Positions 1-48,681 of a stretch of 48,681 nt of DNA are shown in pieces. The notes beneath the pieces were generated by a model. That model made no database searches. It had not been told where the DNA came from and saw only the letters and a program-made list of their open reading frames with translations. Source of the stretch: Candidatus Absconditabacteria bacterium (GTDB taxonomy: Bacteria > Patescibacteriota > Gracilibacteria > Absconditabacterales > Absconditicoccaceae); the NCBI GenBank assembly GCA_028685875.1, contig JAQUDD010000007.1:1-48681 (forward strand). The letters run 5' to 3'. Both the position numbers and the translations under genes were made by a program. Positions within the stretch are counted from its first letter, which is position 1. The number at the start of each line of letters is the position of its first letter.

Positions 1-1
1 T

Positions 2-2995
2 ATCCCTGTAGATTCAGAAGGGGCTTTTAGCATGGAATTTGAAAAGAAAGAAGTGACGGATACCATACGTCTCGTTGCTGATAGTGAGGAAAAATGGCGA
101 TCGGATACTCTCGTCTTGACGATCCCCGCGGTAGCTGGAGAGCCTGGTTGAGCTACTCCAGGAGCCTGTTTTGGGACGAGCATCTCTGATGAAAAAATTA
201 CCATTGAGGATTATAAATCAGGAGCTTACCCAGAATGTGGTACTACGCCGATCATCCCCGCAAATATAGGGGGATATTCTGTAACAAACATAGGAAGTAG
301 TGCATTTAGTAGTGAACAATTAAGTTCAGTGACCATCCCAGACTCAGTAACGAACATCTGAAATTATGCATTTGTTGGGAATCAACTCACCTCAGTAATG
401 ATCCCTGATTCGGTAACCAGCATTGGGAATTCTGCATTTCAGTCTAACCAACTGACCTCATTAACGATCCCAGGTTCGGTGACTAGTATTTGAGAATATG
501 CATTTCAGTCTAACCAACTGACTTCAGCGACTATCCTGAATTGAAGTATCGGACAGTATGCATTTTATGGCAATCAATTAACTTCGCTAACTCTGGGAAC
601 GGGAGTGACCAGCATCGGATATATGGCGTTTGAGAGCAATCAATTAAGCTCGGTGGAGATTCCGAATTCGGTAATGACTATTGGAGAGAATGCATTTCGT
701 AATAATACATTAAGCTCAGTTACCATCCTGAATTGAAGTATCGGACAGTATGCATTTTATGGCAATCAATTAACTTCGCTAACTCTGGGAACGGGAGTGA
801 CCAGCATCGGATATATGGCGTTTGAGAGCAATCAATTAAGCTCGGTGGAGATTCCGAATTCGGTAATGACTATTGGAGAGTATGCATTTCGTAATAATAC
901 ATTAAGCTCAGTTACCATCCTGAATTGAAGTATTGGTAGTAGTGCATTTGCTGATAACAAATTAACCTCACTAACGCTAGGAACGGGAGTAACCAGTATC
1001 TGAAGTTCTGCATTTCAATATAATCAACTAAGCTCGGTGACTATCCCTAACTCAGTGACGAGTATCGGATATGATGCATTTGGAGGAAATCCTAGATATC
1101 CATCTGTAGTAAAAGGATATAGAGAAAATGGAGAAGTGGGTATTGACGTAAATCCTTATGCTTATATTGTACTCAGAAATTGGACATCAACGACTCCTCT
1201 GAGTTGAATAGTAGCAGATAATCCAGGAGACCCTACTAAAGTCCTTCTCCAAGGGCAAACAGCACCCTGAGCCCAGTTGACCGGAACTTTGGCAAGTGGG
1301 CAGCCCTATACTATCCCCGTAGAGGCTGACGGAAGCTTCAGCATGGAATTTGCAAGGAGAGAGGTAACGGATACGATGACGCTCGTCGCCGACAGTGGAG
1401 GAGAAACCTGGCGATCTGATTTTCTTGTTTTGACGATTCCTTCATTACCAAGAGATCCTGAGAATGAGGACGTTCCGGAAGCTTGTTTTGGTATCCGAGT
1501 ATCTAATGGAGAAGTTACCATTACCCGTTATTACGGAGGGACCTACCCAGAATGTGGTAGCACAGTGGTCATCCCTGCAACTATCGGAGGATTGCCCACC
1601 ACGAGGATCGAAAATTTTGCTTTTGAAAATAAATGATTAACTTCCGTGACGATCCCAAGTTCCATAACAAGCATGGGAGGTAGTGTATTTGAGAGAAACC
1701 AATTAAGTTCAGTGACCCTAGGAACTGGACTAGCCAGTATTGGATATCGTGCATTTTTTGATAATGAATTAAGCTCGGTGACCATTCCAGGCTCTGTAGC
1801 GAGCATTGGCTGGGATGCATTTGCCTATAATCAATTAACTTCCTTGACGCTGGGAAGTTGAGTAATTGCTATTTGAGGAAGAGCATTTCAGAACAATAAA
1901 TTAAGCTCAGTGACTATACCAGATTCACTAACCCTCATTCAGGAAAGGGCATTTGCCTATAATCCTTCCTATTCACAGGTGGCAGTAAAAGGATATAGAG
2001 CTGCGGGGGGCACAGGAATTACCGTGGAATCTAACGCTAATATTGTAATAAAAGAACGAGATACTACGACCCCTCTTACAGGACAGGTAGTAAATAAGTC
2101 TCAGAGTCCTGTTATGGCCGTTGTTCAAGGAGAAACAGAAAGCTGAGCTCAAGTAAAGGGAATCTTAGTAGATGAGACTACCTACACTACTCAAGCTGAC
2201 GGAGAGGGAAAGTTTACTCTTGAAGTACCCAAGAAAGACGTCCCTGATGAGATTACTCTTGTTGCAGATAGTGGGGAAGGAAAGTGGCGATCTGATCCTC
2301 TCATCTTAACGATTCCTGCACTGGAATCAGCAAGTGATCCTGAAAATAAATGGAGTGGAGGAGGAGCAACCTTGGTAAAGAAGAATCCTTGTACAGAAGC
2401 AAACTGTGCTGAGATTCCGTCATCTTGAGCGGAAGCGAAAGATCCAGAAACTATAGTAGTAGAAGATGATATTAGTAGCTCTCCTTCAAAGGGAGAAATG
2501 CAAGAACTCTATACTCGAGCCTATGAAAACGGGCTCACTACGATGCCAAGCCTTGAAGCAGCAAGATTTGATGATGCGATTACCAGAGCAGAAGTTGCAA
2601 AAGTCATCTCTGTCTACGCAACACAAGTGCTCAATAAAGAAATCCTTGAAAAAGAAGCTTGTAAAGCATTTATGGATATCAAAGAAGTGAATGAAGAATT
2701 ACAGGGATATATCACTCAGGCATGTAATCTTGGATTAATGGGATACCGTGCTGATTGACTAACGGTGAAGAAGGAGTTCAATCCTTATGGAGAACTCACC
2801 AGAGCAGAAGTAGGGACCATTCTTTCTAGACTCTTATGGGGAGATACCTATGCTGCAAGTAGTGAAGATGCTTGGTATGAAAGACATCTATTAGCGCTTA
2901 AAGAAGCAAAATTCTATACTTCTATTGACGATCCTTTTATGAAAGAACTGAGAGGAACCGTGTTTTCTCTCTTGTATTACCTTAGTGCTAACTAA
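2..2995 (+). CDS. Large LRR/Ig-like/SLH surface protein (5' partial)
   Basis: The frame is open from the window edge to TAA at 2993-2995 (about 997 codons) only if the many TGA codons are read as Gly. Three copies of an Ig-like module (reading about [20 protein letters not shown]) start near 2, 1264 and 2150. Between them lie two blocks of BspA-like LRR_5 repeats of about 21-23 residues (pattern NQLTSVTIPxSVTSIGxxAF), at about 270-1100 and 1590-1960. The C-terminus (about 2490-2992) carries at least two SLH repeats ([20 protein letters not shown]). SLH domains bind secondary cell-wall polymers, so this is probably an S-layer-attached adhesin or interaction protein. The signal peptide would lie upstream, outside the window. 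A strong terminator follows the stop. Confidence 0.9.
533..916 (+). repeat. 192-bp tandem duplication inside the LRR block
   Basis: Two nearly identical 192-bp units follow each other (533-724 and 725-916), and a third partial start follows at 917. I saw one mismatch in the body (GAGAATGCA against GAGTATGCA) and small differences at the unit boundary. The unit is 64 codons, about three LRRs, so the frame is kept. This indicates recent repeat expansion, or an assembly effect. Confidence 0.9.
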
Positions 2996-3030
2996 TATGA
3001 GTTTTTCCCTCTCTCTAAAAATAAAAAGAT

Positions 3031-3055
3031 CCTAGAATATTCTAGGGTTTTTTTT
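3031..3055 (+). terminator. Rho-independent terminator of the surface protein gene
   Basis: The perfect palindrome CCTAGAATATTCTAGG at 3031-3046 is followed by a run of T. It lies 36 bp after the stop codon. Confidence 0.85.
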
Positions 3056-3065
3056 ATTTGTTTCC

Positions 3066-3093
3066 TTGTAAGTATTCTGCATAATCCTATAAT
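3066..3093 (+). promoter_or_regulatory. Promoter of the malic enzyme gene
   Basis: TTGTAA (3066-3071), a 16-bp spacer and TATAAT (3088-3093), about 70 bp upstream of the ATG and just after the preceding terminator. Confidence 0.65.
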
Positions 3094-3162
3094 TACCCCT
3101 AGGGCAGTTTTTTAGATTAAGAAACTGTTTATTCTACTACTATTTATTTATATATTTTTCAC

Positions 3163-4299
3163 ATGGACTACACACAACTCGCTCTTCAAGAGCATAAAAA
3201 ATATAAGGGAAAACTGGCAACCCTTTCCAAGGTTCCCCTTGAAACTAGGGATGATCTCTCCACCTATTATTCACCTGGAGTAGCGGCTCCTTGTTTAGAA
3301 ATAGCAAAAGATCCTGAAACTGCGTATGATTATACACGGAAAAATAATGCTGTAGCTGTCATTAGTGATGGTTCTTCTGTGCTTGGACTAGGGAATATCT
3401 GAGGACTTGCAGGACTTCCGGTGATGGAAGGGAAAGCGATTCTCTTCAAAGCCTATGGAAATGTGGATGCAATTCCTCTTGTGCTGAATACGCAGGATCC
3501 TGATGAAATTATCAAGATTGTCGAGGCAGTTGCTCCGACTTTTGGAGGAATTAATCTCGAAGATATCGCAGCTCCCAATTGTTTTTATATAGAATCAGAA
3601 CTTAAAAAAATGCTGAATATTCCTGTTTTTCACGATGATCAACATGGAACAGCAATTGTGGTGCTTGCTGGTCTGATCAATGCTCTTAAACTCAAAAAAG
3701 CTGATTTAGCATCACAAAAGATTGTTGTTTCCGGTGCAGGGGCCGCAGCGTTAGCTATTGGGAAACTTTTGCATCACGCAGGAGCGACTAACATTATTTT
3801 TGTTGATAGTAAAGGGATTGTTAGCCCGGACCGTAGCGATCTCAATCAATACAAACAAGAGGTGTTGGCCTACAATCGTGATCAGCTTCCTGGTTCTTTG
3901 CAAGACGCATTACAAGGCGCAGATGTTTTTGTAGGGGTAAGTAAAGCTGATCTTCTTACTGTGCAAGATATTAAAACGATGAATGTAGATCCGATTATTT
4001 TCGCTTTGGCAAATCCCAATCCTGAGATTCATCCTGACCTCGCAAGGGAGGCGGGGGCATTCGTTGTGGCTACAGGGAGAAGCGATTTTCCAAACCAAGT
4101 CAATAATGTCCTTGCTTTCCCAGGGATTTTCAGAGGAGCATTGGATGCGAGACTTCCTCAGATCGAAGAAAAACACAAAATCGCAGCAGCACATGCTTTA
4201 GCAAATTATCTCGAAAGGCCAGAGAGAGATCATATCCTTCCTTCCGCTTTGGATAAAGGAGTTGCGCTCGCTGTGGCAGAAGCAGTGAAAAATATATAA
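3163..4299 (+). CDS. NAD(P)-dependent malic enzyme
   Basis: Oxidative decarboxylase converting malate to pyruvate and CO2 with NAD(P) reduction. The 378 aa match the short bacterial form. The N-terminal half has the malic domain, with ISDGSSVLGLGNI ending at residue 79, then TGA at 3400-3402 as Gly80 (family NIG), then GLAGLPVMEGKA. The metal/substrate motif FHDDQHGTAI is near residues 156-165. The Rossmann nucleotide-binding loop GAGAAALAIGKLL is near residue 191. The gene has its own promoter and seems monocistronic. Cofactor preference cannot be read safely. It supplies pyruvate and reducing power in a genome with little visible central metabolism. Confidence 0.95.
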
Positions 4300-4327
4300 T
4301 TGACTTATAGAAGTGAATATGTATGCT
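4300..4327 (+). promoter_or_regulatory. Promoter of the SemiSWEET-like gene
   Basis: TTGACT (4300-4305), a 16-bp spacer and TATGCT (4322-4327), 37 bp before the ATG at 4364. Confidence 0.5.
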
Positions 4328-4363
4328 TATGAAAAATTAAAACCATAAATAAAAGATTATTGT

Positions 4364-4684
4364 ATGAATATTTTTGGAATAATCACATTAATTAGTGCTA
4401 CAGGTATGGCATTAATAGCGCTTCCAGCACAAATTTTTAAAAATTGGAAAGAAAAAAAAGTAGGAATCCATTGGACATTAGTAATTCTTGCCGGGGTTGT
4501 ATATTGTTCTAGGGGATTATTTGCTTTAACGAATGAAAATGGAATAATCTGGTATACTTTAGTATCAGACACTATTGGAACAGCATCATCTTTAATTTTA
4601 ATCTTTCAATCTTGGAAGTATCGGAAGAAGAGATGATGTTGTTATGAAAATGAAAGGCAGATTTATAACCTGCTTTTTGTTTAG
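4364..4684 (+). CDS. SemiSWEET/PQ-loop-like small membrane protein
   Basis: 106 aa with three predicted membrane helices (about residues 1-25, 36-57 and 61-84). The first helix ends in LPAQIFKNWKEKKVGIH, which resembles the PQ-loop signature (P-Q-x-x-K-x-W/Y-x-x-K-S), with PAQ in place of PQ. This is the size and topology of SemiSWEET sugar transporters, which work as dimers. The reading continues through TGA at 4634 as Gly and ends at TAG 4682-4684, adding a polar tail. Substrate is unknown. It could instead be another PQ-loop family protein. Confidence 0.6.
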
Positions 4685-4721
4685 CTCTTGAAATGATTCA
4701 CTCTATAGATAATAATATTGT

Positions 4722-5921
4722 ATGAAATTAGCAGCTATTCATTGCCGAATTATGCCTGGAGGAGCGCTTGAAGTCTTCAAAGACCTCATCCAACAGGAAC
4801 TTAGAAATGATCCCAAAGCTGAGATCAAAGCTTTTACCATGATCGCAGAAGAAGGGACAAAGTTTTTAGAAGTGCAAATCCCCTGAACAGAAACGCTCAA
4901 AAATATTCCCATTGTCGAAGCTTTACCCAGCTGGATCAGCAGTATCTTTAAATATTTCAGCAGGCGCAAAGTACCTCTCTTTTCCTCACTTTTCGATTAT
5001 CGTAATCTCATCGTTTTTTATCCTTGGATTATGAAACGCCTTTCTCGCAAAGTAAAGAAATTCTGACCGAAGAGAATTGTGATTTCTTCCTTTGCAATCG
5101 CGAAGAATATTGCTTATTGTCATTGCGAGGGATCAAAGTGACCGAAGCAATCCAGTGAAGATATAGATTGCCACGCCTCAGTTCCTTCGGCTCGCAATGA
5201 CGTATATGTAAAACTCTATCTTCATTCGCCGATGCAGTATATTTGGTCGCATCGTGATGAGTATCTTGCAAAATTTAGCGGACGAAAGAAGAAATTATTC
5301 AGTTTTTTAGTGCCTCATTTGCAAACATGGGACAAAAAGTTTACTCACTTCGATGAAGTGCAGTTCAATAGCAAATATACGCAATCTCTCGCAAAAAAAA
5401 TCTATGGAATAAAGGGAAAAGTTGTTTATCCAAAAATCAAAGACAGCTTTTATTACGCAGGAGTGCAACCTAATCCTCAACCCTATTTTGTCTGTGTGGG
5501 AAGATTGGTAACTTTTGTGCGTGAATGTGATGTGATTATCAAGGCATTTAATCAGTTGCAATTACCTTTATTGATGATTGGCTCTGGTCCTGATGAAGCA
5601 TATCTCAAATCCTTAGCAGGCGATAGTATTATTTTCCTTGGACGACTTCCTTCGGAAGAAACTGCAAAAGTCGTCAAAGATGCCTCAGCACTTATCAATC
5701 TCACCAAGGAAAGCTTTGGAATTGGAACAGTTGAAGCCTTGCTTATGGGAGTTCCCGTTATTGGGTATGCAGGTGGAGCAACTCCAGAATTGGTTGATGA
5801 AGAAAGTGGGATCTTGATTGAGAAGAAAACTATCAAAAATCTGGTAGCAGCAGTAGAGGAGTTCCAAGGGAGGACTTGGGAGAGAAAACAGATTTCTGAA
5901 TCTATTAGGAAGAAACTATAG
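4722..5921 (+). CDS. GT4-family glycosyltransferase with an in-frame palindromic element
   Basis: 399 aa, GT-B fold glycosyltransferase of the GT1/GT4 group, probably for cell-surface polysaccharide. The N-terminal part opens MKLAAIHCRIMPGGALEVF. The C-terminal nucleotide-sugar domain has YFVCVGRLV, PLLMIGSGPDE, IIFLGRLPSEE and the donor-binding ESFGIGTVEALLMGVPVIG with the conserved glutamates. TGA codons at about 4884, 5064 and 5148 are read as Gly. A repeat of about 83 bp (5119-5201) is inserted before KLYLHSPMQYIW and adds about 28 residues without breaking the frame. Sugar donor and acceptor are unknown. Downstream lies the SLH esterase gene (35-bp gap). Confidence 0.85.
5119..5201 (+). 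repeat. Palindromic interspersed element inside the glycosyltransferase gene
   Basis: The ends are perfect 11-bp inverted repeats: GTCATTGCGAG (5119-5129) and CTCGCAATGAC (5191-5201). The inside has further paired pieces (CGAAGCAATC, GATTGCC). Similar GTCATTGCGAGG-type elements are common dispersed repeats in other bacteria. Here the element is translated, including a TGA read as Gly, giving a peptide like CHCEGSKGPKQSSEDIDCHA. Confidence 0.85.
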
Positions 5922-5956
5922 ATCAAGAGTTACTTTATTTATCTTACCTCTCTCCT

Positions 5957-7306
5957 ATGCATATTAAACAAAAATTTCTTCTCTTCTTTTCTTTCCTTCC
6001 TTTTATTTCAGGAGTAAGCTTTGCACTATTTAGTGATGTAGAACAACATCAGTATGAAGACGATATCATCCATCTAGCGTCTTTGTGAATTGTACAATGA
6101 TATCTCTGAGGAACCTTTAAACCCGATCAATCACTTACTCGTGCAGAGCTCTTGAAAATTGTGATGACAGCGAATATAACTCCCTTAACTTCTCGTGATG
6201 CCTCTTGTTTTTCCGATGTAGAAGGACACTGGGCAAGAGATTTTATTTGTACAGCGAAAGAACTCAATATTATCAAAGGATATGATGATAATTCGTTCAA
6301 ACCTGATCAACCGGTGATTATTGTAGAAGGTCTGAAAATTGCTCTTGAGGGATTTGGAATTACTATTGATACTGAGGTATATGGTGCTCCTTGGTATGAG
6401 CATTATCTAGGATTTGCTCATAGTAATAATCTTGTCTCTAGATATGCTATCTTTCCTGAATGACCCTTATCTCGTGGAATGATGGCTTCTATTGTTAATC
6501 GTATGTTGCTTCATGGAGAGAAATCTTGGTCTGGAAATCGCGAAAATAGTTCTTTAGGATGTGGGACTTCCAAACCATCTCTTCCTCCTACTTCTTTACA
6601 GGTTTGAGAGCAAACTCGTAGTATTTTGACACAAGTAGGTTCTCAATATTCACAGAATATTCCCGCTAAGCTTATTGTTGCTTTTCATTGACGCACGAAT
6701 ACTAATACTCAGGTGGCAGGATATTATGATGTAGACTCTGCTCGTGATGCAATTATTGTTTATCCTTTATGATTACCAGAAGAGGGTCCGAGTCGTAGTC
6801 GACAGGATGGGGGAGATAAAACTTCACAACTCAGAGATTATCAGCTTTTTGATACTATAGTAGAAGAAATCTGAAAACACTACTGTATTGATCAGGATCA
6901 AATTTTTGTGGTGGGGCATAGTTTGGGAGGATGGTTTACAAATATGTTAGCCTGTGCGCGTGGTGATGTTATTCGTGCGGTAGCTAGTGTAGGTTCGAGT
7001 CCCATGAAGTTTCCTCTCTGTTCTGGTCCTACAGCAGCTATTATTATGCATAATCCTAAAGATAATTTAGCGAGTTTTGCGTGAGGAGTTCAGAGTCGTG
7101 ACTATCTCTTACAACTAAATCAATGTGGGCCAGAAACGGTAGAGTATTCATGACCAGAGTGAGCAAACTGTGTGAAATATATCAATTGTATTTCTGATGC
7201 TCCTGTGGTTTGGTGTCCCTATACTACCGCTAGTGATACTCCTCATATGCGACCAAGATTTGCTGGAGATATGATAGTTAAGTTTTTTGATACTCTTTTA
7301 AAGTAG
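5957..7306 (+). CDS. SLH-anchored alpha/beta-hydrolase (PHB-depolymerase/feruloyl-esterase-like)
   Basis: 449 aa. The signal peptide spans about residues 1-23 (MHIKQKFLLFFSFLPFISG). Three SLH repeats follow at about 25-205 (GTFKPDQSLTRAELLKI, FSDVEGHWARDFI, a third ending LSRGMMASIVNRM). The C-terminal alpha/beta-hydrolase domain has IPAKLIVAFHGRTN (oxyanion region), nucleophile Ser322 in VVGHSLGGW, and a late TASDTPHMRP that could hold the catalytic His. The best family fit is LpqC/polyhydroxybutyrate depolymerase-like esterases. About a dozen TGA codons are Gly, including conserved SLH and FHG positions. Inferred role: wall-attached esterase facing the host or environment. Substrate is not determinable. 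Confidence 0.85.
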
Positions 7307-7324
7307 AAAAATGTCCTCATGAAT

Positions 7325-7353
7325 TTGACATATTTATAATATGTATGTATAAT
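7325..7353 (+). promoter_or_regulatory. Consensus sigma-70-type promoter
   Basis: TTGACA (7325-7330), a 17-bp spacer and TATAAT (7348-7353), perfect in both boxes. It lies 35 bp upstream of the 64-aa membrane protein gene, so that product is probably made at a high level. Confidence 0.85.
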
Positions 7354-7388
7354 GGGTATGTGATTTTATCCCATTATAAACACACATT

Positions 7389-7583
7389 ATGAAAAAAGTG
7401 CTAAAAAGGATTCCTTTAACAAAAAAAGAATCTGAAAGAACAAAGACAGAAAAGCTTATTAGAGATGTTGCTTTTTTTGCTGTGGTGATTTTCACAGCTA
7501 TTACAGCATTCACAACTCTCAGTATTCAGGCTGATCTTGTGGAGATGGAGGCACAACTTGCTTCAAGTTATCTTTTGCAATAA
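7389..7583 (+). CDS. Small single-pass membrane protein, unknown
   Basis: 64 aa. A basic N-terminus (MKKVLKRIPLTKKESERTK) is followed by one hydrophobic segment at about residues 27-46 (VAFFAVVIFTAITAFTTLSI) and a short acidic tail. A perfect consensus promoter lies upstream and a hairpin terminator follows, so it is a monocistronic gene that is probably strongly expressed. I do not recognise a family. Confidence 0.7.
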   Translation: MKKVLKRIPLTKKESERTKTEKLIRDVAFFAVVIFTAITAFTTLSIQADLVEMEAQLASSYLLQ

Positions 7584-7613
7584 GCAAAATTTGATTCAAT
7601 ATTGAAAGATAAA

Positions 7614-7643
7614 GATCGGGGATTTTTCCGATTTTTTCTTTTT
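7614..7643 (+). terminator. Terminator after the 64-aa protein gene
   Basis: ATCGG (7615-7619) and CCGAT (7628-7632) form a stem around a short loop, followed by TTTTTTC and more T. Confidence 0.75.
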
Positions 7644-7667
7644 TTCAAATTAATTAAGGGATCTTTC

Positions 7668-8018
7668 TTATGTAGTTAATGCTCAGATTCCCGAGGGATA
7701 GTTTGCTATTTTAGTGATTAGATGGGGAATGGCTTTTTCTTTGATGGTATCTACAGAATGAATCTTAATCTTTGCAATTACGCCCAGTACTTCATCAAAG
7801 AGAAGTCCAAGCATTGGTTCCTGTTTCACCATCCACGCTCAACGGTTGAATCTTAGAATATTCACTGACTTGTAAAAGAAAAGATCACATCGCATTCCAT
7901 TGGGAAATTTCCGCCTTACTCAGCAGTCATAGATACTTTCCTCCGCTTCTGAATAAGGCAAAAAACATGCACGCATCGCATCAATGATTACCTGATGTTC
8001 TTGTTCTCGAGCATGCAT
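7668..8018 (-). CDS. Hypothetical protein downstream of proS
   Basis: 116 aa from ATG at 8018 to TAA at 7668-7670, readable only with TGA as Gly (three in-frame TGA: CGVRRKF, RGAWMVKQ, SGIGALTT). It is mixed alpha/beta in character with no signal peptide or membrane segment. It lies 60 bp after the proS stop on the same strand and is probably cotranscribed. I do not recognise a family. Normal amino-acid composition and in-frame TGA at glycine-like places support it as a real gene. Confidence 0.55.
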
Positions 8019-8078
8019 TTTTCTTTGAAATTTCCTAAAACAGTTCTATCATTTGTTCTTTCACTAGTATCTGATTTC

Positions 8079-9709
<1,631 letters not shown>

Positions 9710-9837
9710 ATGATCAGGTGGGGACATGGGCGATACATTTCCACATAGGCTTGGAATCAGCAAAATAAACTGACTACTATATAGTTAAGTCAGCTCCTAT
9801 TTCAAAGGAAAATCAGATTTTTTCTCTTCTTCTTTCC

Positions 9838-9865
9838 TTGAAAAGGGGACTTCTTTTCTTATACA
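9838..9865 (+). promoter_or_regulatory. Promoter of gatC-aspS
   Basis: TTGAAA (9838-9843), a 16-bp spacer and TATACA (9860-9865), 29 bp before the gatC start at 9895. Confidence 0.6.
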
Positions 9866-9894
9866 TTCTTGTAGATTTATCTTTTAGGAATGTG

Positions 9895-10176
9895 ATGCAA
9901 AAAGCGGAACTTGATAAACTCTTGGAACTTACAGCTGTCAATTTGGACCCTGAACAAGAAGCGGTATTTTTGGATTATTTCACAAGGATGAAAGAGATGT
10001 TTGATGAATTTATACAGTTCCCACTTCCGGATTCTGATTTGAGAGAAGGCGATACCAACACGATTGTGTGTTTTGACAGTCAAGAAGATTTTGTTGGAGG
10101 AGATATTCTACAAAATGTGGAGTCGGAACGCTTAGTCAATCATGCAATCGAAGTGAAGTCAGCTTTTTGAGCGTAA
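9895..10176 (+). CDS. gatC: Asp/Glu-tRNA(Asn/Gln) amidotransferase subunit C
   Basis: 93 aa. GatC is the small scaffold subunit of GatCAB, which converts Glu-tRNA-Gln and Asp-tRNA-Asn to the amidated forms. It shows the family pattern: an N-terminal helical part (ELDKLLELTAVNLDPEQ), a central FIQFPLPDSDLREGDT stretch and a short C-terminal part. The start is ATG 9895, which has AGGA just upstream; the frame is open further upstream but is not family-like. TGA 10168 is Gly and the stop is TAA 10174-10176. It lies 29 bp before aspS, which fits Asn-tRNA formation from a non-discriminating AspRS. gatA and gatB are not in the window. Confidence 0.8.
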
Positions 10177-10205
10177 TTTCTTTATCTTACAATTACTAAC
10201 ATATT

Positions 10206-12020
10206 ATGTATCGCACACATACTTGTGGGGAGTTGAATGCTTCCTTTGCTGGGCAAGAAGTGACTTTGTCCGGTTGGGTGAATAGAATTAGAAAGCTAGG
10301 AGGACTAGTGTTTATTGATCTGAGAGATCGTTATGGAGTGACGCAGATGACGATTGATCCGCAATCTGATGCTCTTGCGATTGAAGGAGGAGATTTAGAA
10401 GGGATAAAGTCTGAATTTGTTCTACAGATTATTGGAAAAGTAGTAGCGAGACCAGAAACGATGATCAACCGTGGTATGGTGACAGGAGAGATTGAAATTC
10501 AGCCTTCTGTTGTAAAAATTCTTTCGACTTGTGCGGAATTGCCTTTCACTATTGATAATGAAAACCCTGTGGGAGAAGAACTGAGATTAGAATATCGTTA
10601 TCTGGACCTCAGGAGAAAGACGCTGAGGGATACGATGATGACCAGGCATTCGCTTTTTACCCATACGATCAACTTTTTTGATCAAGAGGGATTTTTGTAT
10701 TTGGAGACGCCGTGTTTTACCAAAAATACGCCTGAGGGATCCAGAGAATTTGTGGTGCCTGCGAGATTCGATCAGGGGAAATTTTTTGTACTTCCACAGT
10801 CGCCTCAGCAATACAAGCAAATGCTGATGGTAGCAGGGTATGATAAGTATATTCAGATGGCGAGATGTTTTCGTGATGAGGATCCCAGAGGAGATAGACA
10901 GCCAGAATTTACGCAGGTGGATTTTGAGATGTCGTTTGTTGAGCAGGAAGATGTGCTGGAATTAATGCAGGCGTATTTTCTGGATTTGACACCTCGTTTT
11001 CCTGAGAAAGTGCTTAAAAATATAGAATTTCCAAGATACAAATGGAAGGATGCGATGAATGACTATGGATCAGATAAACCTGATTTGAGGATCGAAGGGA
11101 TGAAATTTGTAGATGTGACGGAGCGATCCAGAACGGTTGATTTTGCGCTTTTCAAAGAAGTGGAATGTGTGAAGTGTTTGGTTGCACCGAAGGAATTTAG
11201 TAGAGGAGAAATCGAAAAAACGCTTGATCCAGTTATTAAAGAAAATGGAGGAAAAGGATTGTTATATCTTATTCTTTCTGCTGAGGGACCGAAGGGAAGT
11301 TTGGCGAAATTTTTGAACCAAGATCAGTTGAATGAGCTGATAAATCTTTCTGGAGCCCAGCAAGGAGAAAGTTTATTTTTCCAGGTAGGAGAGCGGATTG
11401 GTGTGGTTTCTCTGTTGGGAGCGCTTAGAATTAAACTGTTAAAAGAATTACATTTGCTTGAGGATAAGCAGGATTTCTTGGATTTTGCATTTGTGATTGA
11501 TGCGCCGATGTTTGAAATTGGAAGTGATGGGGGACTCGGAGCGGTACATCATCCTTTTACAAAGCCAAAAGATGAATTTGTCCCGTATTTGCTCGAATTG
11601 GCAGAGAAAATGAGAGGAGGATATCAGCTGAGTGATGAAGATAAGAAAAAGCTGACTTCAATGGAGAGTGACTCGTATGATGTGATCGCGAACGGATATG
11701 AGATTGGTGGAGGAAGTATCAGAATTCACGATCAGAAACTTCAACATGCGATCTTTACTATTCTGGGGCTAGAGGAAGAAGATATTCAGATGAGATTTGG
11801 ACATCTTTTGAAGTGTTTCACCTTTGGGGTGCCACCTCATGGAGGATGTGCCTTTGGGTTTGATAGAATCGTGATGATTTATCAGAATAAGGAGAATATT
11901 AGAGAAGTGATTGCTTTCCCGAAGAATCAAAAGTATCGTGATCCGATGTTTGGATCGCCAAGTGTAGTTGATGATCAATTATTATTGGATTTAGGATTGG
12001 AGATTATTGAGAAGAAATAA
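10206..12020 (+). CDS. aspS: Aspartyl-tRNA synthetase, bacterial type
   Basis: 604 aa class II synthetase. The N-terminal OB-fold anticodon-binding domain reads MYRTHTCGELNASFAGQEVTLSGW. The catalytic core has FVVPARFDQGKFFVLPQSPQ, the motif 2 region MARCFRDEDPRGDRQPEFTQ, a bacterial GAD-type insertion and motif 3 near FGVPPHGGCAFGFDRI. Length is typical for the bacterial form. It contains no in-frame TGA although glycine is frequent, unlike many neighbours. With gatC directly upstream, it may be non-discriminating and also make Asp-tRNA-Asn; this is inference. Confidence 0.97.
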   Translation: MYRTHTCGELNASFAGQEVTLSGWVNRIRKLGGLVFIDLRDRYGVTQMTIDPQSDALAIEGGDLEGIKSEFVLQIIGKVVARPETMINRGMVTGEIEIQPSVVKILSTCAELPFTIDNENPVGEELRLEYRYLDLRRKTLRDTMMTRHSLFTHTINFFDQEGFLYLETPCFTKNTPEGSREFVVPARFDQGKFFVLPQSPQQYKQMLMVAGYDKYIQMARCFRDEDPRGDRQPEFTQVDFEMSFVEQEDVLELMQAYFLDLTPRFPEKVLKNIEFPRYKWKDAMNDYGSDKPDLRIEGMKFVDVTERSRTVDFALFKEVECVKCLVAPKEFSRGEIEKTLDPVIKENGGKGLLYLILSAEGPKGSLAKFLNQDQLNELINLSGAQQGESLFFQVGERIGVVSLLGALRIKLLKELHLLEDKQDFLDFAFVIDAPMFEIGSDGGLGAVHHPFTKPKDEFVPYLLELAEKMRGGYQLSDEDKKKLTSMESDSYDVIANGYEIGGGSIRIHDQKLQHAIFTILGLEEEDIQMRFGHLLKCFTFGVPPHGGCAFGFDRIVMIYQNKENIREVIAFPKNQKYRDPMFGSPSVVDDQLLLDLGLEIIEKK

Positions 12021-12030
12021 TGTTACAGGA

Positions 12031-12060
12031 AGTCAGACCCAAAGAAGTCTGATTTTTTGT
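12031..12060 (+). terminator. Terminator of gatC-aspS
   Basis: TCAGAC (12033-12038) pairs with GTCTGA (12047-12052), followed by TTTTTTGTTTTG. Confidence 0.8.
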
Positions 12061-12061
12061 T

Positions 12062-12089
12062 TTGACTTTATTTTTTTTATGGATATACT
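12062..12089 (+). promoter_or_regulatory. Promoter of the 12122 gene and possibly sufC
   Basis: TTGACT (12062-12067), a 16-bp spacer and TATACT (12084-12089), immediately after the aspS terminator and 33 bp before the ATG. Confidence 0.65.
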
Positions 12090-12121
12090 TATTTTGTTTT
12101 TATCTTGTATATCCAAAATAT

Positions 12122-12892
12122 ATGGCAAGGTATGATCAATTTGGAGAGCCCATTGAAGAAGAGGAAAATAATTATTGAGATGATTATCAAGGAAAAAATA
12201 TAGATCCATGAAGACTACAAAAAAGTTCTCTTCCTTTTTTGCTTAGAGATGGTGTTTGGTGAGTATTATATCAACTTTTTCTGGATCTTCAAAAAAAGGA
12301 AACAGAAGATAAAATTGCTAAGAGAAAAGAATGAAAGCGAACACCATCAATTAAAAAGTATTCCTCCTTTTGGGAAAATGTTGTTTTAGATTCTGCTAAG
12401 CTGAAGTGATTTAGAGTCCATTTTCAGAATTATTTTTCTAGTTATTTTTCACTTTCTTTAAACCTTTTACAGGCAGAAGAAAATGCTAATTCTGAGAGGA
12501 AGAAACGTCTTCAAAATATGAGAAGGTCTCTTCGTTATGCGAATGGGATGTTTGCAAATGCTAATATCTATACAACACTTGCTAGGCAATGTAGGGATTT
12601 TTTTCTAAAAAATCCGGAACTTCTCGAGGATTTCTTGTGAGAAGAGTATTCTCAGGAAAAACTTGTTCCTTTTTTTGAATTTTTAGCTAGAGATAAAAAA
12701 CACTCATATAATTATCTTCAAGAGGATGTTGGAGAGCAGATTGCAGGTACTTTATTTGATGCTGAGGAAGAGAAGAGTGATTTATCTGCTGTTGATGAGG
12801 AAAATGATTTATCTCGTATTGATCATTCTGATTCTTGATCTTCTTCATCTTGGGAACAAATTCCCTGAACAACATATCATTGGGAAAATTAA
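12122..12892 (+). CDS. Hypothetical soluble protein, very rich in UGA glycine codons
   Basis: 256 aa from ATG 12122 to TAA 12890-12892. Eight of 14 glycines are TGA, so standard-code tools would miss the gene. The N-terminus is acidic (MARYDQFGEPIEEEENNY), the middle is basic and helix-rich (AEENANSERKKRLQNMRRSL), and the C-terminus is an acidic, Ser-rich low-complexity tail. No signal peptide or membrane segment is visible. I do not recognise a family. It has a clear promoter and precedes sufC by 69 bp. Confidence 0.75.
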
Positions 12893-12961
12893 TCTACTTT
12901 CTTTTGATTTCCCTTTTCAGAAAGCTATAGTTTTTTTGTTTAGCTTTCTAAGAATATACAT

Positions 12962-13681
12962 ATGCTTTCAGTTAATAATCTGTCCCTTGCCGTGGGAGAA
13001 AAAGAGATACTTGATCAGGTTTCTCTGGATTTTGTTTTAGGAAAAAATTATTGTGTGCTCGGAAGAAATGGAAGTGGAAAATCTTCCTTAGCAATGGCGA
13101 TTATGGGGCATCCTAATTATGAAATTACCCATGGAGATGTCCTTCTAGATGGAGAGTCTTTATTGGAAATGGAACCCAATGAAAGAGCAAAGTTGGGGAT
13201 TTTCTTGGCATTTCAGAATGTTCCTGAGATCCCAGGAATCAAATTTTTTGAATTCTTGAAAGGAGTCTATGATAATGCACATGATACGGTGACCACTTTC
13301 CTTGGTTTTAAGGCTTTGATTGAGCCAATACTAGACGAACTTCAGATTTCTAAAGAATTTTTGTGGAGAGATTTGAATGTGGGATTTAGCGGAGGAGAGA
13401 GGAGGAAATTTGAAATCTTGCAGATGAAGCTTTTGAAACCCAAGTATATTATTCTGGATGAAATTGATAGTGGATTGGATGTAGATGCCTTTAAGGTAGT
13501 TGCTGGATTGGTGTCTGAACTTGATTCTCCAGAGAACAGTTTCATTATTATTACGCATATTTTTTCTATTCTCGATCACTTACCGGTAGATGAAGTCATT
13601 GTAATGAAGGAAGGAAGGGTGGCACAAACAGGAGATAAGAGTCTGGTTGAAACCATTAAAGTGGAAGGGTTTGGGGAATAG
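12962..13681 (+). CDS. sufC: Fe-S cluster assembly ATPase SufC
   Basis: 239-aa ABC ATPase of the SufBCD scaffold that builds iron-sulfur clusters. Walker A is GRNGSGKSS (residues 34-42), the Q-loop reads FLAFQNVPEIPGI as in SufC, the signature is FSGGERRKFEILQM, and Walker B with D-loop is YIILDEIDSGLDVDA. The His switch is in IIITHIFSIL. SufB and SufD, its usual partners, are not next to it. A degenerate SufU homologue lies at 44692. No in-frame TGA. Confidence 0.93.
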   Translation: MLSVNNLSLAVGEKEILDQVSLDFVLGKNYCVLGRNGSGKSSLAMAIMGHPNYEITHGDVLLDGESLLEMEPNERAKLGIFLAFQNVPEIPGIKFFEFLKGVYDNAHDTVTTFLGFKALIEPILDELQISKEFLWRDLNVGFSGGERRKFEILQMKLLKPKYIILDEIDSGLDVDAFKVVAGLVSELDSPENSFIIITHIFSILDHLPVDEVIVMKEGRVAQTGDKSLVETIKVEGFGE

Positions 13682-13703
13682 TTTTTATGTTTTTTTATAC
13701 TTT

Positions 13704-14003
13704 ATGGAATTGACGAAAAATCAACAGTTGGTGTATCAGGCTTTGCTAGAAATTCCTAAAGGGAAGGTTGTGACCTATGGAGAGCTTGGCAGACATCTTG
13801 GACTTCATCCAAGGACGGTTGGGATGTTGCTGGGAAAAAATCCTTATCCTGATAGGTATCCTTGTTGTAAGGTTGTTGGGTATGATGGAGCGTTGACAGG
13901 ATTTTCCTTGGGATTAGCAGATAAGGAAAGGAGATTGAAAGCTGAAGGTATCCGGGTTATTGATGGGAAAGTTCCAAAGGAGTATTTTCATTATTTTGTG
14001 TAA
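13704..14003 (+). CDS. Minimal MGMT/ATL-family DNA alkyltransferase-like protein
   Basis: 99 aa covering only the C-terminal domain of O6-alkylguanine-DNA alkyltransferases. GKVVTYGELGRHLGLHPRTVGMLL forms the helix-turn-helix with the Arg finger. The active-site region reads YPCCKVVGYDG, so the acceptor Cys is kept (C54) but the usual PCHRV has Cys-Lys in place of His-Arg. In ATL proteins this Cys is usually Trp or Ala. The C-terminal LADKERRLKAEG matches the family. The start is ATG 13704. It could be a true alkyltransferase of reduced size or a lesion-binding ATL-like protein. Confidence 0.85.
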   Translation: MELTKNQQLVYQALLEIPKGKVVTYGELGRHLGLHPRTVGMLLGKNPYPDRYPCCKVVGYDGALTGFSLGLADKERRLKAEGIRVIDGKVPKEYFHYFV

Positions 14004-14020
14004 TAGATTTTGCTGATAAA

Positions 14021-14062
14021 CCCCTCCGGCACTTTGTGCCACCTCCCTTTCTCAGGGAAGGG
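14021..14062. repeat. Intergenic C/G-rich hairpin repeat
   Basis: CCCCTCCGGCACTTTGTGCC followed by ACCTCCCTTTCTCAGGGAAGGG. It contains two hairpins (GGCAC..GTGCC and CCCTT..AAGGG). The same family, with the pattern CCCCTCnG..CACCTCCCC..CAGGGGAGG, occurs inside pth (15892) and rarA (29973). Confidence 0.75.
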
Positions 14063-14089
14063 AATATACTTTATTTTGTAATTTAATGT

Positions 14090-15229
14090 ATGTTCAGCTT
14101 TTTGAAGAGACTTTTCAAACCAAAGGTAGCTCCGATGAATGTTATCCACATCAATAAGAAGGTATTACTTGATAACTTTGTGTATCTTAAAACTTTAAAA
14201 CCTCAGGCAAGACTTTTTCCTGTGATTAAGTCTAATGCCTATGGTCACGGATTGGATCAATTTTTGAAGGTCTATAAAAGTGTTGATGTTCCCTATGTGG
14301 TGGTGGATAGTTTTCCCGAGTATAGTATAGTGGTTCGTCATAGCAGACATAATGTGCTTTTGCTAGGAGAGACGCTTTCTCAAAATTATAAGGAATTTGA
14401 TCTCAAGAGAACAGCTTTTTCTGTGTATAATGTGGAAACCTTAAAGGCTTTGGCTAAATTAAAAAGAAATCTGAAGGTACATCTTTTTCTTAATACAGGA
14501 ATGCATAGAGAGGGTATTCAAGTTGAGATGTTGCCTAATGTTTTGGAGATGCTTAAGAGATATCCTAAGATTGAAGTGGAGGGAGTAATGTCCCATCTTT
14601 ATGGAGCGGATACCCCGAATTCGCAAGGAATGCAATCGCAGATAGAGCAGTTCAAACTCATGTATTATCAGGTTTTAGAGTATGGACATACGCCGAAGTG
14701 GAGACATATTTGAAATAGTGCAGGATTACTTAAGATCGAAGATGATTTCTTTAATGCTTATCGTCCAGGATTGGCTTTGTATGGATACAATCCTTTGTCC
14801 GTCAAGGATTCTGATTTTGAAAAGGGGGAGAGATTACAGCCAGCATTGTCTCTTTCTAGCGTACTTATTTCGCTTAATCAGGTTAAAAACTCTGAAGGAG
14901 TTTCCTATGCACCTCAGTGGAAAAATGATAAAGATATGGTATTAACTGCGACTATTCCTTTTGGATATGCAGAGGGCTTGCCAAGAAATTTGAGAGAAAA
15001 GATTTCTTATCGTTGGGAAGGGGAGTTCTGTGCGCAAATTGGGACGATTTGTATGAATCTTTCTATCTGTGAAGGAAAGGAAAACATGCAGATTGGAGAT
15101 CAAATTTGGCTTATTGAAAAGGAAAAAGATTCTCTGTTGAGTGTAGAAAAAGTTGCAAAAGCGGCGAATATGATTACTTATGAGTTTTTAGTAGGATTAG
15201 ATAAGGGAATTAGAAGAGAGGTGGAATAA
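14090..15229 (+). CDS. alr: Alanine racemase
   Basis: 379 aa PLP enzyme making D-Ala for peptidoglycan. The PLP lysine is K47 in PVIKSNAYGHG. HLFLNTGMHREG and VEGVMSHLYGADT are typical. TGA 14711-14713 is the Gly in RHIGNSAGLL (family HxxNSAG), and RPGLALYGYNPL follows. The C-terminal beta domain has FGYAEGLPRNL and the catalytic-Tyr region IPFGYAEG, then QIGTICMNLS. MFSFLKRLFKPKVAP may be an N-terminal extension, with an alternative start at 14135. The presence of alr implies a cell wall with D-amino acids. Confidence 0.95.
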
Positions 15230-15259
15230 TTTATTTTTATTTTTAATTTATCCCTTAAT

Positions 15260-15487
15260 ATGGAAAAAGAACAATTTATAGAAAGAGAGGAATGATTTTC
15301 TAAAGAAGTTCTTGATTATAATAGAGCCTTACATACGGCAATGAACAATCCACAACGTCCTTTATACGATAGATGACCGTGAGATGATGAGAGTCAACTC
15401 ATAGGAGTGTCTAAAACTCCTGGATCTCTAGTTTCGCAAAAGAAAGGAAACGGAGTCCCTTCCCGGAGGAGGCATGAATGAGATTAA
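15260..15487 (+). CDS. Small hydrophilic protein, unknown
   Basis: 75 aa from ATG 15260 to TAA 15485-15487, with four TGA codons read as Gly (reading about MEKEQFIEREEGFSKEVLDY.. and DRGPGDDESQLIG). Highly charged, with no membrane segment. It follows alr by 30 bp and may be its operon partner. I do not recognise it. The reading frame is short, so its reality is uncertain. Confidence 0.4.
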
Positions 15488-15509
15488 TGGTTTCTTATGG
15501 AGTATAATC

Positions 15510-16082
15510 TTAACTTTTAACTCAAATGAATTCCTGAATAAGGTCAAAGATTTCTTGTTCTTTTTCTGTCATAATTTCTTTTTCATTGGGCTTAAATTGC
15601 CCAAGGACATATTCGGAGACACCCGTATTTTCTCCTCTGTCTACGCCGATTCTAATCCTTTTATAGTTTCCTGATCAGAGTTTTGCTGTGATGCTTTTTA
15701 GTCCGTTATGCCCAGCCGTTCCTCCTCCTTCTTTAAAGGCGATCTTCCCGAGAGGGAAATCAATTTCATCATGGAGGACGAGAATATCTTCAGGAGAGAT
15801 TTTATAAAAATTTGCGAGAGGAGCGATTGCTTCTCAGGAGAGGTTCATGAAGGTTTGGGGAGTACAAAAGATTACTTTTCTTTCGCTAGAACCCCCTCTG
15901 GCTTCGCCATCTCCCCCTGTCAGGGGAGAAGTGATGAGTATTTCAGCTTTATATTTATTGTCGTATTTGAGTTCTCAGAGTTTCTCTCGATCTAGAAATC
16001 TTTCTAGCATAGTTGCTCCGATATTGTGGCGAGTATTTTTGTATTGTTGTCAGGGGTTTCCTAATCAGATGATGAGCTTCAT
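15510..16082 (-). CDS. pth: Peptidyl-tRNA hydrolase with an in-frame repeat insertion
   Basis: 190 aa. Pth releases peptides from peptidyl-tRNA. The N-terminus is [20 protein letters not shown], with Gly6 and Gly11 coded by TGA, Asn9 and the catalytic His in [29 protein letters not shown] (catalytic Asp) and [13 protein letters not shown] are all present. A C/G-rich hairpin repeat (15892-15930) adds about 13 residues ([13 protein letters not shown]) at about position 51, in a loop between strands, so activity is probably kept. In-frame TGA occurs about six times. It converges with the small gene ending at 15487. Confidence 0.95.
15892..15930. repeat. C/G-rich hairpin repeat inside pth
   Basis: CCCCCTCTGGCTTCGCCATC.. 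then TCCCCCTGTCAGGGGAGA, with arms TGGCttcGCCA and TCCCCctgtcaGGGGA. Same family as 14021-14062 and 29973-30009. It is translated in frame on the minus strand as about [13 protein letters not shown]. Confidence 0.8.
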
Positions 16083-16114
16083 AAGATAAGTTATAGATAT
16101 GAAAACGTGGAGTT

Positions 16115-16718
16115 TTACTTTCTCGGTTGCAGGATTACATCGTATGTTTTAAGTTTGTTATCAAAGTAATTTACATATTTTGTTACTTTGCTTCCTTCCT
16201 CTGATACTACTATTTTGAAATTATTCTTTTCTCCAATTCTAATTATCTCTTCAAGTTTGTGTTTATATTTGGGGACTTCTATTTCTACTTTATTGAATAT
16301 TCATCATTTCGTATTAAAACTTATAAGAAACAATCTTAGGATCTAGGCAGTTTCTGGCTATATTAAATAGAGACTGTATTTCTTCTTTTGTTAGGTATTG
16401 GAATATTCTTGTGGCGATAATAATTTGATACTTCTTTTTAATCTCTATGTTATTGATGTCTTGGATTTTGAATGTAATATTTTTTCTTTTTTCTTCCGAA
16501 TATTCTTGTAACTTGTTATACATATCAGCAATATCAATTGCATCTACTGATATTCATTGTTGCGCAAAATATATAGAGTTTCTAAAATTTCAGCATCAAA
16601 TATCAAGTACACATTTAATCTCATCATTAATAAATTGCTGAGATTTTTGTACAATGACACTGGGTTCATATGATGAAATATTAAAAGTTTTTTCCCATGC
16701 TTCTTTTCGTCAATTCAT
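16115..16718 (-). pseudogene. SAM-dependent methyltransferase with a frameshift
   Basis: The first part (16718 to about 16335) reads MNGRKEAWEKTFNISSYEPS, then motif I VLDIGCGNFRNS, where both Gly of GCG are TGA, then VDAIDIAD (motif II Asp) and IIIATRIFQYL (motif IV region). That frame ends at TAA 16314-16316 after CLDPKIVSYKF. The other frame continues the fold (about LISFNTKGGIFNKVEIEVPK ... YDVILQPRK) to TAA 16115-16117. The shift lies at about 16325-16345. It resembles small TehB-like class I methyltransferases. Either a recent pseudogene, a sequencing error near the T/A runs, or programmed frameshifting. It starts 28 bp after the pheT stop. Confidence 0.65.
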
Positions 16719-16745
16719 ATGTATTCTATATTTTAAAGCTTTGCT

Positions 16746-19244
16746 TTATCCCCTTAATTCTGCGCCAACTCCTTCAGCCTTTTTGATTGCTTGTTGCATG
16801 ATTTCATTAATGGCTTCTGTAGTCATATTCCCATCTCCGATAATTTTAATCTTCACAGCGAGGGACTTTTTCCCTTCTGGTAGATTGCTTCCTTGATAGA
16901 GATCAAAAACCTGAATATCTTTTATGTCTTTTACTTCTCTAATTGCTGAGATAACTCCACCAAACTCAGCTTTCTCATCTATTACAAAGCTGATATCTCT
17001 CCAAAGAATCTGATCTTGAAGTGTCTCGAAAGGATATGTTTGTTCTGTGATTTTAGACTTGATTTCTTCTAAGATTTGTAAGTTGAGTTCTGCATAAGTA
17101 CAGCTCGCACTCTCAGGGATTTTATTATTTTTAAGAGTGAGAGGATGTAAGGATCAGATCACTCCAATTTCGTTTCCTTGATAGAGGATTGTTGCTTGTT
17201 TTTTAGGATGAAAATATTTTACTTCGGTTGGACGATATTCTATTTCTCCTTTGAGCTCTAGAGCATTGAGGATGGATTGTATCGCATTCTTTGTATCAAA
17301 GAGGGTATCTTCTTTTCGAGAACCTGGAGCTTTTTTGTAGATAATTATTCAGGTATGAAGCTGTTCATCGATATGTGCAATTGCATACTTGGAGTCTTCT
17401 TGATTTTTAGGTTTTTCTTTTGTTCGTATGATTCCTGTATCGAAGAGTTTAATCTCATCAAAAAATTTGGCATTCTTTGTAGTCATTTGAACTAACTGGT
17501 AAAGAAAGCTGTCCCTTAATAGCGGACATTCTGGATTTACGGGGTTTTGGAGTTGGATGAAATCTTCACTACTTCTTCCAAATTCGGAAATGTTTTTTTC
17601 GCTTACCCGTGGATAAAGTTCAAGTTGATCAAATCCTTCTACTTTTACTAATTGTTGCTCAATATTTCTTATTAGTGCGATATTACCTGTGAAAGGAGTA
17701 TTTTGGATTGCAGTTTCTGCAGGAATATTTTCTATTGCTTCGTATCCTCGAATTCTTGCAACTTCTTCGGTGATATCTTCTGGAATGGTAATATCTTCAG
17801 GACCTCTCCAAAGAGGTACACCAATTTGATTTCCTGTTAAGCTAAATCAAAGATTCTTTAGTATTGCTTCAGCTTTTTCTTGAAAATGTTCTTGTTCTTT
17901 CCCAAAGATGAACTGCTGCATTTTTGGATAGTCTACTTCAATATTTATTGTAGGAATGGGGTGTAGTCCTGGCTTGAGATAAGAACTAATTCCTCCAATC
18001 TCAAAATTTCCGAGTTCTTTCTCGTAATATTTCAGTTCATCTAAGAAGAGAAGGAGTGCGTAGAGTGAATAGGTAGGATTGATGTTTTTTTCGTTTCTTA
18101 GTTCTGAGTCGGTTCTAAGTCCGAGTCTTACTCCTGTTTTTCTAAGGGCAACTGGATCGAAATTCGCGATTTCTACGAGGATATTTTTAGTTTCTTCTGT
18201 TACTCCGCTGTTATTTCCCCCCATGATCCCTCAGAGGCAGAGTGCTTTTTTTTCATCAGCAATTACAATATCTTGAGGCAAGAGTTTGTGTGTTTTTCCC
18301 ATAAGATCCGTAAATTCTTCTCATTCTCTGGCATTTCTTACGATAATGTTCCCTTCCACTTTGTCTGCATCAAAGAAGTGCACAGGATTCCCTGAGATAT
18401 TCATAAAGAGATTAGAAAAATCTACCCAGTTGTTGATGGGTCCGTTTCCGAGGTCAATATTTTGTAATCTCATAAAGAATCAGCTTTTTTTTACTTCTAT
18501 GGTATTAAGTGCTAGTAGGATATAGTTATGTAAACCTTCCGTCTCCGCAATCACTTTTTTTCCAAGTTTTTTTTCGTTATGTTCAAGGAGATCAAAAATA
18601 TTAGTATGTTTGAATGTTTCTTGGTATTCTGTAAGTTTATTATAATTGATACCTCCAGAACTGTGATACATTGCATTGAGTTCTCGTGCAATTCCAAAAT
18701 GCCCTGTGAGATCAGGTCTATTGGTTAACCCTTTGTTATCTACATCTAAAACGTAGTTATTGAGTCGTGCAAACTTTTCTGAAAGAGGAGTCCCTTTATC
18801 ATCTTCTGTTATGGGCAGGTCTTGTGAAAGATCTCGGATTCGTGGCTGGTCTGTATCTTCGTTGATATCAAGCTCTCCTTTACTACAGATCATCCCGTTG
18901 GATTCTACACCTCTGAGTTTCCTTTTGGCGATCGTGATTCCTGCTTTTTCAAACACTGTTCCTTCAAGTGCAACAGGTACAAAGAGTCCAGAAGTTACGT
19001 TATTCGCTCAGCAAACGATTTGGAATTTCCCCTTATCTCCACAGTCTACTTGGCAGAGATTGAGATGGTCAGAATCTGGATGTTTTTCTGTGGAAGTGAC
19101 TTTCCCGATGACGATGGAGCTTGGGATTTCTCTCTTGATGATTTCCTCGATCTCAACGGTTTTAAGGATGAGTTTGTTTGCGATATTTTCTGGGGTGTCA
19201 TGTATGGAGATGTATTTCTTAATGAGCTGTGAATGGTATTTCAT
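16746..19244 (-). CDS. pheT: Phenylalanyl-tRNA synthetase beta subunit
   Basis: 832 aa. The N-terminal EMAP/tRNA-binding OB domain has IVIGKVTSTEKHPDSDHLNL. The B3/B4 editing region follows, then the B5 domain, the catalytic-like core and a C-terminal FDX-ACB anticodon domain (about KIIGDGNMTTEAINEI..EGVGAELRG, ending at TAA 16746-16748). TGA serves as Gly at several sites (for example 19008-19010 and the NLGFSLTG region near 17847). pheS, normally directly upstream, is absent; the 243 bp upstream hold only the phoH terminator and a short leader. The complex charges tRNA-Phe and needs PheS from elsewhere. Confidence 0.95.
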
Positions 19245-19433
19245 AGAAAATAGAATTACAGAAAATTAAAAGGTAGGGTTGTAGAATCACCGTGATGTCC
19301 GCTTTGCTGGTCAAGTCTGCGGGGTCGCTTTGCGAGATTGAAAAGATGATTCCAGAAGATTTAAAAAATTCTCCTTTCTCTAGCGACCTTTATAGTAAAG
19401 TTGTTTGGTGTTTCAAGGGAAGAGTTTGTATTT

Positions 19434-19468
19434 TAAAAAATCCCCACATGGTGACATGCCGGGATTTT
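19434..19468 (-). terminator. Terminator of phoH
   Basis: On the minus strand, ATCCC-ggCATGtcacCATGtg-GGGAT is followed by TTTTTT, 20 bp after the phoH stop. The remaining 190 bp up to the pheT start show no gene that I trust. Confidence 0.8.
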
Positions 19469-19487
19469 ATACTAGCGTTAAATTAGA

Positions 19488-20861
19488 TTACAATAATTCT
19501 GCACAAATTTTCGATATTTCACTTCTAGGACCAGCAGGAAGATGTACGTAAGAACAAAAGGATTGTTCTAATAACCTATCAATAGTATATGACAAACCAT
19601 TACGGAATACACTTTCGTATTGCGAGTCTATTTGTGTAATATCTCCAAGAATAAATAGTTTGCAATTTCTACCGATTCGGGTACATATCTTTTTCATTTC
19701 TCTGCTAGATGCATCCTGAGATTCATCGAGAATTATCGCGGAATTGTGAAAAGTTCTTCCTTTTAGGTACGGATAGGGCACGGGCTTACAATTATATTTT
19801 TGTAAGAAATCTTGCTTTTCTTCGTCTGTAACCTTTGTTTCATTTTTATTATTTTTAGATTTTTCAGCCCTGATTAATTCTTCCACAGCATCATTGAATG
19901 GTTCTAAGAATACTGAGAATTTTTCTTCTTTGTTCCCTGGAAGAAAGCCCATATCGCGATTTTGAGCGACATTATTGGGCCTTGTTAACCATATTGTATC
20001 AATTCTTTTTGCTTTATATAGCTCGATTGCTACGGCAAGGGCAAGTAGTGTTTTTCCGCTTCCCGCATCGCCGGCCAAAATTGATATAAAAGTGTGTTCA
20101 TCCATTAAAGAGTGTATACCCAATAGCTGTTCCCAATTTAGGGGCTTTATGTTCGCAACAAATTTCCAATCACTTCCTTGTTTACCTGTTGGTTTATTCC
20201 CTTCATGGTCCCAAGATCCGATATATTCAATATTTTCTCCATTCCATTTGTAATATTTATGGTTATCTACGAGGAGATAACTGTTTGTTCTTGGTTGGTA
20301 TTTCTGCTTAATTATTCCTACTTTTTCAATATCACCATTGAATACCTCAGTGACTTTGTTTTCGAGATTCTTTTTATCTCTCAATAAGTGATATTTATAG
20401 TTTTCAGCCTTTATTCCGAATGATCCAGCCTTACCTCGTAATAAATTATCTTTTGTTACAAGAACTACTTCTTTATCTGGGTTATTTTTCATAACTGTTA
20501 AACAACTAGCTAGAAGCTTATGGTCTGAGCAGTCTTTTCGATAAATCTTACGGACTTTTTTATAGTCTAGACTCTCTTCATCAAATGAAATAAGCCTAAC
20601 TTTCCCTTTTCCTCTTCCTAATGAACATCCTTTTGTATAAAAAGTTTTCTTTTTAAAGAATGGTTCAAGTTCCCTGACAAATCCTCTAATGTTGAACCCA
20701 AAATCGTTATCATCCTTTTTATGATTATCTATTTCGTCCAAAGATACGGTTGAGATATAGATGTTATGTTCATCAAACCGATCAAGACATAAATAATCAT
20801 CACCAATGATATTGGTATCAAGTACGTAGATTTTACCTTTATTTTCTGTTAAATTTTCCAT
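19488..20861 (-). CDS. PIN-PhoH protein (PhoH2/YlaK type)
   Basis: 457 aa, two domains. An N-terminal PIN RNase domain with acidic residues D15 (VLDTNII), E43 (LDEID), D113 (CSDHK) and D138 (VTKDN) is followed by a C-terminal PhoH P-loop NTPase. Walker A is GDAGSGKT (264-271) and Walker B is AIILDESQDAS, with a LFILGDITQID sensor region. PhoH2 proteins are RNA helicase/RNases thought to be toxin-derived. Here the gene stands alone, with no antitoxin, behind a 5' leader of about 120 nt that resembles the leader of the 45-aa gene upstream. No in-frame TGA. Confidence 0.92.
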   Translation of the reverse strand: MENLTENKGKIYVLDTNIIGDDYLCLDRFDEHNIYISTVSLDEIDNHKKDDNDFGFNIRGFVRELEPFFKKKTFYTKGCSLGRGKGKVRLISFDEESLDYKKVRKIYRKDCSDHKLLASCLTVMKNNPDKEVVLVTKDNLLRGKAGSFGIKAENYKYHLLRDKKNLENKVTEVFNGDIEKVGIIKQKYQPRTNSYLLVDNHKYYKWNGENIEYIGSWDHEGNKPTGKQGSDWKFVANIKPLNWEQLLGIHSLMDEHTFISILAGDAGSGKTLLALAVAIELYKAKRIDTIWLTRPNNVAQNRDMGFLPGNKEEKFSVFLEPFNDAVEELIRAEKSKNNKNETKVTDEEKQDFLQKYNCKPVPYPYLKGRTFHNSAIILDESQDASSREMKKICTRIGRNCKLFILGDITQIDSQYESVFRNGLSYTIDRLLEQSFCSYVHLPAGPRSEISKICAELL

Positions 20862-20889
20862 ATTTTTTTTATTTTTTTGTTGTTTTTTT

Positions 20890-20916
20890 CCTCTGTTTAT
20901 CGGGTAGAGACTTTTC
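20890..20916 (-). promoter_or_regulatory. Leader hairpin upstream of phoH (copy A)
   Basis: On the minus strand: GGAAAAG, stem CTCT, 11-nt loop ACCCGATAAAC, stem AGAG, then GAAAAAAAC. It matches copy B (21318-21343) in layout, with compensating stem changes and the same CCC in the loop. Confidence 0.45.
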
Positions 20917-20984
20917 CATTATTCTTTTTTATTTTTCCATACTTTTTGTTTTTTAAGTTATACATTCAATTTTTATTTGTCTTC

Positions 20985-21012
20985 TCTTTATCTTTCTCTT
21001 CTAAGAAGTCAA
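20985..21012 (-). promoter_or_regulatory. Probable phoH promoter
   Basis: On the minus strand: TTGACT (21012-21007), a 16-bp spacer and TAAAGA (20990-20985). The -35 is good and the -10 weak. The same arrangement occurs upstream of the 45-aa gene. Confidence 0.4.
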
Positions 21013-21100
21013 GTATTATTGTAAAAAAAGTTTTCCCTTATCTGGTTTGTTTTTCTTGAGCTTTTCTTACTTTGCTTTATTTCTGTGTTTTTCTTGGATT

Positions 21101-21133
21101 GAAAAAACCCCCGCATAGAAGACTATGCCGGGA
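21101..21133 (-). terminator. Terminator of the 45-aa membrane protein gene
   Basis: On the minus strand: CCCGGCATAG, TCTT loop, CTATGCGGGGG, then TTTTTTC, 12 bp after the stop. Confidence 0.85.
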
Positions 21134-21144
21134 CTTTGGTATGT

Positions 21145-21282
21145 TTATTTTCTGAATTCAGTGGGGATGTGTTTCTGATCTAGATAATCGCACAGCGCCC
21201 CAAGGCCGTATAGACTTGCCGCCATAACTATAATAAAAATAATTATTATCAGCAAGCATCCTGCTTGTTTCTCCTTTTTCAT
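21145..21282 (-). CDS. 45-aa single-pass membrane peptide
   Basis: ATG 21282 to TAA 21145-21147. The basic MKKEKQAG is followed by a very hydrophobic helix (CLLIIIIFIIVMAASLYGLG) and a polar tail ending HIPTEFRK. It is framed by its own promoter-like TTGACT box, a leader hairpin and a strong terminator, which together support a real gene. Function unknown. It lies directly upstream of phoH with a similar leader, so the two may share regulation. Confidence 0.6.
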   Translation of the reverse strand: MKKEKQAGCLLIIIIFIIVMAASLYGLGALCDYLDQKHIPTEFRK

Positions 21283-21317
21283 TTTTTAAAATTTTTTCAG
21301 TGTTTTTTATTTTTTTT

Positions 21318-21343
21318 CCTCATTTGTTGGGCGAGGCTTTCCC
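21318..21343 (-). promoter_or_regulatory. Leader hairpin upstream of the 45-aa gene (copy B)
   Basis: On the minus strand: CGGGAAAG, stem CCTC, 11-nt loop GCCCAACAAAT, stem GAGG, then AAAAAAA. The upstream GGG could pair with the loop CCC, giving an H-type pseudoknot. Confidence 0.45.
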
Positions 21344-21388
21344 GTTATTATTTATTTTTAATTATATTTTTAAGTTTTTATTTCCCTT

Positions 21389-21416
21389 CTTTTATCCTTT
21401 TTTCTCAATAAGTCAA
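21389..21416 (-). promoter_or_regulatory. Probable promoter of the 45-aa gene
   Basis: On the minus strand: TTGACT (21416-21411), a 16-bp spacer and TAAAAG (21394-21389). Confidence 0.4.
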
Positions 21417-21510
21417 GTCTTTTTTAAGAAAAAGCTTCTACTTCTCTATCTTGCTTTTTTCAGGTTTTTTTTTATCTTATATTCAGCTTTTTAGATTTTT
21501 TTATTTATTT

Positions 21511-22161
21511 ATGTCTTGGAGAATGCTTCTAAAGATTTTTGCTTGTGTATTTATCTTTGCTTTCCTTGTTACTTTAGTGTTTTACTTTTTCTATTTTCTT
21601 CGTCAGCCAGAACGTAGCATCCTTCACGATCCTAGTGTTTTTGTTAGTCCAGCTAATGGGAAAATTATTGCAATTATTGAAAATCCAACGGATGATACGG
21701 TACTCTATAAAAATAATAATAAAGTATTAGATCACTTTATTGATGGGATTGGGAGCGGAGCAACCATGATTTCTATTATGATGACGCCAATGGATGTGCA
21801 TTATCAGAGAGCTCCAAGCGATGCGACTTTGATAGAACAGCAATATGTAGAAGGAAGAAAGCTAAATGCAATGAGAGGGTCAGAAAGCCTTAAGGCAACA
21901 CTTCAAAATGAATATAATGCAATGCTCTTTGAGAGAGAAGATGGTGTTCGTTATAGAGTGATTCAGATTGCTGGATTTGTAGCAAGGAGAATCGTTCCTT
22001 ATTTGCAGGTTGAAGATGTGGTGAGGCAGGGGGATATTATTGGATTGATTAAATTTGGAAGTCAAGTGACTATTATTTTTGATAGTAATGTTGAGATTGT
22101 GGCAAAGGTTGGGGATGTGGTAATTGATGGAGAGACACTCTTAGCGAGGATCAAGGAATAA
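21511..22161 (+). CDS. psd: Phosphatidylserine decarboxylase, short archaeal-like type
   Basis: 216 aa. N-terminal membrane anchor (about residues 5-30, hydrophobic), then FVSPANGKIIAI, MTPMDVHYQRAPSDATL and the processing site in GLIKFGSQV, where self-cleavage before Ser184 creates the pyruvoyl cofactor. Makes phosphatidylethanolamine from phosphatidylserine. The short form (PSD-A) is typical of archaea and several small-genome bacteria. The start is ATG 21511 (MSWRMLLK), and the upstream pyrimidine-rich frame is not family-like. No in-frame TGA. Confidence 0.92.
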   Translation: MSWRMLLKIFACVFIFAFLVTLVFYFFYFLRQPERSILHDPSVFVSPANGKIIAIIENPTDDTVLYKNNNKVLDHFIDGIGSGATMISIMMTPMDVHYQRAPSDATLIEQQYVEGRKLNAMRGSESLKATLQNEYNAMLFEREDGVRYRVIQIAGFVARRIVPYLQVEDVVRQGDIIGLIKFGSQVTIIFDSNVEIVAKVGDVVIDGETLLARIKE

Positions 22162-22239
22162 ATACCTTTAATATTTTGATTATGCTTTTTGTTAGATATC
22201 CTTTTTTTTGTTTAGAAAAGTGAAAGCCAAAAAAAGCAT

Positions 22240-22267
22240 TTGATTTTTGGTGCGAGATTACTATACA
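22240..22267 (+). promoter_or_regulatory. Promoter of the tRNA cluster
   Basis: TTGATT (22240-22245), a 16-bp spacer and TATACA (22262-22267), 21 bp before the first tRNA. Confidence 0.6.
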
Positions 22268-22288
22268 TTGCAGAGCACTCAGAAAAGT

Positions 22289-22370
22289 GCTGAGGTGATG
22301 GAATGGTATACATGTACGCTTGAGGTGCGTATGCCTTTACGGCTTGAGGGTTCGAGTCCCTTCCTCAGCA
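22289..22370 (+). tRNA. tRNA-Leu (anticodon GAG)
   Basis: Acceptor GCTGAGG pairs with CCTCAGC. The anticodon loop TTGAGGT gives GAG at 22322-22324. A long variable arm typical of class II tRNA and the GGTTCGAGTCC T-arm are present. First of five tRNA genes. Confidence 0.92.
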
Positions 22371-22395
22371 GTTATTCCTCGAAGAACCTTGATAT

Positions 22396-22466
22396 TGGGG
22401 AATCGTCTAATGGTAGGACACCGGACTTTGACTCCGTTTATCCAGGTTCGAATCCTGGTTCCCCAA
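22396..22466 (+). tRNA. tRNA-Gln (anticodon TTG)
   Basis: Acceptor TGGGGAA pairs with TTCCCCA. Anticodon loop CTTTGAC, anticodon TTG at 22428-22430, T-arm CCAGGTTCGAATCCTGG. Confidence 0.92.
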
Positions 22467-22483
22467 CACGTTATTATTGTTAT

Positions 22484-22555
22484 TGCGGAGTAGAGAAACG
22501 GTATCTCGTCGGGCTCATAACCCGAAGGTAGGTGGTTCAATTCCATCCTCCGCAA
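22484..22555 (+). tRNA. tRNA-Met (CAT), initiator-like
   Basis: Acceptor TGCGGAG pairs with CTCCGCA. The anticodon stem has the three G-C pairs of initiators (TCGGG..CCCGA) around CAT at 22515-22517. The D-stem has A11-T24 as in initiators. The first pair is T-A, not the usual C x A mismatch. CCA follows directly at 22556-22558. Confidence 0.85.
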
Positions 22556-22586
22556 CCAAATTTGATTCATACAGAACGCATATTAC

Positions 22587-22659
22587 TCGGGAGTAGCTTA
22601 ATTGGTAGAGCATCAGACTCTGAATCTGAGGGTTCTAGGTTCGAGTCCTAGCTCCCGAA
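22587..22659 (+). tRNA. tRNA-Gln (anticodon CTG)
   Basis: Acceptor TCGGGAG pairs with CTCCCGA. Anticodon loop CTCTGAA, anticodon CTG at 22620-22622. A second glutamine isoacceptor in the same cluster. Confidence 0.9.
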
Positions 22660-22699
22660 AACTTCGTGATACAACAATATAAGAGATAAAGATAGCCGT

Positions 22700-22782
22700 G
22701 CCGGGATGATGGAACTGGTAGACATGCTTGGCTTAGAACCAAGTGCCACACACGGCGTGCAGGTTCAAGTCCTGTTCCCGGT
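22700..22782 (+). tRNA. tRNA-Leu (anticodon TAG)
   Basis: Acceptor GCCGGGA pairs with TCCCGGT (terminal G-T wobble). Loop CTTAGAA, anticodon TAG at 22734-22736. A class II variable arm is present. Confidence 0.92.
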
Positions 22783-22936
22783 ACATTGTAATGGAGTCAA
22801 CTGTTGTGTGAATATTTCAAAGAAGAATTCTGTCTTAAAGGCAGTTTTTTCTTTTTATATTTGAATTCCTCTCATAAAATACTATATTCAGGGTGCCGTT
22901 TTAGGCATATTATTTTATTTATGTGTGTCATCACCG

Positions 22937-24226
22937 ATGAATTTGAAACAAGAATTGGAGGCGAGGTCGCTTTTTTATCAATGTACTGACGAGAAATTAT
23001 TTGAGATTTATGAGAGAGGTGGTGAGAAATTCTATTGTGGATATGATCCTACAGCGGATTCTTTGCATTTGGGACATTTTCTGACTCTGATGACTGCTGT
23101 GAATTTTATGAAAAGAGGAAATACATTTGTTTTATTAGTGGGAGGAGCTACTGGATTTATTGGGGATCCGAGTGGAAAAGATTCTTCAAGATCTTTTCTT
23201 GATGAACATCAACTTCGTCATAATCAGGAGGGGATTACCAAGCAAGTAAAACAGCTTTTAGAAAATCTGAAAAAAATTACTGGTCAGGATTTTCAATTTG
23301 AAGTAGTAAATAATTATGATTTTTACGCTCAGATGAATGTGTTTGATTTCTTTGCACATGTAGGGAAATATATTACGGTCAACACGATGTTGAGTAAAGA
23401 TTCTATCAAAAAGAGAATTACTGATCCCAATCTTTCGATCACTTATACGGAATTTAGTTATATGCTTCTTCAAGGATATGATTTCCTTCATCTTTTTGAG
23501 GATGAAAGAGTGAAACTTCAGATTGGAGGAAGTGATCAATGGGGGAATATTGTTACGGGAACTGAGATGATTAGAAAAAAACTTGGAAATGAAACAGAGG
23601 TCTATGCAATGACGATTCCTTTAATGATGGATTCTACGGGGAAGAAATTCGGTAAATCTGAAGGAAATTCTGTGCGATTGGATCCTAATAAAAATAGTCC
23701 GTATTTTGTTTATCAATTCTTGATGAATACCCATGATAGTGATGTGGAGAAATATCTGAAGGCGTTTACTTTGCTCTCTATTGAGAAGGTAGATGCAATT
23801 GTCGCTCAACATCAGCAACAACCAGAATTGAGGTATGGACAGCAGCAGTTGGCGAATTATTTGATTGAAATAATCTTTGGAGAGGTTGCTGTACAGCAAG
23901 CACAGAATATTACAGAAATTCTTTTTGGTTCTGAGGATAAAATGCAAATTATTGCTCAGATGTCGAAGGGAGATCTTGAGGCTTTGGCGAAGGAAACGGG
24001 AAGTGTGAAATTTGAAGGAGAAGAGAGAAGAATTTTAGAACTTCTTGTTGAATCAGGGCTTGCACCCTCGAATGGAGAAGCCAAAAAACTGATTCAATCA
24101 GGATCTATTGTTTTGAATGAAATAAAAGTAGGAAATGTGACTCAAGTCTTGAAAAAATCTGATCTTATTAATGGGGTAGCTCTGCTTAGAAAAGGAAAAA
24201 AATCTTATAAACTTATTTTGTCTTAA
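22937..24226 (+). CDS. tyrS: Tyrosyl-tRNA synthetase
   Basis: 429 aa class I synthetase. The HIGH equivalent is HLGH (residues 44-47) after FYCGYDPTADS. The tyrosine-binding region has YDFLHLFEDERVKLQIGGSDQWGNI. The KMSKS loop is KKFGKSEGN. A C-terminal S4 RNA-binding domain covers about 365-429 (RRILELLVESGLAPSNGEAK). ATG 22937 (MNLKQELEAR) is preferred; an in-frame GTG at 22925 is the alternative. It follows the tRNA cluster, with no clear promoter of its own. No in-frame TGA. Confidence 0.96.
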   Translation: MNLKQELEARSLFYQCTDEKLFEIYERGGEKFYCGYDPTADSLHLGHFLTLMTAVNFMKRGNTFVLLVGGATGFIGDPSGKDSSRSFLDEHQLRHNQEGITKQVKQLLENLKKITGQDFQFEVVNNYDFYAQMNVFDFFAHVGKYITVNTMLSKDSIKKRITDPNLSITYTEFSYMLLQGYDFLHLFEDERVKLQIGGSDQWGNIVTGTEMIRKKLGNETEVYAMTIPLMMDSTGKKFGKSEGNSVRLDPNKNSPYFVYQFLMNTHDSDVEKYLKAFTLLSIEKVDAIVAQHQQQPELRYGQQQLANYLIEIIFGEVAVQQAQNITEILFGSEDKMQIIAQMSKGDLEALAKETGSVKFEGEERRILELLVESGLAPSNGEAKKLIQSGSIVLNEIKVGNVTQVLKKSDLINGVALLRKGKKSYKLILS

Positions 24227-24239
24227 AATTGAGAAAAAT

Positions 24240-24267
24240 TTGACAAAGCATCAATTTTTCTTATACT
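24240..24267 (+). promoter_or_regulatory. Promoter of the secreted 606-aa protein gene
   Basis: TTGACA (24240-24245), a 16-bp spacer and TATACT (24262-24267), 49 bp before the ATG. Confidence 0.7.
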
Positions 24268-24316
24268 TACCTTTGGTTATATTTGAATGTTTTATACTTT
24301 CATAGCAAAAACAAAA

Positions 24317-26137
24317 ATGCATTATTCTAAATTCTTTCTTTCCTTTGTACTTGCAATTTGACTTTCTTTTTTCTCGATGGTTGGTGCTTGGAGACTTACT
24401 TTTGTCCCGGAATATCTAGAAAGAGAAGCTCAGAATAATATGTCTCATATACATTTTGCAGCAGGAGGAAACGACTTTTGAGGAACTTTTTTGTGGGCTA
24501 CTGCAGGAACGTTAGAAGAACCTATTACAGTTCAGGCTAATACTGATAAATTAGATTGTAGGAGACAAGTTAGAGGACTTTATTACAATTCTCAGAGAGG
24601 GGAGAGGCTTTGGCCTTTGGATGATCTCACAGCGACACAGTTGGGATATGATGATTCAGGTTTAGTTTCTACTTGAGGACTGTATACTTCATGTTCTAAT
24701 TCAACTCTTGTTTCCGATGAGAATTTTATTACTGTTTCTTTTGATTATTTAAGAGAAGCTCTTTTAGATTGAGAAAATGTTTTTTATGTAAAGAATGATG
24801 AATCTTCTTCTATTTCTTTTACTCAGATAAATATATTAGAGTCAGAACTTATTGTGATTTTACAAAATAATGCTTTTTCTGAATCAAAGATACAAGAATT
24901 CTCTACTAAAGCTTCCTATTTTCTTGATAATAATACTCTCTCTCTCATACCTTGAAAAGAATCTCTTTATTGGGATTTGTTTAAGTCTTTCGAGGATTAT
25001 CTTCGTCAGTGATGGCAAGATATTCAAGAAACCTATGGAATCTATTGATATCTTACCCACACTTTTTCTTCTAAGGATTATAAGTTGATTGCATGAGTAC
25101 AATATGAGGAAGATTCCGCTCGTAATTTGATACAATATACTTCCCCATTAGCTCCAACCTTTCAGAGATTTAATAATCAGATACCTTTAGGATTTGTCTA
25201 TGATTTGAATGGTGGTTTGTGATTTGTCGGTTGTGAAGTTAAAGCTGGTTTAGATCTTTTGATTCAGACCCTTAATACTTCATGAGTTAATTATTCATTT
25301 TTGTTAACGGATGCATGACTCCTTGACTGGTCGACGATCCCTGGTGTAACTTTGCAATGTACTAATTTAGGTATTACATTGGACTCTTTGCTTCTGTTGA
25401 AGATTCAAGGAATTATCGGTCTTTCTTCTGATCTTTCTTCAGATTATGCAGCACTTGATGGAAACGAATCTAGTTCAAAGACTCAATATTTTTCTTCTGT
25501 GTCGGTAAATAATGCAACACTTATTAATGCTGCTAGAAGAAATGCGCAGGAGTTATGTAGAGGAGGTTCAACAGCTACTGTCCTTTGTTTGAAAGGGGAC
25601 CAGACAAGATCTGTTTCTAGTTTAGCTGGTCAGATTGTTATTATAGAAAATGGAAATCTTACATTAAATGGATCATCTACGAATGATTCTCAACCATTAA
25701 ATATCTTTATTGATAAAGGTAATCTAATATTGACTCAAACTTCTGATCAGAATGTCTCCTTTAATGCTCAGGGATTCCCTGAAGTCCCTGCAACTTCTGC
25801 TTCTATTGCTAGTGGAGTCTTTCTCAAAGGGAATTTTGTTGTTAATGGATTGGTTTCTGTTAAGGAGCAATGAACTAAAGCTCCTAAACTCTTTATTCAT
25901 GGGAAATTTACTTCTTTGAATACGTATGCTACTCCAAGTACGGCAAGGCAGAATCAGTTAAATGCATTATTCCCAACTAATAGGCCTACATCTGATCAAA
26001 TTGATTTAACGAAGGTCTTTACTTGGAGGTGTTGATATGGACAAGCTACTGATGGTTCTTCTTGTCCTCCATCGGAATTCCAGAATGCTCCTTTGGTAAT
26101 TATTAATCAAAACTATCCTTCAAGGTTGCTTCAATAG
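24317..26137 (+). CDS. Large secreted protein, unknown
   Basis: 606 aa. The signal peptide reads about MHYSKFFLSFVLAIGLSFFS (residues 1-24, one Gly from TGA). The mature part is rich in Ser, Thr and Asn with few charges, has scattered Cys (CRRQV, TSCSNST, GCEVKAG, LQCTN, ELCRGG, VLCLKG, WRCGYG, SSCPP) that could form disulfides, and in the C-terminal third a beta-rich stretch (IVIIENGNLTLNG, IFIDKGNLILTQ, FLKGNFVVNG) that looks like a repetitive beta-helix. About 13 TGA are Gly. No family is recognised. Exported surface or secreted protein by inference. Confidence 0.8.
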
Positions 26138-26156
26138 TTATTAACTTATTAACTTA

Positions 26157-26190
26157 AAAATCCAGGCTTCTAATTGTCTTGGATTTTTTA
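26157..26190 (+). terminator. Terminator of the secreted protein gene
   Basis: AATCCA (26159-26164) pairs with TTGGATT (26179-26185), followed by TTTTTATT. Confidence 0.75.
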
Positions 26191-26210
26191 TTGAGATAAA
26201 AAGCAGATTT

Positions 26211-26239
26211 TTGCTTTTTTTGTGGTTTCTCTGTATAAT
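26211..26239 (+). promoter_or_regulatory. Promoter of the CBS protein gene
   Basis: TTGCTT (26211-26216), a 17-bp spacer and TATAAT (26234-26239), 37 bp upstream of the ATG. Confidence 0.6.
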
Positions 26240-26276
26240 GGTAATAGGTTTGTTTTTTTATTGAGTTCGAATAACT

Positions 26277-27047
26277 ATGGATTATCCTTCCCCATCAATA
26301 GAGAATGTTGTACAACAGCAAGAACAGGCAAAAGTGATGCAATTTCTTTCTCTTTTCAACGAGATTGATAAACATTTTGATAAGATATTAAAGACTGAGG
26401 TTTTTCTTCCTTATAATGATAAGATTAAGAGAATTATTGAAGGGAAATATCCCATTTCTCGATTTCTAAAGATTTATCAGAATGATCTTAAATATTTTGG
26501 AGAACTCAGAAATCATATTTCTCATGGACTTAAAGTGGATGAATATCTTTATGCCATCCCGACTCAGAGGGCTATTGATAGGCTTTCAGATTTGGTTGAA
26601 AAGATTATTGAACCTCCACTCTGTATTGATCACTTTCGTAAGGAGGTTTTTGGTGTACAATATACGGATCTACTAAAAAATATCTTAGATGGGATGAAAG
26701 ATAATGGGTATACACATGTTCCTGTTTATAGTGGAGAGAAATTTCTTTGAGTGATTACGGAAAGTTGAATTCTCCAGCGACTCTCTAGTCATATGTTGGA
26801 TGAAAATTTCATTGATTTGAGAAAGGTTCGTATAGAACATTTGTATATTTCTACTTCTAGTAAGGATTACCTTTTTGTTTCAGCTCATACGAATATCTAT
26901 CAGGCTGATGAAATCTTCACTCAAAGAAAGAAAAGAGGAAGGGGACTGGGGGCAATGTTTATTACAGAACATGGAACTTCTGTAGAGAAGATTATTGGAA
27001 TGATTTCTGGGAATGATGTCGCATTGATTGATGATTTTGTAATTTAG
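26277..27047 (+). CDS. CBS-domain protein
   Basis: 256 aa. The N-terminal half (about 1-115) is helical and reads like a HEPN-type or four-helix region (RFLKIYQNDLKYFGELRNHI, with RNHISHG close to the RxxxxH-type signature of HEPN domains). The C-terminal half has a CBS pair (GYTHVPVYSGEKFLGVITES ... GAMFITEHGTSVEKIIGMIS) that would bind adenine nucleotides. TGA 26748 and 26766 are Gly. Inferred role: nucleotide-sensing regulator. The HEPN-like part is only suggested by a short motif. Confidence 0.7.
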
Positions 27048-27115
27048 AAATATAACAATAACTGGATAATAAAGAGAAATTCTTTATCTTGTACGTGTTT
27101 ATCTTTCTTTTTTTT

Positions 27116-27700
27116 ATGAAAAATCGGCAACCCTTTATAGATATTTTTTTGGAGAAAAATAAGCAAATTAATCTTTCTGCAATCCGTGATCCAGAGGGAG
27201 TTTTTGCGAAACATATTCAGGATTCTTTGGAAGTGAATACTATCCTGACTTTCCCAAAATGAGTGCAAGTTGCAGATATTGGAACAGGAGGGGGGTTCCC
27301 ATTGATGCCACTTGCAATAACTAATCCCCAGGTTCATTTTACGGGAATTGATTCTATTAAAAAGAAGACAGTTGCAGTGAATGATATGCTTCAGTCTCTT
27401 CATATTACTAATGCAAAGGTTATTTGTAGTAGGATAGAGGAGTTAAAAGGTCAGAGTTTTGATATTATTACTGCTAGAGCGGTAGCTCATGTAGAGAAAT
27501 TGATCCCTCGATCGTATCATTTACTCAAAAAAGGAGGAAAACTGATTTTGATGAAACAAGCTCTCAAAGAAGAAAAAACTGAATTAGATCAATTATGCAA
27601 GAAGTTTCATCTTCAGTTAGAAAATCAGCATCATTATTCTCTTTTTGAGGGAGATATTGAAAGAGTGATTTATGTGATTGAGAAGTTAAAAAAAGACTAG
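27116..27700 (+). CDS. rsmG: 16S rRNA (guanine-N7) methyltransferase
   Basis: 194 aa. RsmG/GidB makes m7G527 of 16S rRNA with SAM. NLSAIRDPEGVFAKHIQDSL is the typical N-terminus. Motif I is VADIGTGGGFPLMPLAI, then GIDSIKKKTVAVNDM (motif II) and ITARAVAHVEKLI. The TGA at about 27260 (PKGVQVADIG) is Gly. The start is ATG 27116. It follows the CBS gene by 68 bp and may be cotranscribed. Confidence 0.92.
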
Positions 27701-27714
27701 ACTTATCTTTTCTT

Positions 27715-27743
27715 TTGTTTATACTTGGTTACAAACAAATACT
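27715..27743 (+). promoter_or_regulatory. Possible promoter of the 193-aa protein gene
   Basis: TTGTTT (27715-27720), a 17-bp spacer and AATACT (27738-27743), 26 bp before ATG 27770. Weak match. Confidence 0.35.
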
Positions 27744-27769
27744 AGTATTAACAAAAAAATAAAGTTAAA

Positions 27770-28351
27770 ATGAAAAATTTACGTGACTTTTTTTCCGATA
27801 ATCAGTTGGTATCTCTTATTGAGATATCAAGAAGATATGAATATGAAGCAAGTCTTGCTTTAGAAGAATGGTGCAAAAAAGAAAATATTCCAAAATATCT
27901 TCTAACTGCACTCTTAGATGGGCTAGAGGAATATCTCTCTAGGATATCAGATCATGCGGACGATGAAATTTCGCTTAATCATCTGATTTCCGTGGCAATT
28001 GAGGTAGAGACAAGGTATCTTGGATCGTTCCAAGGCCAGAAAGGTCAAATATTTTCCTTTACTCTTCCCAAAAGAGAAGAGTATGGGCATTATATTTTCC
28101 TTGACCAACTCTTCCTGGGAGACTTTAATGGGAATCTCTTCCTTCTTTGGAATAATATAACTCAAGAGTATATGTTTGGGAGTATTGAATCAAGAGAATT
28201 TTTTGGACAGAAGGCTCTGCCTGCTGTAGAAAAAACGGAGTTGGACCCAAAACTTATCGAAAGTTATATTATGGAACAAGGAGTTTCTTTATTCATTAGG
28301 ACGAAGGAGTTTCGTCCTCTCTATTATTGTAGTAAAAAGAAGTTACTATAG
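27770..28351 (+). CDS. Hypothetical soluble protein
   Basis: 193 aa. The N-terminal third is helical and acidic (ISRRYEYEASLALEEWCKKE, LTALLDGLEEYLSRI); the C-terminal part is probably beta-rich (GHYIFLDQLFLGDFNGNLFL). No membrane segment, no signal peptide, no TGA codons. A strong terminator follows the stop. I do not recognise a family. Confidence 0.75.
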   Translation: MKNLRDFFSDNQLVSLIEISRRYEYEASLALEEWCKKENIPKYLLTALLDGLEEYLSRISDHADDEISLNHLISVAIEVETRYLGSFQGQKGQIFSFTLPKREEYGHYIFLDQLFLGDFNGNLFLLWNNITQEYMFGSIESREFFGQKALPAVEKTELDPKLIESYIMEQGVSLFIRTKEFRPLYYCSKKKLL

Positions 28352-28354
28352 TAA

Positions 28355-28383
28355 GTAGCCCCTTTTCTTGGGGCTATTTTTTA
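28355..28383 (+). terminator. Terminator of the 193-aa protein gene
   Basis: TAGCCCC (28356-28362) pairs with GGGGCTA (28370-28376), followed by TTTTTTATTTT. It overlaps the stop codon of the convergent minus-strand gene. Confidence 0.85.
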
Positions 28384-28878
28384 TTTTAAAAGTTCTAGGA
28401 TCAGATTGGTATCATAGCTGTGAGTATCTCCTTCTCCTTCCATAAATTCCCAATTTACTCTCTCTTTTAATTTTTGTTGGATATCTTCAAATTTTCCTGC
28501 AGGATCTCAGGGATTCTGCAATAATATGACGGGAAAATTGAGACTTCTTAATATTATCCCAAATTTTTCTACTAAATTTAAATTGATCCCGCAAAATATT
28601 ACTTGTTTTGGATGATTGCTAATTTTCCCAATACTCTTCAAAAATACTATTATTCCAATTGATTTACAAATTAAAGAGTAGTCTGTCTTAAGTTGTTTAA
28701 TATTTTCTATACAACGCTTTGTTTCTAATTCAAAATCTATGTTTTCTTTTTCGTCAATCCAATGTTGATAGGTTTGGATACTGCTAGGATATCAAAAATT
28801 TTCTTGAACTTTTTGGGCGAGTTCTTGAGACCAGGTATGGTTCTTTTTACTCATTCCTCAGAGAATATACTGTTGCAT
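28381..28878 (-). CDS. Small alpha/beta-hydrolase-like protein
   Basis: 165 aa from ATG 28878 to TAA 28381-28383, three TGA read as Gly. The N-terminus QQYILGGMSKKNHTWSQEL resembles the oxyanion strand and loop of the small RBBP9/YdeN-like hydrolases. SLICKSIGIIVFLKSI has a KSIG where these enzymes have the GxSxG-like nucleophile elbow. VILLQNPGDPAGKF gives a candidate acid, and DTHSYDT a candidate His. The assignment rests on these short motifs in the right order. It is 38 bp downstream of the next minus-strand gene, so probably an operon. Confidence 0.5.
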
Positions 28879-28915
28879 TTTATGTTTTGAAACTAAAGAC
28901 CTTTGATAGGTGTAT

Positions 28916-29344
28916 TTAGCAGGAGATTTCTTTCAATAGATTATCTAGGTAGTCTTTTATTTCTTTTCTTTTATAGCTTCGGATATAAGAAGGATGTTTT
29001 GTTTCGATGATTTTTCCTTTGTTAGTAAACTCTTGTTTCTTTATAAAATTACTTACTTCTTTCCCAAAAAGAATGATGTGCGTTGGTTGTTTTTCTTTAA
29101 TTATTTTTAGTAAAATTTTCCATCATTCAGCTTTTTCTTGTTTGTTGGGGTATCTTAGTTTCTTTGTGTCATCTAGGGGAACTCAGGGGTAGAGGTTATA
29201 CTTTAGAATCTTTTGTCCTTGGAGTCTTTCTTCAATCATGGTAATTATTTTTCCGCTATTTGAACTAGGACAAAATGCTGGAAGCATTTCTCAGTTTGTT
29301 CCATATTTATGAGAGAGTCCTACTAGAAAAATCATTTTTTTCAT
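28916..29344 (-). CDS. Uracil-DNA-glycosylase-superfamily-like protein
   Basis: 142 aa from ATG 29344 to TAA 28916-28918, three TGA read as Gly. LVGLSHKYGTNGEMLPAFCP at the N-terminus and the late KHPSYIRSYKR (HPS motif) follow the layout of UDG-like domains, with THIILFGKEVSNFI as the central strand. The catalytic acid typical of true UDGs is not obvious, so activity is uncertain. It may belong to one of the UDG-like families without proven glycosylase activity. Probably cotranscribed with the hydrolase-like gene downstream. Confidence 0.45.
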
Positions 29345-29447
29345 ATTTGTTGTTTACGTAAATATCTTATAAAAACAATTGCTTCTCACTCTTGAAAAAA
29401 TCTTATCAAAACTTATTCTTATCTGTGATTTATTATCTCTCTTTTTG

Positions 29448-30785
29448 ATGCAACAACCACTAGCATTCTACCTTCGTCCGACAACTCTTGATCAAATGGT
29501 CGGACAGGATTCTATTCGCCAAACCATTGCTTCTTTTCTTGAAAAGGGACAGGTCCCTTCCCTTATTTTTCGAGGCGGTCCGTGATGTGGAAAGACCACC
29601 TTGGCAACCATACTTTCTCATGAATTACAGGCAGATTTTTTTGAACTTTCTGGAGTGAAGAGTAAAAAAGAAGATCTGAATCAGATCCTAGAGCATGCGA
29701 GCAAAAATCAGGCGTATGGGAAAAAGACGATCCTGTTTCTCGATGAAATTCATCGCTGGAATAAGGCGCAACAGGATGCTTTGCTTCCTTTTGTGGAGAG
29801 CGGGATGATTACGTTGATTGGTGCTACGACCGAAAATCCGAGCTTTACGATCAATAATGCTTTGCTTTCTCGTGCAAAGGTGCTGGTGTTTGAACCGCTT
29901 AAGGAAAGTGATATTGTACAGTTTTTTGAGCAAAATAGAGAGAGAATCCAGACTTTTTTTGTTGATGTGAAACCCCTCCGTCCTGCGGACACCTCCCCTG
30001 ACAGGGAGGAAAAAAACAGTTCAGAACTTTCTTCGTCAAAAGTTTCTGCTGAGGAAATTCCGTCTTCTCCCTCTTCGTCCGAATCCCCTCTTCCCCCCTT
30101 TCTGAGAGGGGGTAGCGAGATATTTGAGCAGATTGCGAATTTAGCGAATGGAGATCTGAGAAATGCCTGTAATATTTTGGAATCAGCGATGATGCTTTCG
30201 CCTGATGGGAACTTGTCTGCTGAGATTATTGTGCAGGCCTTTGGAAAGCCGACGTATTATGATCGTGATGGCGAAGAGCATTACAATATTATCTCTGCAG
30301 TGCATAAATCGCTCCGTGATAGCGATGCCCATGCTGCTTGTTATTGGATTCAAAGGATGCTCGTGGGAGGAGAAGATCCGCGTTATATTGTGCGTCGTAT
30401 GTTGCGTTTTGCGAGTGAAGATATCGGTCCTGCGGATAATAACGCCTTGCTCTTGGCTAATCAGGTCTATGATGCGGTGCATAAGATTGGGATGCCAGAG
30501 TGTAGGGTGTTTATTTTTCAGCTTGCACTGTATCTGGCTAAAGCACCAAAGAATAATGTCTGTGAAAAGATTGATCATGCAACGATGAAGGATGTAGAGC
30601 AGTATGGAAATCTGCCTGTGCCGATGGTGATTCGTAACGCACCGACTAAGATGATGAAGGAGTTAGGATATGGCGATGGCTATAAATATGCTCATGATCA
30701 TGAGGAACATCGTAAATCTGATGGGACGATAGCAGTAGATAACCAGCATTTCCCGGATGAATTGACAGGGAGGAAGTATTTTTAG
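29448..30785 (+). CDS. rarA: Replication-associated recombination ATPase RarA/MgsA with repeat-derived insert
   Basis: 445 aa AAA+ ATPase acting at stalled forks. The start is [20 protein letters not shown]. Walker A is GGPGCGKTT, whose G46 is TGA (29583-29585). Walker B is [20 protein letters not shown], sensor 1 is [14 protein letters not shown]. The C-terminal part has the tetramerisation region ([19 protein letters not shown]). Residues about 176-224 are a Pro/Ser/Glu-rich insert translated from dispersed repeats (29973-30118), placed where the family has a short loop before [18 protein letters not shown]. Function is probably kept. Confidence 0.95.
29973..30118. repeat. Repeat-derived insertion inside rarA
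   Basis: Begins CCCCTCCGTCCTGCGGACAC and CTCCCCTGACAGGGAGG (hairpins TCCtgcGGA and CTCCCctgacaGGGAG). It ends with a second inverted pair CCCCC..GGGGG (about 30093-30112). The first part is the same family as 14021 and 15892. The whole is in frame and encodes a low-complexity Ser/Pro/Glu stretch. Confidence 0.75.
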
Positions 30786-30808
30786 AAAAAAGGGCCTTTC
30801 AGCCCTTT
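30786..30808 (-). terminator. Terminator of the 158-aa protein gene
   Basis: On the minus strand: AAAGGGC, tgaaag loop, GCCCTTT, then TTTTCT. It sits between the convergent rarA and 30833 genes. Confidence 0.7.
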
Positions 30809-30832
30809 GAACATAAGTTGTTATAAAGATTC

Positions 30833-31309
30833 TTATAAAGATCTTGCGCACTTAAAAAACTTTTTGAGTTCCTTTAAGTTTTCTGAAGATTTGATCTTCA
30901 AAATATTTTCTACTCTTTTGATAATAAGTTCTTTGTCAAAGAGTGGGATAAAATTTCCCTTCATATCCTCTCCATGGTCATAAATTTCCCAAGATACATT
31001 TTCTTTGTAGGGAATCCGAGTAAAATGCATATCCCTATCATAAGGGTAGTCAATGACGATGATTTCTCCTTTGAAAAAGATATAAGGGATTGTCATATTC
31101 TCTGTATAATACCTTGCTGTGGAGATACACTCCCAAGCATAGATATGTATCCATCCTTTTTCAGGACGTTTGAGCTTTCTAAGCAAAGCATCTTCGTTTT
31201 CTCGGATGATTGCAGAGAGTTCATTAATTACTTTTTCATTAGCATTCTCAATGGGATCATTGATATATACATCATATATCTCCCAAAATCTTTTTTCATT
31301 CCATCCCAT
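30833..31309 (-). CDS. Hypothetical soluble protein
   Basis: 158 aa, no TGA codons. Mixed charge, helical N-terminus (MGWNEKRFWEIYDVYINDP), then possible beta strands (WIHIYAWECISTARYYTENM, YIFFKGEIIVIDYPYDRD). No membrane segment. It has a fair promoter and terminator of its own. I do not recognise it. Confidence 0.75.
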   Translation of the reverse strand: MGWNEKRFWEIYDVYINDPIENANEKVINELSAIIRENEDALLRKLKRPEKGWIHIYAWECISTARYYTENMTIPYIFFKGEIIVIDYPYDRDMHFTRIPYKENVSWEIYDHGEDMKGNFIPLFDKELIIKRVENILKIKSSENLKELKKFFKCARSL

Positions 31310-31350
31310 AGTGTTTAATTTTATTGTTGTTTGACTTTTATATGAGCTAT

Positions 31351-31378
31351 GTAATACATATTAATACAAAAAAGTCAA
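31351..31378 (-). promoter_or_regulatory. Promoter of the 158-aa protein gene
   Basis: On the minus strand: TTGACT (31378-31373), a 16-bp spacer and TATTAC (31356-31351). The 350-bp gap 31310-31659 holds this promoter, the divergent promoter at 31595 and otherwise A/T-rich sequence with no gene that I accept. Confidence 0.55.
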
Positions 31379-31594
31379 GTTTAAATTGTGTAGATTCTAT
31401 TTTAAATTCGCGCACAAGAGATAGAGACCTTGAAAAAGAGAGGGATATATACAGAATTTTTTTGGCTTTGTCTCTTCCATATCCTATTTTATAGGTATTC
31501 ACTAGGATGTTACTTATATTAAAGGAGCGAAGGTTCCCATGGTAGATTGCATCATTTTTTGTTTATGAAATCTCTCTTATTCTTCTCTAAATAC

Positions 31595-31622
31595 TTGCAA
31601 TTATCTGTAAAATATATATACT
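31595..31622 (+). promoter_or_regulatory. Promoter of the TraG/VirD4-like gene
   Basis: TTGCAA (31595-31600), a 16-bp spacer and TATACT (31617-31622), 37 bp before the ATG at 31660. Confidence 0.6.
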
Positions 31623-31659
31623 ATGTCTATGCATTTAGCAACAAAAATAGAAAGTCCTA

Positions 31660-34569
31660 ATGCCGAAGAAAAAACCACAAAAAAAAGCAAGTTCAGTGTA
31701 CTTACAGATCAAGCCATTTAAAGATAATGAAATGTCGGTTACACACTGGGAAAAGGTTATTGAGAATTTAATCTCTCTCAAGACGAAAGTGATTTCTTTT
31801 GCTGTAAGTGGAAATGTGCATGGGATTAAATTTTATGTGAAGTTGCCCTCAGGATTCAAAAATTATTTTTCTAATACTTTCTACAGTAATTATCCCACCT
31901 CTGATCTCATAGAAGTTGCTCCACCAAAACTTTCTAAAAGTAATAGAAAATGGATCAAACTTGAAAAAGATGTATCTTATAAGTCGAAAGATTTTTTCAA
32001 TAAAGATGGAAGCTATCTCGATCCGATGAATGATGTTCTTTCTTTATTTCAACATATTGATAAAAACTCTAGGTTGGATCTTTTCTTTGATTATACTTTT
32101 AGTCTTGAAGAATCTTCATACAAGCAGGCATGGAATTTGTTTGCAAAGTTTGTGAAATGGGCTTGGGCAACAAATGACAAAAAAGCTGATAATAAAGAAG
32201 AAGAAAAAAAAGATGAAAAGAAAAAACAGATTTATTTTGCTCTTTCTTATGCGGTTATTTCAGAAGATGAGTATACTAAAGACTACATAGAGACTAATCT
32301 CCCTTCAATTTTTGCTCCTTTTATTTCCAATGGTAAATATAAAACAAGAACCAAAGTGGAGTGGATGCATTCAGCTTTTTCGGAGATTATTAACTTCTTT
32401 CATATTCCCACTAAAGCTAATTTCGTGAAGGGATTAGAATATACCCTATATAGAAAACTTCCCTATCCAACCAATATCCCTAATGTAGAGACCTTTCCAG
32501 AACTCAGTAAATTAACGGTGCTTGGAGATACAGATTATAGGGGAGATAATATAAGATTTGGGATTAAGGAAGAAGATAAATTTAGGCATGTTTACATTGT
32601 GGGAAAGACCGGTACGGGAAAGTCGACCTTTGTGTCGAATATGATTATCTCTGATATGCAAGCAGGAAATGGTATTTGCCTTTTGGATCCTCATGGCGAG
32701 TTGGTAGATACGATTATTGAGTCGGTTCCGTCTCATAGAATTAATGATGTGATCTTATTTGATGTTTCTGATACGGAATATCCGATTGGATTTAATTTGC
32801 TTCAGGCAGGGAATGAAGATGAGAAAAATAGGATTGCTTCTGGAGTAGTTGCAACTTTTCAGAAACTCTTTGATAATAGTTGGGGACCAAGATTAGAATA
32901 TATTCTGAGAAATGTAGTGCTTTCGATTATTGACTATCCGAATGCGACCTTGATGCATATTCTGAGAGTTTTGACAGATAAAGATTTTAGGCAAGAAGTG
33001 ATTTCCCATGTAAAAGATAGTGTTCTCCTCAAATTTTGGAATGATGAATTTAATAAATGGCAGGACAGACAGAGAGAGGAGGCGATTGCTCCGATAACTA
33101 ATAAGGTAGGACAATTTCTTTCTTCACAATTGGTGAGAAATATTTTTGGACAACCAAGAACTAGGCTTAATATGAGAAAAGCGATGGATGAGGGAAAAAT
33201 TATCTTGGTAAATCTTTCTAAGGGAAAAATTGGAGAAGATAATGCAAACATGATTGGTTCCCTTCTGGTAACGAAGATTCAGATTGATGCGATGTCGAGA
33301 GCAGATATTGCAGCACATTTTCGTAAGCCTTTCTACCTCTATATTGATGAGTTTCAGAATTTTGCAAGTAAATCGTTTGTGACGATTCTTTCAGAAGCAA
33401 GGAAATATAAACTTTCTATGATTTTGGCAAATCAATATACTTCTCAGTTAGATGTAGATATTAAGAATGCGATTTTTGGAAATGTAGGAAGCATCGTTTC
33501 TTTCACCCTTGGATATGATGATGCTGCGATTATGACTTCGCAGTTCAAGGAAATGGTAGGAACGAATGATTTGATTTCTCTCCCTAAATATACGACGTAT
33601 ACGAGGTTGATGATTGATGGAATTTCTTCGGATCCTTTTAGCATGAAAACTTTGGCTCCTTATGCACCAGAAGGTGGAGTAGAATATATTGAAAAGATTA
33701 GAAGACAATCAAGGCAAAGATATGCAATGGAAAGAAATCAGCTTGAAAGTCTCCTTTCTGCTCGAGGGAAAAAGACTTTTTCTGCCCACGAGAAGATTGC
33801 AGAGAAATCAAAACTTGAAGGACTTTGACTTACAGAGTCTGAAGCTGAGGTGCTCGGTGATTTTACGGTGCAGCAACATCTTCATCGTTTCTCGATGTTT
33901 ACTTTGGGAGAAGAGGAGGCAGATGCGATGGTTATGGATATAGATACTCAAAATATTAAATATATTCGGTATACAAAGCCTGAGAGTTTGTCTCTTGATC
34001 AACTCCAATATAAAAGAGGTGATGTGGTTCAAGTTCATGATGATAAAAATCTGACTTTTAGGGTTGATACGTATACAATCCCAGGAGAAACTGATTCGGC
34101 CGAGGCTATTTCTGTTTGGGTTGGGTCTAAAGATGCTGTTTTACAGCAGCTTGGGGAAATGCATACTCTTTCAGACCTTCCACTAGGAGTAAAGTCTCCA
34201 CTTATCTTTGTTGTGAATGCAGAAAAATTGGCTTCCGGTAAGTCAGTACAAGCATTATCTTCTTCAACTCCTTCTTCATCTGCAAAGAAAAATTCTTCTC
34301 CTGTTTCGATGGAGAAAGGACAGGCATTTACGGTTAATGATATTACGTTATGAGAAAGCTATGATGGTTATGTAAAACTGATTTATAATTATGGAATTTT
34401 TGTGACAGTGAAGGGTGTAGAGGGGTTGCTTCATAAAAATCGAATTGCCTCTGTGGGAGAAGGAGTTGACTGGAAAAAGTATTATAATCCTGGAGATAAA
34501 ATTAAGGTTACAGCGAAGGAATTTAAGGATATTGATGGAGAAAAAAGAGTAGTTTGGAGCCAGATTTAA
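31660..34569 (+). CDS. VirD4/TraG-like (DUF87/HerA-like) ATPase with C-terminal S1 domain
   Basis: 969 aa. The N-terminal part of about 290 residues is unrecognised, with a Lys/Glu-rich spacer (DKKADNKEEEKKDEKKKQI). Walker A is GKTGTGKST (315-323), followed by ICLLDPHGELVDTI, then Walker B FYLYIDEFQNF (D563, E564) and the coupling-protein motif ILSEARKYKLSMILANQYTS. This matches type IV coupling ATPases that move DNA or protein. TGA 33826 and 34351 are Gly723 and Gly898. Residues about 893-969 form an S1 RNA-binding fold (GYVKLIYNYGIFVTVKGVEG, LLHKNRI). A Ser/Pro linker precedes it. Monocistronic with promoter and terminator. DNA or RNA handling at the membrane is inference. Confidence 0.88.
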
Positions 34570-34587
34570 ATAATTCTTTTAGAAAGA

Positions 34588-34610
34588 AACTCGTTTAACG
34601 AGTTTTTTTG
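34588..34610 (+). terminator. Terminator of the TraG/VirD4-like gene
   Basis: AACTCG (34588-34593), loop TTTAA, CGAGTT (34599-34604), then a T run. Confidence 0.8.
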
Positions 34611-34629
34611 ATTGTTGTTTATTTGTTTG

Positions 34630-35220
34630 TTATTGTTTCCCAATGATGTGATCAATAATTCCGTATTTTAATGCTTCTTCTGTATCCATCCAATTATTCC
34701 TTTCCATGTCTGCTTCAGCTTGTTTGTAAGTCTTCCCCGTATTATCAGCCATAAGTTGAGTGAGAACCTTTTTTACTTTTAGCATTTCTTCTGCTTCAAT
34801 TTGGATATCTGTTGCTTGTCCGCTAATTCCTCCTCCTGAGATTAAAGGTTGATGAATCATGATCTTGCTGTTTGGGAGTGCAAATCTCTTTCCTTTAGTT
34901 CCTCCAGAAAGAAGCATTGCTCCAAAGGAAGCGGCTAATCCTACGCATATAGTCTGAATATCGCATTTTACATATTGCATGGTATCATAGAGTGCGAGTC
35001 CACTATACACTTCTCCGCCAGGAGAGTTGATATACATAATGATGTCTTTTTTTGGATCTTGTTTTTCCAGAAAAAGCATTTGTGCAATAATTGAGTTTAC
35101 GAGGTGGGATCAGATAGCATCTCCTACAAAAATAATTCTATCTTCGAGAAGTCTGGAGTAGATGTCATATACCCTTTCTCCATTCTTAGTTTTTTCAATA
35201 ACGGTAGGTATTAGTACCAT
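34630..35220 (-). CDS. clpP: ATP-dependent Clp protease proteolytic subunit
   Basis: 196 aa serine peptidase forming the 14-mer chamber used by Clp ATPases. Ser98 in GLAASFGAM (family AASMGA) and His123 in KIMIHQPL are in the canonical places, and the catalytic Asp should lie near 172. The N-terminus is [20 protein letters not shown], and TGA is Gly in [17 protein letters not shown], giving the normal full length. Promoter at 35272-35299. The ATPase partner is not in the window. Confidence 0.95.
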
Positions 35221-35271
35221 GGGATATAATTAAGTAAGAAATAAAGTTAAAAAAAGCTGTTTACATTTCTG

Positions 35272-35299
35272 TGTATATCGTTTGTATAGCATATTTCAA
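35272..35299 (-). promoter_or_regulatory. clpP promoter
   Basis: On the minus strand: TTGAAA (35299-35294), a 16-bp spacer and TATACA (35277-35272). Located in the divergent region between clpP and the PG-binding protein gene. Confidence 0.55.
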
Positions 35300-35376
35300 C
35301 TTGAAATTATGCTGTAAAATCCTAAGTTTCCTATATATGGATGTGTAATTTCTTTTACTTTCTTAGTAATTCTCCA

Positions 35377-36867
35377 ATGAAAAGTTCTTTCTTGATTAAA
35401 TTTCTTAGTGTGTTTTCGGCTTTTTCTTTGCTTTTTAGTTCTACTTTAGCTTCTACACTTAGTGTCGGAACTACTTCAACAACTACTAGTACAACACTTT
35501 CTAAGGATGCTACTGAACTTCAAGCGGACCTAGATGCTAAGAAGGATCAGCTGATTACTTATCTGGACAAGAAATTAGTTGTTATTCAGAGTTTTTATGA
35601 TGATAGGGCAAAGGGTTTGGTAGATACTGCTCTTTTTAAGGCAGTTCAATGTTTGGGTTTTATCTCTTCTCTTAGTCTTCCTACTGATGTTTCCTCTCTA
35701 GAAAAGGAATATACTACTGCTATATTGGAAGAATATGTGGATATCTCAGCGGATATTAAGAGATTTTCTGTGGGACTTATTAGTGATAGTAAGGATGTTA
35801 AGACAGATATCTCCTCGTTTAATGCAGATTTTTCTCAAAAACTCTCTCTTTTAGATGAGGACTATCAGGCTAATTATTACAAGGTAAAATCTGATTTTGA
35901 TACTTATTATTCTCAAAATGAAGCATTGGTAGATTCATTGGCAGCAAAGATACAGATGTTGGATGTTATTGATACACAATTTACGAAACTCATGGATCTT
36001 TCTGATTCTTTGTATGTTTCCTTGGAAAAAAGGACTTCTGTGTGGTCTTCTGTTGAATCTCTAAAAGATACGACAGCAAATCTTCTGAAGAGTGATTTGG
36101 ACGATGCGATTAGTAGATATCAATCTCTTAATCCAGAAGTAAGTTTTGAACTTATGCTTGCAAAGAGAGATCTTTTGGTAGAGGAGTTTTCTGATGAAGC
36201 TACGGCATTTCTTCATATTATTTTCGAGAAAGACTTTAGTTATAAAGATTATCTTGCTGTTAAAAAAGAAGCTACAATATTTTTAGATCAGTTTATTTCT
36301 TCCAATTGATATCAGTGTGGTACCATTATTTCTTCTTCGGTTAATTGGGAGAGATCCTATTCTTCATTAAAAACTTCTTTGGACACCCTGATTAAGGGAC
36401 TAGAATTAGCAATTGATAGGGTAGACTTATGGAATGAGACTCAGATTAAGGGAATTGATTCAGCTTTGTTAGCTGCTTTTAAAAATTATTATACTACAGA
36501 TTTTGCTAAGAAGAAATCAGTCTTTTCTACCTATGTGATGCAATTAATAAGTGAGGCTTATTATCAAAATCAGACGCAAGTGGAGGTTCCAGTAACTCCA
36601 GAGATTTCTTGGGCGCCTTATACTTTCACAAGAACGTATACTAGAGGGACTTATGCCTTGGAATTGACCTATCTTCAGCAGTTTTTGACGGCTCAGGGGC
36701 TTTATACAGGACCAATTAATGGATTGTATGATGCATTGACTATTCAGGCAGTCTTAGATTTCCAACTTCAAGAGGGAATTTTGACAGGAAAAGAATCTAA
36801 TAAATCTGCTTATGGTTGGATGGGACCGGCTACAAGAGCAAAGATTAATGAAAAAATGAATCCTTAA
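35377..36867 (+). CDS. Secreted coiled-coil protein with a peptidoglycan-binding domain
   Basis: 496 aa. The signal peptide is about MKSSFLIKFLSVFSAFSLLF (residues 1-25). Long helical, probably coiled-coil regions cover about 40-390. The C-terminal PG_binding_1 domain (about 425-494) shows LTYLQQFLTAQGLYTGPING, AVLDFQLQEGI and MGPATRAKIN. TGA 36307 is Gly. It is the first gene of the pilus stretch, 15 bp before the prepilin gene. Inferred role: wall-attached structural protein, perhaps helping to anchor or pass the pilus through peptidoglycan. Confidence 0.85.
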
Positions 36868-36882
36868 TTCCTTCTTGTTTCT

Positions 36883-38043
36883 ATGAAAAAGAAAAAAGCA
36901 TTTACTGTAGTAGAATTAGTTTTTGTAATTCTTATTCTCTCTTTGATTCTTCCTTTGATTTTTGGGGTCTATACCAAGATGCATACTTTTAAGGTTGAGA
37001 TAGATATTAAGCAGCAATTGATTCAACAGGGCTATGATATTGTTGAGAGAATAAATGTTTTAATGGAGGATTATACCATAGATTATGAGGAGTATTTTAA
37101 TAGAAAGATGGTAGGGTGTTCTCTTTGAGGAGGACAATGAGATAGTTTTACATGGACCACTTCCTCTTCTGGCCATTGTGATCTTTTTACTCACTATGGA
37201 AACGCAAATTCTATAAAGAACATTCTTGGGGATAGAGATAGAGAACATCATTATTATTATTGTAGTTCTTCCGCGATTTCTTATTCTCCAATGGTTCTTA
37301 GCCTTTCTGATTGTATAAACCCCTCCATTAGATCTCCCTATTATCAGTCTTTTGGACAATATGCAAAGCTTTTCTATGATGTGAAAGATGATACTGATAC
37401 TGACTTATCTTTGGTAGGAGATTCTGATGATGAAGATATGGGCGAAGGTCCTATAGCTATTGCGGATGCTACTGGAGTGCAAGAACTTTATCTTATTTCT
37501 CAGGATGGGACTAGTAGACTTTTTTTGAGAAGGAAATTATTAGAACAACTAGATATCAATGGTTGATGAATCTGAACTGGGGAATCTCTTTATGCAATAC
37601 AAATGTTGAGGCTTAGATGATTTGATGCAGGAAGATTGCATAGTTTTGATGAAACAGATTCTACAAGAAATCCTGGACTTTACGATGGACAAATAGATAC
37701 TTGGGCCTGTGATTATTCTCAAGGCTTTGTGGGAAAGGGTTCTGGTATTGGTACTGCTTATGCTGGTTATAAACTTCCTCAGGATGTAGATGATTGTTGG
37801 GTTGATTTGTATCAGTGAAGTGTAAGTACAGATGCTTGGAATATCACTCTTTATCCTCATGAAGATCCTTCCCTTTCTCGAAAGAAGGAAGAAATACAGA
37901 TTAACCCCTATATTCAGTTATTCTTTTTGAATAGAATCTATTTACCAAGTCGAAAAGAAAAATTAAATTCTTCTCTGTTCTTTAATGAGTATAAAATTAC
38001 TCTTCAAACTCTTTTTAATACGAAGAATTTTTATACCCGTTAA
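36883..38043 (+). CDS. Type IV prepilin-like protein with a large C-terminal domain
   Basis: 386 aa. The class III signal KKKKA/FTVVELVFVI is followed by a hydrophobic helix (VFVILILSLILPLIFGVY). Glu at mature position 5 is present, while the usual Gly at -1 is Ala. The rest is a large Asp/Ser/Tyr-rich domain with several Cys, unlike a small major pilin, so it may be a minor pilin or tip protein. Many TGA are Gly (for example near 37126, 37138, 37563). Start 36883, 15 bp after the PG-binding protein. Confidence 0.8.
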
Positions 38044-38088
38044 GGTATTGTTTTATCATCCTTTTTCCCTAAAAAAAACCCCGTTTTT

Positions 38089-38116
38089 TTGCTTTTTTTT
38101 AATTTTCTAGTATACT
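38089..38116 (+). promoter_or_regulatory. Promoter of pilB-pilC
   Basis: TTGCTT (38089-38094), a 16-bp spacer and TATACT (38111-38116), 31 bp before ATG 38148. A short C-rich/T-run stretch upstream may be a weak terminator of the prepilin gene. Confidence 0.6.
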
Positions 38117-38147
38117 ATAGAGGATACTGTTTATTCTATCTATCGGT

Positions 38148-39467
38148 ATGGAAACGCAAAACTTTAGAGATTTACTAAGCAAGGCGATATTACAATCAGA
38201 TATTGTAAGAATTTTTGATTATCTTTTGACGATTGGAGTGGAGGAAGGCGCATCAGATATCCATATTGAGCCCTTTGAGAATTACTGTAGAATCAGAATT
38301 AGGGTTGATGGGGTGCTTCATGAACTTGTGCAATATCCTAAATCTTTTCACGATAGTATTATTTCTAAATTTAAAATTGAATCCGGTCAAATGAGGCCTG
38401 ATGAGAAGAGACTTCCTCAGGATGCGAGAGTTTCCGCTATTACGCAAACTAATAAAGAAATAGATCTTCGTGCTAATACTTTACCGACGGTTTGGGGAGA
38501 AAAATTGGTAATGCGTATTGTTGATAAGTCTAAGGAAATTCCAGATCTTAAATATTTGGGTCTTGATGGCTCTAATGGACGTATTATTGAAAAGAATCTC
38601 CAGTATCCGAACGGGATTATTCTCAATACTGGTCCTACAGGTTCTGGTAAAACAACTACTCTTTATTCTTGTTTGTCAGATATTAATAAGCCAGAGGTAA
38701 ATATTACTACGTTTGAAGATCCAGTGGAAAATAAAATGATGGGTCTTAATCAGGCACAGGTGAGGTCTGATATTGGTTTTACTTTTCTTTCTGGATTGAG
38801 ATCTGCATTGAGACAGGATCCAGATATTATTATGGTGGGGGAGATCCGTGATAGAGAGACTTTGGAAATGGCTATGGAGTCTGCTATGACGGGTCATTTG
38901 GTATTTTCTACTATCCATACTAACTCCGCAGTAGAAACAGTTACAAGAGTTCTTAATATGGGTGCTCAGCCTTTTATGCTTGCTGGTACTTTTAATCTTG
39001 TTATTGCCCAGAGGCTTGGGAGAAAGATTTGCCCTCATTGTGCGATAAAGGTTTCTGTAAAAGATGATATTAAATATCTTAATGCAAAACAGGCATTTCG
39101 TAGTTTTGATAAAGAACTCTTAAAAAGAGAAATTTTATTAAGGGGTATTTCTCAGGAGGAGTGGAATGATTTCTTTGTTGATGGATATGTTTCTCAAGGA
39201 ACGGGGAAGGATCCTAAAACAGGAGAGGTTTGTCCGGTATGTAAAGGAGTTTGATATAAAGGTAGGGTTGGTATCTATGAAATGATGGACTACACGGATC
39301 AAATTAGAATGATGTTACTTGATGGAAAGTCAGCTTTTGAGGTTGGTAAATATGCTTTATCTCAAGGAATGATTGATCTAGAAAGAGATGGTCTTTTTAA
39401 GACGATTCAAGGAAAGTTAGATCTTCATGAAGTATATAGATTTGTGAAAATTCAGGATATTGTTTAG
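38148..39467 (+). CDS. pilB: Type IV pilus assembly ATPase PilB/GspE
   Basis: 439 aa. It lacks the usual N-terminal T2SSE_N domain and starts close to the ASDIHIEPFENYCRIRIRVD region. Walker A is GPTGSGKTTT (from residue 162), the Asp box reads TTFEDPVE, Walker B is QDPDIIMVGEIRDRETLEMA and the His box TGHLVFSTIHTNSA. The zinc-finger pairs CPHC (295-298) and CPVC (362-365) mark extension ATPases rather than PilT. TGA 39252 is Gly in CKGVGYKGRVGIYEM. Drives pilus polymerisation with PilC encoded next. Confidence 0.95.
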
Positions 39468-39484
39468 CTTTTTTCTTTATTATT

Positions 39485-40576
39485 ATGTGAATTCTTTCAG
39501 GGATACAACAGCGAATAGATGCTGTGTTTATTAATCTACAAAAGCCTAGTCTCGAACAAAAGGCAACTTTTTTCAGACTTTTGGCAGTTTCTCAAAAAGC
39601 TGGTCTTGGAATTAGAGCTTCTATTCATTCTTTACAACAATGAGAAACTCATAAAGGTATGCTTATGATTCTTGAAGACATGATTCTCCAATTAACAGAA
39701 GGATCTAGTCTTGCTGATGCTATGCAATTTCATCCTCATTTCTTTAATCCGGATGAAATAGAGCTTATTAGAGCGACAGAAATTACTGGTAATATGGCTC
39801 AAACTCTTGAAGATGTTGCAGACTCTCTTGAGGAGAATCAGGAGATAAATCAGAAGATTAAAAAAGCACTTACTTATCCTACTATTGTGATTGTTTTTGC
39901 TATTGTTGCTGTTGTGGTGATCTTAGTTTTTGTAATGCCAACGATTATTGAAATGTATGGGGATATAGAGTTACCAGCTATCACTCAGTTTATGTTGAAT
40001 ACATCAGATTTCTTACAAGCGTATGGTATTTATCTTTGACTAGCTATTTTCTGACTTGTTATGCTTTATAATTTTGCCTATAGTAATTTATTATCTTTTA
40101 AGATTGTTATTGATGCTTTTCTTTTAAAAGTTCCTTTAGTTAAAGAGGTGATTAGAATTTTCTATATGAGTAGATTTACTTCTCTTTTAGCACAATTTTA
40201 TGGGGCTGGAGTAAGTCCAATTGTTTCTTTCAAGTTACTTGCTAGCATTTTTGATAATTTCTCCTATAAGAGAAAAATGATAGAGATTAGAAATTCTATT
40301 AATGCGGGATTCTCTATCTATGAATCTATGGAAGGCTCTGATTTATTTGATCCTATCTTGATTCAAATTATTAATGTTGGAGAAAATACTGGTTCTTTGA
40401 CGGAAGTACTTAAAAAGATATCAATCTATTATACTTTTTCTTTGAAAGCTGCTATAGATTCCCTTATGTCTATTATTGAGCCAGCTTTGATGGCTCTTGT
40501 TTCTTGTGTTGTAGGTGCTTTATTGGGTGCAATTTACCTTCCAATGGCAGATATGGTAAATGTGATTGGTGCATAA
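39485..40576 (+). CDS. pilC: Type IV pilus inner-membrane platform protein PilC
   Basis: 363 aa with two T2SSF domains. FFRLLAVSQKAGLGIRASIH and RFTSLLAQFYGAGVSPIVSF are the repeats. Membrane helices lie at about 137-160 (IVIVFAIVAVVVILVFVMP), 190-210 and 330-355. INVGENTGSLTEVL is characteristic. The second codon is TGA (ATG TGA at 39485), as are others (QQGETHK, YLGLAIFGLV). It starts 17 bp after pilB, in one operon. Confidence 0.93.
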
Positions 40577-40594
40577 TTTATCTTTGATATTATA

Positions 40595-41278
40595 ATGAAT
40601 TTCTCAAAGATTTTTTTCCTCTCCTCCCTCTCTCTTTTTCTCCTTTCTTTTCCTGTATTGGCGAGTAATCTTTTTGTTTGGGATTTATTGGGAACGCATA
40701 TTGAGGTTGGTTTGAATCAAAGAAAGACTCAATTTTCCCTTCTCTCTGATGGAGATATAGATCCGTTGTCTTTCCAAAAAGCCATGGTTTTTTGGTCACA
40801 ATATGATATTCTTGTTGATCTTGATCGTGCTTCCACTCCTGATGAAAGGGCCAAAGCTCTTGATATTTATCTTTCTAATCTCTCTTCTTTACTCACTCTT
40901 CAGTCTTCCTATCTACAACAAGAAGAGGAAGAAATTATATACTACGCTACTCGTATTTCCTCGTGTGAGCAGGATATTCCGACACAAAATCTGCTTTTTA
41001 ATCAGGCTTTAGCTACTTATGATTATCAAACTGCAGATAGGGCATCTAAAGAGATTGCTTCTTTGAGAGCTTGTGTTGCTGAGAATACGGTATATCATAC
41101 TTCTCACCTAGTTTATAAAAAGCAATTAGTAGAGTCTTCTTCTGTTTTACAGAAAAAATTTACTTATCTAGAACTCAATAAAGTGAAAATTATTCAATAT
41201 TATGATCTCCTGAAGCCACAATTACTACAGGAGCTCTATGCTATTTCTCAAACACTTTCTGCTAATTATGCTTCCTAG
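40595..41278 (+). CDS. Secreted coiled-coil protein of the pilus operon
   Basis: 227 aa. The signal peptide is MNFSKIFFLSSLSLFLLSFP.. (cleavage likely after VLAS). The mature part is mostly alpha-helical and acidic (YLQQEEEEIIYYATRISSCE, RASKEIASLRACV), with two Cys that could form a disulfide. It starts 18 bp after pilC, so its role is probably linked to the pilus. No family recognised. Confidence 0.75.
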   Translation: MNFSKIFFLSSLSLFLLSFPVLASNLFVWDLLGTHIEVGLNQRKTQFSLLSDGDIDPLSFQKAMVFWSQYDILVDLDRASTPDERAKALDIYLSNLSSLLTLQSSYLQQEEEEIIYYATRISSCEQDIPTQNLLFNQALATYDYQTADRASKEIASLRACVAENTVYHTSHLVYKKQLVESSSVLQKKFTYLELNKVKIIQYYDLLKPQLLQELYAISQTLSANYAS

Positions 41279-41315
41279 AACTAGGTTTTTAGTTGCATAG
41301 TTTTTACTAATCTTT

Positions 41316-42197
41316 ATGCTTTGGGGGATTTATCTCTTTTTTTTAATGATGGTAGCATTTCAGATTTTTGGTTGGGATATTTATTGGTATGGGATTTTCT
41401 ATCTCGTTGGTTTTTTATTTGGATACTTGGTTCTGCGATTTGTTGGAAAAAGGGGATACTTCAAGAAGTTTTCAGGTTTACAAACGGTGTTGGCTAGTCG
41501 TCTGGAGGATTTAATGATTTTTTTGGTATTGTGAGTATTGATAGGAGGTAGATTGGGGCATATTTTTATTTATGATTTTTCTTCTTTTATAGGAAACTGG
41601 TGAGAGATGTTTGCGGTTTGGAACGGTGGAATGTCTTTTATCGGTGGAATCGTGTGAGTATGTACAGCAATGTTTATTTTTAAGTATTGGACTAGACTTT
41701 CTCGGAAGGAATTCCTTATCTTATTTGATATTATTTTGGTTGCGGTTCCTGTGGGAATCTTTTTCTGAAGGTTGGGGAATTATTTAAATCAAGAACTGTA
41801 TGGTATTATTTTTACTAATAGTCTTGGTTTCTCTGAGTATACTGTTTCTTTTCTGCAGTCCTTGAATTTCCTTCATGTATATCCGAATATCGATGCTGCT
41901 TTGAGAATTAATACCAATCAGTTTTCTATGGTGTTTGAGGGAGTATTTCTCTTCATCTTAAGTATTTTTCTTTTCTTTTCTCAGATTAAAAAAACCTCCT
42001 ATAGAGTAGGACTAATTTCTTCTTGCTTTGTTCTCTGATATGGAATTATTAGATTCTTCTTAGAATATCTTAGAAATGATTCTCAGGCGGAATTTATTGG
42101 TTATTTTTCTAAGAGCCAGCGATTTTTCTTGTTTTTTATCTTCTTTGGAATAGTTTTGTTTATTTGGGTGTTGAAACAGAAACCAGAGAGACTATAA
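41316..42197 (+). CDS. lgt: Prolipoprotein diacylglyceryl transferase
   Basis: 293 aa, about seven membrane helices. Lgt moves a diacylglyceryl group from phosphatidylglycerol to the Cys of lipoprotein precursors. Family motifs: GVLIGGRLGHIFIYD, WNGGMSFIGGIVG, GRLGNYLNQELYG (signature with essential Arg and Asn) and GYGIIRFFLEYLR. TGA codes Gly at 41531, 41600, 41654, 41765 and 42036. The stop overlaps the stop of the convergent AbiEi-like gene by 6 bp. Confidence 0.93.
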
Positions 42198-42965
42198 GAG
42201 GTATCCATGTTTTTTAATTATCTGTTCTAATTGATCAGCTTTTTCTCCGTTTACTTCTTTTAATAGAGATAAAAGCTTATTTGCTGAACTATTATATTTC
42301 CCCTGTTTTAGGATTTGTTCAATTTGTTCTATACTAAAAGCTTTTTTATTTTTCTTGAGAAGTTTCTTGATAAGTCCTTCGATGTATCCTTGGTTTGAGA
42401 GGCTGTTAGCATAGAGAACATCAAGTACTGCTAACTCAAGGTTTGCATGGCTTATTGCATTTCCTTTAATTCTTATTTTTTGAGTAAATTTTGAGAGGAG
42501 AGGGTAGAGGTTTTTTTTTCTGCTTTCTAGTGTTTTGAAATTTATTCTTTTATCGAACATTACTATTTCTACGGATTGCTTGTGTTTGTTGATGATATGT
42601 ATCTCTTCTGGGATTCCAATTCCTGTTCCCTGACTATGTAATTCTAGTGCGGTGAGTCATCAAATGTAATAGTGAGATCCACAGAACTTTTGACAATGTT
42701 CTTTTACTATTTTCCAATAAAAGAGTTCTTCTATTTCTTCTTCGCTTTTAGGATCTTGAGGGTCAGTGATAAAGAGAATATCTTTTTTAATGCTTAGGAG
42801 GTGTCCTTTATTTTTGAGTTCGTGGGTGATCTTATAGCATTTCTGAGTATTTTTTGTTCCTACAATTTTTTCTTCTAGGAGGAGGGTAAAATCAGACAAT
42901 CTGATGATTTTATTTTTAAATTTTTTGGATATTTCTTCGTACTTTGTGAGATCTTCTTTTTTCAT
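42192..42965 (-). CDS. AbiEi-like transcriptional regulator/antitoxin
   Basis: 257 aa. The N-terminal winged-helix part reads KYEEISKKFKNKIIRLSDFT..KNKGHLLSIKKDILFI. HYYIGGLTALELHSQGTGIG follows, with both Gly of IGG from TGA, as in AbiEi-type antitoxins and related regulators (YYxGxxSAL). The C-terminal domain is helical (SHANLELAVLDVL, IEGLIKKLLKKNKK). The cognate nucleotidyltransferase AbiEii is not adjacent, so it may be an orphan regulator. Two direct repeats upstream (43013-43046) are candidate operators for autoregulation. Confidence 0.7.
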
Positions 42966-43012
42966 TGTCCTACTGTTTTTGCTATAAAACTCTTATTTTC
43001 TTTTAAGGATAC

Positions 43013-43046
43013 TTCCAAAAAATACAAGGGATTTTTCCAAAAAATA
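43013..43046. promoter_or_regulatory. Direct repeats upstream of the AbiEi-like gene
   Basis: TTCCAAAAAATA occurs at 43013-43024 and again at 43035-43046, exactly 22 bp apart (about two helical turns), in the divergent region between the AbiEi-like gene and the 91-aa gene. Candidate operator. Confidence 0.5.
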
Positions 43047-43115
43047 TGAATGATTTTTCTGTTGTATTTGGTGTGGATAATCATAAAAGCAGGGTAGTTA
43101 ATTTTATCTCTCTAC

Positions 43116-43121
43116 TATAAT
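43116..43121 (+). promoter_or_regulatory. -10 box suggesting a leaderless transcript
   Basis: TATAAT at 43116-43121 ends 4 bp before ATG 43126, so transcription would begin at or just after the A of the start codon. No good -35 is visible. Confidence 0.4.
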
Positions 43122-43125
43122 GTAA

Positions 43126-43401
43126 ATGATTTCTCAAGGAATGCTTTTGGATGCGTGAGTGTGTGCTCAGAGAGAGGTAACTTGGGATGCAGTGAAGGCT
43201 TCCTTTACGGAGAGAGAAGATGCGAGTTATGATGTGCTCTTAGAGGTAAGTTCCAATAAATTTTGGGTCACTATGACGAGAGATGAATTTGGAATAGCTT
43301 CTTTTGAGATTATTAGTAGTAAATGATTTCTTGAATTAACGACTAAGCTGATCTCTTTAATTAAAAGATTAGTAAATCACCTACGAGAGATGGTTGATTA
43401 A
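43126..43401 (+). CDS. Small unknown protein, possibly leaderless
   Basis: 91 aa from ATG 43126 to TAA 43399-43401, two TGA as Gly (DAGVCAQ, SSKGFLEL). Central beta-like part (YDVLLEVSSNKFWVTMTRDE, GIASFEII) and a helical basic C-terminus (TKLISLIKRLVNHLREMVD). Flanked by a -10 box and a good terminator. No family recognised. Could be a small DNA- or RNA-binding protein, but that is only a guess from charge. Confidence 0.6.
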
Positions 43402-43434
43402 TGATAAAAAATAGAGAAAAAACTCCTAATGAAG

Positions 43435-43466
43435 TAGGGAAGGGGTTCCCTAGTGGTTTTTTTTTT
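43435..43466 (+). terminator. Terminator of the 91-aa gene
   Basis: TAGGGAA (43435-43441), loop GGGG, TTCCCTA (43446-43452), then GTGG and ten T. Confidence 0.8.
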
Positions 43467-43479
43467 GTATTATATTGTC

Positions 43480-43507
43480 TTGAAATTGGTGAATAATTTT
43501 CTATATT
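43480..43507 (+). promoter_or_regulatory. Promoter of the structured RNA
   Basis: TTGAAA (43480-43485), a 16-bp spacer and TATATT (43502-43507). Transcription would start near 43514. No open frame of useful length follows. Confidence 0.55.
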
Positions 43508-43513
43508 CTGGTC

Positions 43514-43745
43514 AAGGGGAGTTTTTTTCATTAACTCTACCGATCTTTACATCTTTTTGTAAGGAGTAGAAGTAGGAGGTTTTGTCCTCCGCATTGCTTT
43601 TTGGGTGATGTATACTTCAGGAACGAAATATTTTTTTAGATGATTTCGCATCATCTTTATTGAAGGAGGGTTTATTTCGTTCCACTACCATAAACAAATG
43701 AGAAAAACTGTCAACGTCGGGAGGTTTTCCAACCGACGTTTTTGT
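43514..43745 (+). ncRNA. Structured non-coding RNA candidate
   Basis: About 230 nt between a promoter and a strong terminator, with no convincing ORF. A closing helix of 13 bp pairs AGTTTTTTTCATT (43520-43532) with AATGAGAAAAACT (43697-43709). Inside are hairpin GGAGG/CCTCC (43575-43590), a long hairpin GGAACGAAAT/ATTTCGTTCC (43620-43683) with inner AGATGAT/ATCATCT, and a possible TTAC/GTAA hairpin near 43550. The terminator is AACGTCGG/CCGACGTT (43713-43740) plus T. The 5'-3' closed shape recalls 6S RNA, but I see no diagnostic motif of 6S, SRP RNA, tmRNA or RNase P. Confidence 0.6.
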
Positions 43746-43746
43746 A

Positions 43747-44553
43747 TTAAAAAGGTAGATCATCATCCCATTTACTTTGTTCATCATTCTTTTCTCGTTT
43801 TTCTTCCTCGCTTTGTCTCTCTTCGGTAGTATTCTCTTTTAACATTGTTTTTATATATTCCTTTTTATCTTCTTCTAGGAACCTTTTTCTTTCTCAAACA
43901 GCTCACTCATTTTCCCAGACCTTATAATTTTCCCGTTTCTCTATAGCTTGTTCATATAGTAATTTCTGAGCGATGTTTTTAATTTTTTTCTGAGAAAAAT
44001 ATCTTTCTTTGCTAAAATATTTTTCTGATCGGCTATCTCATTTACATCCGAAGATATGTTCAAATATTCGATATGTACTGAGATCTTCTATTCCCTTGAG
44101 AGTATGGATATCTAGCCATTTTTCTAATTGAACTTCTGCTTCGACATTGTTGTTTATTTGTTGTCTTATTCTTTCTTTTTTCTCTTCTGCCTCTGTTTGT
44201 TCTCTTTTTTCTTGTTCTTCTTTTTTTCTTTGTTGTTTTTCGTGGCGTATGCGTAACTTTGCTATTCTCTCTGAAGATATTTTAAAAGTGTTTTGTAGGG
44301 TAATAAATTTTCCTTCATGGCATAAGGTTGTTCGGTAATATTTTCTGATGGCCTTATAGTAATCTTCATCTTTCTCTTTTAGTTCTTTATCTTGGCATAG
44401 AGCCTGCATTAGTGTATCTTGTGAGCAAGAAAGAAAATGAAGATGGCGAAAATTCTTCTGTTTTATTTCAGAGATATATATTTTGTCTTCTGGTGTAACC
44501 TCCTTCTTAGGGGTTTCTTGGTATTCAAAGGGTATTTCTAGTTGTTGTATCAT
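43747..44553 (-). CDS. Coiled-coil protein with an SSB-like acidic C-terminal tip
   Basis: 268 aa, read through TGA at 44038-44040 and others to TAA 43747-43749. The N-terminal part (about 1-100) is soluble, with HFLSCSQDTLMQALCQDKEL and YYKAIRKYYRTTLC. A highly charged coiled coil follows (KQQRKKEEQEKREQTEAEEK). The end reads QSKWDDDLPF, nearly the same as the DDD[I/L]PF tip by which SSB recruits its partners. No OB-fold is visible, so it is not a normal SSB. Inferred: a protein that joins the replication/repair hub by copying the SSB tip, or a very divergent SSB. Promoter at 44582-44609. Confidence 0.7.
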
Positions 44554-44581
44554 TATATATCACTATAAATAATTCCCTTTG

Positions 44582-44609
44582 TTTATACTTTTTCTTATTG
44601 AAATGTCAA
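44582..44609 (-). promoter_or_regulatory. Promoter of the SSB-tip protein gene
   Basis: On the minus strand: TTGACA (44609-44604), a 16-bp spacer and TATAAA (44587-44582), 28 bp before the start. Confidence 0.65.
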
Positions 44610-44614
44610 TATCA

Positions 44615-44635
44615 ACTCTTATTGATAATAAGAGT
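44615..44635. promoter_or_regulatory. Perfect palindrome between divergent promoters
   Basis: ACTCTTATT (44615-44623), spacer GAT, AATAAGAGT (44627-44635). It covers the -35 box of the rightward promoter and touches the upstream edge of the leftward one. Candidate operator controlling both genes. Confidence 0.55.
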
Positions 44636-44649
44636 GAAAAATTTATATT
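44622..44649 (+). promoter_or_regulatory. Promoter of the SufU-like gene
   Basis: TTGATA (44622-44627), a 16-bp spacer and TATATT (44644-44649), 42 bp before ATG 44692. The -35 lies within the palindrome. Confidence 0.5.
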
Positions 44650-44691
44650 GGTCTTGTTTGTTTTGAATATTTTATTTGTTTCTTGTTGTTT

Positions 44692-45129
44692 ATGACTTAT
44701 GGAGAACCACATGTTGATGTGTTGATAGCAGAATATAATGCCCATCCTGTACATAACTTTGCTATGGAAGATGCTACAGTTTTTAGACATGAAGGTAATT
44801 TCATTTGTGGAGATGATATCACTGTCTACCTTAGGATAGAGGATGAAACAATTCAGAATTTTTCTTTTGATGGAAATACTGCTAGTATTACTACTGCTGG
44901 TGCGAGTTTATTAGCTGAACTGATTATTGGAAAAAGCTTGGATGAGGTAATGGAGCGAGGGTATGATACCTTGTCTGCTCAGGGCCTTAATGTGCTTCCT
45001 AGGAGAAGAAGGGCAGCTGTGATTGCACTTTTGGCAACTAGAAACGCTATTCATTTATATAGAAAGGATACTCTTCCAGGGACAGAAGACATTATAGTAG
45101 AGGAGTTTGAAGATTTGCTTGATGATTAG
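44692..45129 (+). CDS. SufU/IscU-fold protein lacking two of three cluster cysteines
   Basis: 145 aa from ATG 44692. The order HNFAMEDATVFRHEGNFICG, DDITVYLRIED, FSFDGNTASITTAGASLLAE and IIGKSLDEVMERGYD follows SufU/IscU scaffolds. Cys39 and Asp41 (CGD) are kept, but the second Cys (family GxGCxIS) is Ala64 and the third (family RxxC) is Ala108 in PRRRRAAVIAL. It therefore cannot bind zinc or a cluster in the usual way. It may be a repurposed scaffold fold. Acidic C-terminal tail (VEEFEDLLDD). No TGA codons. Confidence 0.75.
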   Translation: MTYGEPHVDVLIAEYNAHPVHNFAMEDATVFRHEGNFICGDDITVYLRIEDETIQNFSFDGNTASITTAGASLLAELIIGKSLDEVMERGYDTLSAQGLNVLPRRRRAAVIALLATRNAIHLYRKDTLPGTEDIIVEEFEDLLDD

Positions 45130-45141
45130 TTTGACTTATAC

Positions 45142-45178
45142 TTGAAATATGTAGACAAATGTGTATAGTCTTGTCTAC
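45142..45178 (+). promoter_or_regulatory. Promoter with overlapping inverted repeat upstream of the holin-like gene
   Basis: TTGAAA (45142-45147), a 16-bp spacer and TATAGT (45164-45169). The inverted pair GTAGACAA (45151-45158) and TTGTCTAC (45171-45178) encloses the -10. It may be an operator, or the hairpin may also terminate the SufU-like transcript, since T-rich sequence follows. Confidence 0.5.
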
Positions 45179-45199
45179 TTTTACTTCTTGTTTTTGTGG

Positions 45200-45601
45200 A
45201 TGTGACTTCTCAAGAAACTGATTGTAAATGTGTTTATTTATGGATTTCTCTTGTGGTTATTTAACCACTTTGAGTTAGGAATTCAGATTATTTTTGATCC
45301 TGCACAGCGACATGTGAGTACGCTTCATTTGCTTTTGCTCTTTGTGGTTCTGGGATGTGTTTTCTGGCTTCTTAATTCACCTATTAAATCCATTATTAAG
45401 GTATTGTCCTTTCCTGTCAACATGTTGACCTTGGGACTTTTCTCCTTTGTTATTAATGTATTGATTTTCTACGTTTTTCAGTGGGTAACTACTACTTATG
45501 TACCTGGTGTGGAAGTGATTTTAGGAACCCTATTGCAGACCGCGATTCTTTCTTTTATTATGGCCATAGGTAGTACCATTCTTAAGAAGATTTTATGATA
45601 A
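45200..45601 (+). CDS. Holin-4-superfamily-like membrane protein (DUF/PF04020 type)
   Basis: 133 aa with four membrane helices: about 8-28, 45-63, 75-100 and 108-128. MGLLKKLIVNVFIYGFLLWL matches the usual N-terminus of the family (M-x-L-L-K-L-x-x-N) when ATG 45200 is used with TGA as second codon. IKVLSFPVNMLTLGLFSFVI is the typical central motif. These are common chromosomal membrane proteins in bacteria despite the phage-holin name; function is not established. The last codon before TAA 45599-45601 is also TGA. Confidence 0.8.
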
Positions 45602-45630
45602 ATTCTTTATTCCCTGTTTATTAATATTTC

Positions 45631-46197
45631 ATGAGACATTATTCCATTAGTAGAGATAAGGCGTCTGCTTTACTTGGTATTTCTACGAGAACGATTGATA
45701 GATATATCAAGTCTGGAAGACTTTCTTATAAGAAGGTAGCTAATAAGGTTCTCCTTTCTAAAGAAGAGCTTGATCAGTTGCAATCGGAATTTACTTCCCT
45801 TCGTCACGAGGTATCTACAGAACTTGTAAGTGAACGTGCTACAACTCCTGTCGCAGTTAGACAAAGTGTTGATCTTTTATCCATTGAAGAAAAAATTGAT
45901 AAATTTTCTCTTATTTTTAAAGAGAAGGATAAAATGTTGGATGAGAAGAATAAAATCATTTTTATGCTTCAGGAGAGAATTGGTCAATTAGAAACTAAGA
46001 TCCAAAGTATGATTGCACTCCCTGACTATACCAAAGAAAAACAGGAAGCAATTGAAGAAAAGAAAAGACTTGAGGCGAAACTTCAAGCAATGACTATGAA
46101 ACTAAAAGAACAAGAGATGAAGACCTTTGTTGTAATCTGATTTGCGGTTATCCTTATTGCTATAGCAATTTTCTTCTATATGAAGATGGGAAGATAA
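45631..46197 (+). CDS. Membrane-anchored helix-turn-helix coiled-coil protein
   Basis: 188 aa. The N-terminal MerR/excisionase-like HTH reads SRDKASALLGISTRTIDRYI and KSGRLSYKKVANKVLLSKEE. A linker and coiled coil follow (about 88-155: KEKDKMLDEKNKIIFMLQER, IEEKKRLEAKLQAMTMKLKE). A C-terminal membrane helix (TFVVIGFAVILIAIAIFFYM) is reached by reading TGA 46138 as Gly. The result is a DNA-binding head tethered to the membrane by a long rod. It lies 29 bp after the holin-like gene, probably one operon. It could be a membrane-bound regulator or a DNA tether. Confidence 0.85.
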
Positions 46198-46201
46198 CAT
46201 T

Positions 46202-48154
46202 CTATTCGGAGAACTTATTGAAGATGTTGGAGAAAATTATCTCTAGCTCTTTTTTTTGTTGTTGATAGGCGTTGTCTTTTAGCCAAGTATCAAATTCGTA
46301 ATTACAGAAATTTACCATGTATTGTAGGCCTTTTCTTTCCAGTCCAGGATAGCTTTCTATTGCTCATAGCCTTAGGATAAAGACACCGTCTTGGTAGAGA
46401 TCTTCTATTCCTTCAATAATTCTTTTGAATTTTTGTGGATAATATTTTTTTATTACAAACACTAATCTGTTGTAATAGTCTCCACCATTTCCTTTATAAT
46501 TTTTCATATGTCTATTTGCGATCTGATAGTACTTCCCAAGTTCTTTCTGCGTGAAAAATCCATAATCAACGGTGTTATCTCGATCTCCGATGAAGTAATT
46601 TCTGATTCAGAATTTGTTGAGAAATTTTGTCCAAGATTTATAAGATCCTTTTCCATTGATGTTAATGATTTCGTATGTTCCTGTTATGTCTTCTCGTTCT
46701 GGTTGTTCTTGTAGCCACTTGAGATAGTTGGTAAAAAAATATAAATCTGAATCTCCTTCTACCATAATAATTTTGTCTACGAAGAAGATTTTTGAGAGAT
46801 TTTCATATCTGAGAAGATGTACGAGTTTTGCATCATCGGATGCAATCTTTAGGTTGGGATTATAGACTTTGGTATTATTATCTCTATCTTTTTGAAATCT
46901 GTATACTTTGGTAATATTACTTTCATTAATAAAGAGGGCAGAGTAGGTAGAAAGAAAAAACTGTGTACCATATTGTCTACTAATGTTATTCAATAATACT
47001 GCAAGTTCTTTTTGGAGCTGTGGATGGGTATGTAACTCTGGTTCATCGATGATCATAAACCCATCTCTTAGATCATTCCCATAGATTGCACAAAGGATGA
47101 GTAAAATCGATTGTTGCCCACTACTGAGATTTTCAAATTGGTAAACTTCTCCCTTTTTGTTGTTAAATTTTATTGTGATTCACTCCTGAACATATTCAAT
47201 GCTAATATCTTTGTGAATAAATTTAGCGATACTCTTTGAGAGGCTTGCCCAGAATGTTGACCTGTATATTCTATTCTCAATACTTTCTTCAATAGCTTCT
47301 GTGCTTAAGAGAATCTCTTCAGAATTCTTGTTCACGATACTATTTACTTTATTAATACACTTGAAAAATCCTTCTAATGCTTCATAAGTATTGCTTTTTT
47401 CGTTAAAGACAAATTGATCATATTCTTTTAGGCTTGTGAGAAAATTAAATTGATCAACATTTCTTTTACTTGAGATAATGCTAAAGGTATTCTTTAGAGG
47501 GTACCACATTCTTTCTTCAGCTTTTTTTTCAAATTCATTAAAAATCTGGATACAAATATAAAGTAATTCTTGTTCTTGGATACAAACTAAGGCAAAGAAT
47601 TCTTCAGGACTAAGTTTAGTTCTTTCAATATTAAAGCTTTGTTCCTTCTCAGAAAACTCTGCATGAATACTAATATTTTTACATTTTTCTTGGATTTCTC
47701 TGTAGTCGAATTCTGGGAATCTGTATTTTAATTCACTGTATTTTCCTAGGATTTCGTTAATTCTTTCCCTATATTTACACACAAATCCTATGTTTTCAAA
47801 ATCGTTCTCAAAAAGTTCTATATTTAATTCTATCTCCGCTCTTTCTCCTTGAAACTTTGAATTTTTACTTAATTTAGAAGTCTTTTTTGGATGTAATACA
47901 ATAGCTTTTTTGTATTTGGTCTTCTTTTTTTCTGAAAGGATAGACTTATCGAAAGAGTAGTCAAGAATTAGGTTTTTAGTAAATTGTTTTATAATTTCTA
48001 TGAAATTACTTTTCCCAGATCCATTAGGTCAGATGAGAATATTCATATTGAGAGAGTTCTTTTCATTATCTAAAATGATTCCTTCCATAGTGTCCATGTC
48101 TGCTACATAGGGGAAGCTCATCATATTAGAGATTTTTATTTGTTTTAATTTCAT
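46202..48154 (-). CDS. OLD-family AAA ATPase/TOPRIM nuclease
   Basis: 650 aa. N-terminal ABC/SMC-type ATPase: Walker A ILIGPNGSGKSNF with G42 from TGA, signature LSSGQQSILLIL (about residue 342), Walker B GFMIIDEPELHTHPQ (D370, E371). The C-terminal TOPRIM domain has KIIMVEGDSDLYFF (E466) and a later FIGDRDN acidic motif. OLD proteins are nucleases, often phage-defence effectors (GajA of Gabija, AriA-like). No gajB-type helicase follows; the convergent neighbour is the HTH protein, with stops 4 bp apart. A single-gene class 1 OLD is the best reading. Confidence 0.88.
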
Positions 48155-48430
48155 AGGAGAGAGGAGTGCTGACGGATAAATTTCTTTTCTTTATTATAGT
48201 AGTTTTTCTCTAAAAAATCAAATAAAATCTGTTTATTTTGTTTGTGTATTCTTTTTCCACTCCTCTTTGTTGTGCAAAGTAAATGTAAATTCTTTAAACT
48301 TCTGTAACTTTTTTCTAGAGGGGATTTTGTAGATTTTTTAATTCTTGTGATTATTTGTATGTGCATTAGGAAAGTTATAGAATGGTATTTTTTTAATTTA
48401 TCTCTGATATTTTTGTGTTATTTTTTCTTG

Positions 48431-48681
48431 ATGCTTCGTATAAATTTGATGATTTTTTTTATCAAGCTGAATGAAGTGAAGGTAGGTGTGAAAAATTGCT
48501 CTGTTTTTTCTCTCAATTTTTTGCTATTTTTCTCTTTTTACTTTCTGTTTTTTCTCACTGTTGATTTGGGTGTTTATAATACTTTTTCCATCTATTTTAG
48601 GATGGGTCTATTTCTTCTTTATTTTCCCTTCTCTTTTCTCTTTCTATTATATACTTTGCACAAGATACATTGTGCAAGGTA
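48431..48681 (+). CDS. Possible membrane protein (3' partial)
   Basis: The frame from ATG 48431 stays open to the window edge (83 codons, no TGA), with two hydrophobic stretches (FSLNFLLFFSFYFLFFLTVD and GLFLLYFPFSFLFLLYTLHK). Pyrimidine-rich DNA produces such sequences easily, so reality is uncertain. The 276 bp between the OLD gene start and here (48155-48430) hold no gene that I can support and should contain the OLD promoter. Confidence 0.25.
   Translation, partial: MLRINLMIFFIKLNEVKVGVKNCSVFSLNFLLFFSFYFLFFLTVDLGVYNTFSIYFRMGLFLLYFPFSFLFLLYTLHKIHCAR
48656..48677. repeat. Short inverted repeat at the window end
   Basis: TTGCACAA (48656-48663), GATACA, TTGTGCAA (48670-48677). The half-site TTGTGCAA also occurs at 48270-48277. 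Purpose unknown. Confidence 0.4.

Follow-up and report, generated by a model that had tools for sequence, protein, structure and literature searches.

An inverted pair of CGTC-type REP units in frame within a glycosyltransferase gene of an Absconditabacteria genome that reads TGA as glycine

Palindromic repeats that lie in frame within genes are best known from Rickettsia. A stretch of 48,681 nucleotides from a Candidatus Absconditabacteria bacterium, called the window here, raises the questions of what kind of element can sit in frame inside an enzyme gene of this lineage, how it arrived there and what becomes of the enzyme. The window is contig C1 of genome G000 (1.03 Mb in 16 contigs, 99% complete), and at positions 5119-5201 it holds an 83-bp inverted element in frame within a GT4-type glycosyltransferase ORF (4722-5921). 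The features of the locus are:

4722-5921, + strand: GT4-type glycosyltransferase gene, 399 aa under table 25, carrier of the insert (ORF; PF00534, PF13692; GT-B structural matches)
5118-5202, + strand: inverted REP pair with tags outward ("HH dimer"), CGTC/TGTC-tagged (sequence, arms and fold; tag, tail and HH as defined in PMC3733652)
5118-5154, + strand: left REP unit, TGTC-ATTGC...GCAAT-CCA (sequence; stem and tail pattern common to 44 units of the ATTGC type)
5155-5163, no strand: 9-bp spacer separating the tails of the two units (sequence)
5164-5202, - strand: right REP unit, CGTC-ATTGC...GCAAT-CTA (sequence)
5139-5141, + strand: in-frame TGA within the left unit, read as Gly (table 25 ORF)
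5118-5201, + strand: translated insert CHCEGSKGPKQSSEDIDCHASVPSARND, residues 133-160, 28 aa (orthologue comparison, AlphaFold2)

The initial annotation described an element of about 83 bp with perfect 11-bp inverted ends, and the two arms (5119-5129 and 5191-5201) are indeed 11 nt each, 100% complementary and 61 nt apart. The description can be refined, as the element consists of two facing REP-type units and a 9-bp spacer rather than one palindrome; its length is 83 bp between the GTC and GAC ends and 85 bp with the tag bases included (5118-5202). In DNA folding the element strand beats all 200 dinucleotide shuffles (z = -4.8), and in RNA folding it is likewise better than all 200 (z = -3.4). 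The tag-side stretch of the right unit, GTCATTGCGAGCCGAAGGAACTGAGGCGTGGCAATC, has an exact second copy at G000:C11:56012.

It had been noted at the outset that a lack of other genomic copies would speak against a dispersed repeat. G000 has 47 exact copies of the arm, two of these being in the window element, against about 0.5 expected from length alone and 4 for a reversed-pattern control, and two other stem types together add a further 78 occurrences. In a census of units over 426 kb of G000 stretches, picked around arm matches, the stem partners match in 96 of the 100 units having both ends (ATTGC/GCAAT in 44, ATTCT/AGAAT in 28 and ATCCT/AGGAT in 24), and the stem swaps among the three types are compensatory changes. 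Of 124 units, 39 have C and 74 have T before GTC, together 113; the tails are ATCCA or near variants, partly imposed by a search pattern that permitted C/T. Most folded examples show a 5-bp outer stem followed by an internal loop and 2-3 more pairs. Dimers with tags outward were found in the window and at L070:3611, L079:112, L079:3553 and L081:8021, and most exact arms belong to solo units or mixed clusters instead. Units of GTCATTCTGAG also form head-to-tail arrays at G000:C11:25630-26559 and C11:33970-35416, with a spacing of mostly ~77-97 bp.

The arm is distributed patchily, with 2, 0, 0, 0, 3, 0 and 1 exact copies in seven same-genus genomes and as many as 53 in genomes from other genera of the family, a distribution that fits a recent, lineage-specific spread. 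Of 286 genomes sampled from the phylum, 5 contain the full 26-bp unit. The generic unit was found in 29 viral-contig stretches; the exact long subtype of the right unit has no match in the viral contigs searched. A profile search covering one transposase class, Y1 (PF01797), detected no member in the 99%-complete G000 and gave five matches in genome G005. Searched as text in the literature, the arm sequence returned primer lists only.

The carrier gene, of GT4 type, matches PF00534 (Glycos_transf_1, 6.4e-18) and PF13692 (1.8e-17), and the GT-B folds BshA, MshA and PimA are among the best structural matches to its predicted fold. Under table 25 the frame is open over 399 codons, across the element, with in-frame TGAs at 4884, 5064 and 5139; a table 11 reading would stop already at 4884 and again at 5139 inside the element. 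The initial claim that the frame stays open because TGA is Gly therefore holds for the window copy. The AlphaFold2 model has a mean pLDDT of 88.3, and residues 135-158 are its sole segment below 50; the predicted fold places the insert in a loop of the N-terminal domain between the strands 118-123 and 162-167, so that a surface loop, as had been suggested for modelling, is what is predicted.

To the other side of this comparison belong the orthologues, which were taken from 20 genomes and from 27 named records, many of the latter titled candidate division SR1, Absconditabacteria or Gracilibacteria. They have a short loop of variable length between ISSFAIAKN and LYLHSP, and none of them carries the insert peptide at that site. 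The initial annotation had stated that the peptide is without counterpart in the family and that its presence in orthologues of unrelated lineages would tell against an insertion; the 27 named records, with nothing but the short, variable loop, agree with the former, and no orthologue shares the peptide. Furthermore, the same enzyme carries two inverted REP pairs in the preceding loop at L180, and a solo REP unit with its own in-frame TGA in the inter-domain linker at L182, each from another genus. REP inserts thus lie at differing places in these two and in the window copy, and loops of the enzyme have taken such inserts repeatedly and independently.

Does the enzyme bear marks of the insertion? 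The window copy keeps 48 of the 50 columns that are invariant in the other 27 orthologues and departs at two; both Glu of the ESFGIGTVE (EX7E) motif are kept. With G004 as the outgroup, unique changes number 40 in the window copy and 24 in that of G005 (P = 0.06); in the same relative-rate test, the neighbouring malic enzyme has 27 in the window and 36 in G005, and RsmF has 40 and 60. Judging from these counts, the window glycosyltransferase may be under relaxed constraint. Elsewhere in the window, five tRNA genes (Leu, Gln, Met, Gln, Leu) are clustered at 22288-22784.

The glycosyltransferase is one of many carriers. In-frame REP inserts in G000 number 18, across 15 genes whose family was confirmed with Pfam or NCBIfam: MetG (two), MurF, HemW, a second glycosyltransferase, TruD, PcrA, Tex, RlmD, RsmF (three), the window glycosyltransferase, an SNase/LTD protein, Elp3, MurB, KsgA and ComEC. 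When copies are divided between genes and intergenic regions, as had been proposed for the element, 22 of the 41 exact-arm clusters lie within ORFs of at least 200 codons, 11 of these in family-verified genes, and the remaining clusters are intergenic or unverified. The conserved genes with in-frame units show open frames, their functions being predicted from family matches, and the insert peptides vary from site to site, both in sequence and in the orientation and frame in which the repeat is read. In G003, G004 and G006 the flanks of the MurB insert align well and nothing corresponds to the insert itself; a G005 row drawn from a wrong ORF was left out of this alignment. GatB in genome G021 also carries an in-frame copy. 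In RsmF, a different in-frame repeat follows the APGGK motif in G002-G004; this loop after the SAM-binding motif looks like a hot spot, with in-frame repeats that differ by species (L080:6534-8054; L194, L196, L197, L199). A UvrB ORF on the minus strand (L067:7584-9323) bears a REP pair at residues 439-465 and ends, truncated, at 580 aa; the C-terminal helicase part of UvrB was not seen in any frame downstream of it. A second dispersed repeat, giving PLxKGGS or PPxxGG peptides, is seemingly in frame in MetG, Tex, RlmD, MurB and Elp3 (L065, L076, L077, L078, L084). Among solo units in G000 genes, 11 of 12 are antisense to the tag; a general orientation bias was rejected, as the solo units of G021 are mostly in the opposite orientation.

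It may be asked what the altered code contributes. The lineage reads TGA as Gly, so the stops built into the REP sequence (CAATGAC, TCTGAG) become sense and the repeat can be read through in almost all of its frames: the six frames of the 19 inserts, with UvrB counted, make 114, of which 64 are open under table 11 and 103 under table 25. The used frames contain TGA in 13 of the 19 inserts versus 9.0 expected from open frames (P = 0.03), a weak excess whose P value treats the inserts as independent. That TGA as Gly is a requirement for intragenic insertion was rejected, because a table-11 relative, G040, in which TGA is a stop, has in-frame REP units in MurG, RibD and AroE, and in the code-25 genome G021 only 6 of 39 clusters lie in long ORFs. 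Genomes G052 and G042 have no REP units in long ORFs. These comparisons indicate that TGA as Gly widens the choice of frame for inserts and is no precondition for them. A bolder proposal is that the reassignment of TGA to Gly made the REP family almost frame-neutral, and that the repeats, entering genes in nearly any frame, keep supplying the core proteins of SR1/Absconditabacteria-type bacteria with new peptide loops; we regard this as possible but rather doubtful.

For the window locus, we consider it highly probable that a head-to-head CGTC-type REP dimer was inserted into the length-variable loop of the glycosyltransferase after the split from the known same-genus relatives, and that transcription and translation of the gene most likely include the insert, which would form a disordered loop of 28 residues between the predicted strands 118-123 and 162-167. 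The repeats would act as small non-autonomous mobile DNA without a gene of their own. Their insertion would probably be blind to the reading frame, and selection would then retain only those copies that are open, preserve the frame and lie in tolerant loops. We infer in this that the insert is translated in vivo and nearly neutral, and that an enzyme moves the repeats.

It is unlikely that the gene is instead a fresh pseudogene, inactivated by the insert and open only because table 25 has few stops. The mild acceleration of the window copy would agree with decay, as would the truncated UvrB ORF with its REP pair in the same genome; yet all 399 codons are free of stops and frameshifts, the invariant columns are kept at 48 of 50 positions with both EX7E Glu among them, the predicted fold is confident outside the insert, and in-frame copies are also found in genes expected to be essential (MetG and PcrA in G000, GatB in G021). 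The opposite view, that selection maintains the insert as a functional peptide, a loop domesticated from a repeat family that persists in genes since its peptides are useful, could appeal to the presence of such peptides in many housekeeping proteins. However, the peptides differ in sequence as well as in orientation and frame from one site to the next, this one is shared by no orthologue and is predicted to be disordered, and the gene is, if anything, evolving faster, so that we hold this view to be the least probable of all.

Nearly as improbable is a classical MITE, derived by deletion from an insertion sequence, with terminal repeats of 11 bp, a duplicated target site and the parent's transposase as its mover. 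The inverted ends, the absence of coding capacity and the partial, near-identical copy elsewhere in the genome are what such an element would show, but the majority of copies stand as single half-units or in mixed clusters and not as fixed end-to-end elements, and the stems covary within each half-unit. Moreover, no parent insertion sequence was identified, and by eye no consistent target duplication is seen at the dimers inspected. In the glycosyltransferase gene, the hypervariability of the loop masks the exact insertion boundaries and any target duplication. An inserted REP dimer remains the reading that we prefer.

The literature searched returned no report of in-frame palindromic repeats in Patescibacteria, which is not proof of their absence. 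Here they are numerous in the core genes of one Patescibacteria lineage whose genome is small and whose genetic code is changed. This offers a natural setting in which to ask whether the mobile repeats that can live inside genes differ once the code has changed. Annotators should also be warned that orphan loops in such proteomes may often be translated repeats.

CGTC-tagged REPs have been described as having a CGTC or TGTC tag, a stem of 8-9 bp that starts with AT (the first two pairs being A-T and T-A), a loop of 4-5 nt and a CCA tail; dimers with tags outside (HH) predominate, intragenic dimers encode 20-30 residues, and there is no dedicated transposase (PMC3733652). The window element resembles them in its C/TGTC tag, its AT-starting stem, its outward tags and its gene-internal insert of 28 aa, and the G000 units are likewise without a linked dedicated transposase in a search confined to PF01797. 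The left window unit ends in CCA as in the superfamily, whereas the right one ends in CTA. The stem here has 5 bp and a broken inner part, in contrast to the continuous 8-9 bp of the superfamily, and the apical region is longer and variable. The host belongs to Patescibacteria and uses table 25, outside the five phyla listed for CGTC-tagged REPs (PMC3733652).

Four families, CGTC-1 to CGTC-4, have been published in a list that its authors call incomplete, and RPE-6 and RPE-4 of R. conorii belong to CGTC-1 and CGTC-4, respectively (PMC3733652). The parallel with Rickettsia palindromic elements drawn in the initial annotation is sustained by these unit features; RPE-4 and RPE-6 are palindromic and in frame in housekeeping genes, as here, with the superfamily link made through the published description (PMC3733652) rather than through sequence comparison, and uvrB carries a repeat both in Rickettsia (RPE) and in G000. 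Unlike RPE-4 and RPE-6, the repeats here have three stem types and occur singly as half-units, in pairs and in clusters, and two thirds of the used frames have TGA as Gly. Bacterial MITEs and the enterobacterial RU elements (PMC2759123) are similar in being small, non-coding, sometimes intragenic and of inferred mobility, but differ from the element here, for which no IS-like termini or target duplication is established. The element is a CGTC-type REP dimer, a known kind of repeat, and what is new is the phylum, the changed code and the unusually broad set of core genes in which such repeats lie.

Follow-up and report, generated by a model that had tools for sequence, protein, structure and literature searches.

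In standard retrons, the msr-msd lies upstream of the reverse transcriptase (RT) in one cassette, and retron RTs are defined by an NAxxH motif in region X and a VTG triplet opening region Y; validated retrons deviate at both motifs, at VTG for example Vc81 (V to I) and Ec48 (T to H) (PMC6868368). Retron-Nex1 (Ne160) has duplicated msr-msd units with no RT within 1 kb (PMC6868368), and Retron-Eco8 is triggered by phage SSB and has an OLD effector (PMC12887533). DRT2 and similar defence RTs combine an RT with a separate structured noncoding RNA (PMC12039810). In the 48,681-nt stretch analyzed here (the window), from a genome of Candidatus Absconditabacteria, we find an RNA (43514 to 43745, + strand) that is, with good confidence, an msr-msd-like template/primer RNA belonging to a hitherto undescribed retron lineage in bacteria using genetic code 25, present in the window as an orphan copy. 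The system resembles retrons such as Retron-Eco1/Ec86, Ec78, Ec83, Kva2, and Eco8 in the sequence family of its RT, in the NAxxH of region X, in the accessory gene at the locus, and in an RNA with paired ends, a U-loop hairpin in its 5' part, and a long hairpin in its 3' part. It differs from them in that the RNA is placed downstream of and convergent with the RT under a promoter of its own, ING stands for VTG, the RT carries an SSB-like C-terminal tip, the accessory family is unknown, and no defined retron type is matched. It is like DRT2 in having an RT with a separate structured RNA but unlike it in RT sequence class, which here is retron and not DRT.

The genome reads TGA as glycine, and the genes around the RNA are continuous only with code 25. 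The sequence-only reading had described a promoter, a strongly foldable RNA, and a strong terminator, and all three were confirmed. The promoter (43480 to 43507, + strand) reads TTGAAA-16-TATATT, the RNA folds at -79.2 kcal/mol compared to -50.2 ± 4.6 kcal/mol in shuffled sequences (z = -6.3, reached by 0/200), and the intrinsic terminator (43713 to 43745, + strand) is an inverted repeat (43713-43720/43733-43740) followed by a T-run. The RNA is flanked on one side by a 91-aa gene (43126-43401, + strand; no Pfam assignment), which forms a divergent pair with an AbiEi-like gene (42192-42965, - strand), and on the other by the gene of a 268-aa protein ending in DDDLPF (43747 to 44553, - strand, TGA read as Gly). 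That the RNA is an independent regulator, be it 6S RNA, an AbiEi-like antitoxin RNA, or a riboregulator unrelated to reverse transcription, would agree with its having its own promoter and terminator, but we consider this highly improbable. The Rfam search that had been suggested matched no known family, with nothing at the gathering score and nothing credible at E ≤ 10 for the window RNA, and gathering-score scans of the window and five related loci returned tRNAs only. A 6S RNA, earlier thought possible from shape, finds no Rfam match, and the multibranched shape is not 6S-like. The AbiEi-like/91-aa pair, whose closeness had been taken as a hint of an antitoxin, is core synteny kept in 8/8 genus genomes, and since 6 of these 8 lack the RNA, the pair is uninformative about it. 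The RNA instead co-occurs with an RT, at five further RT loci.

Plain BLAST with the RNA against 59 relatives gave short chance matches only and missed the copy in G005, a genome of the same genus, and synteny via the neighboring proteins therefore became the entry route. The 268-aa protein has a single relative among 79 genomes, in G005, at a site that shares its flanks with the window (a NifU-like protein, 73% identical, and the 91-aa gene, 57%). Between these flanks G005 carries a 415-codon accessory gene (ORF415), a 499-aa RT ending in DELPF, and a homologous RNA convergent with the RT. With the same flanks and a homologous RNA, the window thus corresponds to the orthologous site minus the RT. 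The 268-aa protein and the N-domain of ORF415 share 43% identity over 210 aa, and the proposed link between the RNA and this SSB-tip protein is thereby upheld. The suggestion that the RNA is a new orphan class needs to be revised: it is new to Rfam and lineage restricted, but it is not a stand-alone element, because its relatives sit beside a retron-type RT.

Apart from G005, the window's own genome (G000) was the only one of the genus in which RTs were found; there, the one RT of the family lies on contig C11, away from the window. A profile made from these two RTs and run on 353 genomes of the class retrieved a tip-bearing RT in six genomes (G000, G005, G028, G019, G079, and G008). In 5/5 fully readable loci, the RNA is encoded immediately downstream of the RT gene and converges with it from the other strand; in G008, the contig stops inside the RNA region. 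The RTs are 472 to 525 aa long, with a C-terminal extension of about 200 aa past the RT core, and 6/6 end in acidic tips (for example, DDLPF, DELPF, DDIPF, DDISF, DDLPFL, and NDIPF); the SSB of the window's own genome has DEEMPF at its end. By profile matches and motifs, the RTs are classified as retron-type, of no defined type. All 12 matches in a profile search of PDB sequences were retron RTs (Kva2, 2e-17; Ec86, 3e-16), the best PADLOC matches were all retron (types II, III, VI, XI, and XII, with similar scores), and the best NCBIfam match, the retron St85 RT, was well below the type cut-off. The motifs LPQG and Y(A/V)DD are found, and region X reads NAELH, NADLH, and NAEMH in three RTs and GAEQH (own genome), NTEMH, and NTEIH in the others; VTG is absent, with ING in five RTs and INK in one. 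The RT and RNA family was encountered in a single family of TGA=Gly bacteria: a 380-genome phylum-wide sample yielded no such RT in its remaining genomes, viral contigs held no further member, and phage and plasmid records gave only distant (~30%), partial-length RT matches, none of them full length. The class-wide profile also picked up three more distant RTs, in G033, G062, and G065, that have no tip. The distant RTs of L053, L054, and L055, from the same bacterial family, have neither an SSB-like tip nor an RNA-model match, and the L053 RT scores as a retron RT. G005 has a second RT (404 aa; L036 5910-7536, contig C13), with a small protein of 133 aa encoded before it and a long ORF after it, which looks like a diversity-generating retroelement.

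A covariance model of all six RNA copies, window included (R1), found the RNA in only five of the 353 class genomes, each with a tip-bearing RT at a readable locus, the window's own genome giving two matches. Weak R1 matches in G101, G084, G145, and G062 (E = 0.03 to 0.06 per genome, 353 genomes) were treated as noise. Because the training set of R1 contained the window copy, a second model (R2) used only the five copies adjacent to an RT. Run over the whole own genome, R2 recovered the window RNA at E = 2.3e-15 (81 bits) along with the C11 copy, which was in its training set; the next match had an E value of 0.37. The promoter motif is shared as well, with CTTGAAA-N16-TANNNT preceding 6/6 RNA copies and occurring in ≤4/2000 shuffles of each region. 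In sequence, structure, and promoter alike, the window RNA is a homolog of RNAs convergent with a retron-type RT.

The structure of the RNA, all on the + strand, was compared among the six copies. The 13-bp helix that had been seen to join both ends is real: its 5' arm (a1-like, 43520 to 43532) and 3' arm (a2-like, 43697 to 43709) form a duplex of -16.3 kcal/mol, equaled in 0/1000 shuffles, and the helix is also present in G005 with compensatory changes. Leader/trailer pairing in G028, G019, and G079 beats 95.8 to 99.6% of shuffles, and paired 5' and 3' ends are found in 5/6 copies, window included, the exception being the C11 copy. Inside the end helix, hairpin H1 (43544 to 43565) has 24/24 standard pairs across the six sequences, with ≤4 pair types per position. 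The msr-like part (43567 to 43618) consists of an invariant UAG opening a three-way junction, in which P2 (43569-43573/43614-43618; 100% of cells paired) encloses HA (43575-43590, with a U-rich loop; 97%) and HB (43591-43611; 98%); together these show 11 pairs with both-side changes. The P2 arms read GAAGU/ACUUC, GAAGC/GCUUC, and GGAGA/UCUCC among the copies, and the HA loop has the consensus UUYYRU. In the msd-like part, the HC tip (43638-43643/43651-43656; RAUGA/UCAUY) has 36/36 standard pairs in a hand alignment, and hairpin HD (43670 to 43695) also has 36/36, equaled by 3/2000 shuffles, with arms that vary completely around a conserved GUUCC-type loop. In a plain MAFFT alignment, P2, HA, HB, and HC together gave 91.7% standard pairs versus 76.9% after shuffling and 24 both-side changes versus 8.6 (0/500 on every measure), a signal that rests on six RNA sequences and vanishes when the alignment is slid. 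The check for compensatory changes that had been called for thus came out in favor of the helices, and the comparison supports H1, P2/HA/HB, the HC tip, and HD as shared structure.

The long nested hairpin described earlier (43620 to 43683) stands in part. Its perfect 11-bp helix (43620-43630/43673-43683) is present, but it competes with HD and, as judged by eye, is only partly matched in the other copies. The GGAAC at 43620-43624 is able to pair with the HD loop (GUUCC, 43679-43683), and similar pairings were seen by eye in G028 (GGAAC with the GUUCC loop) and G079 (7 bp), and the pairing of 43620-43630 with the HD loop is perhaps a pseudoknot or a switch. In retrons, the priming guanosine is expected in a (T/C)AG(C/A) context beside a1. 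Two candidate priming sites are seen here: a G before H1, where two copies read CAGA, the C11 copy TAGA, the window CCGA, and most copies NNGA, and the invariant UAG at 43567-43569.

Several features speak against the retron reading: the RNA lies downstream and convergent with a promoter of its own, the window lacks an RT beside the RNA, ING or INK replaces VTG, the priming G lacks a clear TAGC, only six RNA sequences are available, and the C11 RNA has no end helix. Some of these would be better accommodated if the RNA belonged to the RT without forming a strict retron, being copied repeatedly as in DRT systems or used as a scaffold, with no 2'-5' branched msDNA. The placement and promoter of the RNA, the C-terminal extension of about 200 aa, the possible pseudoknot, and the noncanonical VTG and priming site fit such a scheme, for which the DRT2 RT bound to a neighboring pseudoknotted RNA is a precedent (PMC12039810). 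Set against this, all close matches of the RT are retron RTs, region X has NAxxH, and the end helix and U-loop hairpin are arranged as in msr-msd, and we consider a DRT-like use of the RNA to be unlikely. The retron reading remains the one that we prefer.

How the window came to have the RNA but not the RT can be suggested from the neighboring protein. The 268-aa protein consists of the accessory N-domain, apparently fused to an RT tail: its end, LYEQAIEKRENY, is similar to the RT tail LYTQAMKKREDY (p about 0.01 by shuffling), a homology that taken alone is only suggestive. Its stop lies one base past the TTTTTGT of the RNA terminator (window 43738-43749), and the RT stop in G005 is at the identical distance. 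The simplest history would be an in-frame deletion of the accessory C-domain and the RT core that left the N-domain, the RT tail, and an intact RNA. The C-domain of ORF415 is 39% identical over 109 aa to a 277-aa protein beside the C11 RT and is also found in the accessory proteins of G019, G079, and G008; the window protein shows no similarity to the C11 accessory protein. The two-domain ORF415 is accordingly split in the window's own genome, with the N-domain in the window and the C-domain beside the C11 RT. AlphaFold models were poor (pLDDT of 46 for the accessory protein and 59 for the window protein) and all-helical. Deletion of the RT might also mean that the window copy is a functionless relic in which the RNA and a truncated ORF are decaying, a view compatible with the retron identity of the RNA. 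The site has no RT, and this form was found in just 1/8 genus genomes. All helices, the promoter, and the terminator are intact, however, and the 268-aa frame reads through to the tip without interruption, which makes a relic somewhat doubtful, even if a recent deletion may leave the same intact elements.

The second RNA copy of the genome, beside the C11 RT (L035 6740-6900 = G000:C11:144739-144899, + strand), has the promoter and hairpins but no paired ends, with only 11 leader and 4 trailer bases. Because this copy lacks the end helix and the accessory domains are split between the two sites, we favor the hypothesis that the window RNA is possibly used in trans by the C11 RT or competes for it. 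The fuller version of this idea, which we put forward as speculative and rather unlikely to hold in all its parts, is a split, trans-acting retron in which the window would give the end-paired RNA and the tipped N-domain and C11 the RT, the C-domain, and the shortened RNA, with tips that mimic the SSB tail and so sense when SSB partners are lost or captured under phage attack. The assembly is a metagenome-assembled genome with 3.9% estimated contamination, so contigs C1 and C11 could in principle stem from different strains. Like Retron-Nex1, the window has a template RNA copy without an adjoining RT, but this genome encodes an RT of the family at a distance, and the orphan RNA occupies an orthologous retron site.

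From what is known of retrons, the RT would bind the U-loop hairpin or hairpins in the 5' part of the RNA (PMC6868368), priming could start at the invariant UAG or at a guanosine close to the end helix, and the HC/HD part (the 3' half) would be copied into short single-stranded DNA with RNase H trimming. RNA, DNA, RT, and accessory protein would then assemble into a retron complex that most likely acts against phages, and the window copy, which would have arisen by the in-frame deletion, may still serve the C11 RT or compete for it. Of the antitoxin or defence role raised earlier, the antitoxin part, through AbiEi, is unsupported, while defence is conceivable through the retron route. The SSB tip binds RNase HI and repair helicases. 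The SSB-like tips of the retron proteins might dock the complex on these SSB partners or sense lost SSB function. An SSB link is also found in Retron-Eco8, and an OLD-family gene lies near the window accessory gene, a resemblance and not evidence; unlike in Retron-Eco8, the SSB-like tips are on the retron proteins themselves, and the OLD gene is not conserved, none being seen beside the G005 or C11 retron loci. The window gene (46202-48154, - strand), an OLD-family ATPase/TOPRIM with AAA_15, AAA_21, and OLD-like TOPRIM matches (PADLOC Old, 5e-30), lies about 2.5 kb from the RNA and 1.6 kb past the accessory gene.

A limited literature search found no report of retrons with a convergent downstream RNA, nor of retrons in these phyla. 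Within the limits of that search, the system looks like a retron lineage of its own, carried by ultra-small code-25 (Absconditabacteria/Gracilibacteria-type) bacteria and showing two unusual traits, a template RNA convergent with the RT under a separate promoter and SSB-like tips on the RT. Surveys that scan only upstream of the RT would overlook RTs whose template RNA is placed elsewhere. For the RNA itself, an undescribed family gains a concrete partner, the RT, and a testable biochemical role.
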